From NCBI RefSeq assembly GCF_009742705.1, contig NZ_WPCU01000010.1, positions 420,391-484,390 of the forward strand: a stretch of DNA of 64,000 nucleotides, given 5' to 3'. Below, one piece after another: positions 1-64,000 of this stretch (position 1 is its first letter; every line of letters begins with the position of its first letter). Source of the DNA: Auraticoccus cholistanensis (GTDB lineage: Bacteria > Actinomycetota > Actinomycetes > Propionibacteriales > Propionibacteriaceae). Made by a program: the position numbers and the translations under genes. Under the pieces are notes generated by a model. The model had not been told where the DNA came from, did not search any database, and saw only the letters and a list, made by a program, of their open reading frames with translations.

Positions 1-25
1 CTCGGGGGTCCGCTGAGCCGCGGGC

Positions 26-1255
26 TCAGCCGGCGGCCCGGGCCAGGTCGGCGGCCAGGTCGCCCCGCGGGCGGACCCCGACACCCGAGAGCCCGAGCCA
101 CCCCGCCAGCAGCCGCAGCTCGGCGGTCAGCTCCGCGACCACCTCGGCACGGCGCCCGGCGGCGCTCTCCTCCAGCCAGGCCGACTGGACCCGCAGCACG
201 CCCTCGGCCCGGTCGGCCTTGAGGTCGACGCGGGCCACCAGCTCCTCGCCCAGCAGGAACGGGTAGACGTAGTAGCCGTAGCGGCGCAGGTGCTCGGGGA
301 CGTAGATCTCGATCCGGTAGTGGAACCCGAACAGGTCCAGCAGCCGTCCCCGCTCGAAGACCATGGAGTCGAAGGGGCTCAGCAGCGCCCGTCCCTCCAC
401 CCGGCGGGGCACCCGGGCGGCGTGCCACAGCCAGTGCGGGCGCTCCAGCCCCCGGACGGCCACGGGGACGAGCTCGCCGGTCTCCACCAGGTCGGCCACC
501 GCCGGGCGGACCACGGCCCGCTTGAGCCGGAAGTAGTCGGCCAGCGCCCGCTCGTCGGCCACCCCCAGCGCGGCGGCGGAGCGGCGGACCAGCTCGCGCA
601 CCGCCTCCTCGGGGGTCGGCGTGGGTGCGGCGAGCACCGTCGGCGGGAGCACGCGCGACGGCAGGTCGTAGACCCGCTCGAACTGGTCGTTGCGGCGGGC
701 GGCGGTGATCTCGCCCGACCAGAAGAGCCACTCCAGGCAGACCTTGACCGAGGACCAGTTCCAGCCCCAGTGCTCGCGGGAGCGCTCCTCCTCGTGCTGG
801 ATCTGCCGGGCGGTGAGGGGCCCCCGCTCGGCCACCTCGGCCCGCACCCGGTCCAGCAGCTGCGGGTGCTCGGCCTCGACCCGGCGGACCCGGCCCCAGG
901 CCTCCTCGGCGGCCGCCGCCATCCGCGGCCGCAGCGCCGGCTGCAGCCGGACGTCGACCAGCGACGCCTCGTGCGCCCAGTACTCGAAGAGCCGGCGCGG
1001 CCGCCGCGAGGACGCCCGGGTCAGCAGCTCGTCGTCGTAGGGCCCCAGCCGGGAGAAGGCGGGCAGCCGGTGCGCGCGGGCCACCACGTTGACCGAGTCG
1101 ATCTGCAGCAGCGCGAGCCGGTCGACCAGCCGCTGCAGGTCCCGCGTGCCGGGCGCCCGGTCGGGCCGCCCGGTCAGCCCCTGCGCGGCCAGCGCCGCAC
1201 GGCGGGCCTGACCGGCACCCAGCGTCACCCGCGGTCGGTCCGGAGCTGGCGTCAC
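26..1255 (-). CDS. Winged-helix DNA-binding protein, YcaQ-like DNA glycosylase family
   Basis: 409 residues. The sequence matches the winged-helix family that includes Escherichia coli YcaQ, a glycosylase that removes bases joined in interstrand crosslinks, and the actinobacterial AlkX-type proteins. An early LALLQIDSVNVVARAH segment and a later ALLSPFDSMVFERGR segment are typical of the family; in characterised members a Gln-x-Asp motif is catalytic, and LLQIDS here (about residue 50) contains Q-I-D. The GTG start at 1253-1255 is the first in the frame. It is divergent from the NYN gene, with 56 bases between. Family assignment is firm; the substrate is inferred. Confidence 0.85.
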   Translation of the reverse strand: MTPAPDRPRVTLGAGQARRAALAAQGLTGRPDRAPGTRDLQRLVDRLALLQIDSVNVVARAHRLPAFSRLGPYDDELLTRASSRRPRRLFEYWAHEASLVDVRLQPALRPRMAAAAEEAWGRVRRVEAEHPQLLDRVRAEVAERGPLTARQIQHEEERSREHWGWNWSSVKVCLEWLFWSGEITAARRNDQFERVYDLPSRVLPPTVLAAPTPTPEEAVRELVRRSAAALGVADERALADYFRLKRAVVRPAVADLVETGELVPVAVRGLERPHWLWHAARVPRRVEGRALLSPFDSMVFERGRLLDLFGFHYRIEIYVPEHLRRYGYYVYPFLLGEELVARVDLKADRAEGVLRVQSAWLEESAAGRRAEVVAELTAELRLLAGWLGLSGVGVRPRGDLAADLARAAG

Positions 1256-1311
1256 GACCAGCAGGGTAGCGAGCGGGTGCGGCAGACTGGCGTCGACAGG
1301 AGGAGGACCCC

Positions 1312-2205
1312 GTGACCGACGCCGACGCCACCCGGGTGGCCGTCTACATCGACTTCGACAACATCGTCATCTCGCGCTACGACCACGAGCACGGCCGCAA
1401 CGCCTTCTCGCGCGACCGCTCCCGCCAGCGGGAGAGCGGCGCGCTGGAGCCCGGCCCGGAGATGGCCGAGCGGCTGGACCAGGCGGTCGTCGACGTGGGC
1501 GCCATCATCGACTTCGCCTCCTCCTACGGCACCATCGTGCTGACGCGGGCCTACGCCGACTGGTCGGCCCCGGTGAACGCCCGCTACCAGCGCCAGCTGG
1601 TGGGCCGGGCGGTCGACCTCGTGCAGCTCTTCCCTGCCGCCGCCTACGCCAAGAACGGCGCCGACATCCGGCTGGCCGTCGACGTGGTCGAGGACATGTT
1701 CCGGCTGCCGGACCTGACCCACGTGGTGATCGTGGCCGGCGACTCCGACTACGTGCCGCTGGCCCAGCGCTGCAAGCGGCTGGGCCGCTACGTCGTGGGG
1801 GTCGGCGTGGCCGGCTCCACCAGCAAGTCCCTCGGCGCCGCCTGCGACGAGCTGGTCACCTACGACGCCCTGCCGGGGATCAGCGCCCAGCCCGAGGAGC
1901 CGGAGCAGGAGCCGGCCGAGGACAGCCAGCCGTCCGAGGCCGGCTCGGACGCGGCGCTGGGCCGGCGGGCGGCCACCGCGCTGCTGGAGCGGGCGCTGCG
2001 GCTGGGTCACGAGAAGAACGACGAGGAGTGGCTGCACGCCTCGGAGGTCAAGACGCAGATGAAGCGGATGGACCCCTCCTTCAGCGAGAAGGCGCTGGGC
2101 TACCGCTCCTTCTCCGACTTCCTGCGCTCCCGCAACTCCGTCGCCGACCTGGAGGAGCGCGACCAGACCCGGCTGGTGCGGCTGCGGCCCGAGCGCGCCC
2201 GCTGA
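1312..2205 (+). CDS. NYN-domain RNase-like protein with C-terminal LOTUS/OST-HTH-like domain
   Basis: 297 residues. The N-terminal part (about 8-190) is a NYN (PIN-like) domain: VAVYIDFDNI near residue 8 gives the first acidic residues, and KNGADIRLAVDVVEDM and VIVAGDSDYVPLA give the others of a metal-dependent ribonuclease site. An acidic linker (EEPEQEPAEDSQPSE) leads to a C-terminal domain (about 220-297) with EWLHASEVKTQMKRMDPSF and GYRSFSDFLRS, a pattern of LOTUS/OST-HTH RNA-binding modules. The GTG start follows AGGAGGAGG at good spacing. The likely role is RNA processing or turnover; the target is unknown. Confidence 0.85.
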   Translation: MTDADATRVAVYIDFDNIVISRYDHEHGRNAFSRDRSRQRESGALEPGPEMAERLDQAVVDVGAIIDFASSYGTIVLTRAYADWSAPVNARYQRQLVGRAVDLVQLFPAAAYAKNGADIRLAVDVVEDMFRLPDLTHVVIVAGDSDYVPLAQRCKRLGRYVVGVGVAGSTSKSLGAACDELVTYDALPGISAQPEEPEQEPAEDSQPSEAGSDAALGRRAATALLERALRLGHEKNDEEWLHASEVKTQMKRMDPSFSEKALGYRSFSDFLRSRNSVADLEERDQTRLVRLRPERAR

Positions 2206-2262
2206 GCAGCCGCGACCTCACGTCGGCGCCCGCGCCGGCGTCCTCGGGGTGAGGAGGAGATG

Positions 2263-2754
2263 ATGACCACCACCCACACCGTGCTCGACTCGCCCCTGGG
2301 ACCGCTCACGCTGGTGGCCCGTGACGGGGCGCTCTGCGCTGTGCTGATGAGCGAGCACCGCCAGTCCCGGCTGCTGCCCGGGGAGCGCCGGGACGCCGAC
2401 TTCGTGGCCGCGGTACGCCAGCTCGGGGAGTACTTCGCCGGCGAGCGGCGGGAGTTCGAGCTGCCGCTGGCCCCGGCGGGGCCGCCCTTCGACCAGCGGG
2501 TGTGGGCCCTGCTGCGCCGCATCCCCTACGGCGAGACCCGCAGCTACGGCGACCTCGCCCGTGAGCTGGGCGGGGCGGGGTTCTCCCAGGCGGTGGGCCG
2601 GGCCAACGGCCGCAACCCGCTCGCCGTCGTGGTGCCCTGCCACCGGGTGGTGGGCGCCGACGGGTCGCTGACCGGTTACGCCGGTGGCCTGGAGCGCAAG
2701 CGTGCGCTGCTGCACCTGGAGAACCCCGCCCGCTTCGGCGAGACCCTGTTCTGA
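2263..2754 (+). CDS. ogt: Methylated-DNA--protein-cysteine S-methyltransferase
   Basis: 163 residues. A suicide DNA repair enzyme that moves the alkyl group from O6-alkylguanine to its own cysteine. The active-site motif PCHRVVGADGSLTGYAGGL is intact, preceded by the helix-turn-helix part with IPYGETRSYGDLAREL and the arginine-finger/Asn region VGRANGRNPLAVVVPCHR. Two tandem ATG codons lie at 2260 and 2263; AGGAGG is best spaced for the second, so 2263 is chosen. Length is normal for the Ogt class without an Ada domain. It is followed by a hairpin shared with the convergent hpf gene. Confidence 0.95.
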   Translation: MTTTHTVLDSPLGPLTLVARDGALCAVLMSEHRQSRLLPGERRDADFVAAVRQLGEYFAGERREFELPLAPAGPPFDQRVWALLRRIPYGETRSYGDLARELGGAGFSQAVGRANGRNPLAVVVPCHRVVGADGSLTGYAGGLERKRALLHLENPARFGETLF

Positions 2755-2758
2755 GGCC

Positions 2759-2787
2759 CGGGCGCCTGCTCAGAGGTCAGGCGCCCG
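2759..2787. terminator. Bidirectional hairpin between ogt and hpf
   Basis: A 10-bp perfect stem (CGGGCGCCTG with CAGGCGCCCG) and a 9-base loop lie between the stops of two convergent genes, at 2754 and 2796. There is no strong T tract, as is usual at this G+C content. It may serve both genes. Confidence 0.65.
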
Positions 2788-2795
2788 TTCCCGGC

Positions 2796-3425
2796 TCAGG
2801 CGGTCGCGGCGGCTCCCACCTGCTCGGTCTCGAGGTGGATGACGCCGTAGTCGTAGCCGTGGCGGCGGTAGACCACGCTGGGCAGGCCGCTGGCGGCGTC
2901 GACGAAGAGGTAGAAGTCGTGGCCGACCAGCTCCATCTGGTCCAGGGCCTGGTCGAGGGTCATCGGGGCGGCGGTGTGGGTCTTCTCCCGCACCACCAGC
3001 GGCCCGTCGCCCTGCACCTCCATGCCGGCCACGGTGCGCACGTCGCTCTCCTCCGCCGCCGGCGTCTCGCTCGGCATCTGGTGCAGCATGGCCACCTCGC
3101 GGAGCGGGCGGCGGCCGTTGCGGTGCTGCACGGCGCGGCGGTCGTGGGCCCTGCGGAGCTGGGCGGTGAGCTTGTCCAGGGCGCGCTCGAAGGCGGCCGT
3201 CTTGTCGTGCGCGCAGGCCTCGGCGCGCACCGCCGGGCCCTTGCTGATCAGGGTGATCTGCACGCAGGTGTCCTGCTCCGGCCTGTGCGCCTTGTCGGCG
3301 GAGACCTCGACCTCGACGCGGATGACACGCTCGCGAAGTCGTTCGATGCGGGTGATCCGCTCCTGGACGTGGGAGCGGAAGTCCTCCGTCAGGGAGCAGT
3401 GGCGACCTGACACGACAACATCCAT
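2796..3425 (-). CDS. hpf: Ribosome hibernation-promoting factor, long form
   Basis: 209 residues. Binds the 30S subunit and, in the long form, dimerises ribosomes to 100S in stationary phase or under stress. The N-terminal S30AE domain (about 1-105) begins MDVVVSGRHCSLTEDFRSHV, and the C-terminal dimerisation domain (about 150-205) has KTHTAAPMTLDQALDQMELV, GHDFYLFVDA and the VVYRRHGYDYGVIHLE ending. The ATG at 3423-3425 is chosen because GGAGGT stands just upstream and the family starts there; the frame is open further upstream without support. In many actinobacteria this gene sits between comF and secA; here the amt operon separates it from comF and secA is not adjacent. Confidence 0.95.
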   Translation of the reverse strand: MDVVVSGRHCSLTEDFRSHVQERITRIERLRERVIRVEVEVSADKAHRPEQDTCVQITLISKGPAVRAEACAHDKTAAFERALDKLTAQLRRAHDRRAVQHRNGRRPLREVAMLHQMPSETPAAEESDVRTVAGMEVQGDGPLVVREKTHTAAPMTLDQALDQMELVGHDFYLFVDAASGLPSVVYRRHGYDYGVIHLETEQVGAAATA

Positions 3426-3736
3426 GGTGACCTCCGGTGTGGGTGGGGGATGCTCCGGCGGCGGCCAGGACGCATCCCGCGCCCTGGGACCGACGGAGAC
3501 GACGACGACGCCCCGCCCGGCCTGGCACGTCCCGGGACCGGGAGGTGCGTCGACAGCCGGAACAGGGGCGCCATGCAGCAACGTTAGTGCAGCCCCCAGG
3601 AGCCGGGAAGGGCGGGGCGGTCGGGTGACCACGTGCTGGTCGCGGGGCCCCGCGTCACCCAACGCTTACACCGGGCACCGCTTGGCAACACGGCCGTAAC
3701 AGACGGGCGCTCCGTTCGAAACACGGCTGCCCAACG
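3426..3736. other. Divergent intergenic region between hpf and amt
   Basis: About 311 bases with no convincing gene. It must hold the promoters for hpf (minus) and amt (plus). GTAAC at 3696-3700 and GAAAC at 3718-3722 resemble the half-sites of GlnR operators but lie 17 bases apart, not the usual 6, so this is not called an operator. Confidence 0.5.
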
Positions 3737-5454
<1,718 letters not shown>

Positions 5455-5463
5455 GGCTGGTCG

Positions 5464-7212
5464 ATGGGTCTGCGCGACCTCCGACTGCACCTGGCCAGCG
5501 CCCTGGGTCTGTCGACCCCGGGCGCTGGCTCTGTGCTGAGGACCACCACCGCCGACCGCACCCTCAGCTGGCTGCAGGAGCTGTGGACGTCGGCCACCGA
5601 GGGCCACGAGCAGCCGATCTCCGTCGGCTCCGGGGTCGCCCTGGCCTGCACCGGCAGCCTGGCCCGCGGGGACGGCGGCCCGCTCAGCGACCTCGACCTC
5701 GTGCTGCTGCACGACGGCCGGGCGATGAGCCCGACCGACCTGGCCGAGGTCGCCGACCGGCTCTGGTACCCGCTGTGGGACTCCGGCGTCGGGCTGGACC
5801 ACTCGGTCCGCTCCGCGGCGCAGTGCCGCCAGGTGGCCTCCGGCGACCTGGCCGTGGCGGCCGCCATGCTCGACCTGCGACCGGTGGCCGGTGACGAGAA
5901 GCTGGTCACCAGCGTGAGCAGGCAGCTGGCCGAGGACTGGCGGGCCCAGTCGCGCAAGCGGCTGCCCGAGCTGGTCGAGGCCGTGGCCGAGCGCCACCGC
6001 GGCGCCGGCGACCTCTCGCAGTCCCTGCAGCCGGACCTGAAGGAGGCCCGCGGCGGCCTGCGCGACATGGTGGTGCTGCAGGCGCTCACCCGCTCCTGGC
6101 TGGCCGACCGCCCCCACGGGGCCCCGGACCGGGCCTACGCCCAGCTGCTGGACGTCCGCGACGCCCTGCACGTGGTCACCGGGCGCAGCCGCACCATCCT
6201 GGCCAGGGAGGACCAGCAGCCGGTGGCCGAGCTGCTGGGTCTGGAGGACGCCGACGAGCTGCTGACCGTCGTCTCCAGCGCGGCCCGGGTGGTGCACCAG
6301 GCGCTGTACACCACGATGCGCAGCGCCCGGCAGTCCCAGCAGGCCCGCGCCCGCCGGATCGGGCCGCGACGCCCCCAGCTCGAGCCGCTGGGCCACGGCC
6401 TCTACCTGCACGAGGGCGAGGTCGTGCTGGGCCGGGGCAGCGACCTGGACGACCCGCTGCTGGTGCTGCGGGCGGCGGTGGCCGCCGCCTCCCGGGGGCT
6501 GCCCCTCGGCCCGGCCACGGTGACCAACCTCGCCACCCAGGGCGCCCAGCTGAGCCACCCGTGGCCGCCTGCGGCGCGTGAGCTGCTCGTGGCCCTGCTC
6601 GACACCGGCGACGGCCTGCTCGAGGTCTGGGAGGCCCTGGACCAGGCCGGCGTGGTGCAGCGCTGGCTGCCCGCCTGGACGGCCGTCCGCAGCCGCCCGC
6701 AGCGCAACGGCGTCCACCGCCACACCGTCGACCGGCACCTGCTGGAGACGGTGCTGCAGGCCTCCCGCGGACCCTCGCCGAGGTCGCGGCGCGACCTGCT
6801 GCTGGTGGCCGCGCTGCTGCACGACATCGGCAAGGTCCGGGGCGCGCAGGACCACAGCCGCAGCGGCGAGCCGCTCGCCCGAGCCGCCGCCCTCGACCTC
6901 GGCTTCTGCGCCGCCGACGCCGACCTGGTGGCCCGGCTGGTGCGCGAGCACCTGACGCTGATCGGGCTGGCCACCAGCCGCGACCCCACCGACCCCCAGA
7001 CGCTGACCGAGGCCGCGGCGGCGGTGGACGGACGGGTCGAGGTGGTGGACCTGCTGGCGGCGCTGACCGAGGCCGACGCCCGGGCCGTGGGCGGCACGGT
7101 GTGGACGCCCTGGCGGGCGACCCTGCTGCACTCACTGACCGCCCACCTGCGCGCGTCCCTGGCTCGCGGCGACGACGGCGGCCCCGGCCCGCACGGCGCC
7201 GGCCAGGGCTGA
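5464..7212 (+). CDS. glnD: PII nucleotidyltransferase (GlnD), short form without ACT domains
   Basis: 582 residues. Modifies and demodifies PII Tyr51. The nucleotidyltransferase motif GSLARGDGGPLSDLDLVLLH is at about 65-85, the linker motif DLKEARGGLRDMVVLQAL follows near 190, and the HD hydrolase motif ALLHDIGKVRGAQDHS is near 450. The protein ends about 130 residues after the HD motif, in a polar tail (GDDGGPGPHGAGQG), without the two C-terminal ACT domains that sense glutamine in enterobacterial GlnD (about 890 residues). The 3' end overlaps the convergent comF by 81 bases, so there is no room for ACT domains. Starts with ATG, weak Shine-Dalgarno. Confidence 0.88.
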   Translation: MGLRDLRLHLASALGLSTPGAGSVLRTTTADRTLSWLQELWTSATEGHEQPISVGSGVALACTGSLARGDGGPLSDLDLVLLHDGRAMSPTDLAEVADRLWYPLWDSGVGLDHSVRSAAQCRQVASGDLAVAAAMLDLRPVAGDEKLVTSVSRQLAEDWRAQSRKRLPELVEAVAERHRGAGDLSQSLQPDLKEARGGLRDMVVLQALTRSWLADRPHGAPDRAYAQLLDVRDALHVVTGRSRTILAREDQQPVAELLGLEDADELLTVVSSAARVVHQALYTTMRSARQSQQARARRIGPRRPQLEPLGHGLYLHEGEVVLGRGSDLDDPLLVLRAAVAAASRGLPLGPATVTNLATQGAQLSHPWPPAARELLVALLDTGDGLLEVWEALDQAGVVQRWLPAWTAVRSRPQRNGVHRHTVDRHLLETVLQASRGPSPRSRRDLLLVAALLHDIGKVRGAQDHSRSGEPLARAAALDLGFCAADADLVARLVREHLTLIGLATSRDPTDPQTLTEAAAAVDGRVEVVDLLAALTEADARAVGGTVWTPWRATLLHSLTAHLRASLARGDDGGPGPHGAGQG

Positions 7213-7824
7213 CGCCCGCGCCGCCTCGGCCAGGCTGGCTCCGGTGCTGACCACGTCGTCGACCAGCAGCCAGGCCTCCCCCGCCAGCGCGGCGCGCCGG
7301 GTGGTCAGCGCCCCGGCCAGGTTCGCCCGCCGCTCGACGGCGCCGAGCCCGGCCTGGTCGGCGACCCGGCGACGGTGCACCAGCCGGCGCCCGGTGCGGA
7401 CGTCGAGGCCCTGCCGCCGCAGCCAGCGGGCCGCCTCCACGCCCAGCCGGGCGGTGGTGTCTAGCCCCCGGGCGCGGACCGCGGCCGGGGTCGAGGGCAC
7501 CGGGACGAGCAGCACCGGTCCGGCCCACCCCGAGGCGTCCAGCGCCGCCGCCACCGCCAGCCCGAGCCGGCGACCCAGCGCCGGGGCCAGCCACCAGGCC
7601 TGGCGCTCCTTGTAGGCGGTCACCAGCTCCCGGGTGGTGCCCTGGTAGACCCCGGCGGCGTGCACGGCCAGCGGCGAGAGCCCGTGGAGGGGGCGCCACC
7701 GGTGCAGCCGCCCGGCCGCCAGCTCGGCCTCGCAGCCCGGGCAGCACCCGAGCCCCGGACGGCCGCAGCCGGGGCAGCGCGCGCCGACCAGCAGGTCGGC
7801 GGCCGCGTCCACCCACTCCCCCAC
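7132..7824 (-). CDS. ComF family phosphoribosyltransferase-like protein
   Basis: 230 residues. Related to competence protein ComFC/GntX. The N-terminus has a zinc-ribbon-like CPGCGRPGLGCCPGC, and the C-terminal part has the phosphoribosyltransferase motif AWLLVDDVVSTGASLAEA. The linking region LVPVPSTPAAVRARGLD and the later VADQAGLGAVERRANL are typical. GTG start with GGAGG upstream. It lies downstream of lpqB, the usual actinobacterial order. The 3' end overlaps the convergent glnD by 81 bases. The cellular role in non-competent actinobacteria is not established. Confidence 0.88.
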   Translation of the reverse strand: MGEWVDAAADLLVGARCPGCGRPGLGCCPGCEAELAAGRLHRWRPLHGLSPLAVHAAGVYQGTTRELVTAYKERQAWWLAPALGRRLGLAVAAALDASGWAGPVLLVPVPSTPAAVRARGLDTTARLGVEAARWLRRQGLDVRTGRRLVHRRRVADQAGLGAVERRANLAGALTTRRAALAGEAWLLVDDVVSTGASLAEAARASALAGAVRAGAAVVAASQGRAQVGGQ

Positions 7825-7891
7825 CCCGACAGCCTCCCCCGGCCCAGCCGCCGCCGGCAGGGGTCGCGGCGGGATCTGTGGACGGCGGCGC

Positions 7892-9649
7892 TCAGCCGGG
7901 GTAGGCGGCCGCGGTCACCTCCGAGAGCACCTCGGGCCAGCGGTAGTCCCCCTGGTGCAGCCACAGCTGCCCGTCGGGGCCGACCGCGGCCGCCCGCGGG
8001 TTGGTGGGGCTGGGCGAGACCTGCAGCGAGTCCGGGCTCCACCCGCCGGAGCCCACCTGCTGCATCTCGGCGCCGTCCTGGTCGACCAGCCACGGCAGCG
8101 ACTGGCGGTCGGCGTCGCTGCGGGCCAGCAGCATGAAGGTGGTGGCGTCGGCCCACTCGACGTCCTGCACCACGGTGAGCTCGCGGCCGGTGGCCGAGAC
8201 CAGCGGGATGCTGCGGTAGGAGTCCACGCCGACCTCCTCCCCCCGGCGGACCAGGGCCAGCCCCAGCTCGGTGCCGCCGTCGACCCGGCGGACCACGGCC
8301 ATCCGGGTGCCGTCGGGCGAGATGCGGAAGGCCACCACCTCCGAGTCCTCCAGCTCCGGGGCGCGCACCGGGCGCAGCTCCCCGTCGACGACCACGTGCA
8401 GCTGCGAGCTGCCCCGGCGCCGCTCCACCAGCCACAGGTCGTGGTCGCGGCTGAACTGCGGGGTGAGCAGCCCCTCCGCCCCGGACAGCACGGTGGTCAG
8501 CGGCGCACCGGGCAGGGTCTCGGCGACGTCGACGCGGGTCCGGTCCTCGCTCACCACGGCGACCTCGCCCCCGGGGGTGGGGGCGACGGCCATCGAGGCC
8601 ACGCCCCGTCCCAGCGTCCCCAGCGGACCCTCGACCGGCACCGGCTGCAGCGAGCCCTGCACCTCCACCAGCCGGCTGACGCCCTCGGCCCGTGCCAGGT
8701 ACAGCTGGCTGCTGAGCCCGGCCGGCACCGGCGCCAGGTGCTCGTAGGCGTCGACCGAGACCGTCCCGTCGGCGCGCTGGCCCGGCACCACGTAGGGGGC
8801 ACCGTCGACCAGGAACCGCACGGCGGTGGTCTGCGGCAGCTGGCGCAGCGTCCACACCACCTGGGCGGCCATCCGGCTGCGCTGCTCGGCGGTGAGCTGG
8901 TTCACCGCGTCGTTGAGCGAGACCTCGGCGACCCCCTCGGCGGTGGTGGGGATGGACAGCCCGAGCTGGGTCTGGGCGGGCAGCGCCGACACGACCGCCG
9001 GCTCGAGCCACTCGGTGGGGCCGTCGAGCAGCGCCTCCACCAGGGTGGTGGCCGACTGCTGGCCCCGCGCGACGTAGATCGGGTCGGGCACCACGGTGGT
9101 GAAGGTGGGGTCGAAGAAGAAGACGTCGAAGCCGTTGTAGAACCGCTCGAACAGGTACTGCGACACCAGCAGCCCGGGCGGCGGGTTGCCGATCCGCCAC
9201 TGCCCCTGCGCGTCCTGCTCCATCTCGAAGTCGATGCGGTAGCGGCTGTCGGAGTGGGTGTAGGCGCCGTCGGGGCCCACCACGCCGACCAGCGGGGCGT
9301 CCAGCACCACGCTGGTGCCGTTGCCGACCGGCGAGGCCTCGCCGTAGACCAGCACCGCCTGCTCGGGCCGCCACTGGTCGCGGACGTCCTCGCTGAGGTA
9401 CTCCCGGGCCACCGAGTACTCGGTGCGGTAGTCGGCCATCGCGTGCAGGAACCCCTCGACGACCAGCTGCGGGGAGGCGCCGGCGGCCGGCGGCTCCGGC
9501 TCGATCTCGACCGGACCGCTCGGCGCCGAGCTCGGCGGCTGACCGGCCTCGACCGGCCCGTCGGTGGGCACGCTGAGGCAGGAGCTCAGCAGGGCCGCGA
9601 GCACCGGGAGGGCGACCAGCCACCACCGGCCGCGGGACGCGCCGCTCAC
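7892..9649 (-). CDS. lpqB: Lipoprotein LpqB, MtrAB-associated
   Basis: 585 residues. A lipoprotein that acts with the MtrB sensor kinase in mycobacteria. The signal peptide is short with lipobox LSSC (LPVLAALLSSCLSVPTDG). The first half carries a GerMN-type domain (about 200-330, with LVEALLDGPTEWLEPAVVSA) and the second half a beta-propeller-like region with repeated blades such as LTPQFSRDHDLWLVE and VVAFRISPDGTRMAVVRR. The GTG start at 9647-9649 overlaps the mtrB stop (GTGA), so translation is coupled. The long upstream open frame is antiphase reading of mtrB and not a fusion. Confidence 0.95.
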   Translation of the reverse strand: MSGASRGRWWLVALPVLAALLSSCLSVPTDGPVEAGQPPSSAPSGPVEIEPEPPAAGASPQLVVEGFLHAMADYRTEYSVAREYLSEDVRDQWRPEQAVLVYGEASPVGNGTSVVLDAPLVGVVGPDGAYTHSDSRYRIDFEMEQDAQGQWRIGNPPPGLLVSQYLFERFYNGFDVFFFDPTFTTVVPDPIYVARGQQSATTLVEALLDGPTEWLEPAVVSALPAQTQLGLSIPTTAEGVAEVSLNDAVNQLTAEQRSRMAAQVVWTLRQLPQTTAVRFLVDGAPYVVPGQRADGTVSVDAYEHLAPVPAGLSSQLYLARAEGVSRLVEVQGSLQPVPVEGPLGTLGRGVASMAVAPTPGGEVAVVSEDRTRVDVAETLPGAPLTTVLSGAEGLLTPQFSRDHDLWLVERRRGSSQLHVVVDGELRPVRAPELEDSEVVAFRISPDGTRMAVVRRVDGGTELGLALVRRGEEVGVDSYRSIPLVSATGRELTVVQDVEWADATTFMLLARSDADRQSLPWLVDQDGAEMQQVGSGGWSPDSLQVSPSPTNPRAAAVGPDGQLWLHQGDYRWPEVLSEVTAAAYPG

Positions 9650-11313
9650 CGGGCCCCCTGCTGCTGCACCTCGGAGGCGGGCCGGGCCGGCTCCAGCGCG
9701 GGCAGCGGCAGGTCCACCGGGGCCAGCGGCAGCGGCGAGCGGTGCAGCGCCTGGCCCCGGCTGCGGGGCACGGTGAGCCGGAACTGCGCCCCGCGGCCCG
9801 GACGTCCCCAGGCGTGCAGCCAGCCGTCGTGCAGCCGGGCGTCCTCCAGCGAGATGGCCAGGCCGAGCCCGGTGCCGCCCACGGTGCGCGCCCGCGAGGG
9901 GTCGGCGCGCCAGAACCGGTGGAAGACCTGCTCGGCCTGCTCGGCGGCGAAGCCGACGCCGTGGTCGCGGACGGCCACCGCCACCGCGTGCTCGTCGGCG
10001 GCCACCGAGATGTCGATCGGGCGGCGCTCGCCGTGCTCGATGGCGTTGGTGATGAGGTTGCGCAGGATCCGCGCGATGCGCCGCGGGTCGACCTCGGCGG
10101 TGCAGGGACCGGCCGGGCGGAGCAGCCGCAGCGGCGTCCGGGCCCGGGCGGCGAAGGACTGCTGGGCGGCCATCTCCCGCTCCACCAGGTCGACCAGGTC
10201 GTGCTCCTCCAGCGCCAGCACGGCGGCGCCCGCGTCGAAGCGGGAGATCTCCAGCAGGTCGCCCAGCAGCTGCTCGAAGCGGTCCACCTCGTGGTACAGC
10301 AGCTCGGCCGAGCGCGCCTCCACCGGGGCGAAGTCCTCCCGCGCCTCGTGCAGCACCTCCGCCGCCATCCGCACCGTGGTCAGCGGGGTGCGGAGCTCGT
10401 GGCTGACGTCGGAGACGAACTGCTGCTGCACCCGCGAGAGCTCCTCCAGCCGCACGATCTGCTGCTGCAGCTCCGAGGCCATGTGGTTCATCGAGACCGC
10501 CAGGCTGGCCAGGTCGTCGGTGCCCCGCACTTCGAGCCGGTCGTCGAGGTGGCCGGCGGCCAGCCGCTCGGCGGTCAGCCGGGCCTCGCGCACCGGGTCG
10601 ACCACCTGCCGGGCGACCAGGGCCGCGACCACGGTGAGGGCGAGCACCAGCAACGTCCCGGTGGTGGCCACCGCGCGCTGGACGACCTCCAGGGTGGCCA
10701 GCTCGTCGGTCAGCGGGAACAGGAAGTAGATGGCGTAGCGGCCGGCCCCGGGGGCCAGCAGGGACCCGCCGACGGCGACGCCGGGGACCGCCTCCGAGCC
10801 GTCGGTCCAGGTGATGCGGGTGGGGGTGACCCAGGTGCCCTCCTCCTCGGCCACCTGCAGCCGCAGCGTCTCGGGGACGCTGGCCGCCGAGACCCGCGGG
10901 GAGCGGATGTCGGACACCGGGCCCTGCACGACCACCTCGTACTGGCCGCTGGTGGCTCCCCGGTTGGCCACCTCGACGGTGAGCCGGGTCAGCACCTCGT
11001 TGACGTTGGAGGTGGCGAGGTCGGCGGCCTGCAGCGAGCGCTGGGCGGTGTCCATGGCCACCGCCGCCTCGGCCAGCGCCGACTCCTGCTTGCTGCTGAG
11101 GATCCCCTCGGTGGCCTGCTGCATCAGCAGGAAGCCGCCGAGCAGCATCACCACCGTCGAGGCGGCCAGCGTGGAGGCGATCACCCGCAGCGGCAGCGAG
11201 CTCCACCACAGCCGCACCGGCGCGCCCTGCAGCCGCGCCCACCGGGAGGGGGTCGCCGGCTCGGCCCGGGGTGGCTCGACCCGGGACGGCTCAGCCCCGG
11301 CTGGTGCCGTCAC
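9646..11313 (-). CDS. mtrB: Two-component sensor histidine kinase MtrB
   Basis: 555 residues. Partner of MtrA in envelope and cell-division control. Membrane segments at about 35-60 (LRVIASTLAASTVVMLLGG) and 205-230 (TGTLLVLALTVVAALVARQV) flank an extracytoplasmic sensor; a HAMP domain follows (VDPVREARLTAERLAAG). The H-box is FVSDVSHELRTPLTTVRM near 320, the N-box is ILRNLITNAIEHGE near 435, and the G-boxes are DHGVGF and GGTGLGLAIS. The GTG start at 11313 overlaps the mtrA end by 23 bases. Confidence 0.95.
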   Translation of the reverse strand: MTAPAGAEPSRVEPPRAEPATPSRWARLQGAPVRLWWSSLPLRVIASTLAASTVVMLLGGFLLMQQATEGILSSKQESALAEAAVAMDTAQRSLQAADLATSNVNEVLTRLTVEVANRGATSGQYEVVVQGPVSDIRSPRVSAASVPETLRLQVAEEEGTWVTPTRITWTDGSEAVPGVAVGGSLLAPGAGRYAIYFLFPLTDELATLEVVQRAVATTGTLLVLALTVVAALVARQVVDPVREARLTAERLAAGHLDDRLEVRGTDDLASLAVSMNHMASELQQQIVRLEELSRVQQQFVSDVSHELRTPLTTVRMAAEVLHEAREDFAPVEARSAELLYHEVDRFEQLLGDLLEISRFDAGAAVLALEEHDLVDLVEREMAAQQSFAARARTPLRLLRPAGPCTAEVDPRRIARILRNLITNAIEHGERRPIDISVAADEHAVAVAVRDHGVGFAAEQAEQVFHRFWRADPSRARTVGGTGLGLAISLEDARLHDGWLHAWGRPGRGAQFRLTVPRSRGQALHRSPLPLAPVDLPLPALEPARPASEVQQQGAR

Positions 11314-12007
11314 CGGCCTTGTACCCGATGCCGCGCACGGTCACCACGATCTCGGGCCGCTCGGGGTCGCGCTCGATCTTGGAGCGCAGCCGCTGCACGT
11401 GGACGTTGACCAGCCGGGTGTCGGCGGCGTGCCGGTAGCCCCACACCTGCTCGAGCAGGACCTCCCGGCTGAAGACGCGGCGGGGGTTCTTGGCCAGCGC
11501 GAGCAGCAGGTCGAACTCCAGCGGGGTGAGCGAGATCTCGCGCCCGGCCCGGCGCACCGAGTGCCCCTCGACGCTGATGGTCAGGTCGCCGACGCGCAGC
11601 TCGTCGTCGCCCGGGGCCGACGGCAGCCGCCGCAGCCGGGTGCGGATCCGGGCCACCAGCTCCTTGGCCTTGAACGGCTTGGCCACGTAGTCGTCGGCGC
11701 CGGCCTCCAGCCCGGCGACCACGTCGATGGTGTCGGAGCGGGCGGTCAGCATCACCACCGGCACCCCGGACTCGGCCCGCAGGTCGCGGCAGACGTCGAC
11801 CCCGTCCCGGCCGGGGAGCATCAGGTCGAGCAGCACGAGGTCGGGCTGGTGGGTGCGGAAGGCGTCCAGGGCCTCGTCGCCGTGGCACACCCAGACCGGG
11901 TCGAAGCCCTCCTGGCGCAGCACGATCTGCAGCATCTCGGCCAGGGCGGCGTCGTCGTCGACGACCAGGATGCGGCTGCGCTGGCTCGGGGACCTGGTCT
12001 CCGACAC
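11291..12007 (-). CDS. mtrA: Two-component response regulator MtrA, OmpR/PhoB type
   Basis: 238 residues. The receiver domain (1-125) has the acidic pocket VVDDD (17-19), phosphoacceptor Asp61 in DLVLLDLMLPGRDG, MLTARS and the switch Lys in YVAKPFKAKEL. The C-terminal winged helix (about 140-235) has LTPLEFDLLLALAKNPRRVF and the recognition segment YRHAADTRLVNVHVQRLRSK. GTG start with GGAGG five bases upstream. First gene of mtrA-mtrB-lpqB. Almost identical in layout to mycobacterial MtrA, which binds oriC and division genes. Confidence 0.97.
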   Translation of the reverse strand: MSETRSPSQRSRILVVDDDAALAEMLQIVLRQEGFDPVWVCHGDEALDAFRTHQPDLVLLDLMLPGRDGVDVCRDLRAESGVPVVMLTARSDTIDVVAGLEAGADDYVAKPFKAKELVARIRTRLRRLPSAPGDDELRVGDLTISVEGHSVRRAGREISLTPLEFDLLLALAKNPRRVFSREVLLEQVWGYRHAADTRLVNVHVQRLRSKIERDPERPEIVVTVRGIGYKAGDGTSRG

Positions 12008-12144
12008 GTGCCCTCCGTTTCGCTCGGCCGCCTCACCGGACGCGGTGCGGCGGCGCTCCCGCTCGGCATCCTACGCGCGCCCGGACGGGGCAGGCGTGCG
12101 CGCGAGGCCCGCCGCGCTGGCCCCCGCCGTGGGAGACTGCGCCC

Positions 12145-13218
12145 GTGACCGCCCTGCCACCCCCGCCGGGAGCGTCGCGGGCGCGCCCGGAGGTGGCCCG
12201 GGCGGCGGAGCAGGCGCTGCTGCCGCTGCGGCCGCTGACCCTGGGCGAGATCCTCGACGCCGGCTTCTGGGTGGTGGTGCGCAACGCCCGCGCCATGGTG
12301 GGGCTGCCGCTCGGGGTGGCGGTGCTGCAGGGGCTGTTCGTGCTCACCCTGCTCTGGCTGTGGCGTCTGCTCGGCCAGCACACCTCGCAGCTGGTCGCCG
12401 GGGTCGTCGTCGTGCTGGTGGCCCTGCTGGGGCTGCTGGCCGGAGGCGTGCTGCTGGTCTGGCTGACCGCCGTGCTCTCCCGGTTCAGCCTGCGGACGGT
12501 GCTGGGTCCCGGCTTCGCCCCCACCACCACCTCGATCGGCTGGCGGCAGAACCTCCGGCTGCTGGGGCCGATGACGGGGTTCGCCGTGCTGGCCACGGTG
12601 CTGCTGGCGGTGGTGTCGTGGCTCAGCTCCTTCGTCAGCGTGCTGGCGCTCCCGCTCACCGTCACCGGTGACCCGGTGCTCGCGGCCGCCGGGTCGCTGC
12701 TCGCGCTCGTGCTGATGGCCGGCGTGGCCTGCTGGGGCTACAGCTACCTGCTGCTGGCCGTCCCGGTCTACGCCCTCGAGTCGGCGTCGGCGCCCAGCTG
12801 GATCGGCCGGCCGCGCCGCGAGACGTGGATGCCGGTGGCCTTCGTCCGGGCTCTCGTGCTGGTCGGCGGACGGCAGGTGCTGCGGGCGCTGGTGCTGACC
12901 GGCGCGGTGATCGGCATGGTCTCGGCCGCGTTCTGGGCGGTGGTGCTGGCGGCGCTGGTGGCCGTGGCGGTCTACGGCCCGGTGCTGCCGGTGTCGGCGG
13001 CGGACGTCGGGGCGCTGGCCGACCGTCCCGGGACGTGGTTCGTGGCCGGCAGCCTGCTCACCGTGCTGCTGGGCTGCGTGCTGCCCTTCGCCGCCTCCAC
13101 CCAGACGGTGTTCTACCTGGACCTGCGGATGCGCCGCGAGGGGCTGGACGTGGCGATGCGCTTCGACTGCGTGCAGGTCCCCCAGCCGACCGCGGCTCCC
13201 GGCATGGTGCGGCCGTGA
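12145..13218 (+). CDS. Polytopic membrane protein of the MoxR/DUF58 gene cluster
   Basis: 357 residues, about six to eight hydrophobic segments. The soluble start includes LLPLRPLTLGEILDAGFWVVVRNARAM's first part, a motif seen in actinobacterial membrane proteins that precede DUF4129 genes and are sometimes named glycerophosphoryl diester phosphodiesterase membrane-domain proteins; no catalytic residues are visible. GTG start without Shine-Dalgarno; GAGACT lies six bases upstream, so the mRNA may be leaderless. The stop overlaps the next start (GTGA). Divergent from mtrA. Likely part of an envelope module; function unknown. Confidence 0.8.
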   Translation: MTALPPPPGASRARPEVARAAEQALLPLRPLTLGEILDAGFWVVVRNARAMVGLPLGVAVLQGLFVLTLLWLWRLLGQHTSQLVAGVVVVLVALLGLLAGGVLLVWLTAVLSRFSLRTVLGPGFAPTTTSIGWRQNLRLLGPMTGFAVLATVLLAVVSWLSSFVSVLALPLTVTGDPVLAAAGSLLALVLMAGVACWGYSYLLLAVPVYALESASAPSWIGRPRRETWMPVAFVRALVLVGGRQVLRALVLTGAVIGMVSAAFWAVVLAALVAVAVYGPVLPVSAADVGALADRPGTWFVAGSLLTVLLGCVLPFAASTQTVFYLDLRMRREGLDVAMRFDCVQVPQPTAAPGMVRP

Positions 13219-13907
13219 TCCCCCTCGACGTCCCGGTCGAGACGGCCCGCGAGGAGGCCCGCCGGCTGGTGGCCGAGGAGCTGGCGCGGGCCCGCTACGA
13301 CATCGAGCGGCCCGCCTGGCTGGACCGGCTGCTGCAGCGGGCGGTCGAGCTGCTGGAGTCGCTGCTGCGCCGGGTCGGGGACCTGGTCGAGTGGCTGGTG
13401 GAGCTGTTCCCCGACGGCGGCGGGCGGAGCGGCGGCGGCGACTCCGGCGGCTGGCTGGTGGCCGGCGTGGTCGTGCTGGTGCTGGCGCTGGCCCTGCTGC
13501 TGTGGCGGGTCGGGCTGCCGCAGCTCAACCGCAGCAGCCGCGACGCCCGGGTCGGCACCCACGTCGAGGTCTCCCCGCAGGACTACCGGACGCTGGCCGA
13601 GCAGGCCGCCGCCGCCGGCGACTGGACCCGTGCCGTCGTGGAGGAGTTCCGCGCCCTGGTGCGCGAGCTCGAGCAGCTGACGGTGATCGACCCGCGGCCG
13701 AGCCGCACCGCCACCGAGGTGGCGTGGCGGGCGTCGGTCGTGGTGCCGGAGGCGGAGGCGGACCTGCGCCGGGCGGCGGCGGCGTTCAACGACGCCGTCT
13801 ACGGCGGCCGGCCCGCCGGGGCCGGGCAGTGGGAGGAGCTGCGCGCCACCTCGGCCCGGGTCCTCGCCGCCGCCCGGCAGGTCGACCTCGGCGAGGTGCC
13901 GGCGTGA
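13215..13907 (+). CDS. DUF4129 domain membrane protein
   Basis: 230 residues. One membrane segment at about 78-100 (WLVAGVVVLVLALALLLWRV) separates an amphipathic N-terminus (ETAREEARRLVAEELARARY) from a cytoplasmic C-terminal DUF4129 domain (DYRTLAEQAAAAGDWTRAVV, PSRTATEVAW, FNDAVYGGRPAG). DUF4129 resembles the C-terminal part of transglutaminase-like proteins in MoxR loci. The GTG at 13215 overlaps the previous stop by four bases, and its own stop overlaps the next start the same way, so coordinated translation is expected. Confidence 0.88.
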   Translation: MIPLDVPVETAREEARRLVAEELARARYDIERPAWLDRLLQRAVELLESLLRRVGDLVEWLVELFPDGGGRSGGGDSGGWLVAGVVVLVLALALLLWRVGLPQLNRSSRDARVGTHVEVSPQDYRTLAEQAAAAGDWTRAVVEEFRALVRELEQLTVIDPRPSRTATEVAWRASVVVPEAEADLRRAAAAFNDAVYGGRPAGAGQWEELRATSARVLAAARQVDLGEVPA

Positions 13908-15013
13908 GGCGGCACCGTGCGTGGCTGCGGCCGGTGGCCCTGCTGCTGGCGGCGGCGCTGGTGCTGGTGGTGGTGGCCGGGCTGCTGGGGCGCGGCGAGC
14001 GCCGCAGCGGCGACCCCCGCTCCACCCGTCCCGACGGCACCGCGGTGCTGGTCGCGGTGCTGGCCGGGCAGGGCGTGGACGTCCGGGTGGCCGGCTCCGT
14101 GGCCTCCGCCGCCCGCGGCGCCCGGTCGCCGTGGACGCTCGTGGTCAGCCACCCCGACGACCTGCGGGCCGACGAGTGGCAGCGGCTGCTGGCCGCGGGC
14201 CCCAGCGAGCTCGTGCTGCTCTCCCCCGGCGCGGACAGCGTCGCGCGGCTCGACCTGCCGGTACGGGTGACGCCGCTGCTCGCGCCCCAGGTGGCGGACC
14301 CCGGCTGCGACGACCCGGCCGCCGCCCGCGCCGGCAGCACCCGCTCCGCGGCCGCCGACCTGGCCTACGCCGCCGCCGACCGGACCGCCGGCTGCTACGG
14401 CTACGGCCGCAGCGGCTGGGGCTCGCTGCGGCTGCCCGTCGGCGCCACCGGCGTCCACCTGCTGGGGACGGGCTGGGCCAACGCCGAGCTGCTGGACGAG
14501 GGCAACGCCTCCTACGCGCTGCAGTCGCTGGGCCGGCACGCGGAGCTGGTCTGGCTGCCCGCCCCCGAGCCCCGTCCGGAGCCGGAGGCGGAGCCGGCGG
14601 CGTCCCCCTCGCTGCTGCCGCCGTGGTGGCAGCTGGCGGTGCTGCAGCTGCTGGCCGCCTTCGTCGCGCTGCTGCTGTGGCGGGGCCGCCGGCTCGGACC
14701 GGTCGTCACCGAGGGGCTGCCCGTGGTGGTGCCGGCCGGTGAGGCGGTCGAGGGCCACGGCCGGCTGTACCACCGGATCGGGGCCCGTGAGCACGCCGCC
14801 GAGGTGCTGCGCCGCGCCACCCGCGCCCGGCTGACCCGCCGCCTGGGCCCCAGCGACCCGCTGGCCCTGGTCGAGGTGGTGAGCACCACCACCGGCGCCG
14901 ACCGCGACCGGGTGCGTCGCGTGCTGGCCGGACCGCCGCCCGCCGACGACGACGAGCTGGCCCGCCTCGCCCGGGAGCTGCGCGAGCTCGAGGAGGCGAC
15001 CCGCGCCCCGTGA
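13904..15013 (+). CDS. DUF4350 domain membrane protein
   Basis: 369 residues. A membrane segment near the N-terminus (LRPVALLLAAALVLVVVAGL) is followed by an extracytoplasmic DUF4350-type domain (DPRSTRPDGTAVLVAVLAGQ, LVLLSPGADSVARL), a Pro/Glu-rich stretch (PEPRPEPEAEPAA), a second membrane segment (LAVLQLLAAFVALLLW near 250) and a cytoplasmic tail with EHAAEVLRRATRARLTRRLG. The GTG at 13904 is chosen because it overlaps the DUF4129 stop (GTGA); the open frame upstream is antiphase reading. Function unknown; always found near MoxR and DUF58 genes in actinobacteria. Confidence 0.87.
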   Translation: MRRHRAWLRPVALLLAAALVLVVVAGLLGRGERRSGDPRSTRPDGTAVLVAVLAGQGVDVRVAGSVASAARGARSPWTLVVSHPDDLRADEWQRLLAAGPSELVLLSPGADSVARLDLPVRVTPLLAPQVADPGCDDPAAARAGSTRSAAADLAYAAADRTAGCYGYGRSGWGSLRLPVGATGVHLLGTGWANAELLDEGNASYALQSLGRHAELVWLPAPEPRPEPEAEPAASPSLLPPWWQLAVLQLLAAFVALLLWRGRRLGPVVTEGLPVVVPAGEAVEGHGRLYHRIGAREHAAEVLRRATRARLTRRLGPSDPLALVEVVSTTTGADRDRVRRVLAGPPPADDDELARLARELRELEEATRAP

Positions 15014-15101
15014 CCGCACCAGCCGACGACCGACCCCCCACCTCCCCTCCGACACGCCGTCTCCCCCCATGCCCGCCACGCCGCAGCCAGGAAGGGCCGC
15101 C

Positions 15102-16073
15102 ATGACCCAGACCGACCACCAGCCGTCCACCGCACGACGGGCGCTCGGCGAGATCCGCACCGAGGTCGCCAAGGCCGTCGTCGGCCAGGAGACGGCGGTG
15201 ACCTCGCTGCTGATCTGCCTGCTCTGCCGGGGCCACATCCTCTTCGAGGGCGTGCCGGGGACGGCCAAGACGCTGCTGGTGCGCAGCTTCGCCGCCGCTC
15301 TGCAGGTGGACACCAAGCGGGTGCAGTTCACCCCCGACCTGATGCCCGGGGACATCACCGGCTCCCTGGTCTACGACAGCCGGACCGCCGAGTTCGCCTT
15401 CCGCGAGGGGCCGCTGTTCACCTCGCTGCTGCTGGCCGACGAGGTGAACCGCACCCCGCCGAAGACCCAGGCCGCCCTGCTGGAGGCGATGGAGGAGCGC
15501 CAGGTCACCCTGGACGGGCGGCCGCGCCGGCTGCCGGAGCCGTTCATGGTGGCCGCCACCCAGAACCCGGTGGAGTACGAGGGCACCTACCCGCTGCCGG
15601 AGGCCCAGCTGGACCGGTTCCTGATGAAGGTGACCATCGACCTGCCGCCGCGCGAGGCCGAGCTGGAGGTGCTGACCCGCCACTCCCGCGGCTTCGACCC
15701 CTCCGACCTGGCGGCGGCCGGGGTGCGCGCGGTGGCCGGGCCCGAGGACCTGCTGCGGGCCCGCGAGGAGGTGCGGCGGGTGGTGGTCCACCCCGCGGTG
15801 CTGGCCTACGTGGTCGACGTGGTCCGCGCCACCCGCCAGTCGCCGTCGCTGCGGATGGGTGTCTCCCCCCGCGGCGCCACGGCGCTGCTGAACGCGGCCC
15901 GGGCCTGGGCGTGGCTGTCGGGGCGGGAGTACGTCGCCCCCGACGACGTCAAGGCGCTGGCCTTCCCCACGCTGCGTCACCGGATCAGCCTCCGCCCCGA
16001 GGCCGAGCTCGACGGGCTCACCGCCGACGCCGTGGTGGAGTCGGTGCTGGCCACGGTCCCGGTGCCGCGGTGA
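15102..16073 (+). CDS. MoxR family AAA+ ATPase
   Basis: 323 residues. A chaperone-like AAA+ ATPase that typically works with a VWA or DUF58 protein to mature or insert metal into clients. Walker A is GVPGTAKT (about 52), Walker B with sensor is LLLADEVNRTPPKTQAALLEAMEE, sensor 1 is VAATQNPVEYEGTYPLPEAQ, and an arginine finger region (EAQLDRFLMKV) follows. The ATG at 15102 has AGGAAGG upstream; ATG 15069 has none and is less likely. About 88 bases separate it from the DUF4350 gene, so it may have its own ribosome entry but shares the operon. Confidence 0.93.
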   Translation: MTQTDHQPSTARRALGEIRTEVAKAVVGQETAVTSLLICLLCRGHILFEGVPGTAKTLLVRSFAAALQVDTKRVQFTPDLMPGDITGSLVYDSRTAEFAFREGPLFTSLLLADEVNRTPPKTQAALLEAMEERQVTLDGRPRRLPEPFMVAATQNPVEYEGTYPLPEAQLDRFLMKVTIDLPPREAELEVLTRHSRGFDPSDLAAAGVRAVAGPEDLLRAREEVRRVVVHPAVLAYVVDVVRATRQSPSLRMGVSPRGATALLNAARAWAWLSGREYVAPDDVKALAFPTLRHRISLRPEAELDGLTADAVVESVLATVPVPR

Positions 16074-16104
16074 CCGCCACCCCACGCCCCGCCGGAGCCC
16101 GGCC

Positions 16105-17397
16105 GTGGTGCTGACCTGGCGGCCGCTGGCGCTGCTGCTGCTCACCCTGCCGCTGGTGGTGTGGCTCCGCACCGGCTGGGCCCCGCTGGTGACCGTCGGT
16201 GCGACCGCGGCCGTGGTGGTCGCGGACCTGCTGCTGGCCCCGTCGGCCCGCCGGCTGCAGGTGCGCCGCAGCGGCGACACCTCGGTCCGCCTCGGCGAGC
16301 AGGCGCAGGTCCACGTCACCGTCGCCCACCCCGGCCGGCGGACGGCCCGGTGCCGGGTCCGCGACGCCTGGGTGCCCTCGGCCGCGGCCCGGGGCGGGGT
16401 GGGGACGATGGTGCTGCCTCCCGGTCAGCGGCGCCGGCACACCACCACGCTGCACCCCACCCGCCGGGGCGACCGGCGCAGCGGACCGGTCACCGTCCGG
16501 GTGCTCGGCCCGCTCGGCTTCGCGGGACGCCAGGCCGACCACCCCGCTCCCTGGACGGTGCGGGTGCTGCCGCCGTTCACCAGCCGCAAGCACCTGCCCA
16601 GCCGGCTCAACCGGCTCCGCGAGCTCGAGGGACGCACCCTGCTGCTGCAGCGCGGGGAGGGGACGGAGTTCGACAGCCTGCGCGAATACGTCCCCGGCGA
16701 CGACGTCCGCTCCATCGACTGGCGCGGCACCGCCCGCTCGACCACCGTGGTGGTCCGCACCTGGCGCCCCGAGCGGGACCGCCACGTGCTGGTCGTCGTC
16801 GACAGCGGCCGCGCCTCCGCCGGCCGGGTGGGCGACCAGCCACGGCTGGACCTGGCCATGGACGCCGCCCTGCTGCTCGCCGCGCTGGCCAGCCGGGCCG
16901 GTGACCGGGTGGACCTGCTGGTCGCCGACCGCCAGGTCCGGGCCAGCGTGCAGCGGGTGGGTGCCCCGGAGCTGCTCTCGGCCATGGTGCAGGCGATGGC
17001 CCCGGTCGAGCCGTTCCTGGTCGAGACCCACCACCGCAGCCTGGTGGGCGAGATCACCTCCCGGGTCGGGCAGCGCTCGCTGGTCGTCGTGCTGACCGCG
17101 CTGGACGAGGCCGCGGTCACCGAGGGCCTGCTGCCCGCGCTGGCCCCGCTGCTGCGACGCCACCGGCTGGTGGTCGGCGCCGTCGCCGACCCGCGGGTCG
17201 AGGAGCTGCTGACCCGCCGGGACTCCCCCGCCGACGCCTACGCCGCCGCGGCCGCCGAGGTGGACGGCGAGCGCCGGGCCCGTACCGCGCGGGCGCTGCA
17301 GCAGGCCGGGCTCACCGTGGTGCAGGCGCCGCCGGAGCGGTTCGCCCCGGACCTGGCCGACCACTACCTCGCCCTGCGGCAGGCCGGCCGGGTCTAG
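16105..17397 (+). CDS. DUF58 domain membrane-anchored protein
   Basis: 430 residues. Two hydrophobic segments at the N-terminus (RPLALLLLTLPLVVWLRTGW; LVTVGATAAVVVADLLLA) anchor a cytoplasmic DUF58 domain with the signature PGDDVRSIDWRGTARST and a VWA-like fold (HVLVVVDSGRASAG; RLDLAMDAALLLAALASRAG). DUF58 proteins pair with MoxR ATPases, which stands just upstream here. GTG 16105 or the tandem GTG 16108 may start it. It is the last gene of the plus-strand module and converges on the WXG100-like gene. Confidence 0.9.
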   Translation: MVLTWRPLALLLLTLPLVVWLRTGWAPLVTVGATAAVVVADLLLAPSARRLQVRRSGDTSVRLGEQAQVHVTVAHPGRRTARCRVRDAWVPSAAARGGVGTMVLPPGQRRRHTTTLHPTRRGDRRSGPVTVRVLGPLGFAGRQADHPAPWTVRVLPPFTSRKHLPSRLNRLRELEGRTLLLQRGEGTEFDSLREYVPGDDVRSIDWRGTARSTTVVVRTWRPERDRHVLVVVDSGRASAGRVGDQPRLDLAMDAALLLAALASRAGDRVDLLVADRQVRASVQRVGAPELLSAMVQAMAPVEPFLVETHHRSLVGEITSRVGQRSLVVVLTALDEAAVTEGLLPALAPLLRRHRLVVGAVADPRVEELLTRRDSPADAYAAAAAEVDGERRARTARALQQAGLTVVQAPPERFAPDLADHYLALRQAGRV

Positions 17398-17424
17398 CGC
17401 CCGACCGCCGGCGGGGACCGCGGC

Positions 17425-18396
17425 TCAGTCGTTGCCCTCGTCGCCGACCTCGACGGTGTCGGTGCGCTCCTGGTTGGAGCGGTCGACGCTCTCGGGGGTG
17501 TGACCGGTCTGCGGCAGCTGCTGCGGCTGCTGGGTCTGCTGCTCGGGGTCGGGCGCCGGCGGGGTGATCGGCGCCGGCGGCGCGGTGGGGGCCCCGGGCC
17601 GCATGTCCTGCATCGACTCGCTGCTGGCCACCGGCCAGCTGGGGGTGCTCAGCACCTTCGCCTCCGGCACGGTGGTCTCCATCGCCGTGCGGGCGTCCCC
17701 CGCGGGGTCGCTCCACACGCCGTCCCCGCTGTGGTAGCTCTTCAGCGTCTCCAGGTATCCCTCGAGGTAGTAGCGGGTGTTGTAGACGCGGTTGCCGAAG
17801 GTGGTGCCCGAGTCGTCGCCGGGGAGCGCGTCGACGGCGTCGGTGAGCCCCTCCACGTCGTTGAGGATGGCGGTGTAGACCCCGCCCAGCACGGCCGCGG
17901 CCTGCTCGACCCCGTAGGCGGCGGTGGCGACGTGCCCCTTCAGGTCGGCCATGGCCTGCACCTGGTCGGGGAGCTTCTTGCCGTAGGCCTCGGCCCCCGG
18001 TCCGGTCCAGTGCATCCGGGCCTGGCTGGTGGCGATGGTGTTCTCGTGGTCGCCGAGCTTGGCGGTCACGTCGTCCTTCCAGACCACGGCGGCGTCGTAG
18101 ACCAGCTTGGCCTTGCTGACGTGCCCGGCGAACTCGTCGGTCCAGTAGCCGTGCAGCTCGTCCCAGGCGGTGTTCATCTCCGCGACCAGCTCGTCGAAGC
18201 GGGCCCAGACGGCGTCCTCCTCGTCGCCGGAGGTGGTGAACCAGCCGTTGTACTCCTCGTCGAGCTTGTCCATCACCGCGTCCATCTCGTCGCGGTCGCG
18301 CTGCTCGGCGGTGGCCGTCATCTCCTTGAGGGCCTGCCAGGCCTCGGTCAGCTTGCCCGGCATGGCCGACCAGCTGGAGAAGTCAGGGGTGCTCAT
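17425..18396 (-). CDS. WXG100-like putative type VII secretion substrate
   Basis: 323 residues, mostly helical and acidic. N-terminal helices (MSTPDFSSWSAMPGKLTEAW; DRDEMDAVMDKLDEEYNGWF) lead to a central hairpin with a W-x-G turn in RMHWTGPGAEAYGKKLPDQV (about 150-170), followed by GHVATAAYGVEQAAAVLGG. This is the pattern of WXG100/EsxA-like proteins, but the protein is three times longer. The C-terminal 60 residues are rich in Pro and Gln and likely disordered. ATG with GAGGAG upstream. Third gene of a three-gene unit with 18418 and 19736. No secretion ATPase is nearby. The family was not recognised beyond this. Confidence 0.75.
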   Translation of the reverse strand: MSTPDFSSWSAMPGKLTEAWQALKEMTATAEQRDRDEMDAVMDKLDEEYNGWFTTSGDEEDAVWARFDELVAEMNTAWDELHGYWTDEFAGHVSKAKLVYDAAVVWKDDVTAKLGDHENTIATSQARMHWTGPGAEAYGKKLPDQVQAMADLKGHVATAAYGVEQAAAVLGGVYTAILNDVEGLTDAVDALPGDDSGTTFGNRVYNTRYYLEGYLETLKSYHSGDGVWSDPAGDARTAMETTVPEAKVLSTPSWPVASSESMQDMRPGAPTAPPAPITPPAPDPEQQTQQPQQLPQTGHTPESVDRSNQERTDTVEVGDEGND

Positions 18397-18413
18397 CGTG
18401 TGCTCCTCGGGGC

Positions 18414-19709
18414 TCAGACGGCGTACGGGGTGCGGCTGCGGGGCCGGGTCTGCGGCGTCGGGTCGGCGGCCGGCGGCGGGGCGTCGTCCCCGGTGCTGGC
18501 GCCGGCGTCCTGCTCGTTGCTGCGCTCGGTCTCGTCGTACTTGTCGGCGGCCTTGGTCAGCGCGTTGGCCATGCCCTCGAACTCGGCGGCGCCCTTCTCC
18601 AGGTAGCGCAGCACGTCCGAGCGCAGGTTGGTGTAGCTGGTCGACAGGGTGTGGACGAAGGCGAAGTCGGTGTAGGTGACCTCGGTGCCGGACTCGTGCT
18701 GGCTCTTGGCCTCCTTGTAGGCCTGGCTGGCCTCGTGCCAGGTCTTGGCCTCGGCCCGCAGGTCGTCCACGGCCACCTGGCGGTCCACCGCGCCGAGGCC
18801 ACCGCCGCCGGCACCACCGCCACCGCCACCACCGGGCATGCCGCCTCCGCCGGGCAGGCCGCCGCCTCCGCCGGGGGCGCCGCCTCCGGGGCCGCCGAGG
18901 TCCGGCATGGCCGGGCCGGACCCCGGCCGGTCGCCGAGGGAGTCGGGGTCCAGACCGCCCGGGTCGACCGCACCGGGGCCGGGCCGGGTGCCCGGGGTGT
19001 AGGGGCTGAAGTCCTGCTCGGGCACGGAGGTGTCCGGGGTGGGCGGCGTGGTGGAGCCGCCGGGCGTCCAGGGCTGGCCGTCGGGGCGGCCGGGCGTCCA
19101 CGGCTGGTAGCCCGAGGGTCCGGAGCCGGCGCCGTAGTCGGAGCCGGTGCCGTGGTCGGCGTCGATGTCGTCGGGGATGCCGTCGCCGTCGGCGTCGCCG
19201 CCGCCGAAGGAGGTGTCGGTGCCGCCCCCGGCGCCGCCGACGCCGGCTGCGCTGGTGCCGGCGCCGGCGCTCAGCGCCGAGCCGCCCGCACCACCGCCGG
19301 GGACGCCGCCGATGCCACCCGCGCCGGAGGGGATGCCACCGCCGCCGCCCGGTAGACCGCCCACGCCGGGGCCGCCGCCCGGCACCCCGCCACCGGGGAC
19401 GCCGAGACCGGCGCCGGCCGATCCGGGTCCACCCGGGCCGGCCACCGGGGAGCCCGCCACGGCGGCTCCGCCGAGGCCGGCCGCCTGGGCGTTCTGTGCG
19501 CCCGCCGGACCGCCGCCCCGGGTGCCGCCCATGGCACCCATCGGCGGCATCATCATCGGGCTGGCCCCGCCGCCGGAGCGGGACCCGGCGCCGTCCTGCT
19601 CGTGGGGGTTGATCAGACCCTCGTAGAGGTCGACGTCCTCGAGCTCGTCGTCACCGCCGATGCCGGCGAAACCGGATCGGGTGACCCGCTGGGGCTCGTG
19701 CTCGCTCAT
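18414..19709 (-). CDS. Gly/Pro-rich protein with YxxxE-tailed helical C-terminus
   Basis: 431 residues. After an acidic start (DDELEDVDLYEGLINPHE), residues about 50-300 are low-complexity Gly, Pro, Ala and Ser with a calcium-loop-like DADGDGIPDDIDADHG. The last 130 residues form a helical domain (VAVDDLRAEAKTWHEASQAY ... LRSDVLRYLEKGAAEFEGMA) that ends in AADKYDETE, fitting the YxxxD/E export signal of type VII (ESX) substrates at the expected place after a helical hairpin. ATG with GGAGGA. It lies 17 bases upstream of the WXG100-like gene. Not a recognised named protein. Confidence 0.72.
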   Translation of the reverse strand: MSEHEPQRVTRSGFAGIGGDDELEDVDLYEGLINPHEQDGAGSRSGGGASPMMMPPMGAMGGTRGGGPAGAQNAQAAGLGGAAVAGSPVAGPGGPGSAGAGLGVPGGGVPGGGPGVGGLPGGGGGIPSGAGGIGGVPGGGAGGSALSAGAGTSAAGVGGAGGGTDTSFGGGDADGDGIPDDIDADHGTGSDYGAGSGPSGYQPWTPGRPDGQPWTPGGSTTPPTPDTSVPEQDFSPYTPGTRPGPGAVDPGGLDPDSLGDRPGSGPAMPDLGGPGGGAPGGGGGLPGGGGMPGGGGGGGAGGGGLGAVDRQVAVDDLRAEAKTWHEASQAYKEAKSQHESGTEVTYTDFAFVHTLSTSYTNLRSDVLRYLEKGAAEFEGMANALTKAADKYDETERSNEQDAGASTGDDAPPPAADPTPQTRPRSRTPYAV

Positions 19710-19735
19710 GCTTCCTCCGCAGGTGTGGGGACGGT

Positions 19736-20512
19736 TCAGGGCAGGCGGCCGCTGAGCAGCGACAGCAGCTCCCGGCGGTGCTCCAGGCGGCGCTCCACCA
19801 GCCGGTCGAGCTCGCCCGGCTCGTACCGCGGCGGCTGCCAGGCGTCGTAGGCGGCGGTCATGGCCTGCTCGAGGGCGGCGGTCAGCTCGCTCACCCGGGC
19901 GTGCTCGTGTGCCCACTGCCGGTCGACCTCGACGCGCTGCACCGGGCCGGCGGCGGCGAGCACCACCCGGACGCGGCCGTTGGCGCTGCGGCCCTCGGCG
20001 AGCGGGCTGCTCAGGGTCGCCCGCTCCACCTCCTCCGGCGGCCGGGCGCGGAGCCGGGCGCTCTCCTCCGACAGCGCCAGCGTGGTGTCCAGCAGGGTGT
20101 TGAAGGCGGCCCAGTCGATCGACCGGTCCCCGGGTGCGCGGCGGGGCCCGGACGGCAGCTCCAGGGCGGCGAACCCCGCTGCCACCGGGCCGCGGGGCGG
20201 GCCGAGCTGGCCGCGCCGGCAGGCGACCACGACCGCCGCCCCGAGCTCGACACCGGCCCGCTTCAGCCGCTCGCGCCAGCGGGTGGAGACACGCAGCTCG
20301 AGCACCCGGAACCGGTCCTCGTCCAGGCGGACGGAGACCGCGCCGCTGGGGTCCGAGATCAGGCCGTCCTCGCCGTCCGCCGGGTCCGGCAGGACGTCGA
20401 CCGGGGCCGCGGCGGGCCCGACGGGGCCGGGACCGGGCGCGGCGGCGGACGGGAGGTCGCGGGTGGGGTCCAGCGGGTCGTCCTCGAGGGACTGGTCGGT
20501 CCAGATGCTCAT
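19736..20512 (-). CDS. YbaB/EbfC-like protein of the WXG100-like cassette
   Basis: 258 residues. The N-terminal half is a beta-rich domain with FRVLELRVSTRWRERLKRAG. The C-terminal half (about 165-258) resembles YbaB/EbfC folds: SANGRVRVVLAAAGPVQRVE, VDRQWAHEHARVSELTAALE, QAMTAAYDAW. Such proteins occur beside ESX substrates in actinobacteria and may act as chaperones rather than nucleoid proteins; that is inference. ATG at 20510-20512 with AGGGAG upstream; the frame is open further upstream without support. First gene of the cassette; 26 bases to the next. Confidence 0.7.
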   Translation of the reverse strand: MSIWTDQSLEDDPLDPTRDLPSAAAPGPGPVGPAAAPVDVLPDPADGEDGLISDPSGAVSVRLDEDRFRVLELRVSTRWRERLKRAGVELGAAVVVACRRGQLGPPRGPVAAGFAALELPSGPRRAPGDRSIDWAAFNTLLDTTLALSEESARLRARPPEEVERATLSSPLAEGRSANGRVRVVLAAAGPVQRVEVDRQWAHEHARVSELTAALEQAMTAAYDAWQPPRYEPGELDRLVERRLEHRRELLSLLSGRLP

Positions 20513-20601
20513 CGCAGAACTCCCTGGGGTGCGGCGGACGTCGTCCAGTCTGGCAGCCGGGGAGGTCAACCCGGCCCCGGTGCAGCGCCCCCGCGCGGGG
20601 C

Positions 20602-21165
20602 TCAGTTCAGCTCGGGGGTGTCGGTCCAGGTGCTCAACCAGGCCAGCCGTCCGGGCTGGCGACGCAGCACCCGCCGCCACATCGGCACCGGGTCGGGGCC
20701 GAAGACGTCGTCGTAGCGCGAGGGCACCACGTGCCAGTACCCCTCGGCCAGCTCGCCCTCCAGCTGGCCGGGCTCCCAGCCGGCGTACCCGGCGAAGATG
20801 CGCAGGTCGTCGTAGGCCCCGGCGACGATCTCCAGCGGGGTGTCCAGGTGCAGCAGCCCGACGTTGTCGTAGAGCCGGCGCCAGCCCGGCGGCTCCTCCC
20901 CCACGTGCGCGACCGCGGCCACGCAGATGGCGCCGTTGGGCGAGACCGGACCGCCGTGGAAGAGCACCCGCGGGTGGCTGACCCGGTCCACCCAGTCCGG
21001 CAGCACCGAGGCCAGCGACAGCTCGGAGAGCTTGTTCACCATCACGCCCAGGGCGCCGTCCTCGTCGGCGTCGAGCACGAGCACGACGCTGTGGTCGAAC
21101 TCGCCGCCGCTGAGGCCGGGGCTGGCGACCAGCAGGTCTCCGGGCTTGGGTCGGGTCGGCGTCAC
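20602..21165 (-). CDS. YqgE/AlgH family protein
   Basis: 187 residues. UPF0301 family. Diagnostic segments are KPGDLLVASPGLSGGEFDHS, VVLVLDADEDGALGVMVNKL, VLFHGGPVSPNGAICV, LRIFAGYAGWEPGQLEGELA and GYWHVVPSRYDDVF. The biochemical role is not established. GTG start with AGGA. It lies nine bases after the malic enzyme stop, so the two are likely co-transcribed. Confidence 0.95.
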   Translation of the reverse strand: MTPTRPKPGDLLVASPGLSGGEFDHSVVLVLDADEDGALGVMVNKLSELSLASVLPDWVDRVSHPRVLFHGGPVSPNGAICVAAVAHVGEEPPGWRRLYDNVGLLHLDTPLEIVAGAYDDLRIFAGYAGWEPGQLEGELAEGYWHVVPSRYDDVFGPDPVPMWRRVLRRQPGRLAWLSTWTDTPELN

Positions 21166-21174
21166 GGGCGGTCC

Positions 21175-22614
21175 TCAGAGGAGGGGGTCGGTCGCCACCT
21201 CGGGCAGCTCGGCCGAACCGCCGGCCGCCTCCCGGACGGCGGCGGCCACGCGGTCGTGCACCTCGGGGTGGAAGACGCTGGGCATGATGTAGCTGGCGTT
21301 GAGCTGCTCGTCGCCCACCACCGAGGCCAGCGCCCGGGCGGCCGCGATCAGCAGCCCCATCGAGATGTCGTGGCTGCGGGCGTCCAGCAGCCCCCGGAAC
21401 ACCCCCGGGAAGGCCAGCACGTTGTTGATCTGGTTCGGGAAGTCCGACCGGCCGGTGGCCACCACCTCCGCGTGCAGGGCCGCCTCGGCCGGGTCGATCT
21501 CCGGCGTGGGGTTGGCCAGCGCGAACACCACCGACCGCTCGGCCATGGTGGCGACGTCGGCGGCGTCGATCACCCCGGGGGCGGAGACCCCGATGAAGAC
21601 GTCGGAGCCGGCCAGCGCCTCGCGCAGGGTGCCGGTGAACCCCTCGGGGTTGGTGTGCTCGGCGATCCAGCGCAGGTTGTCGTTCATGCCGGCACGGTCG
21701 CGGTGGACGACCCCCTCGATGTCGGCCACGACCACGTGGCGGGCGCCGGCGCTGATCAGCACCTTGAGGATGGCCGTGCCGGCCGCACCGGCCCCCGACA
21801 TCACGATCCGGGCGGTCGGCAGCTCCTTCTCCACCACCCGCAGGGCGTTGTAGAGGGCAGCGAGCACCACGATGGCGGTGCCGTGCTGGTCGTCGTGGAA
21901 GACGGGGATGTCGAGCAGCTGGCGCAGCCGGGCCTCGATCTCGAAGCAGCGGGGGGCGGAGATGTCCTCCAGGTTGATGCCGGCGAACCCGGGCGCCACG
22001 GCGCGCACCACGCGGACGATCTCGTCCACGTCGGTGGTGTCCAGGCAGAGCGGCCAGGCGTCGATGTCGGCGAACCGCTTGAACAGCACGGCCTTGCCCT
22101 CCATCACCGGCATCGCCGCCAGCGGGCCGATGTCGCCGAGCCCCAGCACCGCGGTGCCGTCGGTGACCACCGCGACGGAGTTCCGCTTGATGCTCAGCCG
22201 GCGGGCGTCCTCGGGGTTCTCCGCGATGGCCATCGAGACCCGCGCGACACCGGGGGTGTAGATCATCGACAGGTCGTCACGGGTGCGGATCTGGTGCCGG
22301 GGGGCGGTCTCCAGCTTGCCGCCGAGGTGCATCAGGAAGGTCCGGTCCGAGACCCGGCCGACCTTGACCCCGGGGATCTGCCCCAGCGCCTCCACCACCT
22401 CGGCGGAGTGCTCGGTCGAGCTGGCGCCGATGGTGACGTCGATCTGGACCTGGTTCTGCCCCGAGTCGGAGACGTCGAGGGCCGTGATCGCACCGCCGGC
22501 GGCCTCGACGGTGCGGGTCAGCTGGCTGACCGCCGCGCCGCCCGCCGGCGCGAGGATGCGGACGGTGATCGAGTAGGCCACCGACGGGGTCTTCGCACGC
22601 GCAGGAGTGGTCAC
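21175..22614 (-). CDS. NAD-dependent malic enzyme with N-terminal ACT domain
   Basis: 479 residues. Oxidative decarboxylation of malate to pyruvate. An ACT regulatory domain (about 10-85; [34 protein letters not shown]) precedes the malic domain with [40 protein letters not shown], and [20 protein letters not shown]; the NAD-binding motif is [15 protein letters not shown]. The GTG at 22612-22614 fits the family start; AAGAG upstream is a weak ribosome site. ACT-fused malic enzymes are common in actinobacteria, where an amino acid may tune the enzyme. Confidence 0.93.
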
Positions 22615-22681
22615 CCGCGTACTCTTGCACGTCCCGTCCCCCTCACCTAAGGGGACACCACGGGAGCAGGACCGGCCCGGA

Positions 22682-23323
22682 TCAGCCCGGCTCGCGGCCG
22701 GCGCTCCCGGCACCGCCGGCGGCTCCCACGGCGAGGCGGCTGAGCGCGATGACGCCGGCACCTGCCGCCATGACCACCACCGCGATGGCCAGCGCGTACG
22801 CGGCCACGGTGAGGTAGCCCCGGTCGGGGTCGAGGAAGGGGTACGGGACCCAGCCGTCGCCGGCACCGCGGAGGAGCACCACCACCAGCCACACCACGGG
22901 GTAGACCGCCAGGTAGCCCCACACCCGCCACGGCAGCCGGCCACGGTCGGCGACGAGCACCCAGTCCAGCAGGGCGTGCACGGGGGTGACGAGGTGCAGC
23001 ACCGCGTTGGCCCAGGCCAGCTCCACCCCACCGGCGAGTCCGGCCAGCAGGGTGTTGTAGACCACGCCGACGACCACGATGTACGTGGTCGCCGCCGCAC
23101 GCGCGACCACCAGCCACCGTGGCACCGGCCGGTCGCGCAGAGCCAGCAGGGCGGTGGCCAGGTAGACCGCCGCCAGCAGGAGGTTGCTCTGCACGGTGAA
23201 GTAGCCGAAGAAGTTGAAGGGGTTGACCGGCCCGCGGGCTGCCGAGACGACCAGCGTCGCCGCGACCGCCGCGGCCACGGCCGCCACGACGGCCAGCCGC
23301 ACGACGGCGACCGCGATCCTCAT
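22682..23323 (-). CDS. Pr6Pr family six-helix membrane protein (copy 1)
   Basis: 213 residues, six membrane segments. The family motif is FFGYFTVQSNLLLAAVYLAT, followed by VYNTLLAG, NAVLHLVTPVHALLDWVL and YPFLDPDRGY. This matches the Pr6Pr group, related to eukaryotic FAR-17a/AIG1 lipid hydrolases (conserved Asn/Thr and His), so a lipid esterase activity is possible but unproven. ATG start without Shine-Dalgarno; TAGCCT lies six bases upstream (23330-23335), suggesting a leaderless mRNA. A second copy is at 60603. Confidence 0.88.
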   Translation of the reverse strand: MRIAVAVVRLAVVAAVAAAVAATLVVSAARGPVNPFNFFGYFTVQSNLLLAAVYLATALLALRDRPVPRWLVVARAAATTYIVVVGVVYNTLLAGLAGGVELAWANAVLHLVTPVHALLDWVLVADRGRLPWRVWGYLAVYPVVWLVVVLLRGAGDGWVPYPFLDPDRGYLTVAAYALAIAVVVMAAGAGVIALSRLAVGAAGGAGSAGREPG

Positions 23324-23372
23324 GCGCGGAGGCTAGCGCAGCCGGGACGGCCGCACCGGACGGCGCGTGGCC

Positions 23373-24275
23373 TCAGCCGGCGTTGTGGACCATCCGGACG
23401 GGTTCGCGCAGCCCCATCACGGCCTCGGTCATGCGGACCGCGTCCACCGTGGCCGCGACGTCGTGGGCGCGCACCACCCGTCCTCCCGCGAGCACGCAGG
23501 CCACCGTGGCGGCCAGCGTCCCGGCCAGCCGCCCGCTCTTCTCGCGGTCGAGCACCTCCCCCACGAAGTCCTTGTTGGACACCGCGACCAGGGTCGGCAG
23601 ACCGGCCCGGGTGAACCGGTCGAAGCCGGCCACCAGCTGCAGGGTGTGCCGGGTGTTCTTGTTCAGGTCGGGCCCGGGGTCGAGCAGCAGCTGACCGTCC
23701 GGCACCCCCGCCGCCCGGGCCCGGTCGGCCACCGTGGTGAGGTGGTCGGCCACCTCCGCCACCACGTCGACGTAGGTCGGCGGCGCGGCGAGGTGGCGTC
23801 CCGGGGCGGCCAGGGAGTGGGTCACCACCAGCTGCGCGCCGGTCGCGGCGGCCACCTCGGCGGTCCGTGGGTCGTGCAGCCCGGAGGTGTCGTTGATGAT
23901 GCCCGCCCCGGCGCCCACCACCGCCTCGGCCACCGCCGCCCGGGTGGTGTCGACCGAGAGCACCACGTCGCTGTGGCGGACGACCTCGGTCACCAGCGGC
24001 AGCACGCGGTCCAGCTCCTCGGCCGCGCTGACCGGCTCCGCGTCGGGCGAGAAGGGCACCCCGCCGACGTCGACCATGTCGGCCCCCGCCTCGGCCGCGG
24101 CCAGGCAGGCCTCCACCGCCGCCTGCAGGGGGAAGGTCCGGCCGCGGTCGAAGAAGGAGTCCCGGGTGCGGTTGACGATGGCCATCACCGCCACCCGGGC
24201 GTTGAAGTCGAAGGTGCGCCGTCCGATCCTGCGGACCGGCGCCACGCTGACGGGCTCGACCAGGTGGATGGGCAC
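23373..24275 (-). CDS. Dihydropteroate synthase-like protein, FolP2 type
   Basis: 300 residues, a TIM barrel of the DHPS fold. It has MAIVNRTRDSFFDRGRTFPL in place of the canonical N-V-T-x-D-S-F-S segment, SVDTTRAA, INDTSG, LLDPGPDLNKNTRHTLQL and SNKDFVGEVLDREKSGR, all closer to mycobacterial FolP2 than to FolP1. Mycobacterial FolP2 is reported to lack DHPS activity, so folate synthesis should not be assumed. GTG at 24273-24275 starts the family alignment. Divergent from the pirin gene with 74 bases between. Confidence 0.82.
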   Translation of the reverse strand: MPIHLVEPVSVAPVRRIGRRTFDFNARVAVMAIVNRTRDSFFDRGRTFPLQAAVEACLAAAEAGADMVDVGGVPFSPDAEPVSAAEELDRVLPLVTEVVRHSDVVLSVDTTRAAVAEAVVGAGAGIINDTSGLHDPRTAEVAAATGAQLVVTHSLAAPGRHLAAPPTYVDVVAEVADHLTTVADRARAAGVPDGQLLLDPGPDLNKNTRHTLQLVAGFDRFTRAGLPTLVAVSNKDFVGEVLDREKSGRLAGTLAATVACVLAGGRVVRAHDVAATVDAVRMTEAVMGLREPVRMVHNAG

Positions 24276-24349
24276 GGCGCCATCCCACCACAGCCGGCCG
24301 GCACCCGCCGGTCCTTGCCGCGGGGCGCGCGGGGTGGCACCGTGCAGAG

Positions 24350-25330
24350 GTGCGCGACTCCGACCAGCCACTGCCCCCGGCCCCCGCGGCGGCCGCTCCC
24401 CGGACCGCCCTGCGGCGGCTGACGCCGCGGGACGTGCCGCTGGGCGGGCCGCGGGCGATGTCGGTGCGGCGCACCCTGCCGCAGCGGGAGCAGTCGCTGA
24501 TCGGCGCCTGGTGCTTCGCCGACCACTACGGTCCCGACGACGTGGCCACCACCGGCGGCATGGCGGTGCCTGCGCACCCGCACACGGGTCTGCAGACCGT
24601 GTCGTGGCTGTTCAGCGGCAGCATCGAGCACCGCGACACCCTGGGCACGCACGCCCTGGTGCACCCCGGCGAGATGAACCTGATGACGGCCGGGCGGGGC
24701 ATCGCCCACTCCGAGCACTCCACGCCGGAGACCTCCGTGCTGCACGGCGTGCAGCTCTGGCTGGCGCTGCCCGCGGCGCACCGGCGCACCGCGCCCGCCT
24801 TCGAGCACCACGTCCCCGAGCCCTTCACCGTCCCCGCCGACGGCTCGGGCGACGTGCGGATCAGCGTGTTCCTCGGCGAGCTGCTGGGCCGGCGCTCGCC
24901 GGTGCGCACCTTCACCCGGCTGGTGGGTGCGGAGCTGACGCTCCCCGCCGGCGCGGTCCTGACGCTCCCGCTGGCGGTCGACTTCGAGCACGGGCTGCTC
25001 GTCGACACCGGCGCGCTGAGCGTGGACGAGCTGGCCGCCGAGCCGGGCGAGATGGTGCACGTCCCGCTCGGCGCCGAGCAGGTGCGCCTCGGCGCCGGGG
25101 ACGCCCCCGTCCGGCTGCTGCTGCTCGGCGGGGAGCCGCTGGGCGAGCAGGTGGTGATGTGGTGGAACTTCGTCGGCGTCGACCACGACGAGGTCGCCCG
25201 GGCCCGCGAGGACTGGCAGGCCGAGCGGGAGGTCGCCGGCGGCGAGCGGTTCGGCAGCTTCCCCCCGGCGTGGCCGGGCAGCCTGCCGGCCCCGGTGCTG
25301 CCGCCGCTGCGGCTGCGTCCCCGCGGCTGA
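24350..25330 (+). CDS. Pirin family cupin protein
   Basis: 326 residues. A bicupin. Metal ligands of the N-terminal cupin are visible in VPAHPHTGLQTVSWLFSG and GRGIAHSEHSTPE (His, His, His, Glu). Pirins are quercetinase-like or act as redox-sensitive cofactors; in bacteria some bind pyruvate dehydrogenase. Starts at GTG 24350, which has no good Shine-Dalgarno. Divergent from the FolP2-like gene. Confidence 0.9.
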   Translation: MRDSDQPLPPAPAAAAPRTALRRLTPRDVPLGGPRAMSVRRTLPQREQSLIGAWCFADHYGPDDVATTGGMAVPAHPHTGLQTVSWLFSGSIEHRDTLGTHALVHPGEMNLMTAGRGIAHSEHSTPETSVLHGVQLWLALPAAHRRTAPAFEHHVPEPFTVPADGSGDVRISVFLGELLGRRSPVRTFTRLVGAELTLPAGAVLTLPLAVDFEHGLLVDTGALSVDELAAEPGEMVHVPLGAEQVRLGAGDAPVRLLLLGGEPLGEQVVMWWNFVGVDHDEVARAREDWQAEREVAGGERFGSFPPAWPGSLPAPVLPPLRLRPRG

Positions 25331-25352
25331 GCCGGGCCCCTGCCCGGGCCGC

Positions 25353-26564
25353 TCAGCCCCGCAGCGCCAGCCGCACCGCGCCCGGGACGGGCAGCTCCAC
25401 CCACCGCTCCTCGCCGCGGGCCGGGTCCACCGACCGCAGCCCGTCGCCGTCCAGGGCCAGCAGCCGCGAGCTGTCCGGGGTCCAGGCCAGCGTGGAGGTC
25501 AGGTCCACCGACGCGTCCGCCCCGCTCTGCACCACCGCCTCCCCCGTGACCAGGTCCACCACCACCAGCCGCGTCTCGGGCAGCACCGACCAGTACGCCC
25601 ACCACCGGCCGTCGGGGGAGGTGGTGCCCAGCGCGCCGGGGCCGGCGTCGCGGCGGGCGGGCGCCAGCCGTCGCTGCTGCCCGGTGGCCCGGTCGCGGAC
25701 GTGGTCGCTGCAGACCAGGGTGTCGTCGCAGTCGAGCAGCACCTGGACGCGAGGGCCGACCGCCACCACCTCGCCGCGGCTGATGCGTCGCGGACCCTCG
25801 GGGGTGACCTCCCAGGTCCCGCCCGCCGCCGGCACCAGCACACCGTCGGAGCCGTCGCTCACCGCACCGCTCCAGCCGCCGCCGCCCGGTGCGTCCAGCC
25901 GCCGCACGGGGTCCCCGTCCCACCCCGTCACGCCGACCGAGGCGAGCTCGTAGGCGGCCGGCTGGTAGTCGTGCCGCACCACCCAGACCCTCCCGGGCGG
26001 ACCGGGGAGCACCCGCGTCCACAGCCCGCGCTCCCCCGGCCCGGTCAGCGGGACCACCCGGGCCGGGCCGTCGTCGGGCACCCAGCTGGCGTGCGCGGAG
26101 TCACCCGGGTACGTGAGGACGCCGCCGGGGGCGGGGACGAAGGCGCCGCCGGTGGCGAACTGCGGTGCGACCTCGATGCGGGTGCGGGTGCGCTCCCCGC
26201 TGGCCAGGTTGATGCGGTGCACGTAGGTCGCGTCCTGCACGAACAGCTCCCAGGTGGGGGCGGCGTCCGGCATCGGCGCGGTGGCGAGCCGGTCGTGCAC
26301 CCGCTCGGGCCGCGGGCGGTCCGGGCTGGGGGAAGGGCTCGGGGACCGGCTGGGACGCACGTCCTGCGTGGCGGTGGGCTCGGGTGCGGGCGCCGGCCGG
26401 GCCCGCTCGCCCGTGCGGGCGACCACGACCACCGTCATCAGCGCGGCCAGCAGCACGACGGCGGTGAGCAGCAGCAACCGGGTCCCCGACCCGCTCGCCG
26501 GGGGCCCGTCGTCGAGGACGTCGACCCCGTCGTCGTCGTCGGGGTCCGCGCCGTAGGCGGCCAC
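25353..26564 (-). CDS. Membrane-anchored propeller-like protein (copy 1)
   Basis: 403 residues. A very acidic N-terminal cytoplasmic tail (DPDDDDGVDVLDDG), one membrane segment (LLLLTAVVLLAALMTVVVVA, about 30-50), a Pro/Ser linker (PSRSPSPSPSPDRPRP), then an extracytoplasmic domain with repeated blade-like strands (YVHRINLASGERTRTRIEV; VVDLVTGEAVVQSG; RLLALDGDGLRSVDP) and a Cys pair in LLDCDDTLVCSDH. Not a recognised named family; likely a six- or seven-bladed sensor-like domain. GTG 26564 is chosen; GGAGG is too close, but CAGACT lies six bases upstream. A paralogue is at 58370. Confidence 0.7.
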   Translation of the reverse strand: MAAYGADPDDDDGVDVLDDGPPASGSGTRLLLLTAVVLLAALMTVVVVARTGERARPAPAPEPTATQDVRPSRSPSPSPSPDRPRPERVHDRLATAPMPDAAPTWELFVQDATYVHRINLASGERTRTRIEVAPQFATGGAFVPAPGGVLTYPGDSAHASWVPDDGPARVVPLTGPGERGLWTRVLPGPPGRVWVVRHDYQPAAYELASVGVTGWDGDPVRRLDAPGGGGWSGAVSDGSDGVLVPAAGGTWEVTPEGPRRISRGEVVAVGPRVQVLLDCDDTLVCSDHVRDRATGQQRRLAPARRDAGPGALGTTSPDGRWWAYWSVLPETRLVVVDLVTGEAVVQSGADASVDLTSTLAWTPDSSRLLALDGDGLRSVDPARGEERWVELPVPGAVRLALRG

Positions 26565-26729
26565 CTCCGCAGTCTGACACCATGGGCGCCCCCTGTCCGG
26601 GGGCGGGCTCCGCAGGGCCGGTCGGCGCGACACGCCGGAGGGTGTCCGCGACACGCCGGGAGAGGCCAGCAACGACGCGGCCGGGACAGATTCGTCGCCC
26701 TCGGGGATGGCGGAATCACAGCCGTGTCA

Positions 26730-26777
26730 TTACAGTATGTGGTGGTGACACGGACGTGGCACCACTAGATACAGGCT
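26730..26777 (+). promoter_or_regulatory. Two candidate NrdR boxes upstream of nrdH
   Basis: Two 16-base sites, TTACAGTATGTGGTGG (26730-26745) and CCACTAGATACAGGCT (26762-26777), match the NrdR consensus ACACwATATATwGTGT at 10 and 11 of 16 positions by hand count. They are 16 bases apart, 32 bases centre to centre, the spacing (about three helical turns) known for paired NrdR boxes. A possible -10 (TAAACT, 26786-26791) lies just downstream, so binding would repress the operon. Their position 64 bases before nrdH fits. Confidence 0.65.
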
Positions 26778-26840
26778 CCCGGGTGTAAACTAGGCCTACG
26801 CCGGCGAGACCTCGGCCACCACTCCTCAGGAGGACACGAC

Positions 26841-27077
26841 ATGACCGTCACGGTGTACACCAAGGACCGCTGCGTGCAGTGCAACGCGACCTACCGCGCC
26901 CTCGACGCCAAGGGCATCGAGTTCGAGGCGCTGAACCTCGAGACCGACGACGAGGCGCTGCAGATGGTGCGTTCGCTGGGCTACCTGCAGGCCCCCGTCG
27001 TGGTGGCCGGTGACGAGCACTGGTCGGGCTTCCGCCCGGACAAGATCGACGAGCTCGCCGCCCGACTGGTCGGCTGA
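26841..27077 (+). CDS. nrdH: Glutaredoxin-like NrdH-redoxin
   Basis: 78 residues. A small thioredoxin-fold electron donor for class Ib ribonucleotide reductase. The redox motif CVQC (Cys11, Cys14) follows VTVYTKDR, and the C-terminus has [20 protein letters not shown], with the WSGFRPD segment that distinguishes NrdH from glutaredoxins. ATG with AGGAGG. First gene of nrdHIEF. Confidence 0.97.
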
Positions 27078-27081
27078 CGCC

Positions 27082-27564
27082 GTGACCTCGCGCAGCGCGG
27101 TCCTCGCGAGGTCGGACACCACGACCGCGAGGTCCGTCGACGGGCAGCCGGACACCGGCACCGCCGACCTGGTCTACTTCTCCAGCGTCTCGGGCAACAC
27201 CCACCGCTTCGTGCAGAAGCTGGGCCGTCCGGCGCTCCGCATCCCGATCCACCCCGACCGGGAGCCCCCGCTGCGGGTCACCCGGCCCTACGTCCTGGTC
27301 GTCCCGAGCTACGGCGGGGGCGACGGGAGGGGGTCGGTGCCCCCGCAGGTCGTCCGCTTCCTGAACGACCCGCACAACCGGTCTCTGATCCGCGGGGTGA
27401 TCGGGGCCGGGAACACGAACTTCGGTGAGGCCTACTGCCGCGCGGGCGACGTCGTCGCCCGCAAGTGCGGGGTCCCCCACCTGTACCGCTTCGAAGTCTT
27501 CGGAACAGCCGACGACGTCCGCGTCGTCGCAGAGGGATTGGACCAGTTTTGGACGCAGCAGTGA
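27082..27564 (+). CDS. nrdI: Flavodoxin-like NrdI
   Basis: 160 residues. Supplies oxidant to assemble the dimanganese-tyrosyl radical cofactor of NrdF. FMN-binding phosphate loop [13 protein letters not shown] (about residues 33-45) and the glycine-rich loop [20 protein letters not shown] and [19 protein letters not shown] are the family motifs. GTG 27082 starts five bases after nrdH; the N-terminal 30 residues ([18 protein letters not shown]) are longer than usual and may not all be translated. The stop abuts the nrdE start. Confidence 0.95.
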
Positions 27565-29711
27565 TGGAGGTCCCCACCCAGGGGACCAGCCAGGTCAACG
27601 GCGCGATGGACTACCACGCGCTGAACGCGATGCTCAACCTGTACGACCGCGACGGCCGCATCCAGTTCGAGAAGGACCGGGAGGCGGCGCGGGAGTACTT
27701 CCTGCAGCACGTCAACCAGAACACCGTGTTCTTCCACTCCCTCAAGGAGCGCCTCGACTACCTGGTCGAGAAGGGCTACTACGAGGCCGCGGTGCTGCAG
27801 CGCTACGACTTCGACTTCATCCAGCGCCTCAACGACCTGGCCTACTCCAAGAAGTTCCGCTTCGCCTCCTTCCTGGGCGCCTTCAAGTACTACACCTCGT
27901 ACACGCTGAAGACCTTCGACGGGAAGCGCTACCTGGAGCGGTTCGAGGACCGGGTGGTGATGACGGCGCTGACCCTGGCCGACGGCGACGAGCAGCTGGC
28001 CACCGAGCTGGTGGAGGAGATCATCGCCGGCCGGTTCCAGCCCGCGACGCCGACCTTCCTCAACGCCGGCAAGGCCCAGCGCGGCGAGCTCGTGTCCTGC
28101 TTCCTGCTGCGGATGGAGGACAACATGGAGTCCATCGCCCGCGGCATCAACTCCGCGCTGCAGCTGTCCAAGCGCGGCGGCGGCGTGGCGCTGCTGCTGA
28201 GCAACATCCGCGAGGCCGGCGCCCCGATCAAGCACATCGAGAACCAGTCCAGCGGCATCATCCCGGTGATGAAGCTGCTCGAGGACAGCTTCAGCTACGC
28301 CAACCAGCTGGGTGCCCGTCAGGGCGCGGGCGCGGTCTACCTCAGCGCCCACCACCCCGACATCATGAAGTTCCTCGACACCAAGCGCGAGAACGCCGAC
28401 GAGAAGATCCGCATCAAGACGCTCTCCCTCGGCGTGGTGATCCCCGACATCACCTTCCAGCTGGCGAAGAACAACGACGACATGTACCTGTTCTCCCCCT
28501 ACGACGTGGAGCGGGTTTACGGGGTCCCCTTCGGCGACATCTCCATCACCGAGAAGTACGCCGAGATGGTCGACGACCCCCGGATCAAGAAGACCAAGCT
28601 GAACGCCCGCCACTTCTTCCAGACGCTGGCCGAGATCCAGTTCGAGTCCGGCTACCCCTACATCGTGTTCGAGGACACGGTGAACAAGGCGAACCCGATC
28701 AAGGGCCGGATCAACATGTCCAACCTGTGCTCGGAGATCCTGCAGGTCAACACCCCCACGACCTACCACGAGGACCTGTCCTACGACCAGATCGGCAAGG
28801 ACATCTCCTGCAACCTGGGGTCGATGAACATCGCCCTGGCCATGGACGGCCCCGACCTGGGCAAGACGGTGGAGACGGCGATCCGCGGGCTGACCGCGGT
28901 CTCGGAGGCCAGCCACATCCGCTCGGTGCGCTCGGTGGAGGACGGCAACGACAAGTCCCACGCCATCGGGCTCGGGCAGATGAACCTGCACGGCTACCTG
29001 GCCCGTGAGCGGGTGCACTACGGCTCGCCCGAGGCCATCGACTTCACCAGCGTCTACTTCGCCACCGTGCTGTTCCACTGCCTGCGGGCCTCGAACAAGC
29101 TGGCGATCGAGCGGGGACGCACCTTCGTGGGCTTCGAGGACTCCAAGTACGCCAGCGGCGAGTTCTTCGACACCTACACCGAGCGCGAGTGGACCTGCCA
29201 GACCGAGCGGGCCCAGGAGCTGTTCGACAAGGCCGGCGTCCAGGTCCCCACCCGGGCCGACTGGGCCGCTCTGAAGGCGTCGGTGATGGAGCACGGCATC
29301 TACAACCAGAACCTGCAGGCGGTGCCGCCGACCGGGTCGATCTCCTACATCAACCACTCGACCTCCTCGATCCACCCGATCGCCTCGAAGATCGAGATCC
29401 GCAAGGAGGGCAAGCTCGGCCGCGTCTACTACCCGGCGCCGTTCATGACGAACGACAACCTGGAGTACTACGCCGACGCCTACGAGATCGGCTACGAGAA
29501 GATCATCGACACCTACGCCGCGGCCACCCAGCACGTGGACCAGGGGCTGTCGCTGACCCTGTTCTTCAAGGACACCGCGACCACCCGCGACATAAACCGG
29601 GCCCAGATCTACGCCTGGCGCAAGGGGATCAAGACGATCTACTACATCCGCCTGCGCCAGCTGGCCCTCGAGGGCACCGAGGTGGAGGGCTGCGTCAGCT
29701 GCATGCTGTGA
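27564..29711 (+). CDS. nrdE: Class Ib ribonucleotide reductase alpha subunit
   Basis: 715 residues. Reduces ribonucleoside diphosphates. The region [20 protein letters not shown] holds an active-site Cys, [11 protein letters not shown] another (the radical pair in [19 protein letters not shown]), NLCSEILQV the catalytic Cys, [18 protein letters not shown] the substrate loop, and the C-terminus ends GCVSCML with the redox Cys pair. Class Ib proteins lack the N-terminal ATP cone, consistent with the short start. ATG 27564 overlaps the nrdI stop by one base; GTG 27561 and ATG 27606 are alternatives. Confidence 0.97.
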
Positions 29712-30788
<1,077 letters not shown>

Positions 30789-30801
30789 GCCCGGCGCACG
30801 A

Positions 30802-30838
30802 CGAGGCCCCCGCACCCTCTCGGTGCGGGGGCCTCGTG
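30802..30838 (+). terminator. Terminator of the nrdHIEF operon
   Basis: A perfect 16-bp stem (ACGAGGCCCCCGCACC with its complement) and a 5-base loop start 13 bases after the nrdF stop. No U tract is present, but stem strength is high. It may also end transcription of the convergent small gene at 30865. Confidence 0.85.
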
Positions 30839-30864
30839 CTTGTCGGTGGTTCCCGTCGGGTCGA

Positions 30865-31065
30865 TCAGCCCGGCGGCGTGTTCTCGGTGGCGGGGTCGCC
30901 CCCGGCACCCAGGCGGTCCCGGACCGCGTCCTGACCCTTGTCGACCTGCTCGGCGTGCTGACCGCCGGTGCGCTGGTCCACCGCGTCACCGGCCTTGTCC
31001 ACGCCCCGGTCCACCTGGTCCTGGTGCCCGGAGACGGCGTCCTTGGCCTTGTCGAAGATCCCCAT
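30865..31065 (-). CDS. Small antitoxin-like protein (MT0933/Rv0909 type)
   Basis: 66 residues. Begins MGIFDKAKDAVSGHQDQVDR, with repeats of D-K-A-x-D-A-V, the pattern of the MT0933-like antitoxin family and of small helical stress proteins. No toxin partner is adjacent; the neighbours are nrdF and a secreted protein. ATG with GGAG upstream. The label antitoxin comes from family naming and should be taken with care. Confidence 0.7.
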   Translation of the reverse strand: MGIFDKAKDAVSGHQDQVDRGVDKAGDAVDQRTGGQHAEQVDKGQDAVRDRLGAGGDPATENTPPG

Positions 31066-31122
31066 GCGGTACTCCTCTCGACGTTGGTCCTCCACCCGTA
31101 CCCCTCCTGGGGGCGTCCAACC

Positions 31123-32127
31123 TCAGCCGGCGAGGCCGAGGGTGAAGACGTGGATCCCGCTGTGGCTGGGCAGCACCACGAACTGCACCTCCTTGGCCGG
31201 GTCGAGCTCGACCGAGTGGGCGAACACCCCGTAGGTGTAGTCGGCGTTGGCGTAGCCGGCCGGGGTGTTGCGGCCGCGCACGGACGCGACCAGGGTGGCG
31301 CCGTGGGCGTCCTGGGCCTGGCAGCACCAGTTCGGGAAGCCGACGGTGCCGCTGCTGGAGGTGCCGTCGGTGTAGATCACCCGCAGCGTGCCGGTGGCCG
31401 AGGTGCCGATACCGGTCCCCACCACGACGAGCCGCTCGCCGCTGCCGCTCAGGCTGACCGCCTGACCGCCGGCGGAGACGTTGTCGGGGGTGCCGAGCTC
31501 CCCGGTGGGCCAGGTCAGCTGGGCACCCAGCGCGGACACGGTGGCCCCGGGGGTGATGCCCACCTCGGCCAGCCGCTCGCCGGACAGGCTGTTGCCCCCG
31601 CCGTCGAGGTTCCCGGCCGCGCGGGTGGCCAGGCTGGTCACCCCGACGTTGTCGTAGAGCTCGGCCAGGCTGCCGGCGGCCTCGCCCAGGGTCTGGCTCA
31701 CCGTGGCCGAGGCCGTGCCAGCGCCGTCCCCGCCGGTGTAGCGGACGGTGGCGGTGAAGCTGCGGACCACGAACCCGGGCTGGGCCTGCGGCACCAGCAC
31801 GGTGAAGGTGGCCGTGCCGCTCTCCCCCGGCCGGACCCGGCCGCGCAGCGTCACCGAGGACGGCGCCAGGTTCCACCCGCGCGGCCCGCTCAGGGCGACC
31901 GTGACGTCGCGCAGCGGGCGGTCGCTGCCGTTGGCGACGGTCACCACGACCTGCTCGATGCTGGGACCGTCGGACAGGTCGACGTCGCCGATGGACACCG
32001 TGACCGCGGACTCGGCCACCGCCGCGCGGGCCGGCGCCGGAGCCGCTGCGAGCAGACCGGTGAGGAGGGTGAGGACGGCGGCCAGCACGGCGGTGCTGCG
32101 GGCCGCCGTGCGACGGGTGGGGCTCAT
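31123..32127 (-). CDS. Secreted NEW3/CARDB-like and NPCBM-associated domain protein
   Basis: 334 residues. A signal peptide (AVLAAVLTLLTGLLAAAPAP then ARAA) precedes a NEW3-like Ig domain (about 38-140; DRPLRDVTVALSGPRGWNLA, PGESGTATFTVLVPQ) and a second domain (about 155-330) with ELYDNVGV, GNLDGGGNSLSGERLAEVGI and WPTGELGTPDNVSAGGQAV. These two domains usually form the C-terminal part of glycoside hydrolases; here they stand alone. The ATG overlaps the stop of the GH109-type gene (ATGA), so the pair is translationally coupled and this is probably the enzyme's secreted carbohydrate-binding partner. Confidence 0.8.
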   Translation of the reverse strand: MSPTRRTAARSTAVLAAVLTLLTGLLAAAPAPARAAVAESAVTVSIGDVDLSDGPSIEQVVVTVANGSDRPLRDVTVALSGPRGWNLAPSSVTLRGRVRPGESGTATFTVLVPQAQPGFVVRSFTATVRYTGGDGAGTASATVSQTLGEAAGSLAELYDNVGVTSLATRAAGNLDGGGNSLSGERLAEVGITPGATVSALGAQLTWPTGELGTPDNVSAGGQAVSLSGSGERLVVVGTGIGTSATGTLRVIYTDGTSSSGTVGFPNWCCQAQDAHGATLVASVRGRNTPAGYANADYTYGVFAHSVELDPAKEVQFVVLPSHSGIHVFTLGLAG

Positions 32128-33548
32128 GCCGGCATCTCCGTCTCGCGCGAGTCCAGCCCGAGCCGCGGGGTCTCCCAGTCGCCACGGGTGAAGTCCGGCA
32201 CCTCCACCGGTGCGCCGCCGGCCTCGAGGGAGGCCACGCTCAGCGGCACCGGCGAGCACCAGGCCGCGGAGTCGTAGACGTCGATGTCGGGCACCAGCCC
32301 GGCGCGGATGCTCTGCACGACCCGCCACTGCAGGATGTAGTCCATCCCGCCGTGGCCGCCGTTGGCCGCCTCATCGCCCAGCTTCTTCCACAGCCAGTGG
32401 TCGAAGTCGGGACGCAGCTCGGAGAAGCCCCGCCAGCTGTGCCCGCCGTGCTCGGGCTCGACGTAGATGCGGGCGCCGGTGGAGTCGGTGCCGGCGTAGT
32501 CCTCCATGATCCCCCGCGACCCGGCGAGGGAGTTGATGCGGCTGTAGGGCCGCGGCGAGCTGACGTCGTGCTCGGCCCGGATGACGCGGCCCTTGGCGGT
32601 GCCGATCAGGCAGGTGACCAGGTCGCCGTTGACGTAGGTCTCGTCCCAGGACCGGTGGTCGCGGGGGACGTGGCGCTCCCGGTAGTCGTAGAGACCCTTG
32701 GGCTCGGTGTCGGTGGCCTGCAGGGTGGTCATCCGGTCGCCGCGGTTGATGTCCATGGCGGCGGCGATCGGCGCCAGGCCGTGCATCGGGTAGAAGCTGG
32801 CGCGGCTGCGGGTGTGCCAGAGCCGGCGCCAGTCGTCGGTGTAGTAGCCGTCGGCGAACAGCAGCTCGCGCAGGTCGTGCAGGTACCCGCCGTGACCGTT
32901 GGTGATGTCGCCGAAGAGCCCGTAGTGGGCCATCTTCAGCATGGCGAGCTCGTTGCGCCCGTAGCTGCAGTTCTCCATCAGGAACAGGTGCCGGCGGGTC
33001 CGCTCGGAGGTGTCGACCAGGTCCCACAGCTCGTCGAGCTCGGTGGCGATGGGCAGCTCGACGCCGACGTGGGCGCCGGTGCGCAGGGCGGCCTTGCCCT
33101 GCTCGTAGTGGAACTCCCAGGGGGTGGCGATGTAGACGAGGTCGAGCTCCTCGCGGGCCAGCATCTGCCGGTAGGTGGACTCGCCGCGCCCGCCGTACTC
33201 GCGCGGGCGGGGCAGGCCCTGGGCCTCGACGCGGTCGGCGGCGGTGGTGGCCCGCTCGGCGCGGATGTCGCAGACGGCCACCACGGAGGCGCCGGGCACG
33301 GCGACCCAGGAGTCGAGCATGCCCATGCCGCGGTTGCCGAGGCCGATCAGCCCGATGCGCACGACGTCGCGGGCCTCGAAGGGGACGTCGATCATGGTCT
33401 TCTGCCCGCGTGCGCGACGCGGAGCCCGGCTCGCCCGCGGTGTCGCGGCGGCCTGGCCGGGAGCGGCGACGGCGGCGGCGGTGACGGCACCGGCGGCCAC
33501 GGCACCGCCGATCACGAGTCGTCGGGACGGGTGGAAGGAATCGGACAC
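32124..33548 (-). CDS. GH109-type Gfo/Idh/MocA family glycosidase
   Basis: 474 residues. A twin-arginine type signal (SRRLVIGGAVAAGAVTAA) suggests folded export with bound cofactor. The Rossmann motif IGLIGLGNRGMGMLDSW (about 65-80) binds NAD. Later segments YIATPWEFHYEQGKAAL, GVELPIATELDELWDL, NCSYGRNELAMLKMA and GGHGGMDYILQWRVVQS fit the GH109 family of NAD-dependent alpha-N-acetylgalactosaminidases. GTG start with AGGAG. The substrate is inferred from the family. Coupled to the next gene by an ATGA overlap. Confidence 0.88.
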   Translation of the reverse strand: MSDSFHPSRRLVIGGAVAAGAVTAAAVAAPGQAAATPRASRAPRRARGQKTMIDVPFEARDVVRIGLIGLGNRGMGMLDSWVAVPGASVVAVCDIRAERATTAADRVEAQGLPRPREYGGRGESTYRQMLAREELDLVYIATPWEFHYEQGKAALRTGAHVGVELPIATELDELWDLVDTSERTRRHLFLMENCSYGRNELAMLKMAHYGLFGDITNGHGGYLHDLRELLFADGYYTDDWRRLWHTRSRASFYPMHGLAPIAAAMDINRGDRMTTLQATDTEPKGLYDYRERHVPRDHRSWDETYVNGDLVTCLIGTAKGRVIRAEHDVSSPRPYSRINSLAGSRGIMEDYAGTDSTGARIYVEPEHGGHSWRGFSELRPDFDHWLWKKLGDEAANGGHGGMDYILQWRVVQSIRAGLVPDIDVYDSAAWCSPVPLSVASLEAGGAPVEVPDFTRGDWETPRLGLDSRETEMPA

Positions 33549-33712
33549 GGCCGATCACGCTCCTGAGGGTGGGGGTGGGTCAGGGTTACCGAGCACCCTC
33601 TGCCCGCGGCTCCGCGGCTGTCAAGGGTCCGCGCATGGCCGACCTCGCTCCGGGTAGGGGTCGGAGGACGGCGGCAGTCGCCGTCCACAGGACCCGGAGA
33701 GGAGCCACCGCG

Positions 33713-33994
33713 ATGGCATCAGAGAGCCACACCACCACCGACCACGACGAGATCCGCAGCTGGGTCGAGGAGCACGACGGCAAGCCGGCGCTGGTCCGGG
33801 GCACCGAGGACTCGGGCAGCGGAGCGGGCGTGCTGCGCATCGACTTCCCCGGCGGCGCCGGCGAGGACGCCCTGGAGCACGTCGAGTGGGACGAGTGGTT
33901 CGCCGCCTTCGAGGAGTCGGAGCTGGCCTTCCTCTACCAGGCGAAGAAGGCCGACGGCAGCGACAGCACCTTCTTCAAGCTGGTCAGCCGCTGA
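33713..33994 (+). CDS. Small conserved hypothetical protein
   Basis: 93 residues, acidic: starts MASESHTTTDHDEIRSWVEE, contains GILR-like GVLRIDFPGGAGEDALEHVE, and ends WFAAFEESELAFLYQAKKAD then SDSTFFKLVSR. The pattern is found in small bacterial proteins of unknown function. ATG with GGAG about 11 bases upstream. Its stop overlaps the next start by one base (TGATG). Confidence 0.75.
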   Translation: MASESHTTTDHDEIRSWVEEHDGKPALVRGTEDSGSGAGVLRIDFPGGAGEDALEHVEWDEWFAAFEESELAFLYQAKKADGSDSTFFKLVSR

Positions 33995-34161
33995 TGACGG
34001 CCAAGGCCGGGGACAAGGCGCAGAAGACCGGCGACTTCTACTGCGCCAGCTGCGACGAGAAGGTGCACGCCACCCAGGGCCAGGAGATACCGAGGTGCCC
34101 CAACGGCCACACCCAGTTCGCCACCCGCCGCAACGAGCCCGGGAACAAGAGCTCGGGCTGA
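33994..34161 (+). CDS. Small zinc-ribbon-like protein
   Basis: 55 residues. Two metal-binding pairs, FYCASCDEKVH and IPRCPNGHTQFAT, give a CxxC ... CxxH pattern of a zinc ribbon. Starts at the ATG that overlaps the previous stop, so both small proteins are probably made together. Function unknown. Confidence 0.75.
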   Translation: MTAKAGDKAQKTGDFYCASCDEKVHATQGQEIPRCPNGHTQFATRRNEPGNKSSG

Positions 34162-34217
34162 GCGCAGCCGGCTGGCGGACGTACGAGCGGGGCACGGACC
34201 CACGGGGCCGACGACAG

Positions 34218-34250
34218 CAGCAGCGCCCAGGCTCTGCCTGGGCGCTGCTG
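34218..34250 (-). terminator. Terminator downstream of ssrA
   Basis: A perfect 15-bp stem with a TCT/AGA loop lies just past the 3' end of the tmRNA. It may also stop transcripts of the convergent small genes. No long T tract is visible. Confidence 0.75.
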
Positions 34251-34261
34251 CGCCGTGCGGG

Positions 34262-34628
34262 TGGAGGTGGCGGGAATCGAACCCGCGTCCTCGGAAAGTG
34301 GACCAGGGCTTCTCCGGGCGCAGCTGGTGATGTCGCATTTCTCGGCCCCCACGCTCGCACCAGCACGTCGTGGACAGGCCCAGCCCTAGTGAAGTCCCCG
34401 TCGCGCCCTAAGGCGTAGCGTGACGAGCAAGTCTCCTAGATGACGCCAGTACCCGGGTCGGAGACGGCACCCGGACTGACGCTTCGGTCACTGCTCAGGC
34501 AGCGAGAGCGAAGTCAGTGCGCTTAGAATCGGCACTTGTTGGTTTCCAAGGAACGTTTACGAGATGACCTTGGATTCTCGGCCCGCTTCCCCTGGAACTA
34601 CTGTTCCAAGTCGAAACCGATCACCCCC
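34262..34628 (-). ncRNA. ssrA: Transfer-messenger RNA (tmRNA)
   Basis: About 367 nt. The 5' end GGGGGTGATCGGTTTCGAC pairs with the 3' CACCTCC to form the tRNA-like acceptor stem; the T arm is GGGTTCGATTCCCG near the 3' end. The CCA is not encoded in full. The tag frame (34495-34533) reads GCC-GAT-TCT to TGA and gives ADSKRTDFALAA, the actinobacterial type with the protease signal ALAA. Its partner smpB is at 38870 on the same strand. A weak -10 (TACAAC on the minus strand) lies 6 bases upstream of the first G. Confidence 0.97.
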
Positions 34629-34840
34629 TGTGAAGTTGTACCGCAGCTCCCACCGGGGCGGGTCCTGCGACAGCCCACTATACGCCCTGCGCGACTGGCG
34701 GCGCAGGTCGGTTCCAGTGGTGCCACCGGGTGCAACCCCGCCGCAGTGCCGGGCATTCCCCGTGCCCCTCTTCCGCTGCCGGGTGCGGCTGTGCCAGGGT
34801 CGGCAGAACCACACCCACCGCCCCGATCGAGGTGCCCGCC

Positions 34841-36634
34841 GTGCCGAACCGGATCCCGACCCGCCCGCTGGCCGCAGCCGCCGTCACCGGCGCCCTGCTG
34901 CTCGCCGGCCTCACCAGCCCGGCGCAGGCCGAGGGCGACGCCTTCCGCGTCAACCCGTACCTGCAGAACCCGACCAGCACCTCGATGACGGTCACCTGGT
35001 TCTCCCGCGAGGACGCCCCTGGCGAGCTGGTGCTCTCCGGCCCCGGGCACGACGGCACCCGGCTCGCCTCCGACCCCGAGCCGCAGCCCGTGCTGGACTA
35101 CACCGAGCTGGAGCGGCAGCAGCAGATCCCCGGTCTGGAGCAGGGCTCGTGGCTGCAGCCCGGAGGCAACGTCAAGCACGTGGTCCAGGTGGACGGGCTG
35201 GAGCCGGGCCAGACCTACCGCTACCAGGTCAACCAGGGCGGCAGCAGCCGCAGCGCGCAGTTCACCACCGCGCCGAACCGCAAGGACTGGGACCACATCC
35301 GCTTCATGGCCATGTCCGACTCCGAGACCGAGCCGCTGGGACGCGTCCAGCGCCGCGAGTGGGCACCCGGGCTGGGCGCGGAGGACCGCCCCTCCGCGGC
35401 GGCCGGCAGCGAGTGGGACCAGACCTTCGGCACCACCACCCTCTCCGGCACCCGGGTGCTGCGCTACCCGCTGACCGAGGACGAGGGCTACCGGCGCAAC
35501 CTGGCCACGCTGCACAGCCAGCAGCCGGACTTCGTGATGTACCCCGGCGACCTGGTGCAGGGCGGGGGCTACCAGCCCGGCTGGGACGAGTTCTTCCGGC
35601 ACAACGCCGGCGAGACCGGCAGCGGCCTGTCGAGCACCCCGGTGCTGCCCGCGCTGGGGAACTGGGAGAGCTTCGGCGCCCTCAACGGCGGGTACGGCAC
35701 CCCCGAGGACCGCTCCGCCGTGGTCCGCTCACGGGCCAAGTACCACGCCTACTTCGACTCCCCCGCCAACGGCACCCCGGCCCACACCGACAACTACTAC
35801 CGCCTCGACTACGGCCCGGTCACCGTCATCACCCTCGACCCCAACAACGGCGAGCCCGACGCCGTCCCCGCCGACACCCCGGCGGCGGAGAAGGCCACCG
35901 GACGGGAGTACCGCGGCCCCGGCACCGACACCCAGAGCAACTTCACCCGGGCCGAGTACGAGGCGGCCGGCGGCACGGACCTGTCGGACTTCAACCCCGG
36001 CTCCACCCAGTACGCCTGGGCCGAGCGCCAGCTGGCCAGCGCCCGCCGGCAGGGCCAGGTCGTCGTGGTGCAGTTCCACCACAGCGCCTACAGCTCCGGC
36101 GAGCACGGCCTGCCGATGTACCACGCCGACACCTCCGGCCAGGGCGGCACCCCGATGCGCCAGTACCACCCGCTGTTCGAGGAGTACGGGGTCAGCGCCG
36201 TCCTCTCCGGCCACAGCGAGATGTTCGAGCGCAGCTTCGTCGACAGCGACGGCGACGGGGTGGGGGTGCACTACTACGACGTGGGCGTCGCCGGCGACGG
36301 CCTGCGCGGCGAGCGCCGCGACGGCCCCACGCTGGCCGACCCGCTGCTGCGCTACAACGAGTTCCGGCGGTGGACCGCCGACCAGGACGAGCGCGAGGTC
36401 TGGCGCGACGTCGACGGGGTCCGCCAGCTCGTCTCGGGCGGCAAGCACTACGGCCACCTGCAGGTCGACCTGACCCGCCAGGGCCGGGGCCGCACCAAGG
36501 CGACCATGACGCTCACCCCGGTGCACGTCTTCCCGGTGCTCGACGCCGACCGCCAGCTCGTCCGCACCGAGCGGCGCGTCTACGGCGACGTGGTCACGAT
36601 CGAGCTGGACGCCCGCGGGCGGGTGCTGCGCTGA
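34841..36634 (+). CDS. Secreted purple acid phosphatase-like metallophosphoesterase, divergent metal site
   Basis: 597 residues. A signal peptide (PLAAAAVTGALLLAGLTSPA, then QAEG) is followed by an N-terminal Ig-like purple acid phosphatase domain (about 33-140; RVNPYLQNPTSTSMTVTWFS) and a metallophosphoesterase domain. The usual metal motifs are altered: MAMSDSE (about 155) in place of D-x-H, GDLVQ (235) kept, GNWE (273) for GNHE, HHS (412) kept, GHSEMFER (457) for GHxHxxER. Activity is therefore uncertain. GTG 34841 has GAGG upstream; the open frame starts earlier at GTG 34730 but overlaps the end of unsupported sequence. It is divergent from ssrA. Confidence 0.82.
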   Translation: MPNRIPTRPLAAAAVTGALLLAGLTSPAQAEGDAFRVNPYLQNPTSTSMTVTWFSREDAPGELVLSGPGHDGTRLASDPEPQPVLDYTELERQQQIPGLEQGSWLQPGGNVKHVVQVDGLEPGQTYRYQVNQGGSSRSAQFTTAPNRKDWDHIRFMAMSDSETEPLGRVQRREWAPGLGAEDRPSAAAGSEWDQTFGTTTLSGTRVLRYPLTEDEGYRRNLATLHSQQPDFVMYPGDLVQGGGYQPGWDEFFRHNAGETGSGLSSTPVLPALGNWESFGALNGGYGTPEDRSAVVRSRAKYHAYFDSPANGTPAHTDNYYRLDYGPVTVITLDPNNGEPDAVPADTPAAEKATGREYRGPGTDTQSNFTRAEYEAAGGTDLSDFNPGSTQYAWAERQLASARRQGQVVVVQFHHSAYSSGEHGLPMYHADTSGQGGTPMRQYHPLFEEYGVSAVLSGHSEMFERSFVDSDGDGVGVHYYDVGVAGDGLRGERRDGPTLADPLLRYNEFRRWTADQDEREVWRDVDGVRQLVSGGKHYGHLQVDLTRQGRGRTKATMTLTPVHVFPVLDADRQLVRTERRVYGDVVTIELDARGRVLR

Positions 36635-36649
36635 CGCCCGGCCCGGGCC

Positions 36650-37261
36650 TCACCTCTCGCGCAGGATCTGCAGCTTCGCGGCCTTGGTCAGCGGGTTCTG
36701 CCAGTCGTCGCCCTGGGCGGCGCGGGCGCCGCCCACGATGGTGCCCACCAGCCAGCCCACGAAGATGACCGGGAACAGGATGCCGTCCAGGAAGTCGGGC
36801 AGCAGCCCGGAGGCGATGCCGGTGACGATCAGCGTGAGCATGCTGAGCACCTGGAAGTTGAAGGCCTTGGCGGCCTCCTTGCGGGCGTAGCCGCCCTCCG
36901 GGGAGAGCAGGAAGAACAGCCCCGGGCCGAAGAAGCTGGTGAACAGGCCCGAGAAGTGGGCCACCGCGCCGGCGCCCTTGCCGATCTGCTGCCCGGTGCG
37001 GGCCAGCGTGGCGTTGGTCGGCTGGTAGGCCGGGTGGGTCCCGAGGGCCTGCGAGCCGCGGGTCACGTCCACCAGGCCGTAGAAGGCCAGGTTGAGGTCG
37101 CGACGGGTGACGGCGGAGATGACCTGCCCGATCCGGCGGTCGAACTCGTCCTCGCTGATCCGGCCCTCGGCGTAGGCGCCCTGCAGCCATGCCTCGGCAC
37201 GGTCGCGCTGCTCCTCGGTGACCGGCTGGTTCAGGCTCGGGTGCTCGTACGTGTTGTTCAT
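36650..37261 (-). CDS. DUF1707/DUF4870-like membrane protein
   Basis: 203 residues. The N-terminal 60 residues match the DUF1707 (SHOCT-like) pattern: DRAEAWLQGAYAEGRISEDE, FDRRIGQVISAVTRRDL. The C-terminal half has three membrane segments (SGLFTSFFGPGLFFLLSPE; VLSMLTLIVTGIASGLLPDF; ILFPVIFVGWLVGTIVGGAR) like DUF4870. ATG with AGGAG. Function unknown. Convergent with the phosphatase gene and divergent from FKBP. Confidence 0.82.
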   Translation of the reverse strand: MNNTYEHPSLNQPVTEEQRDRAEAWLQGAYAEGRISEDEFDRRIGQVISAVTRRDLNLAFYGLVDVTRGSQALGTHPAYQPTNATLARTGQQIGKGAGAVAHFSGLFTSFFGPGLFFLLSPEGGYARKEAAKAFNFQVLSMLTLIVTGIASGLLPDFLDGILFPVIFVGWLVGTIVGGARAAQGDDWQNPLTKAAKLQILRER

Positions 37262-37349
37262 GCTCCTACTGTGCGTCGGGCCGCCGCACCGCACCATCCG
37301 GTCTTCCCCCGAACCGACCCTGTCCGCGTCGGCCGTCGGAGCCGGTCGG

Positions 37350-37355
37350 TAGTGT
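37350..37355 (+). promoter_or_regulatory. -10 element (TAGTGT) for a leaderless FKBP transcript
   Basis: TAGTGT fits the actinobacterial TAnnnT -10 and ends seven bases before the ATG at 37363, with no Shine-Dalgarno between. Confidence 0.5.
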
Positions 37356-37362
37356 CGGGACC

Positions 37363-37737
37363 ATGACTGCTGAGAAGCCAGAGATCGACTTCCCCGAGGG
37401 CCCGCCGCCCACCGAGCTGCAGATCACCGACCTGGTGGTCGGCGACGGCCCCGAGGCCACTCCCGGACGCACGGTCAGCGTGCACTACGTCGGCGTCGCC
37501 TACAGCTCCGGCGAGGAGTTCGACGCCAGCTACAACCGGGGTGCGCCGCTGGACTTCCCGCTCGGCTCCGGCATGGTCATCAAGGGCTGGGACGACGGCG
37601 TGGCCGGCATGAAGGTCGGCGGCCGCCGCCAGCTGGTGATCCCGCCGCACCTGGGCTACGGCGACCGCGGGGCCGGCGGCGTCATCAAGCCCGGCGAGAC
37701 GCTGATCTTCGTCTGCGACCTCGTCGGCGTCCGCTGA
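37363..37737 (+). CDS. FKBP-type peptidyl-prolyl cis-trans isomerase
   Basis: 124 residues, cytoplasmic (no signal). Full FKBP domain: TVSVHYVGVAYSSGEEFDAS, FPLGSGMVIKGWDDGVAGMK, GGRRQLVIPPHLGYGDRGAG and LIFVCDLVGV, with the aromatic pocket residues (Tyr, Phe, Trp) in place. Speeds up prolyl isomerisation in folding. ATG start without Shine-Dalgarno; TAGTGT (37350-37355) is seven bases upstream, so the mRNA is probably leaderless. Confidence 0.95.
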   Translation: MTAEKPEIDFPEGPPPTELQITDLVVGDGPEATPGRTVSVHYVGVAYSSGEEFDASYNRGAPLDFPLGSGMVIKGWDDGVAGMKVGGRRQLVIPPHLGYGDRGAGGVIKPGETLIFVCDLVGVR

Positions 37738-37785
37738 CCGATCACCGCACCGCACGGGTGGCTGACTCTGGGCGAGGGGCTGAGG

Positions 37786-37791
37786 GCTAGA
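37786..37791. repeat. Target site duplication GCTAGA, left copy
   Basis: GCTAGA matches the copy at 38869-38874 and fits the NCTAGN target duplicated by IS481-type elements. Confidence 0.85.
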
Positions 37792-37817
37792 TGTACTCGG
37801 CCAGGACGTTGGTGACA
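37792..37817 (+). repeat. Left terminal inverted repeat of the IS element
   Basis: 26 bases starting TGTACTCGGCC and ending GTTGGTGACA. Pairs with 38843-38868; only four positions in the central five differ. Confidence 0.9.
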
Positions 37818-37897
37818 CTCCGTCGGGGTCGTTGACGGGAGGAAGACCTCCGGGTGCGGTGGGTGATGTCTAAGTCGCCTACCGTCCGGAGGTCTTC

Positions 37898-38856
37898 GTG
37901 TCCCACAGTAATGCTCGGCTGACGGTCCATGGCCGGCGGTTGCTGGTCGCTCGGGTCAGGTCCGGCATGCCCGTCGCTCATGTCGCCAAGGCGATGGGGA
38001 TCTCGCGGCAGTGCGCCCACCGCTGGGTGACCCGATTCGCCGCAGAGGGCGAAGCAGGACTGCACGACCGGTCCTCCCGCCCCCACAGCTGCCCGACCAA
38101 GACCGCGCCCGAGGTCGAGCAGGCGGTGCTGACGATGCGCCGACAACAGCGCCGGGGACAGGACTGGCTCGGCCCCGAGCTCGGTCTGCCGGCCCGCACC
38201 GTCAGCCGGATCCTGCGCCGCTACCAGGTGCCCTATCTGCGTGAGTGCGACCCGTTGACCGGGCAGCTGATCCGCTCTTCGAAGACGACCGCGGTCCGCT
38301 ACGAACGCGACCGCCCGGGCGAACTGGTCCACATGGACGTCAAGAAAGTGGGCCGGATCCCCGACGGAGGCGGTTGGCGAGCCCACGGTCGCTCCGAGGA
38401 GGTGCGGGGCCGCGGGATCGGCTACGACTTCGTGCACTCCCTGGTCGACGACCACTCCAGACTGGCCTACTCCGAGATCCTGCCCGACGAGAAAGGCCCG
38501 ACCTGCGCCGGCTTCCTCTCCCGCGCAGCCACCTACTTCGCCGACCACGGCATCACACACATCGAGCGAGTCATCACCGACAACCACGTCAGCACCGACG
38601 CTCCGTCGACGTCGCGGCAGCCGTCGCCGACCTCGGCGCGCAGCACAAGTTCATCAGGCCCCACTGCCCCTGGCAGAACGGCAAGGTCGAACGGTTCAAC
38701 CGCACCCTGCAGACCGAGTGGGCCTACCGGCAGGTCTTCCTCAGCAACGCCGACCGCGCAGCCGCCCTTGCACCCTGGCTGGAGACCTACAACACTCGAC
38801 GCCGCCACACCGCACTCGGCGGCCTTCCCCCGACCAGCCGACTGTCACCAACCTGA
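37898..38856 (+). pseudogene. IS481-type transposase, frameshifted
   Basis: The first frame reads MSHSNARLTVHGRRLLVARV, a helix-turn-helix (VAKAMGISRQCAHRWVTRF), then the DDE domain with first Asp in ELVHMDVKKVG and second Asp in IERVITDNH. Just after (about 38580-38610) the reading moves by one base and continues as DLGAQHKFIRPHCPWQNGKV, ERFNRTLQTEWAY (catalytic Glu) to the stop at 38856. One deleted base would explain the shift. All three catalytic residues remain, but in two frames; IS481 transposases are not known to need a programmed frameshift. GTG start with GGAGG. Confidence 0.9.
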
Positions 38857-38868
38857 CGGCCGAGTACA
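38843..38868 (-). repeat. Right terminal inverted repeat of the IS element
   Basis: Reverse complement begins TGTACTCGGCC and ends GTTGGTGACA; 22 of 26 positions match the left repeat. Confidence 0.9.
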
Positions 38869-38874
38869 GCTAGA
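38869..38874. repeat. Target site duplication GCTAGA, right copy
   Basis: Same six bases as 37786-37791. On the minus strand its TAG is the smpB stop codon. Confidence 0.85.
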
Positions 38875-39367
38875 CCTTCAGCCCCTTGCTGCGGGCGGTG
38901 ATCTTGTTGCGGGAGGCCAGCGCACGCTCGGCCTCGCGCCGCGAGTCCCGCTCGGCGATCGACTGGCGCTTGTCGTACTCCTTCTTGCCGGTGGCCACGG
39001 CGATCTCCACCTTGGCGTAGCCGTCGGAGAAGTAGAGGCTGAGCGGCACGACGGTCGCCCCCGAGCGCTGCAGCGCCCGCTCGATCTTGTCGATCTCGCG
39101 ACGGTGGAGCAGCAGCTTGCGGGTCCGGCGGGCGGTGTGGTTCGTCCAGGAGCCGTGGCTGTACTCCGGCACGTGGGCGTTGCGCAGCCAGGCCTCGCCG
39201 TCGTCGATGGTGACGAAGGCGTCGCCCAGGGACGCCCGACCGGCCCGCAGCGACTTGACCTCGGTGCCGGCCAGCACGACGCCGGCCTCGTAGGTGTCGC
39301 CGATGTGGTAGTCGTAGCGGGCCCGCTTGTTCTGGGCCACGGTTACGCGACCCTTCTCCTTCGGCAT
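38870..39367 (-). CDS. smpB: SsrA-binding protein SmpB
   Basis: 165 residues. Binds tmRNA and brings it to stalled ribosomes. Family segments: [95 protein letters not shown], and the basic tail [17 protein letters not shown] that enters the decoding site. ATG with GAGGAT upstream. The stop TAG lies in the target duplication of the IS element next door, so the protein is intact but everything beyond the stop was replaced by the element. Upstream is the M23 peptidase of the ftsEX group. Confidence 0.96.
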
Positions 39368-39527
39368 CTGCTCATCCTCTCCCGCACCGTCGGCGGCACG
39401 TCGTCGTCCTGCCGCGACGGCGTCCGCGCCCGAGTCCGGTGAGCCTACCCGTCCCGCGCGGGCACCGCGCCCGTGGACGCACCGCGGCCCGCACCCCTGG
39501 CGAGGTGCGGGCCGCGGCGCAGCAGGC

Positions 39528-40961
39528 TCAGAACCAGCTCATCGGGTTGATCATGCTCCCGTTCTTCCACACCATCAGGTGCAGGTGGCAGCCGGTGGAG
39601 TAGCCGGTGGTGCCGACGTAGCCGATCACCTGTCCCTTGCTGACCCGGTCCCCCACGCCCACGGAGTAGGAGGTGGCGTGGTTGTAGGAGGTCGTGATGT
39701 AGCTGCCGCGCACCTTGCCGTGGTCGATCAGCAGGCGGTTGCCGTACCCGGCGTTGTAGTAGCGCTCGGTCACCGTCCCGGAGTAGGGCGCCCGGATCGG
39801 CACCCCGCAGCCGGCGCCGAAGTCGGTGCCGTCGTGCAGCTTGTAGATCCCGGTGACCGGGTGCAGCCGCATGCCGTACTTGGAGGTGATGGGCGCGTTC
39901 ACCGGCATCGAGAAGCTGGTGTCACGCGACGGGGAGGAGCCCGAGGAGCCGCCGGAGGAGCCCTTCGACGAAGAGCCCCCGCGCTTGGCCTTGGCGGCCT
40001 CCTCGCGCGCCTTGCGGGCCCGCTCCTCGGCGGCGGCCTTGGCCTTGGCCTCTGCGATCCGGTCCGCGATCCGCTGCTCCACGGCGCTGCGCTCGGCGGT
40101 CAGCTCCTGGTACCGCTTCTCGTCGGCCTCGACCTCCTTCTCGGCGGCGGCGCGGGCGGAGTCGGACTTCTGCACCAGGGCCTGCACCTGGGCGGTCTCG
40201 GCCTCGGCCTGGGCCTCCAGCTGCTCCTTGCGCTCCAGGTTCTCCGCGGCGGCCTGGCGGTCCTCGGCCACCTGGGCCTCGATCTTGGCCCGGCGGGCCT
40301 CGGCGGCCTCCAGCTTCTGCTGCAGCTCGCGGAGCCGGTCCATCGAGGCCTCGGCGGTGTCGAACATGGTGGTCGACCACTGCATCTTGGTCTGCAGGTC
40401 GGCCTGGCTGTGGGTCTGCAGCAGCACCGCCACGCCCATCAGGTTGGTCCGCTGCTGGTACTCGGTGCGGACGACCTCGCCCACCATCGCCAGCTGGTTG
40501 TCCAGCTCGAGCTGGTTGTCGGCCACCGCGACGCGGGCCGCCTCCAGCTCCTCCTGGGCCTTCGCCAGCTTCTTCTGCATCTTCTCGTCCAGCGCCTGCG
40601 CGGCGGCCAGCTGCTCCTGGGTGGCGGCCAGCCGGGTCTCGGCGTCACGCAGCTCGGCCTCGGCCGCCTGCAGCGCCACGACCGCGTCCTGCAGCCCCTT
40701 GGTGGACTCGCTCAGGTCGCGCTTGGTCTGCTGCGCGGCCCGCTCCAGCTGGTCGCGGCGGTCGGTCAGCTCGTCGGCGTGGGCGGTGCCCAGGCAGAGC
40801 GACAGACCGAGGGCGCCGACGGCCAGCACGCCGAGGAGGCGACGCAGCCGGGGGCGGCCGGTGGCAGCTCGGTCTCCGGGGACGCCCCGGGGGGCGTGGG
40901 GAAGTTCCCGTGTCACGATGAGCAGACCCCAATCGTATTTCGACGCTCCCGGAGCAGGCAT
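39528..40961 (-). CDS. Coiled-coil M23 family peptidoglycan hydrolase next to FtsEX
   Basis: 477 residues with the ATG at 40961, which has AGGTG upstream; GTG 40916 would give a better-placed signal peptide ([20 protein letters not shown] then ADE) and is a real alternative. Residues about 65-330 are a long Ala/Glu/Gln-rich coiled coil as in EnvC, PcsB and RipC, then a Ser/Gly linker, then an M23 domain (about 365-475) with metal ligands in [12 protein letters not shown] and [12 protein letters not shown]. It starts 6 bases after the ftsX stop. By known analogy (EnvC, PcsB), FtsX would bind the coiled coil and open the enzyme during division. Confidence 0.9.
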
Positions 40962-40967
40962 TTTCAC

Positions 40968-41867
40968 CTAAACCCGAAGATAACGTCTCGTGGCGATGAG
41001 CGTGGGCACTATAGACAGCACGATCCCGACGGCCGCAACCCCCGCCATGGCAATTCCCGCCTCCTGCCAGCCGATCCAGCCTCCAGCCTGGATCGAGAGT
41101 TGAGGGTTCTGGGTCAGCCAGGCGACCAGTCCGGCGATGGTCCCGCAGGCGAGCACGACGCCCAGCACGCCGGCGATCAGCGATTCCAGCAGGAACGGCG
41201 CCATGATGTAGGCGTAGCTGGCGCCGACCAGCCGCATGATGCCGATCTCGCGGCGCCGGGCGACCGCCGCCATCCGGATGGTGTTGCCGATCTGCAGGGC
41301 CGCGGCGAGCAGCAGCAGCCCGCTGGTGACCAGCGCGGCGACCTGGGCGGCCTGCAGCGCGTTGATCAGCGGCCGGAGGATCTCGCGCATGTCCTGCACG
41401 GCCTGCACGCCGGGCAGCCCGGCGACCGAGCTGACCACGCCCTCGAACTGCTGCGGGTCCACCAGCTTGACCCGGAAGGACTCCTGCATCTGCTCGACGG
41501 TCAGGGAGTCCTGGATCGGGCTGCCCTCGAAGGCCTCCTGGAACTCCCGGTAGGCCTCCTCCTTGGTCTCGAACTCGACCGAGGCGACCTCCGGGTTGGT
41601 GGTCAGGGTCTCCTCGATGAGGCTGCGCTCGGCGTCGGTGACGCCCGCGCCGGGGGTGCAGTTGTCACCCAGCGTGGCCTCGGTGCAGAGGAAGACCGAG
41701 ATCTCGACCCGGTCGTACCAGTTGCCCTTGAGCGCGTCGGCGTACTGGTAGACCAGCAGCCCGGCGCCGAAGAGGGTGAGCGAGACGAAGGCGGTCACGA
41801 CGACGGCCACCACCATGCTGATGTGGCGGCGGAGGCCGGACCAGGTCTCGGAGAAGATGTGGCGCAT
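40968..41867 (-). CDS. ftsX: Cell division ABC-type permease subunit FtsX
   Basis: 299 residues, four membrane segments: one near residue 20-45 (ISMVVAVVVTAFVSLTLFGA), then a long extracytoplasmic loop (about 45-170) with two Cys (FLCTEATLGDNCTPG), then three segments at about 175-295. The last part has RMAAVARRREIGIMRLVGAS, the FtsX/MacB signature. ATG start. Lies 51 bases downstream of ftsE. The extra loop contacts the wall hydrolase encoded just after. Confidence 0.96.
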   Translation of the reverse strand: MRHIFSETWSGLRRHISMVVAVVVTAFVSLTLFGAGLLVYQYADALKGNWYDRVEISVFLCTEATLGDNCTPGAGVTDAERSLIEETLTTNPEVASVEFETKEEAYREFQEAFEGSPIQDSLTVEQMQESFRVKLVDPQQFEGVVSSVAGLPGVQAVQDMREILRPLINALQAAQVAALVTSGLLLLAAALQIGNTIRMAAVARRREIGIMRLVGASYAYIMAPFLLESLIAGVLGVVLACGTIAGLVAWLTQNPQLSIQAGGWIGWQEAGIAMAGVAAVGIVLSIVPTLIATRRYLRV

Positions 41868-41918
41868 CGGTTCAGGCGTCCTCGGAGGTCGTGCGGCGGG
41901 GGGCGGGGGTCGGCGTAT

Positions 41919-42605
41919 TCACTGCTGGCCGTACACCCCCCTGGCCTGGTCGCGGACGACCCGGCCGTCGACGAGCTGGACCACCCGCTTGCGCATCTGG
42001 TCGACGATGGTCGAGTCGTGGGTGGCCATCACCACGGTGGTCCCGGTGCGGTTGATCCGGTCCAGCAGCTTCATGATCCCGACGCTGGTGGCGGGGTCGA
42101 GGTTGCCGGTGGGCTCGTCGGCGATCAGGATCCGCGGCCGGTTGACGAAGGCGCGCGCCACCGCCACCCGCTGCTGCTCTCCCCCGGACAGCTCCTCGGG
42201 CAGCCGGTCGCCCTTGCCGTCGAGGCCGACGAGCTCCAGCGTCTCGGGGACCACCTGGCGGATCTCGCGGCGGGGCTTGCCGATCACCTGCAGGGCGAAG
42301 GCGACGTTCTCGTAGACGGTCTTGCCCGGCAGCAGCCGGAAGTCCTGGAACACGGTGCCGATCTGGCGGCGCAGGCCGGGGATCTTCCAGTTGTGCAGCC
42401 GGTTCAGCTCGCGGCCGGCCACGAAGACCCGTCCCCGGCTGGGCCGGTACTCGCGCAGCACCAGCCGCAGGAAGGTCGACTTCCCCGAGCCGGACTGGCC
42501 GACGAGGAAGACGAACTCGCCCTTGTCGATCTCGAGGTCGACGTTGCTCAGCGCGGCGCGGCGCTGGCCCTCGTAGGTCTTGCTGACATCATCAAATCGG
42601 ATCAC
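41919..42605 (-). CDS. ftsE: Cell division ATP-binding protein FtsE
   Basis: 228 residues. Walker [10 protein letters not shown] (about 38-46), Q loop [11 protein letters not shown], signature [16 protein letters not shown], Walker [15 protein letters not shown]-loop [11 protein letters not shown]. Hydrolyses ATP to gate FtsX-controlled wall hydrolysis. GTG start; no clear Shine-Dalgarno is visible. Confidence 0.97.
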
Positions 42606-42727
42606 GGCGTGGTCGGACCGGTGGTAGACGCAGGGAAGTGGGAACGGGTGCGGGACCCGGCCCGGGTGATCGGTCCACGCCGGAGTCTAGGTCTGCCCAC
42701 GGGCCCTCCCCCACATTGAGACCGGCT

Positions 42728-42758
42728 CGGCGGGTTGAGGATTCTCAGGTACCCGCCG
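42728..42758 (-). terminator. Probable terminator between prfB and ftsE
   Basis: An 8-bp stem (CGGCGGGT with ACCCGCCG) with an inner short stem lies 20 bases past the prfB stop. It would separate prfB from the ftsEX unit. Confidence 0.5.
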
Positions 42759-42777
42759 GCCGTGTCTCAGCCGCGGC

Positions 42778-43890
42778 TCAGGCCTCGGCGAGCTCGGCGC
42801 TGCGGCGCCAGCGGATGCCGCTGTCGAGGAAGCCGTCGATCTCGCCGTCGAAGACGCCGTCGGGGTTGCTGACCTCGTGGTCGGTGCGCAGGTCCTTGAC
42901 CATCTGGTACGGGTGCAGCACGTAGGAGCGCATCTGCGAGCCCCAGGAGTTGCCGCCGTCGCCCTTGAGCGCGTTGAGCTCGGCCTCGCGGTCCTGGCGG
43001 GCCTTCTCGAGCAGCCGCGACTGCAGCACCCGCAGCGCGGCGGCCTTGTTCTGCAGCTGGGACTTCTCGTTCTGGCAGGAGACGACGATGCCGGTGGGCA
43101 GGTGGGTGATCCGGACGGCGGAGTCGGTGGTGTTGACGCTCTGCCCGCCGGGTCCGGAGGAGCGGAAGACGTCGATGCGCAGGTCGCCCTCGGGGATGTC
43201 GATGTGGTCGGCCTCGGCCGTCACGGGCAGCACCTCCACCCCCGCGAAGGAGGTCTGGCGGCGTCCCTGGTTGTCGAACGGGGAGATCCGCACCAGCCGG
43301 TGGGTGCCCTGCTCCACCGACAGCGTGCCGTAGGCGAAGGGGACCTTGACGGCGAAGGTGGCGGACTTGATGCCCGCCTCCTCGGCGTAGGAGACGTCGT
43401 AGACCTCGGTGGGGTAGCCGTGCCGCTCGGCCCAGCGCAGGTACATCCGCAGCAGCATCGAGGCGAAGTCGGCGGCGTCCACGCCGCCGGCCTCGGCCCG
43501 GATGGTGACCACGGCCTCGCGCTCGTCGTACTCCCCCGACAGCAGGGTGCGCACCTCGAGGGCGTCGATGGAGCGCCGCAGCGAGGCGAGCTCGGCCTCG
43601 GCCTCGGCCAGCGAGGCGGCGTCACCCTCCTCCTGGGCCAGCTCCACCAGCACGCCCAGGTCGTCCAGCCGCGAGCGGAGCGACGTCAGCCGCTCCTGCT
43701 CGGCCTGCAGGGCCGAGAGCCGGGAGGTCACCCGCTGGGCGTTGGCCTGGTCGTCCCACAGGTCGGGTGCGGAGACCTGCTCCTGCAGCTCGGCGATCTC
43801 CGCCTTCTTGCGTTCGGGGTCGAGCACGGCCTCGATCGAGGACAGGGCGCGGTCGAGCTCGGCGATGGCGGTGGGGAAATCGGCTGGCAC
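42778..43890 (-). CDS. prfB: Peptide chain release factor 2
   Basis: 370 residues. Reads UAA and UGA. The codon-recognition SPF tripeptide is in [18 protein letters not shown], and the GGQ catalytic motif is in [20 protein letters not shown]. The reading frame is continuous, with no programmed frameshift as in Escherichia coli prfB. GTG start; no Shine-Dalgarno, but TAGACT lies eight bases upstream (43899-43904), suggesting a leaderless mRNA. Divergent from the ROK kinase. Confidence 0.97.
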
Positions 43891-43953
43891 GACCGATAAG
43901 TCTACGCGCCCCCGCGGGCCCTAGGATCTGGGCGACCCGGTGAGAGGAGAACC

Positions 43954-45015
43954 GTGAGCGGCACACCAACCGACCCGACGCCCCCGGTGGCGGCCGGCGA
44001 CGACGCCGCGGTGCTGGCCGTCGACGTCGGCGGGACCAAGGTGGCCGCTGCGGTGGTCGCCCCCGACGGCACGGTGCTGGCCGAGGACGTCGTCCCCACC
44101 GGGCGCGACGCCGACCCCGAGGCGATCTGGGCCCCGGTCGGGGCGATGGTGGACCGGCTGCTGCGGGGCACCGACGCCCCGCTCGGCGACGAGGTGCGGG
44201 TCGGGATCGGCTCCGCCGGCCCGGTGCACGGCCCGGAGGGGCAGGTCAGCCCGGTGAACGTGGCGGCCTGGCGCCGCTACCCGCTGCGCGACCGGGTGCT
44301 CGCCGCCGCGGTGGCCGCCACCGGCCGCCCGGCCGTCGGCGTGCTGGTGGGCGACGGGCACTGCATCGCCGTCGGGGAGCGCTGGCTGGGGGCGGGCCGC
44401 GACGTCACCACGATGGTCGGCATGGTCATCTCCACCGGCATCGGCGGGGGCGCGGTGATCGACGACCGGCTCTTCGCCGGGCGCAGCGGCAACGCCCTGC
44501 ACATCGGCCACACCAGCGTGAACTTCCTGGGCGAGCGCTGCCCGTGCGGCGCGCACGGCTGCGTCGAGATGTACGCCCGCGGGCCGGCCATGGTCGCGGC
44601 CGCGCAGTCCCAGGGCTGGGTCGGTGAGGACGCCGAGCAGCTGACCGCCGACGCCCGGGCCGGGCACCCGGTGGCGGTGCAGGCGATCGAGACCGGGATG
44701 CGGGCGCTGGCGGCCGGCGTGGCCGAGCTGGCCGCCAACCTCGATGTCACGACGTTCGTGGTGGGCGGCGGGGTCTCCAAGGCCGGCGAGGTGGTCTTCG
44801 AGCCGCTGCGCCGGCACCTGCGCGACTTCGCGGTGATGCACTACGTGTCCGACGTCGAGATCCGGCCCGCCGAGCTCGAGAACGCCGGTCTGCTGGGCGC
44901 CGCGGCGGTGGCGCTGGCCCTGTCCGGACACGGTCCGCTGCGTCAGGCCCCGGCCTGGGACCGGCTGGAGCCGCGCTACGATCGGGCCGCCGACCGAGCG
45001 GTCGCGGGCGCATAG
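43954..45015 (+). CDS. ROK family sugar kinase (glucokinase-like)
   Basis: 353 residues. ATP motif AVLAVDVGGTKVAAAVV at about 23; STGIGGGAVIDDRLFAGRSG is the ROK signature; HIGHTSVNFLGERCPCGAHG then CVEMYARG gives the zinc-binding CxCGxxxC motif and ligand His. Lacks a DNA-binding domain, so it is an enzyme, not a repressor. GTG with GAGAGGAGA. The stop at 45013-45015 lies within the tRNA-Val gene by 10 bases. Confidence 0.9.
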   Translation: MSGTPTDPTPPVAAGDDAAVLAVDVGGTKVAAAVVAPDGTVLAEDVVPTGRDADPEAIWAPVGAMVDRLLRGTDAPLGDEVRVGIGSAGPVHGPEGQVSPVNVAAWRRYPLRDRVLAAAVAATGRPAVGVLVGDGHCIAVGERWLGAGRDVTTMVGMVISTGIGGGAVIDDRLFAGRSGNALHIGHTSVNFLGERCPCGAHGCVEMYARGPAMVAAAQSQGWVGEDAEQLTADARAGHPVAVQAIETGMRALAAGVAELAANLDVTTFVVGGGVSKAGEVVFEPLRRHLRDFAVMHYVSDVEIRPAELENAGLLGAAAVALALSGHGPLRQAPAWDRLEPRYDRAADRAVAGA

Positions 45016-45079
45016 CTCAGCTGGTCAGAGCAACTGCCTTACAAGCAGTAGGTCGGGGGTTCAAGTCCCTCTGCGCCCA
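45006..45079 (+). tRNA. tRNA-Val (TAC)
   Basis: Acceptor GGGCGCA pairs with TGCGCCC; anticodon stem ACTGC/GCAGT with loop CTTACAA places TAC at the anticodon; T loop TTCAAGT. CCA is not encoded. The first 10 bases overlap the end of the ROK kinase gene. Confidence 0.95.
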
Positions 45080-45080
45080 C

Positions 45081-45114
45081 CTCCGTGGTGCAGGCGGCTC
45101 CGTGGTGCAGGCGG
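45081..45114 (+). repeat. 17-bp tandem duplication after tRNA-Val
   Basis: CTCCGTGGTGCAGGCGG occurs twice in a row, starting two bases after the tRNA discriminator position. Confidence 0.9.
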
Positions 45115-45159
45115 CGCTCCGACGGGTCCGCCCGGCGGGCACGGCCGCGGGACCACGCG

Positions 45160-45199
45160 GCAGACCCCCGGCGGGTGCGCGCACCGGCCGGGGATCTGC
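45160..45199. terminator. Large hairpin between tRNA-Val and the M14 gene
   Basis: A 19-bp stem with two mismatches (GCAGA ... TCTGC at the base) and a 2-base loop sits between the tRNA and the M14 stop. It could end transcription in both directions. Confidence 0.7.
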
Positions 45200-45222
45200 C
45201 TGCGGAGCGTCCGCTCCCCCGC

Positions 45223-46572
45223 TCAGCACTCCTGCAGCGGGGTCGCCTCGGCGATCCGGTACTCCGAGCGCTCGTCGAGCAGCAGCGGGATGAGCCCGCG
45301 GGTGGGCTGCGCGAGCGGCACCAGCCGGCCGTCCTCGTGGCGGCGGGTGGTGATGCCGTGCAGGTTCAGCGTGCTGCGCAGCTCGGTGAACTGCTCGCCG
45401 GTCAGCTGGTAGCCGCACATCGGCTCCGGCTCCACCTCGTCGGAGTCGGTCGGCAGCATGTCGTCCTGCCCGGCGAAGTAGATGACCCCGGACTGCTCGG
45501 CACCGGCCTCGGTGTGCCGCTCGGCCGCGGCCGCGGTCTGCTCGGCCAGCAGGTCGCGGTTCTCCATCACCATCTGCAGGGTGCCCACGGCGCTGTCGTG
45601 GTTCACCTCGACGCGGCGCCGGTTGAGCAGCGACTCGTCCTCCTCCTCCGCCTCGTCCAGCGGGGCGTTGGCGGTCTCGCTGAGCATGCCCACCACGTTG
45701 ACCAGACCCGCGTAGTTGCGCAGGATACGGGCCTGCTCGTCGCCGGCCACCTGCAGGAAGGGCTCGCCGTCCTTGACCAGCTGCCCGTAGATGCCGGCGG
45801 TGCGCCCGGTCGAGGTGACCTGGGCGGCGGAGTAGTCGTTGCTCATCTCCTGGGCGAGCTGGTGGATCTGGTCGTCCACGTTGCGGTTGCGCGGCCACAG
45901 GTGCAGCAGGTCGGTGTCGTAGTACTCCCGCGGCCCGTACTCGTGCAGGTCGTTGAGGACGTCGGGGTTCCAGTCCCGGATCACCTTGGTGACGGCCCGC
46001 GCCTCCGGCGTCTCCAGGGCCATGTAGTCCCGGTTGACGTCGACGTCGTCGGCGTTCTCGCGGGTGTCTGCCACCCAGCCGTCGGGGTTGGCGTTGATGA
46101 ACAGCACGGTCGTCCGCTCCAGGAACCGGGTGAGCGCGGCGTCGGTGGTGAAGGCGAGCTCGCGGGCCAGCGTCATGCACGCCTCGCGGCCCGACGGCTC
46201 GTCGCCGTGGACGGAGCAGACGAACATCGCCACCGACCCCTCCGCGGCCGCGGGCCGGCTGTCCGGCGTCGGGGCGCCCACCGCCACCAGCTGCAGCGGC
46301 CGGTCCTGCACGGTGCGGCCGACGTTGGTGACCCGGACGCGGTCACTGGCGGCGTCGAGCTGGCGGTAGTAGCGCAGCGACTCGGGGTGGGTGGTCCACT
46401 CGGCCCCGTCGGACTGCTCGAAGGGGGTCTGGAGGTCCTCGGGGGCGGCGGCCAGCGCCGCCCGGAGCTGGGAATCCGCCGTCGGCTCGGCCTCGGCGGG
46501 ACTGCCCGACAGCAGCGAGCAGCTGAGCGCCACCGCCGCGGCGGCGGCGAGCGCGGAACGACCACGTCTCAT
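45223..46572 (-). CDS. Secreted M14-family zinc carboxypeptidase
   Basis: 449 residues. A signal peptide (ALAAAAAVALSCSLLSGSPA, AEAE) leads to a zinc peptidase domain: ligands in VHGDEPSGRE (His-x-x-Glu, about 120) and His in VLNDLHEYGPREYY, substrate arginine region in NANPDGW and NRDYMALET, and a candidate catalytic Glu in GMLSETANAP near 290. The C-terminal 130 residues form an extra domain (YQLTGEQFTELRSTLNLHGI) found in some bacterial M14 proteins. ATG with GGGAGA. Secreted peptide or cell wall peptide trimming is the likely role. Confidence 0.9.
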   Translation of the reverse strand: MRRGRSALAAAAAVALSCSLLSGSPAEAEPTADSQLRAALAAAPEDLQTPFEQSDGAEWTTHPESLRYYRQLDAASDRVRVTNVGRTVQDRPLQLVAVGAPTPDSRPAAAEGSVAMFVCSVHGDEPSGREACMTLARELAFTTDAALTRFLERTTVLFINANPDGWVADTRENADDVDVNRDYMALETPEARAVTKVIRDWNPDVLNDLHEYGPREYYDTDLLHLWPRNRNVDDQIHQLAQEMSNDYSAAQVTSTGRTAGIYGQLVKDGEPFLQVAGDEQARILRNYAGLVNVVGMLSETANAPLDEAEEEDESLLNRRRVEVNHDSAVGTLQMVMENRDLLAEQTAAAAERHTEAGAEQSGVIYFAGQDDMLPTDSDEVEPEPMCGYQLTGEQFTELRSTLNLHGITTRRHEDGRLVPLAQPTRGLIPLLLDERSEYRIAEATPLQEC

Positions 46573-46752
46573 CGTGTTCTCCCTGGGGGGTGGGTGGGGG
46601 CCGGGCAGACGCGTCGATCGGCCTGCGACGGCCGGGAGGGGTGTTCGGTTGTCCGTCCAGGGAAGTTGCTGCCACCCGGGGTGTCAAGAGCCAGCGGCTG
46701 GTCAGAACGCCGGCCCGGAGGGGCTGGAGCACCCGCTGCGGTAGCCGGCGGT

Positions 46753-46758
46753 TAGCGT
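46753..46758 (+). promoter_or_regulatory. -10 element (TAGCGT) for the MFS gene
   Basis: TAGCGT ends six bases before the GTG at 46765 and no Shine-Dalgarno is present, the pattern of a leaderless transcript. Confidence 0.5.
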
Positions 46759-46764
46759 GAGCGG

Positions 46765-48204
46765 GTGCAGCGCCGAGGACCGGCTCCCGATGTCGACAGC
46801 GCCCCTGACGAGCAGCAGCGGTGGCGGGCGCTGGTGGTGTGCCTGGTGGCGGGGGCGATGACGCTGCTCGACGTCAGCATCGTCAACGTGGCCCTGCCGG
46901 CCATCCGGGAGGGTCTGGGCGCCGGCCCGAGCGCCATCAGCTGGGTGGTGGCCGGCTACGCCCTCGCCTTCGGCGTGCTGCTGGTCCCGGCGGGACGTCT
47001 GGGCGACGCCCGCAGCCGCCGTGGCGTGTTCGTCGCCGGCGTGGTGCTGTTCACCGTCTCCAGCGCGCTCTGCGGAGCGGCGCAGGACCCGGTCTGGCTG
47101 GCGGTGGCCCGGGTGCTGCAGGGCCTGGGCGGCGGGCTGATCTCGCCCCAGGTCTCGGGATTCATCCAGACCATGTTCCGCGGCGCCGAGCGGGGTCGGG
47201 CCTTCGGGCTGTTCGGCGCGACGGTCGGCGTGTCCACCGCGATCGGGCCGCTGCTGGGCGGCGTCCTGGTCAACGCCGGGGGCCCCGACCTCGGCTGGCG
47301 GCTGGTGTTCTACGTCAACGTGCCGGTCGGCGTCGTGCTGGTGCTGCTGGCGCTGCGCTTCCTCCCCCGCGGCTCGAGCGGGCAGCGGCAGTCGCTGGAC
47401 CCGGTCGGCGTGGTGCTGTTCACCACGTCGATGCTGCTGCTGCTGTGGCCGGTGGTGCAGGGCGAGCAGGGCACCCCGCTGAGCCGGCGGCCGTGGTGGC
47501 TGACGGGGGTGGCGCTCGGCCTGCTCGTGCTGTTCTGGTGGTGGGAGCGGCACTGGACCGCCCGCGGCCGGGAGACGCTGGTCGACCTCAGCCTGCTGCG
47601 CGTCCGCTCCTTCATGAACGGGCTCGGTCTGGGCACCTTCTACTTCGCCGGGTTCACCGCGCTGTTCATCGTCCTCACGCTCTACCTGCAGGAGGGGCTG
47701 GGCTACACCGCGCTGGAGGCCGGGCTGACCCAGCTGCCCTTCGCCGTCGGATCGGCGGTCTCGGCGTTCGGCGCCGGCCGGCTGGTCAGCCGCTACGGGC
47801 GCCGGCTGGTCGTGATCGGGCTGGTCGCGGTGCTGGCCGGCCTGCTGGCGGTGGACCTGATGACCCCGCGGCTGGAGGGGATGGAGGGGCTCAAGCTGGC
47901 CCCGGCCCTGCTGCTGGCCGGGCTCGGCGGCGGGCTGGTCATCTCCCCCAACGTCACCCTCTCCCTGGAGGAGGTGGACGTGGCCCGGGCCGGCGCCGGC
48001 GGCGGGCTGCTGCAGACCGCGCAGCGGGTCGGCTCGGCGATCGGGGTGGCGGTGGTGCTGGCGATCTTCTTCGACGCCGCCACCGCCAGCGGCGGGGACC
48101 TGGCCGAGGCGCTGTCGGTCAGCCTGCGCACCACGATCGGGCTGGTGCTGGTGGCGCTGCTGCTGGCGCTGCTGGATCTTCGGCGCCGGGTCGGCAGCGA
48201 CTGA
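46765..48204 (+). CDS. MFS drug exporter of the DHA2 (14-TM) family
   Basis: 479 residues, about 14 membrane segments. The motif in DVSIVNVALPAIREGL is typical of DHA2/EmrB-QacA proteins; AGRLGDARSRRGVF is motif A and GATVGVSTAIGPLLGGVLV is motif C of antiporters. Drug specificity cannot be read from sequence. GTG start without Shine-Dalgarno; TAGCGT is six bases upstream. Followed by a hairpin at 48209. Confidence 0.92.
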   Translation: MQRRGPAPDVDSAPDEQQRWRALVVCLVAGAMTLLDVSIVNVALPAIREGLGAGPSAISWVVAGYALAFGVLLVPAGRLGDARSRRGVFVAGVVLFTVSSALCGAAQDPVWLAVARVLQGLGGGLISPQVSGFIQTMFRGAERGRAFGLFGATVGVSTAIGPLLGGVLVNAGGPDLGWRLVFYVNVPVGVVLVLLALRFLPRGSSGQRQSLDPVGVVLFTTSMLLLLWPVVQGEQGTPLSRRPWWLTGVALGLLVLFWWWERHWTARGRETLVDLSLLRVRSFMNGLGLGTFYFAGFTALFIVLTLYLQEGLGYTALEAGLTQLPFAVGSAVSAFGAGRLVSRYGRRLVVIGLVAVLAGLLAVDLMTPRLEGMEGLKLAPALLLAGLGGGLVISPNVTLSLEEVDVARAGAGGGLLQTAQRVGSAIGVAVVLAIFFDAATASGGDLAEALSVSLRTTIGLVLVALLLALLDLRRRVGSD

Positions 48205-48208
48205 CCCG

Positions 48209-48228
48209 CCGGGTCGGGCGCGACCCGG
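48209..48228 (+). terminator. Hairpin after the MFS gene
   Basis: An 8-bp perfect stem (CCGGGTCG with CGACCCGG) and a GGCG loop begin five bases after the MFS stop and end before the yqeY start. Confidence 0.5.
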
Positions 48229-48250
48229 TCGCCGGTGAGAGGATGGACGG

Positions 48251-48715
48251 GTGAGCGATTCCCTGAAGTCCCGCATCCGCGCCGACATGACCGCGGCCAT
48301 GAAGGCCCGCCAGACCACCCGCACCCGCACCCTGCGGTCGGTGCTGGCCGGCATCTCCCAGGCCGAGACCGCCGGCGAGGAGGCCGTGGAGCTCAGCGAC
48401 GAGCAGGTGCTGGACGTGATCGTCCACGAGGCCAAGAAGCGGGCGGAGTCGATCGAGGCCTACGAGGCGTCGGGGCGCGAGGAGCTCGCCGCCCAGGAGC
48501 GCGAGGAGGCCGAGGTGCTCGCCGGGTACCTCCCCGCAGCGCTGAGCGAGCAGGAGATCACCGAGCTCGTGCGTGCGGCCATCGCCCAGACGGGGGCCGC
48601 CGAGCAGGGCATGCGCGCCATGGGCAAGGTGATGGGCGTGCTGACACCGCAGACCAAGGGGCGCGCCGACGGAGCGCAGGTGGCGGCCGAGGTGAAGCGG
48701 CAGCTGCAGGGTTAG
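48251..48715 (+). CDS. GatB/YqeY domain protein
   Basis: 154 residues. Related to the tail domain of GatB amidotransferase. Segments: LKSRIRADMTAAMKARQTTR, TRTLRSVLAGISQAET, DVIVHEAKKRAESIEAYEAS, EVLAGYLPAALSEQEI, MRAMGKVMGVLTPQTKGRAD. The role of free-standing YqeY is not known. GTG start with AGAGGA nearby. Lies 37 bases upstream of the permease gene. Confidence 0.93.
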   Translation: MSDSLKSRIRADMTAAMKARQTTRTRTLRSVLAGISQAETAGEEAVELSDEQVLDVIVHEAKKRAESIEAYEASGREELAAQEREEAEVLAGYLPAALSEQEITELVRAAIAQTGAAEQGMRAMGKVMGVLTPQTKGRADGAQVAAEVKRQLQG

Positions 48716-48752
48716 TACGGTGTGGGCCGCCCGCACCAGTCGAGGAGGACCG

Positions 48753-50228
48753 ATGGCCACCGGCCTGTTCCGCACGAAGTCGATCGAGCAGAGCATCCGC
48801 GACACCGAGGAGCCGGAGCACCAGCTCCGCAAGAACCTCGGTGCCCTGGACCTCGTCGTCTTCGGCATCGGCGTCTGCATCGGCGCCGGGATCTTCGTGC
48901 TCACCGGCCAGGCGGCGGCGAGCAACGCCGGTCCGGCCATCGCGCTGTCGTTCCTGATCGCCGGGCTGGGCTGCGCCCTCGCCGCACTCTGCTACGCCGA
49001 GCTGGCCTCCACCGTGCCGGTGGCCGGGAGCGCCTACACCTTCACCTTCGCCACTATGGGCGAGTTCCTGGCCTGGATGATCGGCTGGGACCTCATCCTG
49101 GAGTTCACGGTGGGCGCCGCCGCCCTGGCCACCTCCTTCAGCCAGTACCTGCAGGTCCTGCTGGCCGGCACGCCGTTCGCGGTGCCGCACGCGCTGGCCT
49201 CGGCCGAGGACGGCGTGCTCAACCTGCCGGCGGGCCTGCTGGTGGTCGGCCTGACGGTCGTGCTGGTGACGGGGGTGCGGCTGTCGAGCCGGATCAACCA
49301 GGTGGTCACCGCCATCAAGCTGCTGGTGGTGCTGGCGGTGGTCGTGGTGGGTGCGTTCCTGGTCAAGGTGTCGAACTGGAGCCCGTTCATCCCGCCGGCC
49401 GAGACCCCCGCCCCCACCGAGGGCGGCGCCCTGCACCTGCCGCTGGTGCAGTTCCTCTTCGGCCTGGAGCCCAGCGTCTTCGGCATCGGCGGGGTCTTCG
49501 CCGCCGCGGCCATGGTGTTCTTCGCCTTCATCGGCTTCGACGTGGTGGCCACCACCGCCGAGGAGGCCCGCAACCCGCAGCGCGACCTGCCGATCGGCAT
49601 CCTGGGCTCGCTGGCCATCGTCACCCTGCTCTACATGGCGGTGTCGCTGGTGATCACCGGCATGCAGAGCTTCCGCGACATCGACCCCGACGACGGGGCC
49701 CCGTTGGCCAACGCCTTCGTCGCCGCCGGCTGGCCGATCATGGCCGACCTGATCGCGATCGGCGCCTGCATCGGGCTGATCGTGGTGTGCATGATCCTCT
49801 TCCTCGGCCAGACCCGGGTGGGCTTCTCGATGGCCCGCGACGGCCTGCTGCCGGGCTGGCTGGCCCGCACCCACCCGCGGTTCGGGACCCCCTACCGCTT
49901 CACCCTGGTGGCGGGCCTGGTGATCGCCGTGGTGGCCGCCCTGGTGCCGCTGTCCACGCTGGCCGAGCTGGTCAACATCGGCACGCTGGCCGCCTTCATC
50001 CTCGTCTCGATCGGGGTGGTCGTGCTGCGCCGCACCCGGCCGGACCTGCCGCGCTCGTTCCGGGTGCCGTGGGTGCCGGTGGTGCCGGTGCTGGCCGCGG
50101 TCATCTGCTTCTACCTGATGCTCAACCTCAACCTCGACACCTGGATCCGCTTCGTGGTGTGGCTGCTGATCGGCGTGGTCGTGTACTTCGGCTGGTCCCG
50201 CCGTCACAGCCGGCTCAACAAGGCTTGA
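48753..50228 (+). CDS. APC superfamily amino acid permease (CAT type)
   Basis: 491 residues, 12 or more membrane segments. The N-terminal part has LGALDLVVFGIGVCIGAGIF, the APC substrate-binding helix with GxGxGIF, and CYAELASTVPVAGSAYTFTF. The third motif is FFAFIGFDVVATTAEEARNP. Most like the cationic amino acid transporter branch. ATG 48753 with GAGGAGG is chosen over GTG 48720. Confidence 0.93.
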   Translation: MATGLFRTKSIEQSIRDTEEPEHQLRKNLGALDLVVFGIGVCIGAGIFVLTGQAAASNAGPAIALSFLIAGLGCALAALCYAELASTVPVAGSAYTFTFATMGEFLAWMIGWDLILEFTVGAAALATSFSQYLQVLLAGTPFAVPHALASAEDGVLNLPAGLLVVGLTVVLVTGVRLSSRINQVVTAIKLLVVLAVVVVGAFLVKVSNWSPFIPPAETPAPTEGGALHLPLVQFLFGLEPSVFGIGGVFAAAAMVFFAFIGFDVVATTAEEARNPQRDLPIGILGSLAIVTLLYMAVSLVITGMQSFRDIDPDDGAPLANAFVAAGWPIMADLIAIGACIGLIVVCMILFLGQTRVGFSMARDGLLPGWLARTHPRFGTPYRFTLVAGLVIAVVAALVPLSTLAELVNIGTLAAFILVSIGVVVLRRTRPDLPRSFRVPWVPVVPVLAAVICFYLMLNLNLDTWIRFVVWLLIGVVVYFGWSRRHSRLNKA

Positions 50229-50321
50229 TGGGCGCAAGAACTCGCGTATGAGGCGGACGGCTCGCCGTGTCACCCCCGGGACCACGGGCCAGACCCTGAT
50301 GGCAACCGAGGAGGGTTCGTG

Positions 50322-51215
50322 ATGGCGATGCCGAAGTGGCACGAGTTCATGGCACCGATCTTGAAGGTGATGTCTGATGGGCAGGTGCGAGATCGCAGCC
50401 AGATCACCGAGCTGGCGGCCGACCTCGCGGGAGTGACGCCAGAAGAACGACGAGTCACCCTGACCACAGGGCAGCCGATGCACGCCAACCGTGTCGGCTG
50501 GGCCATATCCCACCTGACGAAGGCCGGTGCGCTTGCTCGCCCCGAGCGCGGCACCTACGTGATCAGCGATGTGGGACGGCAGCTGTTGGCAACCCATCCC
50601 GGCGTCTCCCGCGCAGATGTTGCGATGGTGACCGGCTACCGGCGGGTGCGCACACTCACGACCGGTACCGACAGCGACGTCGGCGAGACAGTGGTGGAAG
50701 CACTCGACCCCCGGGAACTCATCGACCAGGGAATCAAGCAGATCAACGCCGAGGTGGCGTCAGAATTGCTGGCTCGTCTGCACGCGAAGAGCCCGGCCTT
50801 CTTCGAGGACGCAGTAGTTCGGCTCCTCGTTGCCATGGGGTACGGAGGTGCGGATGGACAGGCGACCGTCACACAGCAGTCCAACGACGGGGGCATCGAC
50901 GGGATCATCGACCAGGACACACTCGGTCTCAACCGCGTGTACGTGCAGGCCAAACGATATGCCGTCGACAGCTCTGTGGGTCGCCCGGAACTGCAGGCCT
51001 TCGTCGGTGCTCTGAGTGGGAAGGCCGACGGTGGAGTATTCATCACCACGGGCAGGTTCAGTGCAGGGGCTCGCGAGTACGCGTCCAGTGTTCCGACTCG
51101 GATCGTTCTGATCGACGGGCAGCGACTGGCCGCCCTGATGATCCGCTACGCAGTGGGTGTGCAGGCCAAGCAGACCGTGCACATCGTGGAGATCGACGAG
51201 GACTTCTTCGAGTAG
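50322..51215 (+). CDS. mrr: Mrr-family restriction endonuclease (type IV)
   Basis: 297 residues. An N-terminal winged helix (about 1-100; MPKWHEFMAPILKVMSDGQV, RDRSQITELAADL, HANRVGWAISHLTKAGAL) and a C-terminal PD-(D/E)xK-type catalytic domain: DAVVRLLVAMGYGG, SNDGGIDGIIDQD, YVQAKRYA, ELQAFVGALSGKADGGVFIT. The core Asp is in DGGIDG and the Gln-x-Lys in QAK. Mrr cleaves methylated foreign DNA. ATG with GGAGGG. Codon use is less G+C biased than in neighbours. No methylase is nearby. Confidence 0.92.
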   Translation: MAMPKWHEFMAPILKVMSDGQVRDRSQITELAADLAGVTPEERRVTLTTGQPMHANRVGWAISHLTKAGALARPERGTYVISDVGRQLLATHPGVSRADVAMVTGYRRVRTLTTGTDSDVGETVVEALDPRELIDQGIKQINAEVASELLARLHAKSPAFFEDAVVRLLVAMGYGGADGQATVTQQSNDGGIDGIIDQDTLGLNRVYVQAKRYAVDSSVGRPELQAFVGALSGKADGGVFITTGRFSAGAREYASSVPTRIVLIDGQRLAALMIRYAVGVQAKQTVHIVEIDEDFFE

Positions 51216-51269
51216 TGATTGCCAGGGCCGCCATCCGTTGGCGGGAATGCGGTGAACCCTGGTCCTGGA

Positions 51270-51698
51270 TCAGCCGCCGGACAGCCGGTCCAGCGCGGCG
51301 AGCGGCGCCTGGGGGTCGCGGGCCGTGCCGGGGTCCGTCCGGTCGCGCCAGACCGGGCGGCCGGCGGCGTCCAGCAGCACGCTGACCCGGTGCGCGCAGC
51401 CCTGCTCGGCGTCGAAGGCGTCGTGGGCGCGCGCCAGCTCGCCGTGCGGCCAGTGGTCGGAGACGAGCTCGAGCCGCAGCCCGAGCTGGTCGGCCCAGGC
51501 GCGCTGGGTGTAGGTGGAGTCGCAGGAGACCGCCAGCACCCGGCAGCCCCGGGCGGCGAAGGCGTCCGCGCGCTCGGACAGGGCGCTCAGCTCGTGGCCG
51601 CAGACGGGTGTGCCGGCCCAGGGGAAGAAGACCAGCAGGGTCCAGTCCGCGGTCAGCGGGTCGAGCTCGACCGGCTCGCCGTGCTGGTTGGTCAGCAC
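51270..51698 (-). CDS. Peroxiredoxin/redoxin-domain protein
   Basis: 142 residues. The peroxidatic Cys is Cys33 in FFPWAGTPVCGHELSALSER, followed by a typical redoxin continuation (RGCRVLAVSCDSTYTQRAWA, RLELVSDHWPHGELARAHDA). It resembles the AhpE branch, but the usual first strand (PDFTL) is missing; the frame is open further upstream without an ATG or GTG. A second Cys in VSCDS could be the resolving one. GTG start. Lies between mrr (convergent) and DUF3052. Confidence 0.85.
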   Translation of the reverse strand: MLTNQHGEPVELDPLTADWTLLVFFPWAGTPVCGHELSALSERADAFAARGCRVLAVSCDSTYTQRAWADQLGLRLELVSDHWPHGELARAHDAFDAEQGCAHRVSVLLDAAGRPVWRDRTDPGTARDPQAPLAALDRLSGG

Positions 51699-51759
51699 AC
51701 CTGCGTGGGGAACGCGCTCCGACGAACCAGAGTCGGCGACCCGTCCCGCGACCCGTGGC

Positions 51760-52191
51760 TCAACGACGGGTGCCCTTGGGGCGCACCAGCTTGCTGGCGG
51801 CCCAGTCCTCCGACAGCGTCGCGGTGCTGGTCAGGCTGAGCCCCGCCGTCAGCGCCCCCTCGGCGATGTCGGCCGGGTCGACGTAGCCCTCGCGGCCGAC
51901 CTTCGGGGTCATCAGCCAGATGAAACCGTTGGAGCCGAGGTCGGTGAGCGCCTCGACCAGACCGTCGACGACGTCACCGTCGCTGTCGCGCCACCACAGC
52001 AGCACGACGTCCACGGCCTCGACGGCCTCCTCCACGAGCTCGCCGTCGACCGCGTCCTCGAGCGCGATCCGCAGGTCGTCGTCCACGTCGTCGTCCCAGC
52101 CGAGCTCCTGGACGACCATCCCCCTCGTGACGTGCAGCCTCTCCGCCACCGGGAGGGTCTTCCTCCCGGAGGGTCCTGCGTTGGTGCTCAC
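51760..52191 (-). CDS. DUF3052 protein next to aceE
   Basis: 143 residues. Segments: [80 protein letters not shown], and the basic end [10 protein letters not shown]. Actinobacterial proteins of this family lie divergent from aceE, as here. Function unknown. GTG 52191 with GGGAGG; the longer frame is unsupported. Confidence 0.9.
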
Positions 52192-52423
52192 CCGGCCTCC
52201 CCCTGCGTCTCCTGCCTGTGCCCACAGCGTGCCAGAGGTGGACCGTGGTTGGGAACACCCCCTCCCCCGCGCGGGCGCGCCGCGCGCACAGGGGCACCCT
52301 CGGGTGACGGACAGGATTACGGAACGTTGGCGGGAAGTGACAGACTGGCGGGTGGACGCGTGCCATGACCTGGGACGCCTCGTCCTCCCTAGGGGACACG
52401 ATCGACACAGCGATAGGAGCCTC
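52192..52423. promoter_or_regulatory. Divergent promoter region of DUF3052 and aceE
   Basis: 232 bases without a gene. It must hold the promoter of each. Positions 52325-52360 are richer in A+T than the rest, including a run starting GGATTACGGAACG. Confidence 0.4.
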
Positions 52424-55180
52424 ATGGCACGCCCTGGCGAGCGCCCCGGCATCACCGCCGAAGGAATTCCCAGCCAGCTCCCGGACATCGACCCGGAAGA
52501 GACCCAGGAGTGGCTCGACTCCCTGGACGGCATGCTGGACGAGAAGGGCAAGCAGCGCGCCCGGTACATCATGCTGAAGCTCCTCGAGCACGCCCGCGAG
52601 CGCCAGGTGGGCCTGCCGGCCCTGCGCAGCAGCGACTACATCAACACGATCCCGCCCGAGGACGAGCCGTGGTTCCCCGGTGACGAGCACATCGAGCGCC
52701 GGATCCGGGCCTTCATCCGCTGGAACGCCGCGGTGATGGTCTCCAAGGCCAACCGCAAGGGCCTCGAGGTCGGCGGCCACATCGCCTCCTACCAGAGCGC
52801 GGCCAGCCTGTACGAGGTCGGCTTCAACCACTTCTTCCGCGGCAAGGACCACCCCGGCGGCGGCGACCACGTCCTGATCCAGGGCCACGCCTCCCCCGGC
52901 ATCTACTCCCGCGCCTTCCTCGAGGGCCGGCTCACCAGCGACCACCTCGACTCCTTCCGCCAGGAGGTCTCGCGCGGCCGCGGCAACGGGTTGTCGTCCT
53001 ACCCGCACCCGCGCTCGATGCCGGAGTTCTGGGAGTTCCCGACGGTCTCGATGGGCATCGGCCCGATGAACGCGATCTACCAGGCGCGCTTCAACCGCTA
53101 CATGCACCACCGCGGCATCAAGGACACCTCCGACCAGCACGTGTGGGCCTTCCTCGGCGACGGCGAGATGGGCGAGCCGGAGTCCCTGGGTGCGATCGGC
53201 GTGGCCGCGCGCGAGGGGCTGGACAACCTCACCTTCGTCATCAACTGCAACCTGCAGCAGCTCGACGGCCCGGTCCGCGGCAACGGCAAGATCGTGCAGG
53301 AGCTGGAGGCCCAGTTCCGCGGCGCCGGCTGGCACGTCATCAAGGTGCTGTGGGGCCGTGACTGGGACCCGCTGCTGGCCGCCGACTCCGACGGCGTGCT
53401 CGTCAACAAGATGAACACCACGCCGGACGGGCAGTTCCAGACCTACTCGGTCGAGGACGGCGCCTACGCCCGTCAGCACTTCTTCGACGACCCGCGGCTG
53501 CAGAAGATGGTGCAGCACATGTCCGACGACGAGATCAAGAAGCTCTCGCGTGGCGGGCACGACTACCGCAAGGTCTACGCCGCCTTCAAGGCCGCCAGCG
53601 AGCACGTCGGGCAGCCCACGGTGATCCTGGCCCAGACGGTCAAGGGCTGGACGATCGACGCCCTCGAGGCCAAGAACGCCACCCACCAGATGAAGAAGCT
53701 GACCACCAAGGACCTCAAGACGTTCCGCGACCGGCTCTACCTGCCGATCCCGGACTCCGCCCTGGAGGACGCCTACAACCCGCCGTACTTCCACCCGGGC
53801 GCGGACTCCGACGAGATCCAGTACATGCTCGAGCGGCGCCGCAAGCTCGGCGGCTTCCTGCCCGAGCGCCGGGTGCGGCCGCGCACCGTGCAGCTGCCCG
53901 GCGACAAGGTGTACGCGCCGCTGATGGAGCCGGTCAACGCCAAGGTGGCCACCACCCAGGCCTTCGTCCGGCTGCTCCGCGACCTGATGCGCGACCCCGA
54001 GATCGGCCGTCGCATCGTGCCCATCGCCCCCGACGAGTTCCGCACCTTCGGCATGGACTCGATGTTCCCGACGGCGAAGATCTACAACCCGCACGGGCAG
54101 AACTACGAGTCGGTGGACCGCAAGCTGCTGCTGTCGTGGAAGGAGTCCTCGGAGGGCCAGCTGCTGCACGAGGGCATCTCCGAGGCCGGTGCGCTGTGCT
54201 CGACGACCGCCGCGGGCTCGGCCTACGCCACCCACGGCGAGCCGATGGTGCCGGTGTTCATCTTCTACTCGATGTTCGGCTTCCAGCGGGTGGGCGACTT
54301 CATCTGGGCGATGGCCGACCAGCTCGGCCGCGGCTTCCTGATCGGCGCCACCGCCGGCCGCACCACGCTGACCGGCGAGGGGCTGCAGCACGCCGACGGG
54401 CACTCCCCGCTGCTGGCCAGCACCAACCCGGCCGTCGTGCACTACGACCCGGCGTTCGCCTTCGAGATCGCCCACATCGTCCGTGACGGCCTGCGCCGCA
54501 TGTACGACTACGAGTCGAGCGAGCACCCCGGTGGCGAGGACGTCATCTACTACCTCACGGTGTACAACGAGCCGGTCCCCCAGCCGGGCCCGGAGGAGGA
54601 CGTCGACGTGGAGGGCATCCTCCGCGGCATGCACCTCTACCGGGGCTCCGAGGCGAGCGGCGACCGGGCCCGTGCCCAGCTGCTGGCCTCCGGTGTGGCG
54701 GTGCCGGCGGCGCTGGACGCCCAGCGGATCCTCGCCGAGGAGTACGCCGTGGACGCCGACGTGTGGTCGGTGACGTCGTGGAACGAGCTGCGCCGTGAGG
54801 CGCTGGCGGTCGAGTCCTGGAACTTCGACCACCCGGGCGAGGAGCCGCGGACCCCGTGGGTGACGGCCAAGCTGGCCGGTGCCGAGGGCCCGCTGGTGGC
54901 GGTCAGCGACTACATGCGGGCCGTGCCGGACCAGATCCAGCAGTTCGTGGACGCCCCCTGGCACTCGCTGGGCACCGACGGGTTCGGCTTCGCCGACACC
55001 CGCGCGGCCGCCCGCCGGTTCTTCCAGGTCGACGCCCAGTCCATCGTGGTGGCCACGCTGGCCGCGCTGGAGAAGCAGGGCGCCTACCGTGCGGGTGCGG
55101 CGGCGGAGGCCTACGAGCGGTTCGCCCTCGGCGACCCCACCGCCACCTACGGCGTCACCCAGGAGGGTGCGGGCGCCTGA
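52424..55180 (+). CDS. aceE: Pyruvate dehydrogenase E1 component, homodimeric
   Basis: 918 residues. Decarboxylates pyruvate and acetylates E2 lipoyl groups. The TPP/Mg motif is [14 protein letters not shown], ending in [16 protein letters not shown]. Other marks: [59 protein letters not shown] 52424 is preceded by AGGAG; the longer open frame is unsupported. The E2 gene is not in the window, which is usual in actinobacteria, where aceE stands apart. The stop overlaps the next frame by four bases. Confidence 0.97.
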
Positions 55181-56151
55181 GCGGCGACCTCCCCGCGGTC
55201 GGTGAACGGGTCTCGCTGCGGTACCGGATCACCGGTCCGGGGCCGGGTCTGACCGACGCGGTCGGCGACGTGCTCGCCGTGGACGGGTCCGGGCTGCTGG
55301 TCCGGACCCGTCGCGGCGAGGTGCGCGTCGAGCGGTCGGCGGTGGTGGCCTGGCGCCGCGTGCCGCCACCTCCGGGCGTCCCCGCCCTGCACCGCCGTGC
55401 CGACGCCGAGGAGCTGTCCCGGCTGGCCGCCCGCGGCTGGCCGGCGGTCGAGGAGGAGGCGCTCGGCGACTGGCGGCTGCGCTGGGCCGACGGCTGGACC
55501 CGGCGGGCCAACTCGGTGCTGGCCACCGGCGGGCCGGGCCGCTCGCTGGCCGGCGCCCTGCACCAGGTCCGCCGCTGGTACCGCGACCGCGGCCGACCCG
55601 CCCTGCTGCAGCTCTCCGACGGCGCCCTGGCCCCGGTGCTGGAGCCGGAGCTGGTGGCCCAGGGGTTCACGCCGGCGGAGGAGACGTGCTTCCTCACCGC
55701 GACCGCGGCCGACGTGGCGCGCGACGCCCCCGGCCTCACCCGGTGGTCGGACCACCTGGAGCCGGAGTGGCTGGCTGCCTTCGCGCGCCAGCGTCCGGTC
55801 GACACCCCCGCGGCCGCCACGGTGCTGGCCGGCAGCGGCGCCCGCTTCGCCCGGATCGAGCAGGACGGGCGCATCGTGGCGGTGGGACGGCTGACGACCG
55901 AGCCGCCCTGGGCGGGGCTGACCGGGTTGTGGGTGGAGCCGGCCTCCCGCGGCCGCGGTCTCGGTACGGCCCTCACCGCCGACCTGGCGGTCCGCGCGGT
56001 CGAGCTCGGCTGCGCCGCCCTGCACCTGCAGGTGCTGCCCGACAACACCCCCGCACTGGCCCTCTACCGCCGGCTCGGCTTCGAGGAGCACCACCGCTAC
56101 CGCTACTGGTCCCTGGACGAGACGGCGCCGACGGGTGGCCCTCGCGGCTGA
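55177..56151 (+). CDS. GNAT acetyltransferase, Rv0428c/cg3035-like, apparent CTG start
   Basis: 324 residues if started at CTG 55177. An N-terminal SH3-like domain ([40 protein letters not shown]) precedes a GNAT domain (about 230-320) with [20 protein letters not shown] (acetyl-CoA loop) and [20 protein letters not shown]. The first GTG in frame (55270) would cut off the SH3-like domain. The CTG lies in CTGA with the aceE stop and AGGAGG is 10 bases upstream, so a CTG start coupled to aceE is the best reading. Confidence 0.78.
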
Positions 56152-56189
56152 GAGGCTTCGGCCCGAGCCCTCCTCGACGAAAGGTCCCG

Positions 56190-58373
56190 ATGCGACGCGC
56201 CCTGGTGCTGCTGGCCGGAGTACTCGCGTGCTGGTGGTCCGCCCTCCCCGCGGGCGCCTACCCCCCGCCGGACACGGTGGCCGAGCTGGTGGAGCGGCTC
56301 CGGCAGGACCCGGTGCAGGTGAACACCATGATGGGCGCGGGTCGCACCGCCGAGGTGGACGCCCTGATCACCGAGGCCGCCGCCCGCGCCCCGCTGCCGG
56401 TCTACGTCGTGCTGGACCTGGCCCCCGACGAGCTCGAGGGCCGCGAGCAGCCGGCCGAGGACCTGGTCCCGCTGCTCTCGGCCGAGCTCGGTGAGGGGCT
56501 GTACCTGGTGGAGCTGGGCTCCACCGCCGAGTCGATCATCGGCTCGCAGGAGCTGGCGGTGGTCGGCCAGGACGAGACCGAGGTCCTCAGCAACGCCTAC
56601 CAGGGCAGGTCGCTGGCCCGTGAGCTGGCCGATCCCGGGTACCCCACGACGGCGATGCAGACCTACCTTGCGGTGCTCTCGGTGGCCGACGGCGGGGTGG
56701 ACGAGGTGGACACCGACGCCGTGCGCAGCTCGGGCTGGCTGGTCGAGACCGACCTCGGCGAGCACCTCGAGGCCGTCGACGAACGGCTCATCTTCACCGG
56801 CGTGGTCGCCCTGGGCACGCTCAGCGCGGCCGCCGGCTCACGGCTGCGCACCTCGCGGGCGCGGCGCCGGGCCGGGGTGAGCCAGCCGCTGCCGCGCCGG
56901 CTGCTGGCCACGGCCGCGGCCCTGGCGCTGACCACGGGGACGGCGACCGCCACCTGGGTGCTGATGAGCCAGCGCATCCCTCCGCCGCCCGTCGCCGGCG
57001 ACCAGTCGCTGGCGGCGGCCGAGGCCTTCGAGGCGGGGGCGCGGGTGTGGGTGAGCCCCGACCTGCAGGGGTGGATGACGCCGGAGCGCCAGGCCCGCCT
57101 GGAGGCGCTCGCCGAGGACGCGGTGGTGCCGACCCGGGTGGCGGTCTGGTACCCCACGCAGGACGGGGACGGCCTGCTGGAGGTGGCGTGGACGACCGGC
57201 CAGCCGGGGCTGTGGGTCTCGGCCAGCCCCGACGAGGTGGACGCCTTCGACTTCCGGCTGTCCGGGGACACCTACCACTGGGCCGACTCGCTGGACGCCG
57301 AGGCGGGCTCGGACCGCATCACCTTCATGGTGTCCGAGCTCATCCGCGACAGCGACGAGGAGGGGCCGCGGGAGGTCCGCCCGTTCCCCCGCAGCGACTA
57401 CTACGGCGGTTCGCTCGGTGCGGTGCTGGCGGTGGTGCCGGTGACCGGGCTGCTCGTCGTCCCGGTCGGGCTGGTGCTGGGGCTGGTGCTGGCCTCGCCG
57501 ACCGTGCGCCGGCTGAAGCGCAAGGGGCCGCAGGTCGAGCCGTCCCAGTGGCTGCCGGAGCCGGCGCCGGTGTCCCGCCGCCCGACCGGCCGGCCGGGCG
57601 ACCGGCCCGAGGCCCGCAGGCGGCCCGTTCCGGAGCGCCCGGTCCCCGGGCGTCCGGCCGACCGCGGGCGGCCCGTCCCCGAGCGCCCGGTCCGCGAGCA
57701 GCAGACCGACCGGGAGCAGCCGGTCGCCGCTGAGCCACTGGCTCCTCCGGCGGCCGCCGCGGCGGCGGGTGCGGCGGCGGGTGCAGCGGCGGCGGCAGCA
57801 GCGGCAGCAGCGACGGCGGCGGCGGGCGCACCCGCCGCGGGGGCAGGGGGGCTGCGCCCGCGGCCGCTGGCCGAGGTGAGCTCCTGGGAGGTGTCCGGCT
57901 GGCGACGCTCGGCGGAGTTCGAGGTGGGGAACCTGGAACGCACCCTGCGCTTCCTCAACCCGACGGCCGCCGCCACCGAGGCCGCCACGGCCGCCCGGCG
58001 CCACGCCGAGGCGGCGCAGACCCTGGTCGGCTCCGACAACCCCGCCGACCACCTGGGCGCCCTGGTGCTGGCTCGACGGGGTGCCGCCGCGGCCGCCGCC
58101 GCGACCGCGGGACGGGCGTGGGAGGCCGCGCCCGGGTGCTGGTCCTCGCCGCTGCACCCGGCCGCGACCGAGGAGCGGACGATCGCCGGACGCGCGGTGC
58201 CCTGCTGCCGGGCCTGCGCCGCCTCGGTGGACGCCGGCCAGGAGCCCGAGGTGCTGGCGCTGCCCGGCCCGGACGGCCCGGTGCGCTACCACGACTCGGG
58301 CGCCGAGCCGTGGGCGTCGACGGCCTACGGCGCGCTGGAGCCCGACCTGCCCGGACGGCTGGCCCGCAGCTAG
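56190..58373 (+). CDS. Large multi-domain membrane protein with Cys-rich C-terminus
   Basis: 727 residues; not a recognised named protein. A signal-like start (LVLLAGVLACWWSALPAGAY) is followed by module A (about 28-190; TVAELVERLRQDPVQVNTMM; LPVYVVLDLAPDELEG), membrane segments near 200 and 240, module B (about 265-395; SLAAAEAFEAGARVWVSPDL; VPTRVAVWYPTQ), a membrane segment near 415 (GLLVVPVGLVLGLVLASPTV), a Pro/Arg and Ala-rich linker and a C-terminal domain (about 565-727) with GCWSSPLHPAATEERTI and VPCCRACAAS, possibly metal binding. Modules A and B look like duplicates. ATG 56190 with AAAGG. The stop overlaps that of the convergent gene. Confidence 0.75.
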   Translation: MRRALVLLAGVLACWWSALPAGAYPPPDTVAELVERLRQDPVQVNTMMGAGRTAEVDALITEAAARAPLPVYVVLDLAPDELEGREQPAEDLVPLLSAELGEGLYLVELGSTAESIIGSQELAVVGQDETEVLSNAYQGRSLARELADPGYPTTAMQTYLAVLSVADGGVDEVDTDAVRSSGWLVETDLGEHLEAVDERLIFTGVVALGTLSAAAGSRLRTSRARRRAGVSQPLPRRLLATAAALALTTGTATATWVLMSQRIPPPPVAGDQSLAAAEAFEAGARVWVSPDLQGWMTPERQARLEALAEDAVVPTRVAVWYPTQDGDGLLEVAWTTGQPGLWVSASPDEVDAFDFRLSGDTYHWADSLDAEAGSDRITFMVSELIRDSDEEGPREVRPFPRSDYYGGSLGAVLAVVPVTGLLVVPVGLVLGLVLASPTVRRLKRKGPQVEPSQWLPEPAPVSRRPTGRPGDRPEARRRPVPERPVPGRPADRGRPVPERPVREQQTDREQPVAAEPLAPPAAAAAAGAAAGAAAAAAAAAATAAAGAPAAGAGGLRPRPLAEVSSWEVSGWRRSAEFEVGNLERTLRFLNPTAAATEAATAARRHAEAAQTLVGSDNPADHLGALVLARRGAAAAAAATAGRAWEAAPGCWSSPLHPAATEERTIAGRAVPCCRACAASVDAGQEPEVLALPGPDGPVRYHDSGAEPWASTAYGALEPDLPGRLARS

Positions 58374-59530
58374 TCCTGGGCGGGGGCCAGGCTCAGCTGC
58401 AGCAGCCGCTCCCCCTCGGCCTGCCCCAGGTCCGCCGGCCGGGACCGGCCGGTGAGGGCGTCCACCACCAGCAGCCGGCCACCGTGCACGGCCAGCAGCG
58501 AGCTGCCGTCCGCGCTGAACGCGAAGGTGCTGGCCGGCTCGACCGCGAGCGCGCTCTGCTCGTCCCAGACCGCCACCGGCCAGGAGCGGTCGGTGGCCAC
58601 CAGCTGCAGCTGCGCCCGGTCCCGGCCGCGGACCACCACCGCCACCCGGCGCCCGTCGGGCGAGATGCGCCCGGGGTCGGCGGCGTCGCGGGGCCAGCCC
58701 GGCACCGCCCGCCGCTCACCGGTGCGCTGGTCGAGGAGCACCTGCACGCAGTAGTGCCACGGGCCGCACTCGCTGATGAGCAGGTGGTTCGGTCCGACGG
58801 CCAGCAGCCGTCCCGTGCTGAGCTGCGTCCGGCCGTCCTCGCCGAGCCGCCAGAGCCCGCGACGGTCCTCCTGCAGCAGCCCGCCACGACCGTCCGAGGT
58901 CACCCGTCCCCCCTCGGCGGGGACCGTCCCGGGCAGGTCGGCACCGTTGAACAGCACCCGGAAGAAGCGGGTCCGGTCCTCGCCCGGCTGGTCGGCCAGG
59001 TACAGCGAGGACCCGGGCCCGGGCAGCACCGTGCGGGAGCGTCCGAAGCGCCAGGCGGGCCCGGCGGGGAGCTCGCCCCACACCAGCGCGGCCGCCCCCG
59101 CCCGGCGCGGGTCGGCGTCGAGCACCAGCACGCCGTCGGGGCCGGCGATCAGCGCCGACGACCCGCCCGGCACCGGCAGCCGCACCGGGGTGCGCAGCAC
59201 CCGTCCGGTGCCGAGGTCGACCGCCAGCACGGCGCGGGCGGTGCGTAGCCAGGCCACCTCACCGCGGCCGCCCGGCAGCACCGGGCCCGCCCCGGCGAGC
59301 TCGACGGGCCGGGGGTCGGCCTCGGCCGGCGGCGGGGCGCTGGGCATCGGCACGGGCGGAGCGGGAGGCGTCGAGACGCGGGGAGCCGGTGGTGGTGGGG
59401 GCGCGGGATCGCCGGTGCGGCCCAGACCCAGCACCACGGCGACGACCGCCACCACCACGGTCAGCAGCCGTGCCCCCCACGGCGAACGTCCGGCCTCGAG
59501 GACGTCGCGGTCGTCGTCGATGACGTCCAC
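58370..59530 (-). CDS. Membrane-anchored propeller-like protein (copy 2)
   Basis: 386 residues. Layout equals that of the gene at 25353: an acidic tail (MDVIDDDRDVLEAG), one membrane segment (LLTVVVAVVAVVLGLG), a Pro-rich linker (APRVSTPPAPPVPMPSAPPP), then blade-like repeats (AVLAVDLGTGRVLRTPVRLP; LLISECGPWHYCVQVLLDQR with a Cys pair; RISPDGRRVAVVVRG). GTG start; GGGGGA abuts it and CATACT is six bases upstream, so a leaderless mRNA is likely. Its stop TAG is shared with the convergent gene's stop in one CTAG. Confidence 0.7.
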   Translation of the reverse strand: MDVIDDDRDVLEAGRSPWGARLLTVVVAVVAVVLGLGRTGDPAPPPPPAPRVSTPPAPPVPMPSAPPPAEADPRPVELAGAGPVLPGGRGEVAWLRTARAVLAVDLGTGRVLRTPVRLPVPGGSSALIAGPDGVLVLDADPRRAGAAALVWGELPAGPAWRFGRSRTVLPGPGSSLYLADQPGEDRTRFFRVLFNGADLPGTVPAEGGRVTSDGRGGLLQEDRRGLWRLGEDGRTQLSTGRLLAVGPNHLLISECGPWHYCVQVLLDQRTGERRAVPGWPRDAADPGRISPDGRRVAVVVRGRDRAQLQLVATDRSWPVAVWDEQSALAVEPASTFAFSADGSSLLAVHGGRLLVVDALTGRSRPADLGQAEGERLLQLSLAPAQD

Positions 59531-59536
59531 TCCCCC

Positions 59537-59542
59537 AGTATG
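59537..59542 (-). promoter_or_regulatory. -10 element (CATACT) for propeller-like protein copy 2
   Basis: CATACT on the minus strand ends six bases before the GTG; only GGGGGA lies between, too close for a Shine-Dalgarno. Confidence 0.45.
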
Positions 59543-59590
59543 CGCGCGGGCCCCCGACCCGGCGCCCGGACGGCCCGCCGGCCCCCGCCG

Positions 59591-60601
59591 TCAGCGGGTG
59601 GTCCAGGCCAGCAGCTCCTCGACCGGCCAGGTGTTGACGATCCGTTCCGGCGGGATCCCGGCCGCCTCGGCCCGGGCCGCCCCGTAGGCCTGGAAGTCGA
59701 GCTGGCCGGGGGCGTGGGCGTCGGTGTTGATGCTGAACAGGCAGCCGGTGTCCACGGCCAGCGCCAGCAGCTCGTCGGGCGGGTCGCAGCGCTCGGGCCG
59801 GGAGTTGATCTCGACCGCCACGTCGAACTGCCGGCAGGCCTCGAAGACCACCTCGGCGTCGAACTGCGAGGGCGGGCGGGTGCCCCGCTCCCCCTCGACC
59901 AGCCGCCCGGTGCAGTGACCCAGCACGTCGGTGCGCCGGTTCGCGATCGCGGTCACCATCCGCATCGTCATGGTCTCGGAGTCCGAGCGCAGCTTGGAGT
60001 GCACGCTGGCCACCACCACGTCGAGCTCGTCGAGCAGGTCCGCCTCCTGGTCCAGGGTGCCGTCCTCGTTGATGTCGACCTCGATGCCGCGCAGCACCCG
60101 GAACGGCGCGAGCTCCTCGTTCAGCTCGGCCACCGCCGCCAGCTGCTGACGGAGCCGGGCCGGGGTGAGCCCGCGGGCCACGGTGAGCCGTGGCGAGTGG
60201 TCGGTGATGGCGCAGTACTGGTGGCCGAGGGAGCGGGCGGTGGTCATCATCTCCGTCAGCGGGCTGCCGCCGTCGGACCAGTCGGAGTGGCAGTGCAGGT
60301 CGCCGCGCAGCGCGGCCCGGACCCGGTCACCTCCCTCGACCAGGGGCGCCTTCTGCTCGCGCAGCCCGGCCAGGTAGTCCGGCACCCGGCCGTCGAGGGC
60401 CTGGCTGATCACCGCCACCGTCTTGGGGCCCAGGCCGGGGACCTCCGCCCAGCTGCGGCGACGCTGCCGGTCCTCGCGTTCGGCGGCCGTCATGGCGGCC
60501 ACCGTGGCGGCGGCCCGGCGGTAGGCCTTGACCCGGTGGGTGTCGGCCCGGCTCCGCTCGAGCAGGAAGCCGATCTCGTGCAGGGCCTCGACGGGATCCA
60601 T
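59591..60601 (-). CDS. PHP-domain phosphoesterase with N-terminal helix-hairpin-helix
   Basis: 336 residues. The N-terminal 90 residues resemble the helical DNA-binding part of DNA polymerase X/HhH proteins (WAEVPGLGPKTVAVISQALD, a hairpin). The PHP domain (about 98-336) has the metal ligands in GDLHCHSDWSDGGSPL, AITDHSP, GIEVDINEDGTLD, VVVASVHSKL, DVLGHCTGR, EINSRPERCDPPDEL and INTDAHAPGQLD. Probably a histidinol-phosphatase-like or nucleic acid phosphoesterase. ATG with GGAGGA. It starts two bases after the neighbour's stop. Confidence 0.88.
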   Translation of the reverse strand: MDPVEALHEIGFLLERSRADTHRVKAYRRAAATVAAMTAAEREDRQRRRSWAEVPGLGPKTVAVISQALDGRVPDYLAGLREQKAPLVEGGDRVRAALRGDLHCHSDWSDGGSPLTEMMTTARSLGHQYCAITDHSPRLTVARGLTPARLRQQLAAVAELNEELAPFRVLRGIEVDINEDGTLDQEADLLDELDVVVASVHSKLRSDSETMTMRMVTAIANRRTDVLGHCTGRLVEGERGTRPPSQFDAEVVFEACRQFDVAVEINSRPERCDPPDELLALAVDTGCLFSINTDAHAPGQLDFQAYGAARAEAAGIPPERIVNTWPVEELLAWTTR

Positions 60602-60602
60602 G

Positions 60603-61283
60603 TCAGCTCCTCCTGGTTCGGGGTCGGGGGCGTCCGGTGAGGGCCTCGGCGGCCGGGACGGTCTGCGGCGGCCAGCGCAGGGCACGCAGCCGTCCCACAC
60701 CCCACCACCCGTAGCCCACGGCGAGGAAGCCCACGCTCAGGTAGAGCACGTAGTCGGCGAAGCCCGGTGAGGCGGGGTCGAGGAAGGGGTAGAGCGCCTC
60801 GCCGCCGGCGACGTAGGTGACCAGGTACAGGACCGGGACGGCGAGCCAGGCCAGCGGCCACCACCAGGCCAGCAGCTGGTTGCGTCCCACCAGCAGCCAG
60901 TCGAGCGCGGCCAGGCAGGGCACCACGACGTGGGTGAGGAGGCTGACCGGTTGGCTGTAGTCGCCGCCGAGCAGCAGGGCGTAGACCACCAGGGTGACGG
61001 TGGCGTAGGTCGTGGCGGCCCCGCGGGCGACGCCCCAGCGGGTCTCCAGCGCCCCGCCCAGCACCAGCGGGGCGAGCAGCGAGCCGGTGGCCGTCAGCGC
61101 CACGGCCAGCGTGGACACCTGGGTGAAGTAGGCCAGGTTCGCCCACTGCACCCGGCCGTCGTCCAGCAGACCCATCCCCACCCCGAGCCAGCCGCAGCCG
61201 GCCAGCAGCATCCGCCACAGGGTGACCGCCGCCAGGCTGGGGCCCTCGACCCGCGTGGGGACCCGCACGGTCGTGGTCGGCAT
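60603..61283 (-). CDS. Pr6Pr family six-helix membrane protein (copy 2)
   Basis: 226 residues, six membrane segments. NLAYFTQVSTLAVALTATGS corresponds to the FTVQSNLL motif of copy 1 (22682), and HVVVPCLAALDWLLVGRNQL, LYPFLDPASPGFADYVLYLS match further. ATG 61283 with AGGAG is chosen; the longer GTG start is unsupported. Followed directly by the PHP gene, so both are likely co-transcribed. Confidence 0.85.
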   Translation of the reverse strand: MPTTTVRVPTRVEGPSLAAVTLWRMLLAGCGWLGVGMGLLDDGRVQWANLAYFTQVSTLAVALTATGSLLAPLVLGGALETRWGVARGAATTYATVTLVVYALLLGGDYSQPVSLLTHVVVPCLAALDWLLVGRNQLLAWWWPLAWLAVPVLYLVTYVAGGEALYPFLDPASPGFADYVLYLSVGFLAVGYGWWGVGRLRALRWPPQTVPAAEALTGRPRPRTRRS

Positions 61284-61350
61284 CCGGCTCCTCGCTCGTC
61301 CGGCGCTCCCTGCGGCGCCGGTGACCATCCTCCCACCCCGCCCGGGCCGA

Positions 61351-61356
61351 TAGGGT
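61351..61356 (+). promoter_or_regulatory. -10 element (TAGGGT) for the FasR-like gene
   Basis: TAGGGT ends seven bases before the ATG at 61364 and no Shine-Dalgarno is present. Confidence 0.5.
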
Positions 61357-61363
61357 CGCCAGC

Positions 61364-62560
61364 ATGGCCGGGGGCAGGAGCAGCGAGCGGGGCGCGGGTC
61401 CGTCGCCGCGCACCCGCGCCGCCATCGCCCGGCGGCTGGCCGCCGCCTCGGGCCGGATGACCACCGCCGCGGTGGCCGAGATGGACGCCCGCCACCCCTG
61501 GTTCTCCGCCCTCGACGCCGAGAAGCGGTCCTGGATCACGCTGGTGGCCCAGGCCGGCATCGACGGGTTCGTGCGCTGGTTCAGCGACCCCGACGCCTCC
61601 GCCACCACCGGAGCCGACGTCTTCGGCACCGCGCCGCGGGCGCTGGCCCGGGCGATCTCGCTGCAGCAGACGGTGGAGCTGGTGCGGACCACCATCGACG
61701 CGGTGGAGACCCAGCTGCACGAGGTGATGCCCCGCAACGACCGGGCGCACCTGCAGGTGGCGATCACCCGCTACAGCCGCGAGGTCGCCTTCGCCGCCGC
61801 CGAGGTGTACGCCCGGGCGGCGGAGATGCGCGGCGCCTGGGACGCCCGGCTGGAGGCGCTGGTCGTCGACTCGGTGCTGCGCGGGGAGACCGACGAGACC
61901 GTGCTGTCGCGGGCGTCCACGCTGGGCTGGCGCTCCACCCAGTCCGTGGTGGTGGTGATCGGCGCCGACCCCGACCGCGACAACGCCCTCGACGACGTCC
62001 GCCGCCTGGCCCGGCAGCGCCACCTCGACGTGCTGGCGGCCGTGCAGGGCGACCGGCTGGTGGTGGTGCTGGGCGGTGAGGCGCTGGCCGACGGCGACGC
62101 CGCGGTGACCGAGGCCACCCACCTGGTCGCCGCCTTCGGCCCCGGACCCATCGTGGTGGGTCCCGTGGTGGAGCACCTCGTCGACGCCGCCCGGTCGGCC
62201 CGGGCGGCCGTGTCCGGACTCCGTGCCGCGGTGGCCTGGCCCACCGCACCCCGCCCGGTGGGCACCGACGACCTGCTGCCGGAGCGGGCGCTCTCCGGCG
62301 ACGGGCACGCGCGCCGGGCGCTGGCCACCGACGTCTACGGCCCGCTGGCGGCCGTCAACGGCGACCTGCTGGACACGCTGACCACCTTCCTGGACTGCGG
62401 CTCCTCCATGGAGGCCACCGCCCGCGCGCTGTTCGTGCACCCCAACACGGTCCGCTACCGGCTGAGGCGGATCCACCAGGTGACCGGCTTCAGCCCCACC
62501 GACCCCCGCGAGTCCTACGTGCTGCGGGTCGCGCTGACCCTGGGACGCCTGCAGCGCTGA
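61364..62560 (+). CDS. PucR-type transcriptional regulator next to fabD (FasR-like)
   Basis: 398 residues. The C-terminal helix-turn-helix (about 345-395; LLDTLTTFLDCGSSMEATAR, ALFVHPNTVRYRLRRI) is the PucR type. The N-terminal part (TAAVAEMDARHPWFSALDAE, KRSWITLVAQAGIDGFVRWF) is like FasR, the activator of the fabD-fabH-acpP-fabF operon in Streptomyces and mycobacteria. It lies upstream of fabD with one gene between. ATG start without Shine-Dalgarno; TAGGGT lies seven bases upstream. Confidence 0.88.
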   Translation: MAGGRSSERGAGPSPRTRAAIARRLAAASGRMTTAAVAEMDARHPWFSALDAEKRSWITLVAQAGIDGFVRWFSDPDASATTGADVFGTAPRALARAISLQQTVELVRTTIDAVETQLHEVMPRNDRAHLQVAITRYSREVAFAAAEVYARAAEMRGAWDARLEALVVDSVLRGETDETVLSRASTLGWRSTQSVVVVIGADPDRDNALDDVRRLARQRHLDVLAAVQGDRLVVVLGGEALADGDAAVTEATHLVAAFGPGPIVVGPVVEHLVDAARSARAAVSGLRAAVAWPTAPRPVGTDDLLPERALSGDGHARRALATDVYGPLAAVNGDLLDTLTTFLDCGSSMEATARALFVHPNTVRYRLRRIHQVTGFSPTDPRESYVLRVALTLGRLQR

Positions 62561-62570
62561 GGACACGAGC

Positions 62571-62688
62571 GCTGAGGCGGGGCACGGGGGGCTGAGGCGG
62601 GGCGCGAGGGCTGAGGCGGGGCGCGAGGGCTGAGGCGGGGCACGAGGGGCTGAGGCGGGGCACGAGGGGCTGAGGCGGGGCGCGTAGC
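62571..62688 (+). repeat. Six tandem repeats of 19-20 bp between the regulator and the next gene
   Basis: Units begin GCTGAGGCGGGG and then read CACGAGGGG or CGCGAGG. Starts are at 62571, 62591, 62610, 62629, 62649 and 62669. A degenerate first unit includes the regulator's stop codon (GCTGAGGACACG, 62555). The sixth unit runs into the -10 of the next gene. Confidence 0.93.
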
Positions 62689-62690
62689 GT
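62685..62690 (+). promoter_or_regulatory. -10 element (TAGCGT) for the 62697 gene
   Basis: TAGCGT lies six bases before GTG 62697, at the edge of the tandem repeat array. Confidence 0.5.
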
Positions 62691-62696
62691 GGCGGC

Positions 62697-63173
62697 GTGC
62701 AGACCTTCCTGCCCTACGCCGACTTCGCGGCCAGCGCCCGGGTGCTGGACCAGCGCCGGCTGGGCAAGCAGCGGGTGGAGACGCTGCAGGTGATGCGGGC
62801 GCTCACCGTCGCCGGCTACGGCTGGCGGCACCACCCGGTGGCCAAGATGTGGCGCGGGCACCGCGGCTCGCTGATGGACTACCAGGTGGCGGTGTGCGCG
62901 GAGTGGGTCTCGCGCGGGTTCGGCGACACCTGCCTGGAGTCGACGCTGGCCGAGCTGGCGCTGCCGTCGCTGGTCGACCCCGAGACCGACGAGCTGGCGC
63001 AGTGGCGCCGCGGCGAGCACCGGCCGCCGTGGTGGCTGGGCCAGGAGGCCGTGCACCGCTCGCACCGGTCCAAGCTGCTGCAGAAGGACCCGGCCCACTA
63101 CGGCCCGCTGTTCCCCGGCACCCCCGACGACCTCGACTACGTCTGGCCGGGCCCGGACGTCCGTCCGCTGTGA
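62697..63173 (+). CDS. MSMEG_6728 family protein (pyrimidine-dimer glycosylase-related)
   Basis: 158 residues. QTFLPYADFAASARVLDQRR, LGKQRVETLQVMRALTVAGY, GWRHHPVAKMWRGHRGSLMD and HRSHRSKLLQKDPAHYGPLF fit the MSMEG_6728 family, related to T4 endonuclease V. No activity has been shown for the family. GTG start without Shine-Dalgarno; TAGCGT six bases upstream. Confidence 0.9.
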   Translation: MQTFLPYADFAASARVLDQRRLGKQRVETLQVMRALTVAGYGWRHHPVAKMWRGHRGSLMDYQVAVCAEWVSRGFGDTCLESTLAELALPSLVDPETDELAQWRRGEHRPPWWLGQEAVHRSHRSKLLQKDPAHYGPLFPGTPDDLDYVWPGPDVRPL

Positions 63174-63195
63174 CGAGGCGTTTGTAGGGTCTCCA

Positions 63196-63216
63196 CAAGA
63201 TCCCCCGGCCATCTTG
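63196..63216. promoter_or_regulatory. Inverted repeat upstream of fabD, candidate operator
   Basis: CAAGAT (63196-63201) and ATCTTG (63211-63216) form an inverted repeat with nine bases between. It lies 49 bases before the fabD start, next to a gene for a FasR-like regulator, so it may be an operator. Confidence 0.4.
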
Positions 63217-63264
63217 GTGATGTCCCTCCGCGCGGGCGGGGGGCCGAACGGGGAGAGTGGACCT

Positions 63265-64000
63265 GTGCTCGCCATCGTCGCGCCCGGACAGGGCGCCCAG
63301 ACCCCCGGATTCCTCAAGCCCTGGCTGACGGAGTCCTCCTTCGCCGACCGGCTGACGTGGCTGTCGGCGGTGGCCGGGCTGGACCTCGTGCACTACGGCA
63401 CCGAGGCCGACGCCGAGACCATCCGCGACACCGCCGTGGCGCAGCCGCTGCTGGTGGCCGCCGGGCTGCTCGCGTCCCTCGAGCTGTTCCCCCACCCCGC
63501 CGACGCGTTCGGCTTCACCGGCGTGGCCGCCGGGCACTCGGTGGGTGAGCTGACCGCCGCGGCCGGGGTCGGCGTCATCCGCGCCGAGCAGGCGATGGTG
63601 CTGGTGCGCGAGCGCGGCCGGGCGATGGCCGAGGCCAGCGCCGCCCGTCCCACCTCGATGACCGCCGTGCTGCGGGGCGAGCCGGAGGAGGTGCTCGCGA
63701 CCCTCGAGCGGCACGGGCTGACCGCGGCGAACCACAACGGCACCGGGCAGGTGGTGGCCGCCGGGACGACCGAGCAGCTCGCCGCCCTGGCCGCCGACCC
63801 GCCCAAGGGCGCCCGGCTGGTGCCGCTGAGCGTGGCCGGGGCCTTCCACACCGTGCACATGGCGCCGGCGGTGGCCCACCTGGAGAAGCTGTCCAAGGCC
63901 ATCACCACCTACGACCCGCGCATCCGGCTGCTCTCCAACGCCGACGGCCAGGTCGTCCAGCACGGCCGCGAGGTGCTCGACCGCATCGTCCGCCAGGTCG
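63265..64000 (+). CDS. fabD: Malonyl-CoA-ACP S-malonyltransferase, 5' part
   Basis: First 245 codons; the gene runs off the window end. AIVAPGQGAQTPGF is the N-terminal motif; the catalytic Ser is in GVAAGHSVGELTAAAGVG; the Arg that binds the malonyl carboxylate is in VLVRERGRAMAE; the active-site His is in VAGAFHTVHMAPA. GTG 63265 has GGAGAG upstream. fabH, acpP and fabF are expected beyond the window. Confidence 0.95.
   Translation, partial: MLAIVAPGQGAQTPGFLKPWLTESSFADRLTWLSAVAGLDLVHYGTEADAETIRDTAVAQPLLVAAGLLASLELFPHPADAFGFTGVAAGHSVGELTAAAGVGVIRAEQAMVLVRERGRAMAEASAARPTSMTAVLRGEPEEVLATLERHGLTAANHNGTGQVVAAGTTEQLAALAADPPKGARLVPLSVAGAFHTVHMAPAVAHLEKLSKAITTYDPRIRLLSNADGQVVQHGREVLDRIVRQV

What the first reader, a model, noticed from the sequence alone, without database searches (positions are those of the whole stretch)
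17425..20512. Three-gene cassette of type VII-like substrates without a secretion machine
The sequence shows three close genes, read minus: a YbaB-like protein, a Gly/Pro-rich protein ending in AADKYDETE (fits the YxxxD/E export signal after a helical hairpin), and a WXG100-like protein three times normal length with W-T-G at the turn of a hairpin. No EccC, EccB, EccD or EccE gene is present. It may be an orphan ESX effector pair with its own YbaB-like chaperone. The calcium-loop-like DADGDGIPDD and the long Gly-rich spacer hint at a secreted surface protein.
Basis: partly seen in the sequence, partly recalled or inferred. Interest (0 to 1): 0.65.

Follow-up and report, generated by a model that had tools for sequence, protein, structure and literature searches.

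The report
EspACD-like type VII export module
Three neighbouring genes in a soil-type actinobacterium encode a pair of proteins built to leave the cell through a type VII secretion machine plus their likely escort protein, much like a set known from tuberculosis bacteria, and the machine itself does exist elsewhere in the same genome.

Summary
Window 17425-20512(-) is an operon: Y (258 aa, YbaB-like), G (431 aa, Gly/Pro-rich with a C-terminal helical hairpin and YDETE) and W (323 aa, helical, W130-T-G132 exactly at a hairpin turn). No ecc gene lies in the window. The genome is not machine-less: another contig carries eccB, eccC, eccD, eccE, mycP and two esx genes. The triplet recurs across Propionibacteriaceae (16 aligned sets). 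W is down to 14-23% identity beyond the genus, yet W-x-G is invariant (16/16) and [YF]xxx[DE] is kept in G (16/16). It usually lies between yqgE and mtrA; several genomes without it have these two genes adjacent. Among 197 family genomes all 35 with EccE match the W profile, against 3 of 162 without (weak hits). In one relative G and W sit inside the ecc locus. The same YbaB / EspC-like / WXG triad occurs in other families, and twice more in this genome. Best reading: a heterodimeric type VII substrate (EspA/EspC-like) with a dedicated YbaB-fold chaperone (EspD/EspH-like), exported by the genome's EccBCDE. It is a new variant of a known kind. Export itself is inferred, not shown.

The parts
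19736..20512 (-). Gene Y, 258 aa: YbaB-fold protein, likely dedicated export chaperone (EspD/EspH-like role)
   Evidence: Pfam YbaB E=0.0042 for this protein, 14/16 relatives at E<=0.01; the profile's only two PDB matches are YbaB-family proteins, weak
19847..20011 (-). YbaB-like domain of Y (residues 168-222)
   Evidence: Pfam PF02575 match range
18414..19709 (-). Gene G, 431 aa: EspC-like substrate partner with long Gly/Pro-rich N-terminal extension
   Evidence: Pfam EspC matches 9/16 relatives at E<=0.1, best 5.8e-5; anatomy
19605..19631 (-). Conserved N-terminal motif DLYEGLINP of G (consensus DLDIYEALINP), followed by a conserved MMMPP stretch
   Evidence: alignment A4; similar motif in paralogues L128 and L134
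19167..19196 (-). Calcium-loop-like DADGDGIPDD in G
   Evidence: DxDGDGxPD in 7 of 16 aligned sets; similar loops in L134
18495..18770 (-). C-terminal helical hairpin of G (residues 314-405)
   Evidence: AlphaFold2 H17-43/H55-108 of the modelled fragment, pLDDT about 90 in the helix cores; best 33 Foldseek PDB rows are all WXG100, PE or PE/PPE chains
18525..18539 (-). YDETE, the YxxxD/E export motif (G residues 391-395), near the end of the second helix
   Evidence: same column is [YF]xxx[DE] in 16/16
17425..18396 (-). Gene W, 323 aa: helical WXG partner (EspA/EspE-like), disordered Pro/Gln-rich tail
   Evidence: profile matches ESAT-6-like 4i0x_B E=2.4e-4 and EsxA 3zbh E=0.0026; model
17830..18114 (-). 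WXG hairpin of W (helices 95-128 and 133-189)
   Evidence: AlphaFold2; the WXG100 profile match covers this stretch
18001..18009 (-). W130-T131-G132 at the hairpin turn
   Evidence: W and G invariant in 16/16
20602..21165 (-). yqgE-like gene, conserved upstream neighbour (not part of the module)
   Evidence: next to Y in most relatives; next to mtrA in several genomes without the module
11291..12007 (-). mtrA, conserved downstream neighbour in most relatives; here separated from W by a MoxR/DUF58 operon (not part of the module)
   Evidence: gene calls and synteny

Best explanation
Y-G-W encodes a chaperoned type VII (T7SSa) substrate complex. Inferred mechanism: W (WXG hairpin) and the hairpin of G pair into a four-helix heterodimer, which carries the two-part export signal, W-x-G at W's turn and YxxxD/E after G's second helix. 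The YbaB-fold protein Y binds and stabilises the pair in the cytosol, as reported for EspD with EspA/EspC and EspH with EspE. The complex is then taken to EccC of the EccB-C-D-E/MycP machine encoded on another contig and exported, carrying G's Gly-rich, calcium-loop extension and W's disordered tail outside the membrane. Because the cassette tracks the EccE-type machine almost one to one, it is more likely a standing part of that system's work (co-secreted or envelope component) than a dispensable effector. Shown by computation: genes, motifs, predicted folds, synteny, co-occurrence, presence of the machine. Inferred: dimerisation, chaperoning, export, location.
For: W-x-G invariant and [YF]xxx[DE] kept in 16/16 sets whose other columns have a median top-residue frequency of 0.31. 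Hairpins predicted with WTG at the turn and YDETE near the end of helix 2; Foldseek's best 33 rows for G are all WXG100, PE or PE/PPE chains. Profiles: W to ESAT-6-like proteins, G to EspC, EspB and PE25, Y to YbaB. Complete machine in the genome. Co-occurrence: 35/35 EccE-positive genomes match W against 3/162 EccE-negative, also within genera; 19/19 when the 16 training genomes are left out; Y in 34/35 against 4/162. In L134 G and W lie between eccB and the esx pair. Triads with above-cut-off YbaB, EspC or WXG100_2 matches occur in other families and in this genome. Chaperone precedent: PMC6107294, PMC6319747.
Against: No experiment shows export or binding. The window proteins taken singly stay below the curated cut-offs of YbaB, EspC, EspA_EspE and WXG100. 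The whole-W fold comparison does not discriminate. The cassette is not next to ecc genes in this genome. Y was not folded, and YbaB relatives can bind DNA. No complex could be predicted here. Weak W-profile matches in some genomes may be other WXG proteins of the same system.
Confidence: 0.82

Rival explanations
1. Envelope accessory of the secretion machine rather than cargo: the G-W pair assembles outside the membrane as a co-dependent component (as proposed for EspC filaments) and is needed for secretion of the Esx pair. This shares the export step with the best explanation and differs in the purpose.
For: Near one-to-one presence with EccE; usually at one fixed chromosomal site next to mtrAB; W has no toxin-like domain and its tail is predicted disordered. 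EspA/EspC co-dependence with EsxA/EsxB is reported in mycobacteria (PMC6319747).
Against: Some species carry several extra copies with variable W tails, which looks more like cargo diversification.
Confidence: 0.35
2. Antibacterial or contact-dependent effector delivery: W is a carrier head of the polymorphic-toxin kind, here with a very short or lost toxin part.
For: Homologous triads elsewhere end in a YwqJ-deaminase-like domain (L092, just below cut-off) or DUF6883 (L084, above cut-off); this genome has a second triad whose WXG protein is 998 aa (L153).
Against: W here and in all 16 sets is 229-384 aa with no recognisable toxin domain, and no immunity-like gene is adjacent.
Confidence: 0.1
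3. Regulatory or nucleoid module: Y is a DNA-binding YbaB protein acting on the neighbouring mtrAB-lpqB genes, and G and W are cytosolic.
For: YbaB/EbfC family; conserved place upstream of mtrA in most relatives.
Against: The bipartite export motifs are among the most conserved columns of G and W, presence follows EccE, and mtrAB-lpqB exist normally without the cassette. EspH deletion was tested for a transcriptional effect in M. marinum and the authors propose a chaperone role (PMC6107294).
Confidence: 0.04

Closest known systems
espA-espC-espD of Mycobacterium tuberculosis (ESX-1 associated)
   Same: Three-gene unit unlinked from the machine: WXG-type large partner, YxxxD/E small partner, YbaB-like stabiliser; EspD stabilises EspA/EspC (PMC6107294, PMC6319747). 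espACD lies more than 260 kb from esx-1 (PMC6107294).
   Different: Gene order here is chaperone first. G is 431 aa with a Gly/Pro-rich, calcium-loop N-terminus, whereas EspC is about 100 aa (own knowledge). Host family has no mycolic-acid outer membrane. Sequence relation is only detectable by weak profile matches.
espE-espF with espH and espL (ESX-1)
   Same: YbaB-like EspH binds EspE and is needed for EspE/EspF secretion; EspL, also predicted YbaB-like, stabilises EspE, EspF and EspH (PMC6107294, PMC6319747).
   Different: Those are encoded in the esx-1 locus; in most genomes here the triad is outside the ecc locus (G308 is the exception for G and W).
WXG100 proteins (ESAT-6/CFP-10 type)
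   Same: Helical hairpin with W-x-G at the turn; profile of W matches ESAT-6-like structures.
   Different: 323 aa instead of about 100, an extra N-terminal hairpin, score below the family cut-offs.
PE/PPE pairs with EspG
   Same: Heterodimeric hairpin substrates with YxxxD/E on one partner and a dedicated chaperone; G hairpin resembles PE25.
   Different: Chaperone looks YbaB-like, not EspG-like; W has no PPE family match.
Actinomycete YbaB / EspC-like / WXG100_2 triads with C-terminal effector domains (e.g. L084, L092)
   Same: Same three parts in the same order, with above-cut-off YbaB matches in both, above-cut-off EspC in L092 and near-cut-off WXG100_2 matches.
   Different: There W carries a toxin-like C-terminus and G is only about 100 aa.

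Membership tests
T7SSa substrate pair (EspA/EspC-like) | W-x-G at the turn of a helical hairpin on one partner | tested here: met
   W130/G132 invariant 16/16; model places it between helices 95-128 and 133-189
T7SSa substrate pair (EspA/EspC-like) | YxxxD/E following a helix-turn-helix on the other partner | tested here: met
   YDETE near the end of helix 2; [YF]xxx[DE] in 16/16
T7SSa substrate pair (EspA/EspC-like) | EccC-bearing machine in the genome | tested here: met
   EccC 840 bits (cut-off 509), EccB, EccE, mycosin, two Esx; EccD by homology
T7SSa substrate pair (EspA/EspC-like) | Heterodimer formation and EccC-dependent secretion | not testable with these tools
   needs complex prediction or experiment
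WXG100 (PF06013 / TIGR03930) | Score above curated cut-off, about 100 aa | tested here: not met
   W scores 16.8 against 44.85 bits, 323 aa; so it is WXG-like, not filed as WXG100
EspC family PF10824 | Score above curated cut-off for the window protein | tested here: not met
   G hairpin 15.1 against 23.5 bits; 9/16 relatives match at E<=0.1, best 5.8e-5; so EspC-like, not filed as EspC
EspA_EspE family PF18879 | Score above curated cut-off | tested here: not met
   11.5 against 27 bits; 3/16 relatives at E<=0.1
YbaB/EbfC PF02575 | Profile match over the domain | tested here: inconclusive
   Window protein 17.7 against 25.5 bits (E=0.0042), but 14/16 relatives match at E<=0.01, best 1.7e-8
espACD-type chaperone unit | YbaB-like protein stabilises the pair | not testable with these tools
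   co-directional neighbours in the 16 sets, with start-codon overlaps in several; binding not tested

The most novel reading that the evidence does not exclude
YbaB-fold chaperone plus EspC-like partner plus WXG carrier is a general T7SSa client module throughout Actinomycetes, not a mycobacterial ESX-1 speciality. It serves both surface proteins and toxin carriers, and in Propionibacteriaceae one copy has become an obligate part of an EccE-containing system in bacteria without a mycomembrane.
Probability: 0.55. Interest if true: 0.68.

Novelty: new variant of a known kind. Interest (0 to 1): 0.55.

Why it matters
A paper on EspH calls EspH-like (YbaB-fold) proteins unique to the ESX-1 system (PMC6107294). 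Finding the same three-part logic in soil-type Propionibacteriaceae and in other actinomycete families suggests that YbaB-fold chaperones are a general solution for loading type VII substrates, and it offers non-pathogenic organisms in which to test how EspA/EspC/EspD-like units work. The tight link to EccE also bears on the published view that Propionibacteriales carry ESX-4-type clusters and that eccE was added later on plasmids (PMC4791881).

Tried and rejected
Whole-W fold searches returned generic helical bundles; PPE15 and PPE41 appear at Z about 8 but do not stand out, so not used. A single-sequence PDB search with W found nothing. The Y alignment was too divergent for a genome-contig scan; G worked but returned only 7 loci. 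The idea that W here carries a toxin domain was dropped: no Pfam match beyond the WXG region that means anything. EccC alone as co-occurrence marker was dropped in favour of EccE, because a second EccC type without EccE muddies it. Weak W-profile matches outside the family were first taken as noise, but the neighbours of several proved to be YbaB and EspC-like genes. No complex prediction was possible with the tools.

Full report
What is there. The window lies on contig C5 of a 3.8 Mb genome. Relatives named by the genome-contig scan are Propionibacteriaceae / Propionibacteriales, among them Propioniferax innocua. Three genes are read on the minus strand: Y 19736-20512 (258 aa), G 18414-19709 (431 aa) and W 17425-18396 (323 aa), with 26 and 17 bp between them. 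In many relatives the starts overlap the previous stop by 1 or 4 bases, which suggests translational coupling. Upstream is a yqgE-like gene; downstream, convergent, is a MoxR/DUF58 operon and then mtrA-mtrB-lpqB.

Single-protein profile searches are weak: Y to YbaB E=0.0042, G to EspC E=0.3 (0.031 with the hairpin alone), W to WXG100_ESAT6 E=0.0057 and EspA_EspE E=0.42, all below the curated cut-offs. They point to the same system, so I collected relatives.

Conservation. A protein search found the W gene in other genera at roughly 21-29% identity over most of its length, with Y beside it in the best cases. I extracted 16 Y-G-W sets by position. In W the only invariant columns are Met1, D34, W106, W130 and G132: the W-x-G pair is fixed while the median column has a top-residue frequency of 0.31. 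In the C-terminal part of G, the YxxxE columns rank near the top: 14 Y and 2 F, then 15 E and 1 D. Fourteen of 16 Y proteins match Pfam YbaB at E<=0.01, best 1.7e-8; nine of 16 G hairpins match EspC at E<=0.1, best 5.8e-5; three W match EspA_EspE. Against solved structures, the W profile finds ESAT-6-like 4i0x_B (2.4e-4) and EsxA 3zbh (0.0026), though a designed helix bundle scores higher over another stretch; the G profile finds EspB, ESAT-6-like MAB_3112 and PE25 at E 0.015-0.7, mixed with a few unrelated helical proteins; the Y profile finds only YbaB-family proteins, weakly.

Structure. AlphaFold2 of the G C-terminus gives a hairpin, helices 314-340 and 352-405, pLDDT about 90 in the cores, with YDETE at 391-395. 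Foldseek's best 33 rows in PDB are all WXG100, PE or PE/PPE-complex chains, with E-values of 0.1 to 1.3 and probability near 1 for most. W is predicted as two helical hairpins, and W130-T-G132 sits between helices 95-128 and 133-189. Whole-W fold comparison is uninformative.

The machine. No Ecc, MycP or Esx homologue lies in the window, but contig C8 of the same genome carries EccC (840 bits, cut-off 509), EccB (205, cut-off 154), EccE (115, cut-off 108), a mycosin (243, below its cut-off of 278.75), EccD (80% identical to a TIGR03920-positive protein of a sister genome), two WXG100 proteins, and a PPE-like protein beside a 115-aa protein. One of the WXG100 proteins ends in ...YDANE..., the same kind of motif as in G.

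Co-occurrence. In 197 Propionibacteriaceae genomes, 35 have a clear EccE; all 35 match the W profile, against 3 of 162 without EccE, each weakly. Leaving out the 16 genomes used to build the profile, 19 of 19 remain. Y, which has no WXG domain, is found in 34 of the 35 and in 4 of 162. The association holds inside the largest genus (17 both, 1 W only, 0 EccE only, 20 neither) and points the same way in three others. Some weak W matches could be other WXG proteins of the system; the 20 strong ones (E<1e-30) are all EccE-positive. EccC alone gives the same direction but is blurred by a second EccC type lacking EccE.

Place. In most relatives the order is yqgE-Y-G-W-mtrA-mtrB-lpqB. In several genomes without the cassette yqgE and mtrA are neighbours with roughly 50-180 bp between them. 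In G308 a G gene (with the MMPP stretch, DxDGDG loops and YAEME) and a W gene (GWSG) lie between eccB and the esx pair in the ecc locus.

Wider occurrence. The W and G profiles also hit other families of the class; several of those hits sit in the same triad. In other families of the same order the G partner is only 104-113 aa (YDDTD, YDGTD, YSNTD). Elsewhere YbaB scores above its cut-off (43.4, 46.8, 30.4 bits), EspC at 40.4, and the W protein carries a YwqJ-deaminase-like C-terminus (L092, just below cut-off) or DUF6883 (L084). The window's genome has two further triads: one on C8 with YbaB (32.1 bits), a 110-aa partner with YADVE and a 998-aa WXG100_2 protein, and one on C2 with EspC-like, WXG100_2 and YbaB-like genes.

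Mechanism. From mycobacteria: EspD stabilises EspA/EspC, EspH binds EspE and is needed for EspE/EspF secretion, EspL stabilises EspE/F/H; EspH and EspL are described as YbaB-like, and EspD is a homologue of EspH; the export signal is described as WXG on one partner and YxxxD/E on the other (PMC6107294, PMC6319747). The Y-G-W operon has each of these parts. I therefore infer that Y escorts a G-W heterodimer to EccC of the EccBCDE machine, and that the exported pair displays G's Gly-rich, calcium-loop-bearing extension. Dimerisation, chaperoning, export and location are inferences.

Difference from the known units: order (chaperone first), the 300-residue extension on the EspC-like partner with a conserved N-terminal DLDIYEALINP motif (in eight of the sets) and DxDGDG loops, host family without a mycomembrane, and usual residence next to mtrAB. 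A literature search in the held library found no paper combining YbaB with polymorphic toxins and type VII secretion, and a 2024 survey of T7SS variants does not mention EspA or EspC. One paper states that EspH-like proteins are unique to ESX-1.

Noticed in passing
L045 1901-3076 (G000 contig C8) and 34 other family genomes: An EccE-containing type VII locus in Propionibacteriaceae, although the literature assigns ESX-4-type clusters to Propionibacteriales and a later gain of eccE in mycolic-acid bacteria (PMC4791881).
   Followed up: partly
L153 835-4674 (G000 contig C8): A second triad in the same genome: YbaB-like 168 aa, small partner with YADVE 110 aa, and a 998-aa protein headed by WXG100_2; the long C-terminus matches no Pfam family.
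   Followed up: partly
L154 1528-2787 (G000 contig C2): A third set in the same genome: EspC-like 106 aa (YDSVE), WXG100_2 164 aa, YbaB-like 146 aa.
   Followed up: partly
L121 7008-13174 (G074): In a relative without the cassette, an eccC-like and probably an eccD-like gene of a second T7SS type lie directly beside yqgE-mtrA, the very site where the cassette sits in others.
   Followed up: partly
L092 442-3165; L084 529-2388: Triads in other actinomycete families whose WXG protein ends in a YwqJ-deaminase-like domain or DUF6883, suggesting toxin carriers with a YbaB chaperone.
   Followed up: partly
L045 3073-3789: A 238 aa gene after eccE, with counterparts in ecc loci of relatives, without any Pfam or NCBIfam match.
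   Followed up: no
G216 contig C1 and C2: One relative (G216) has ten Y-profile matches, so the YbaB-like chaperone family is greatly expanded there.
   Followed up: no
window 34260-34628: tmRNA gene with tag ADSKRTDFALAA.
   Followed up: no
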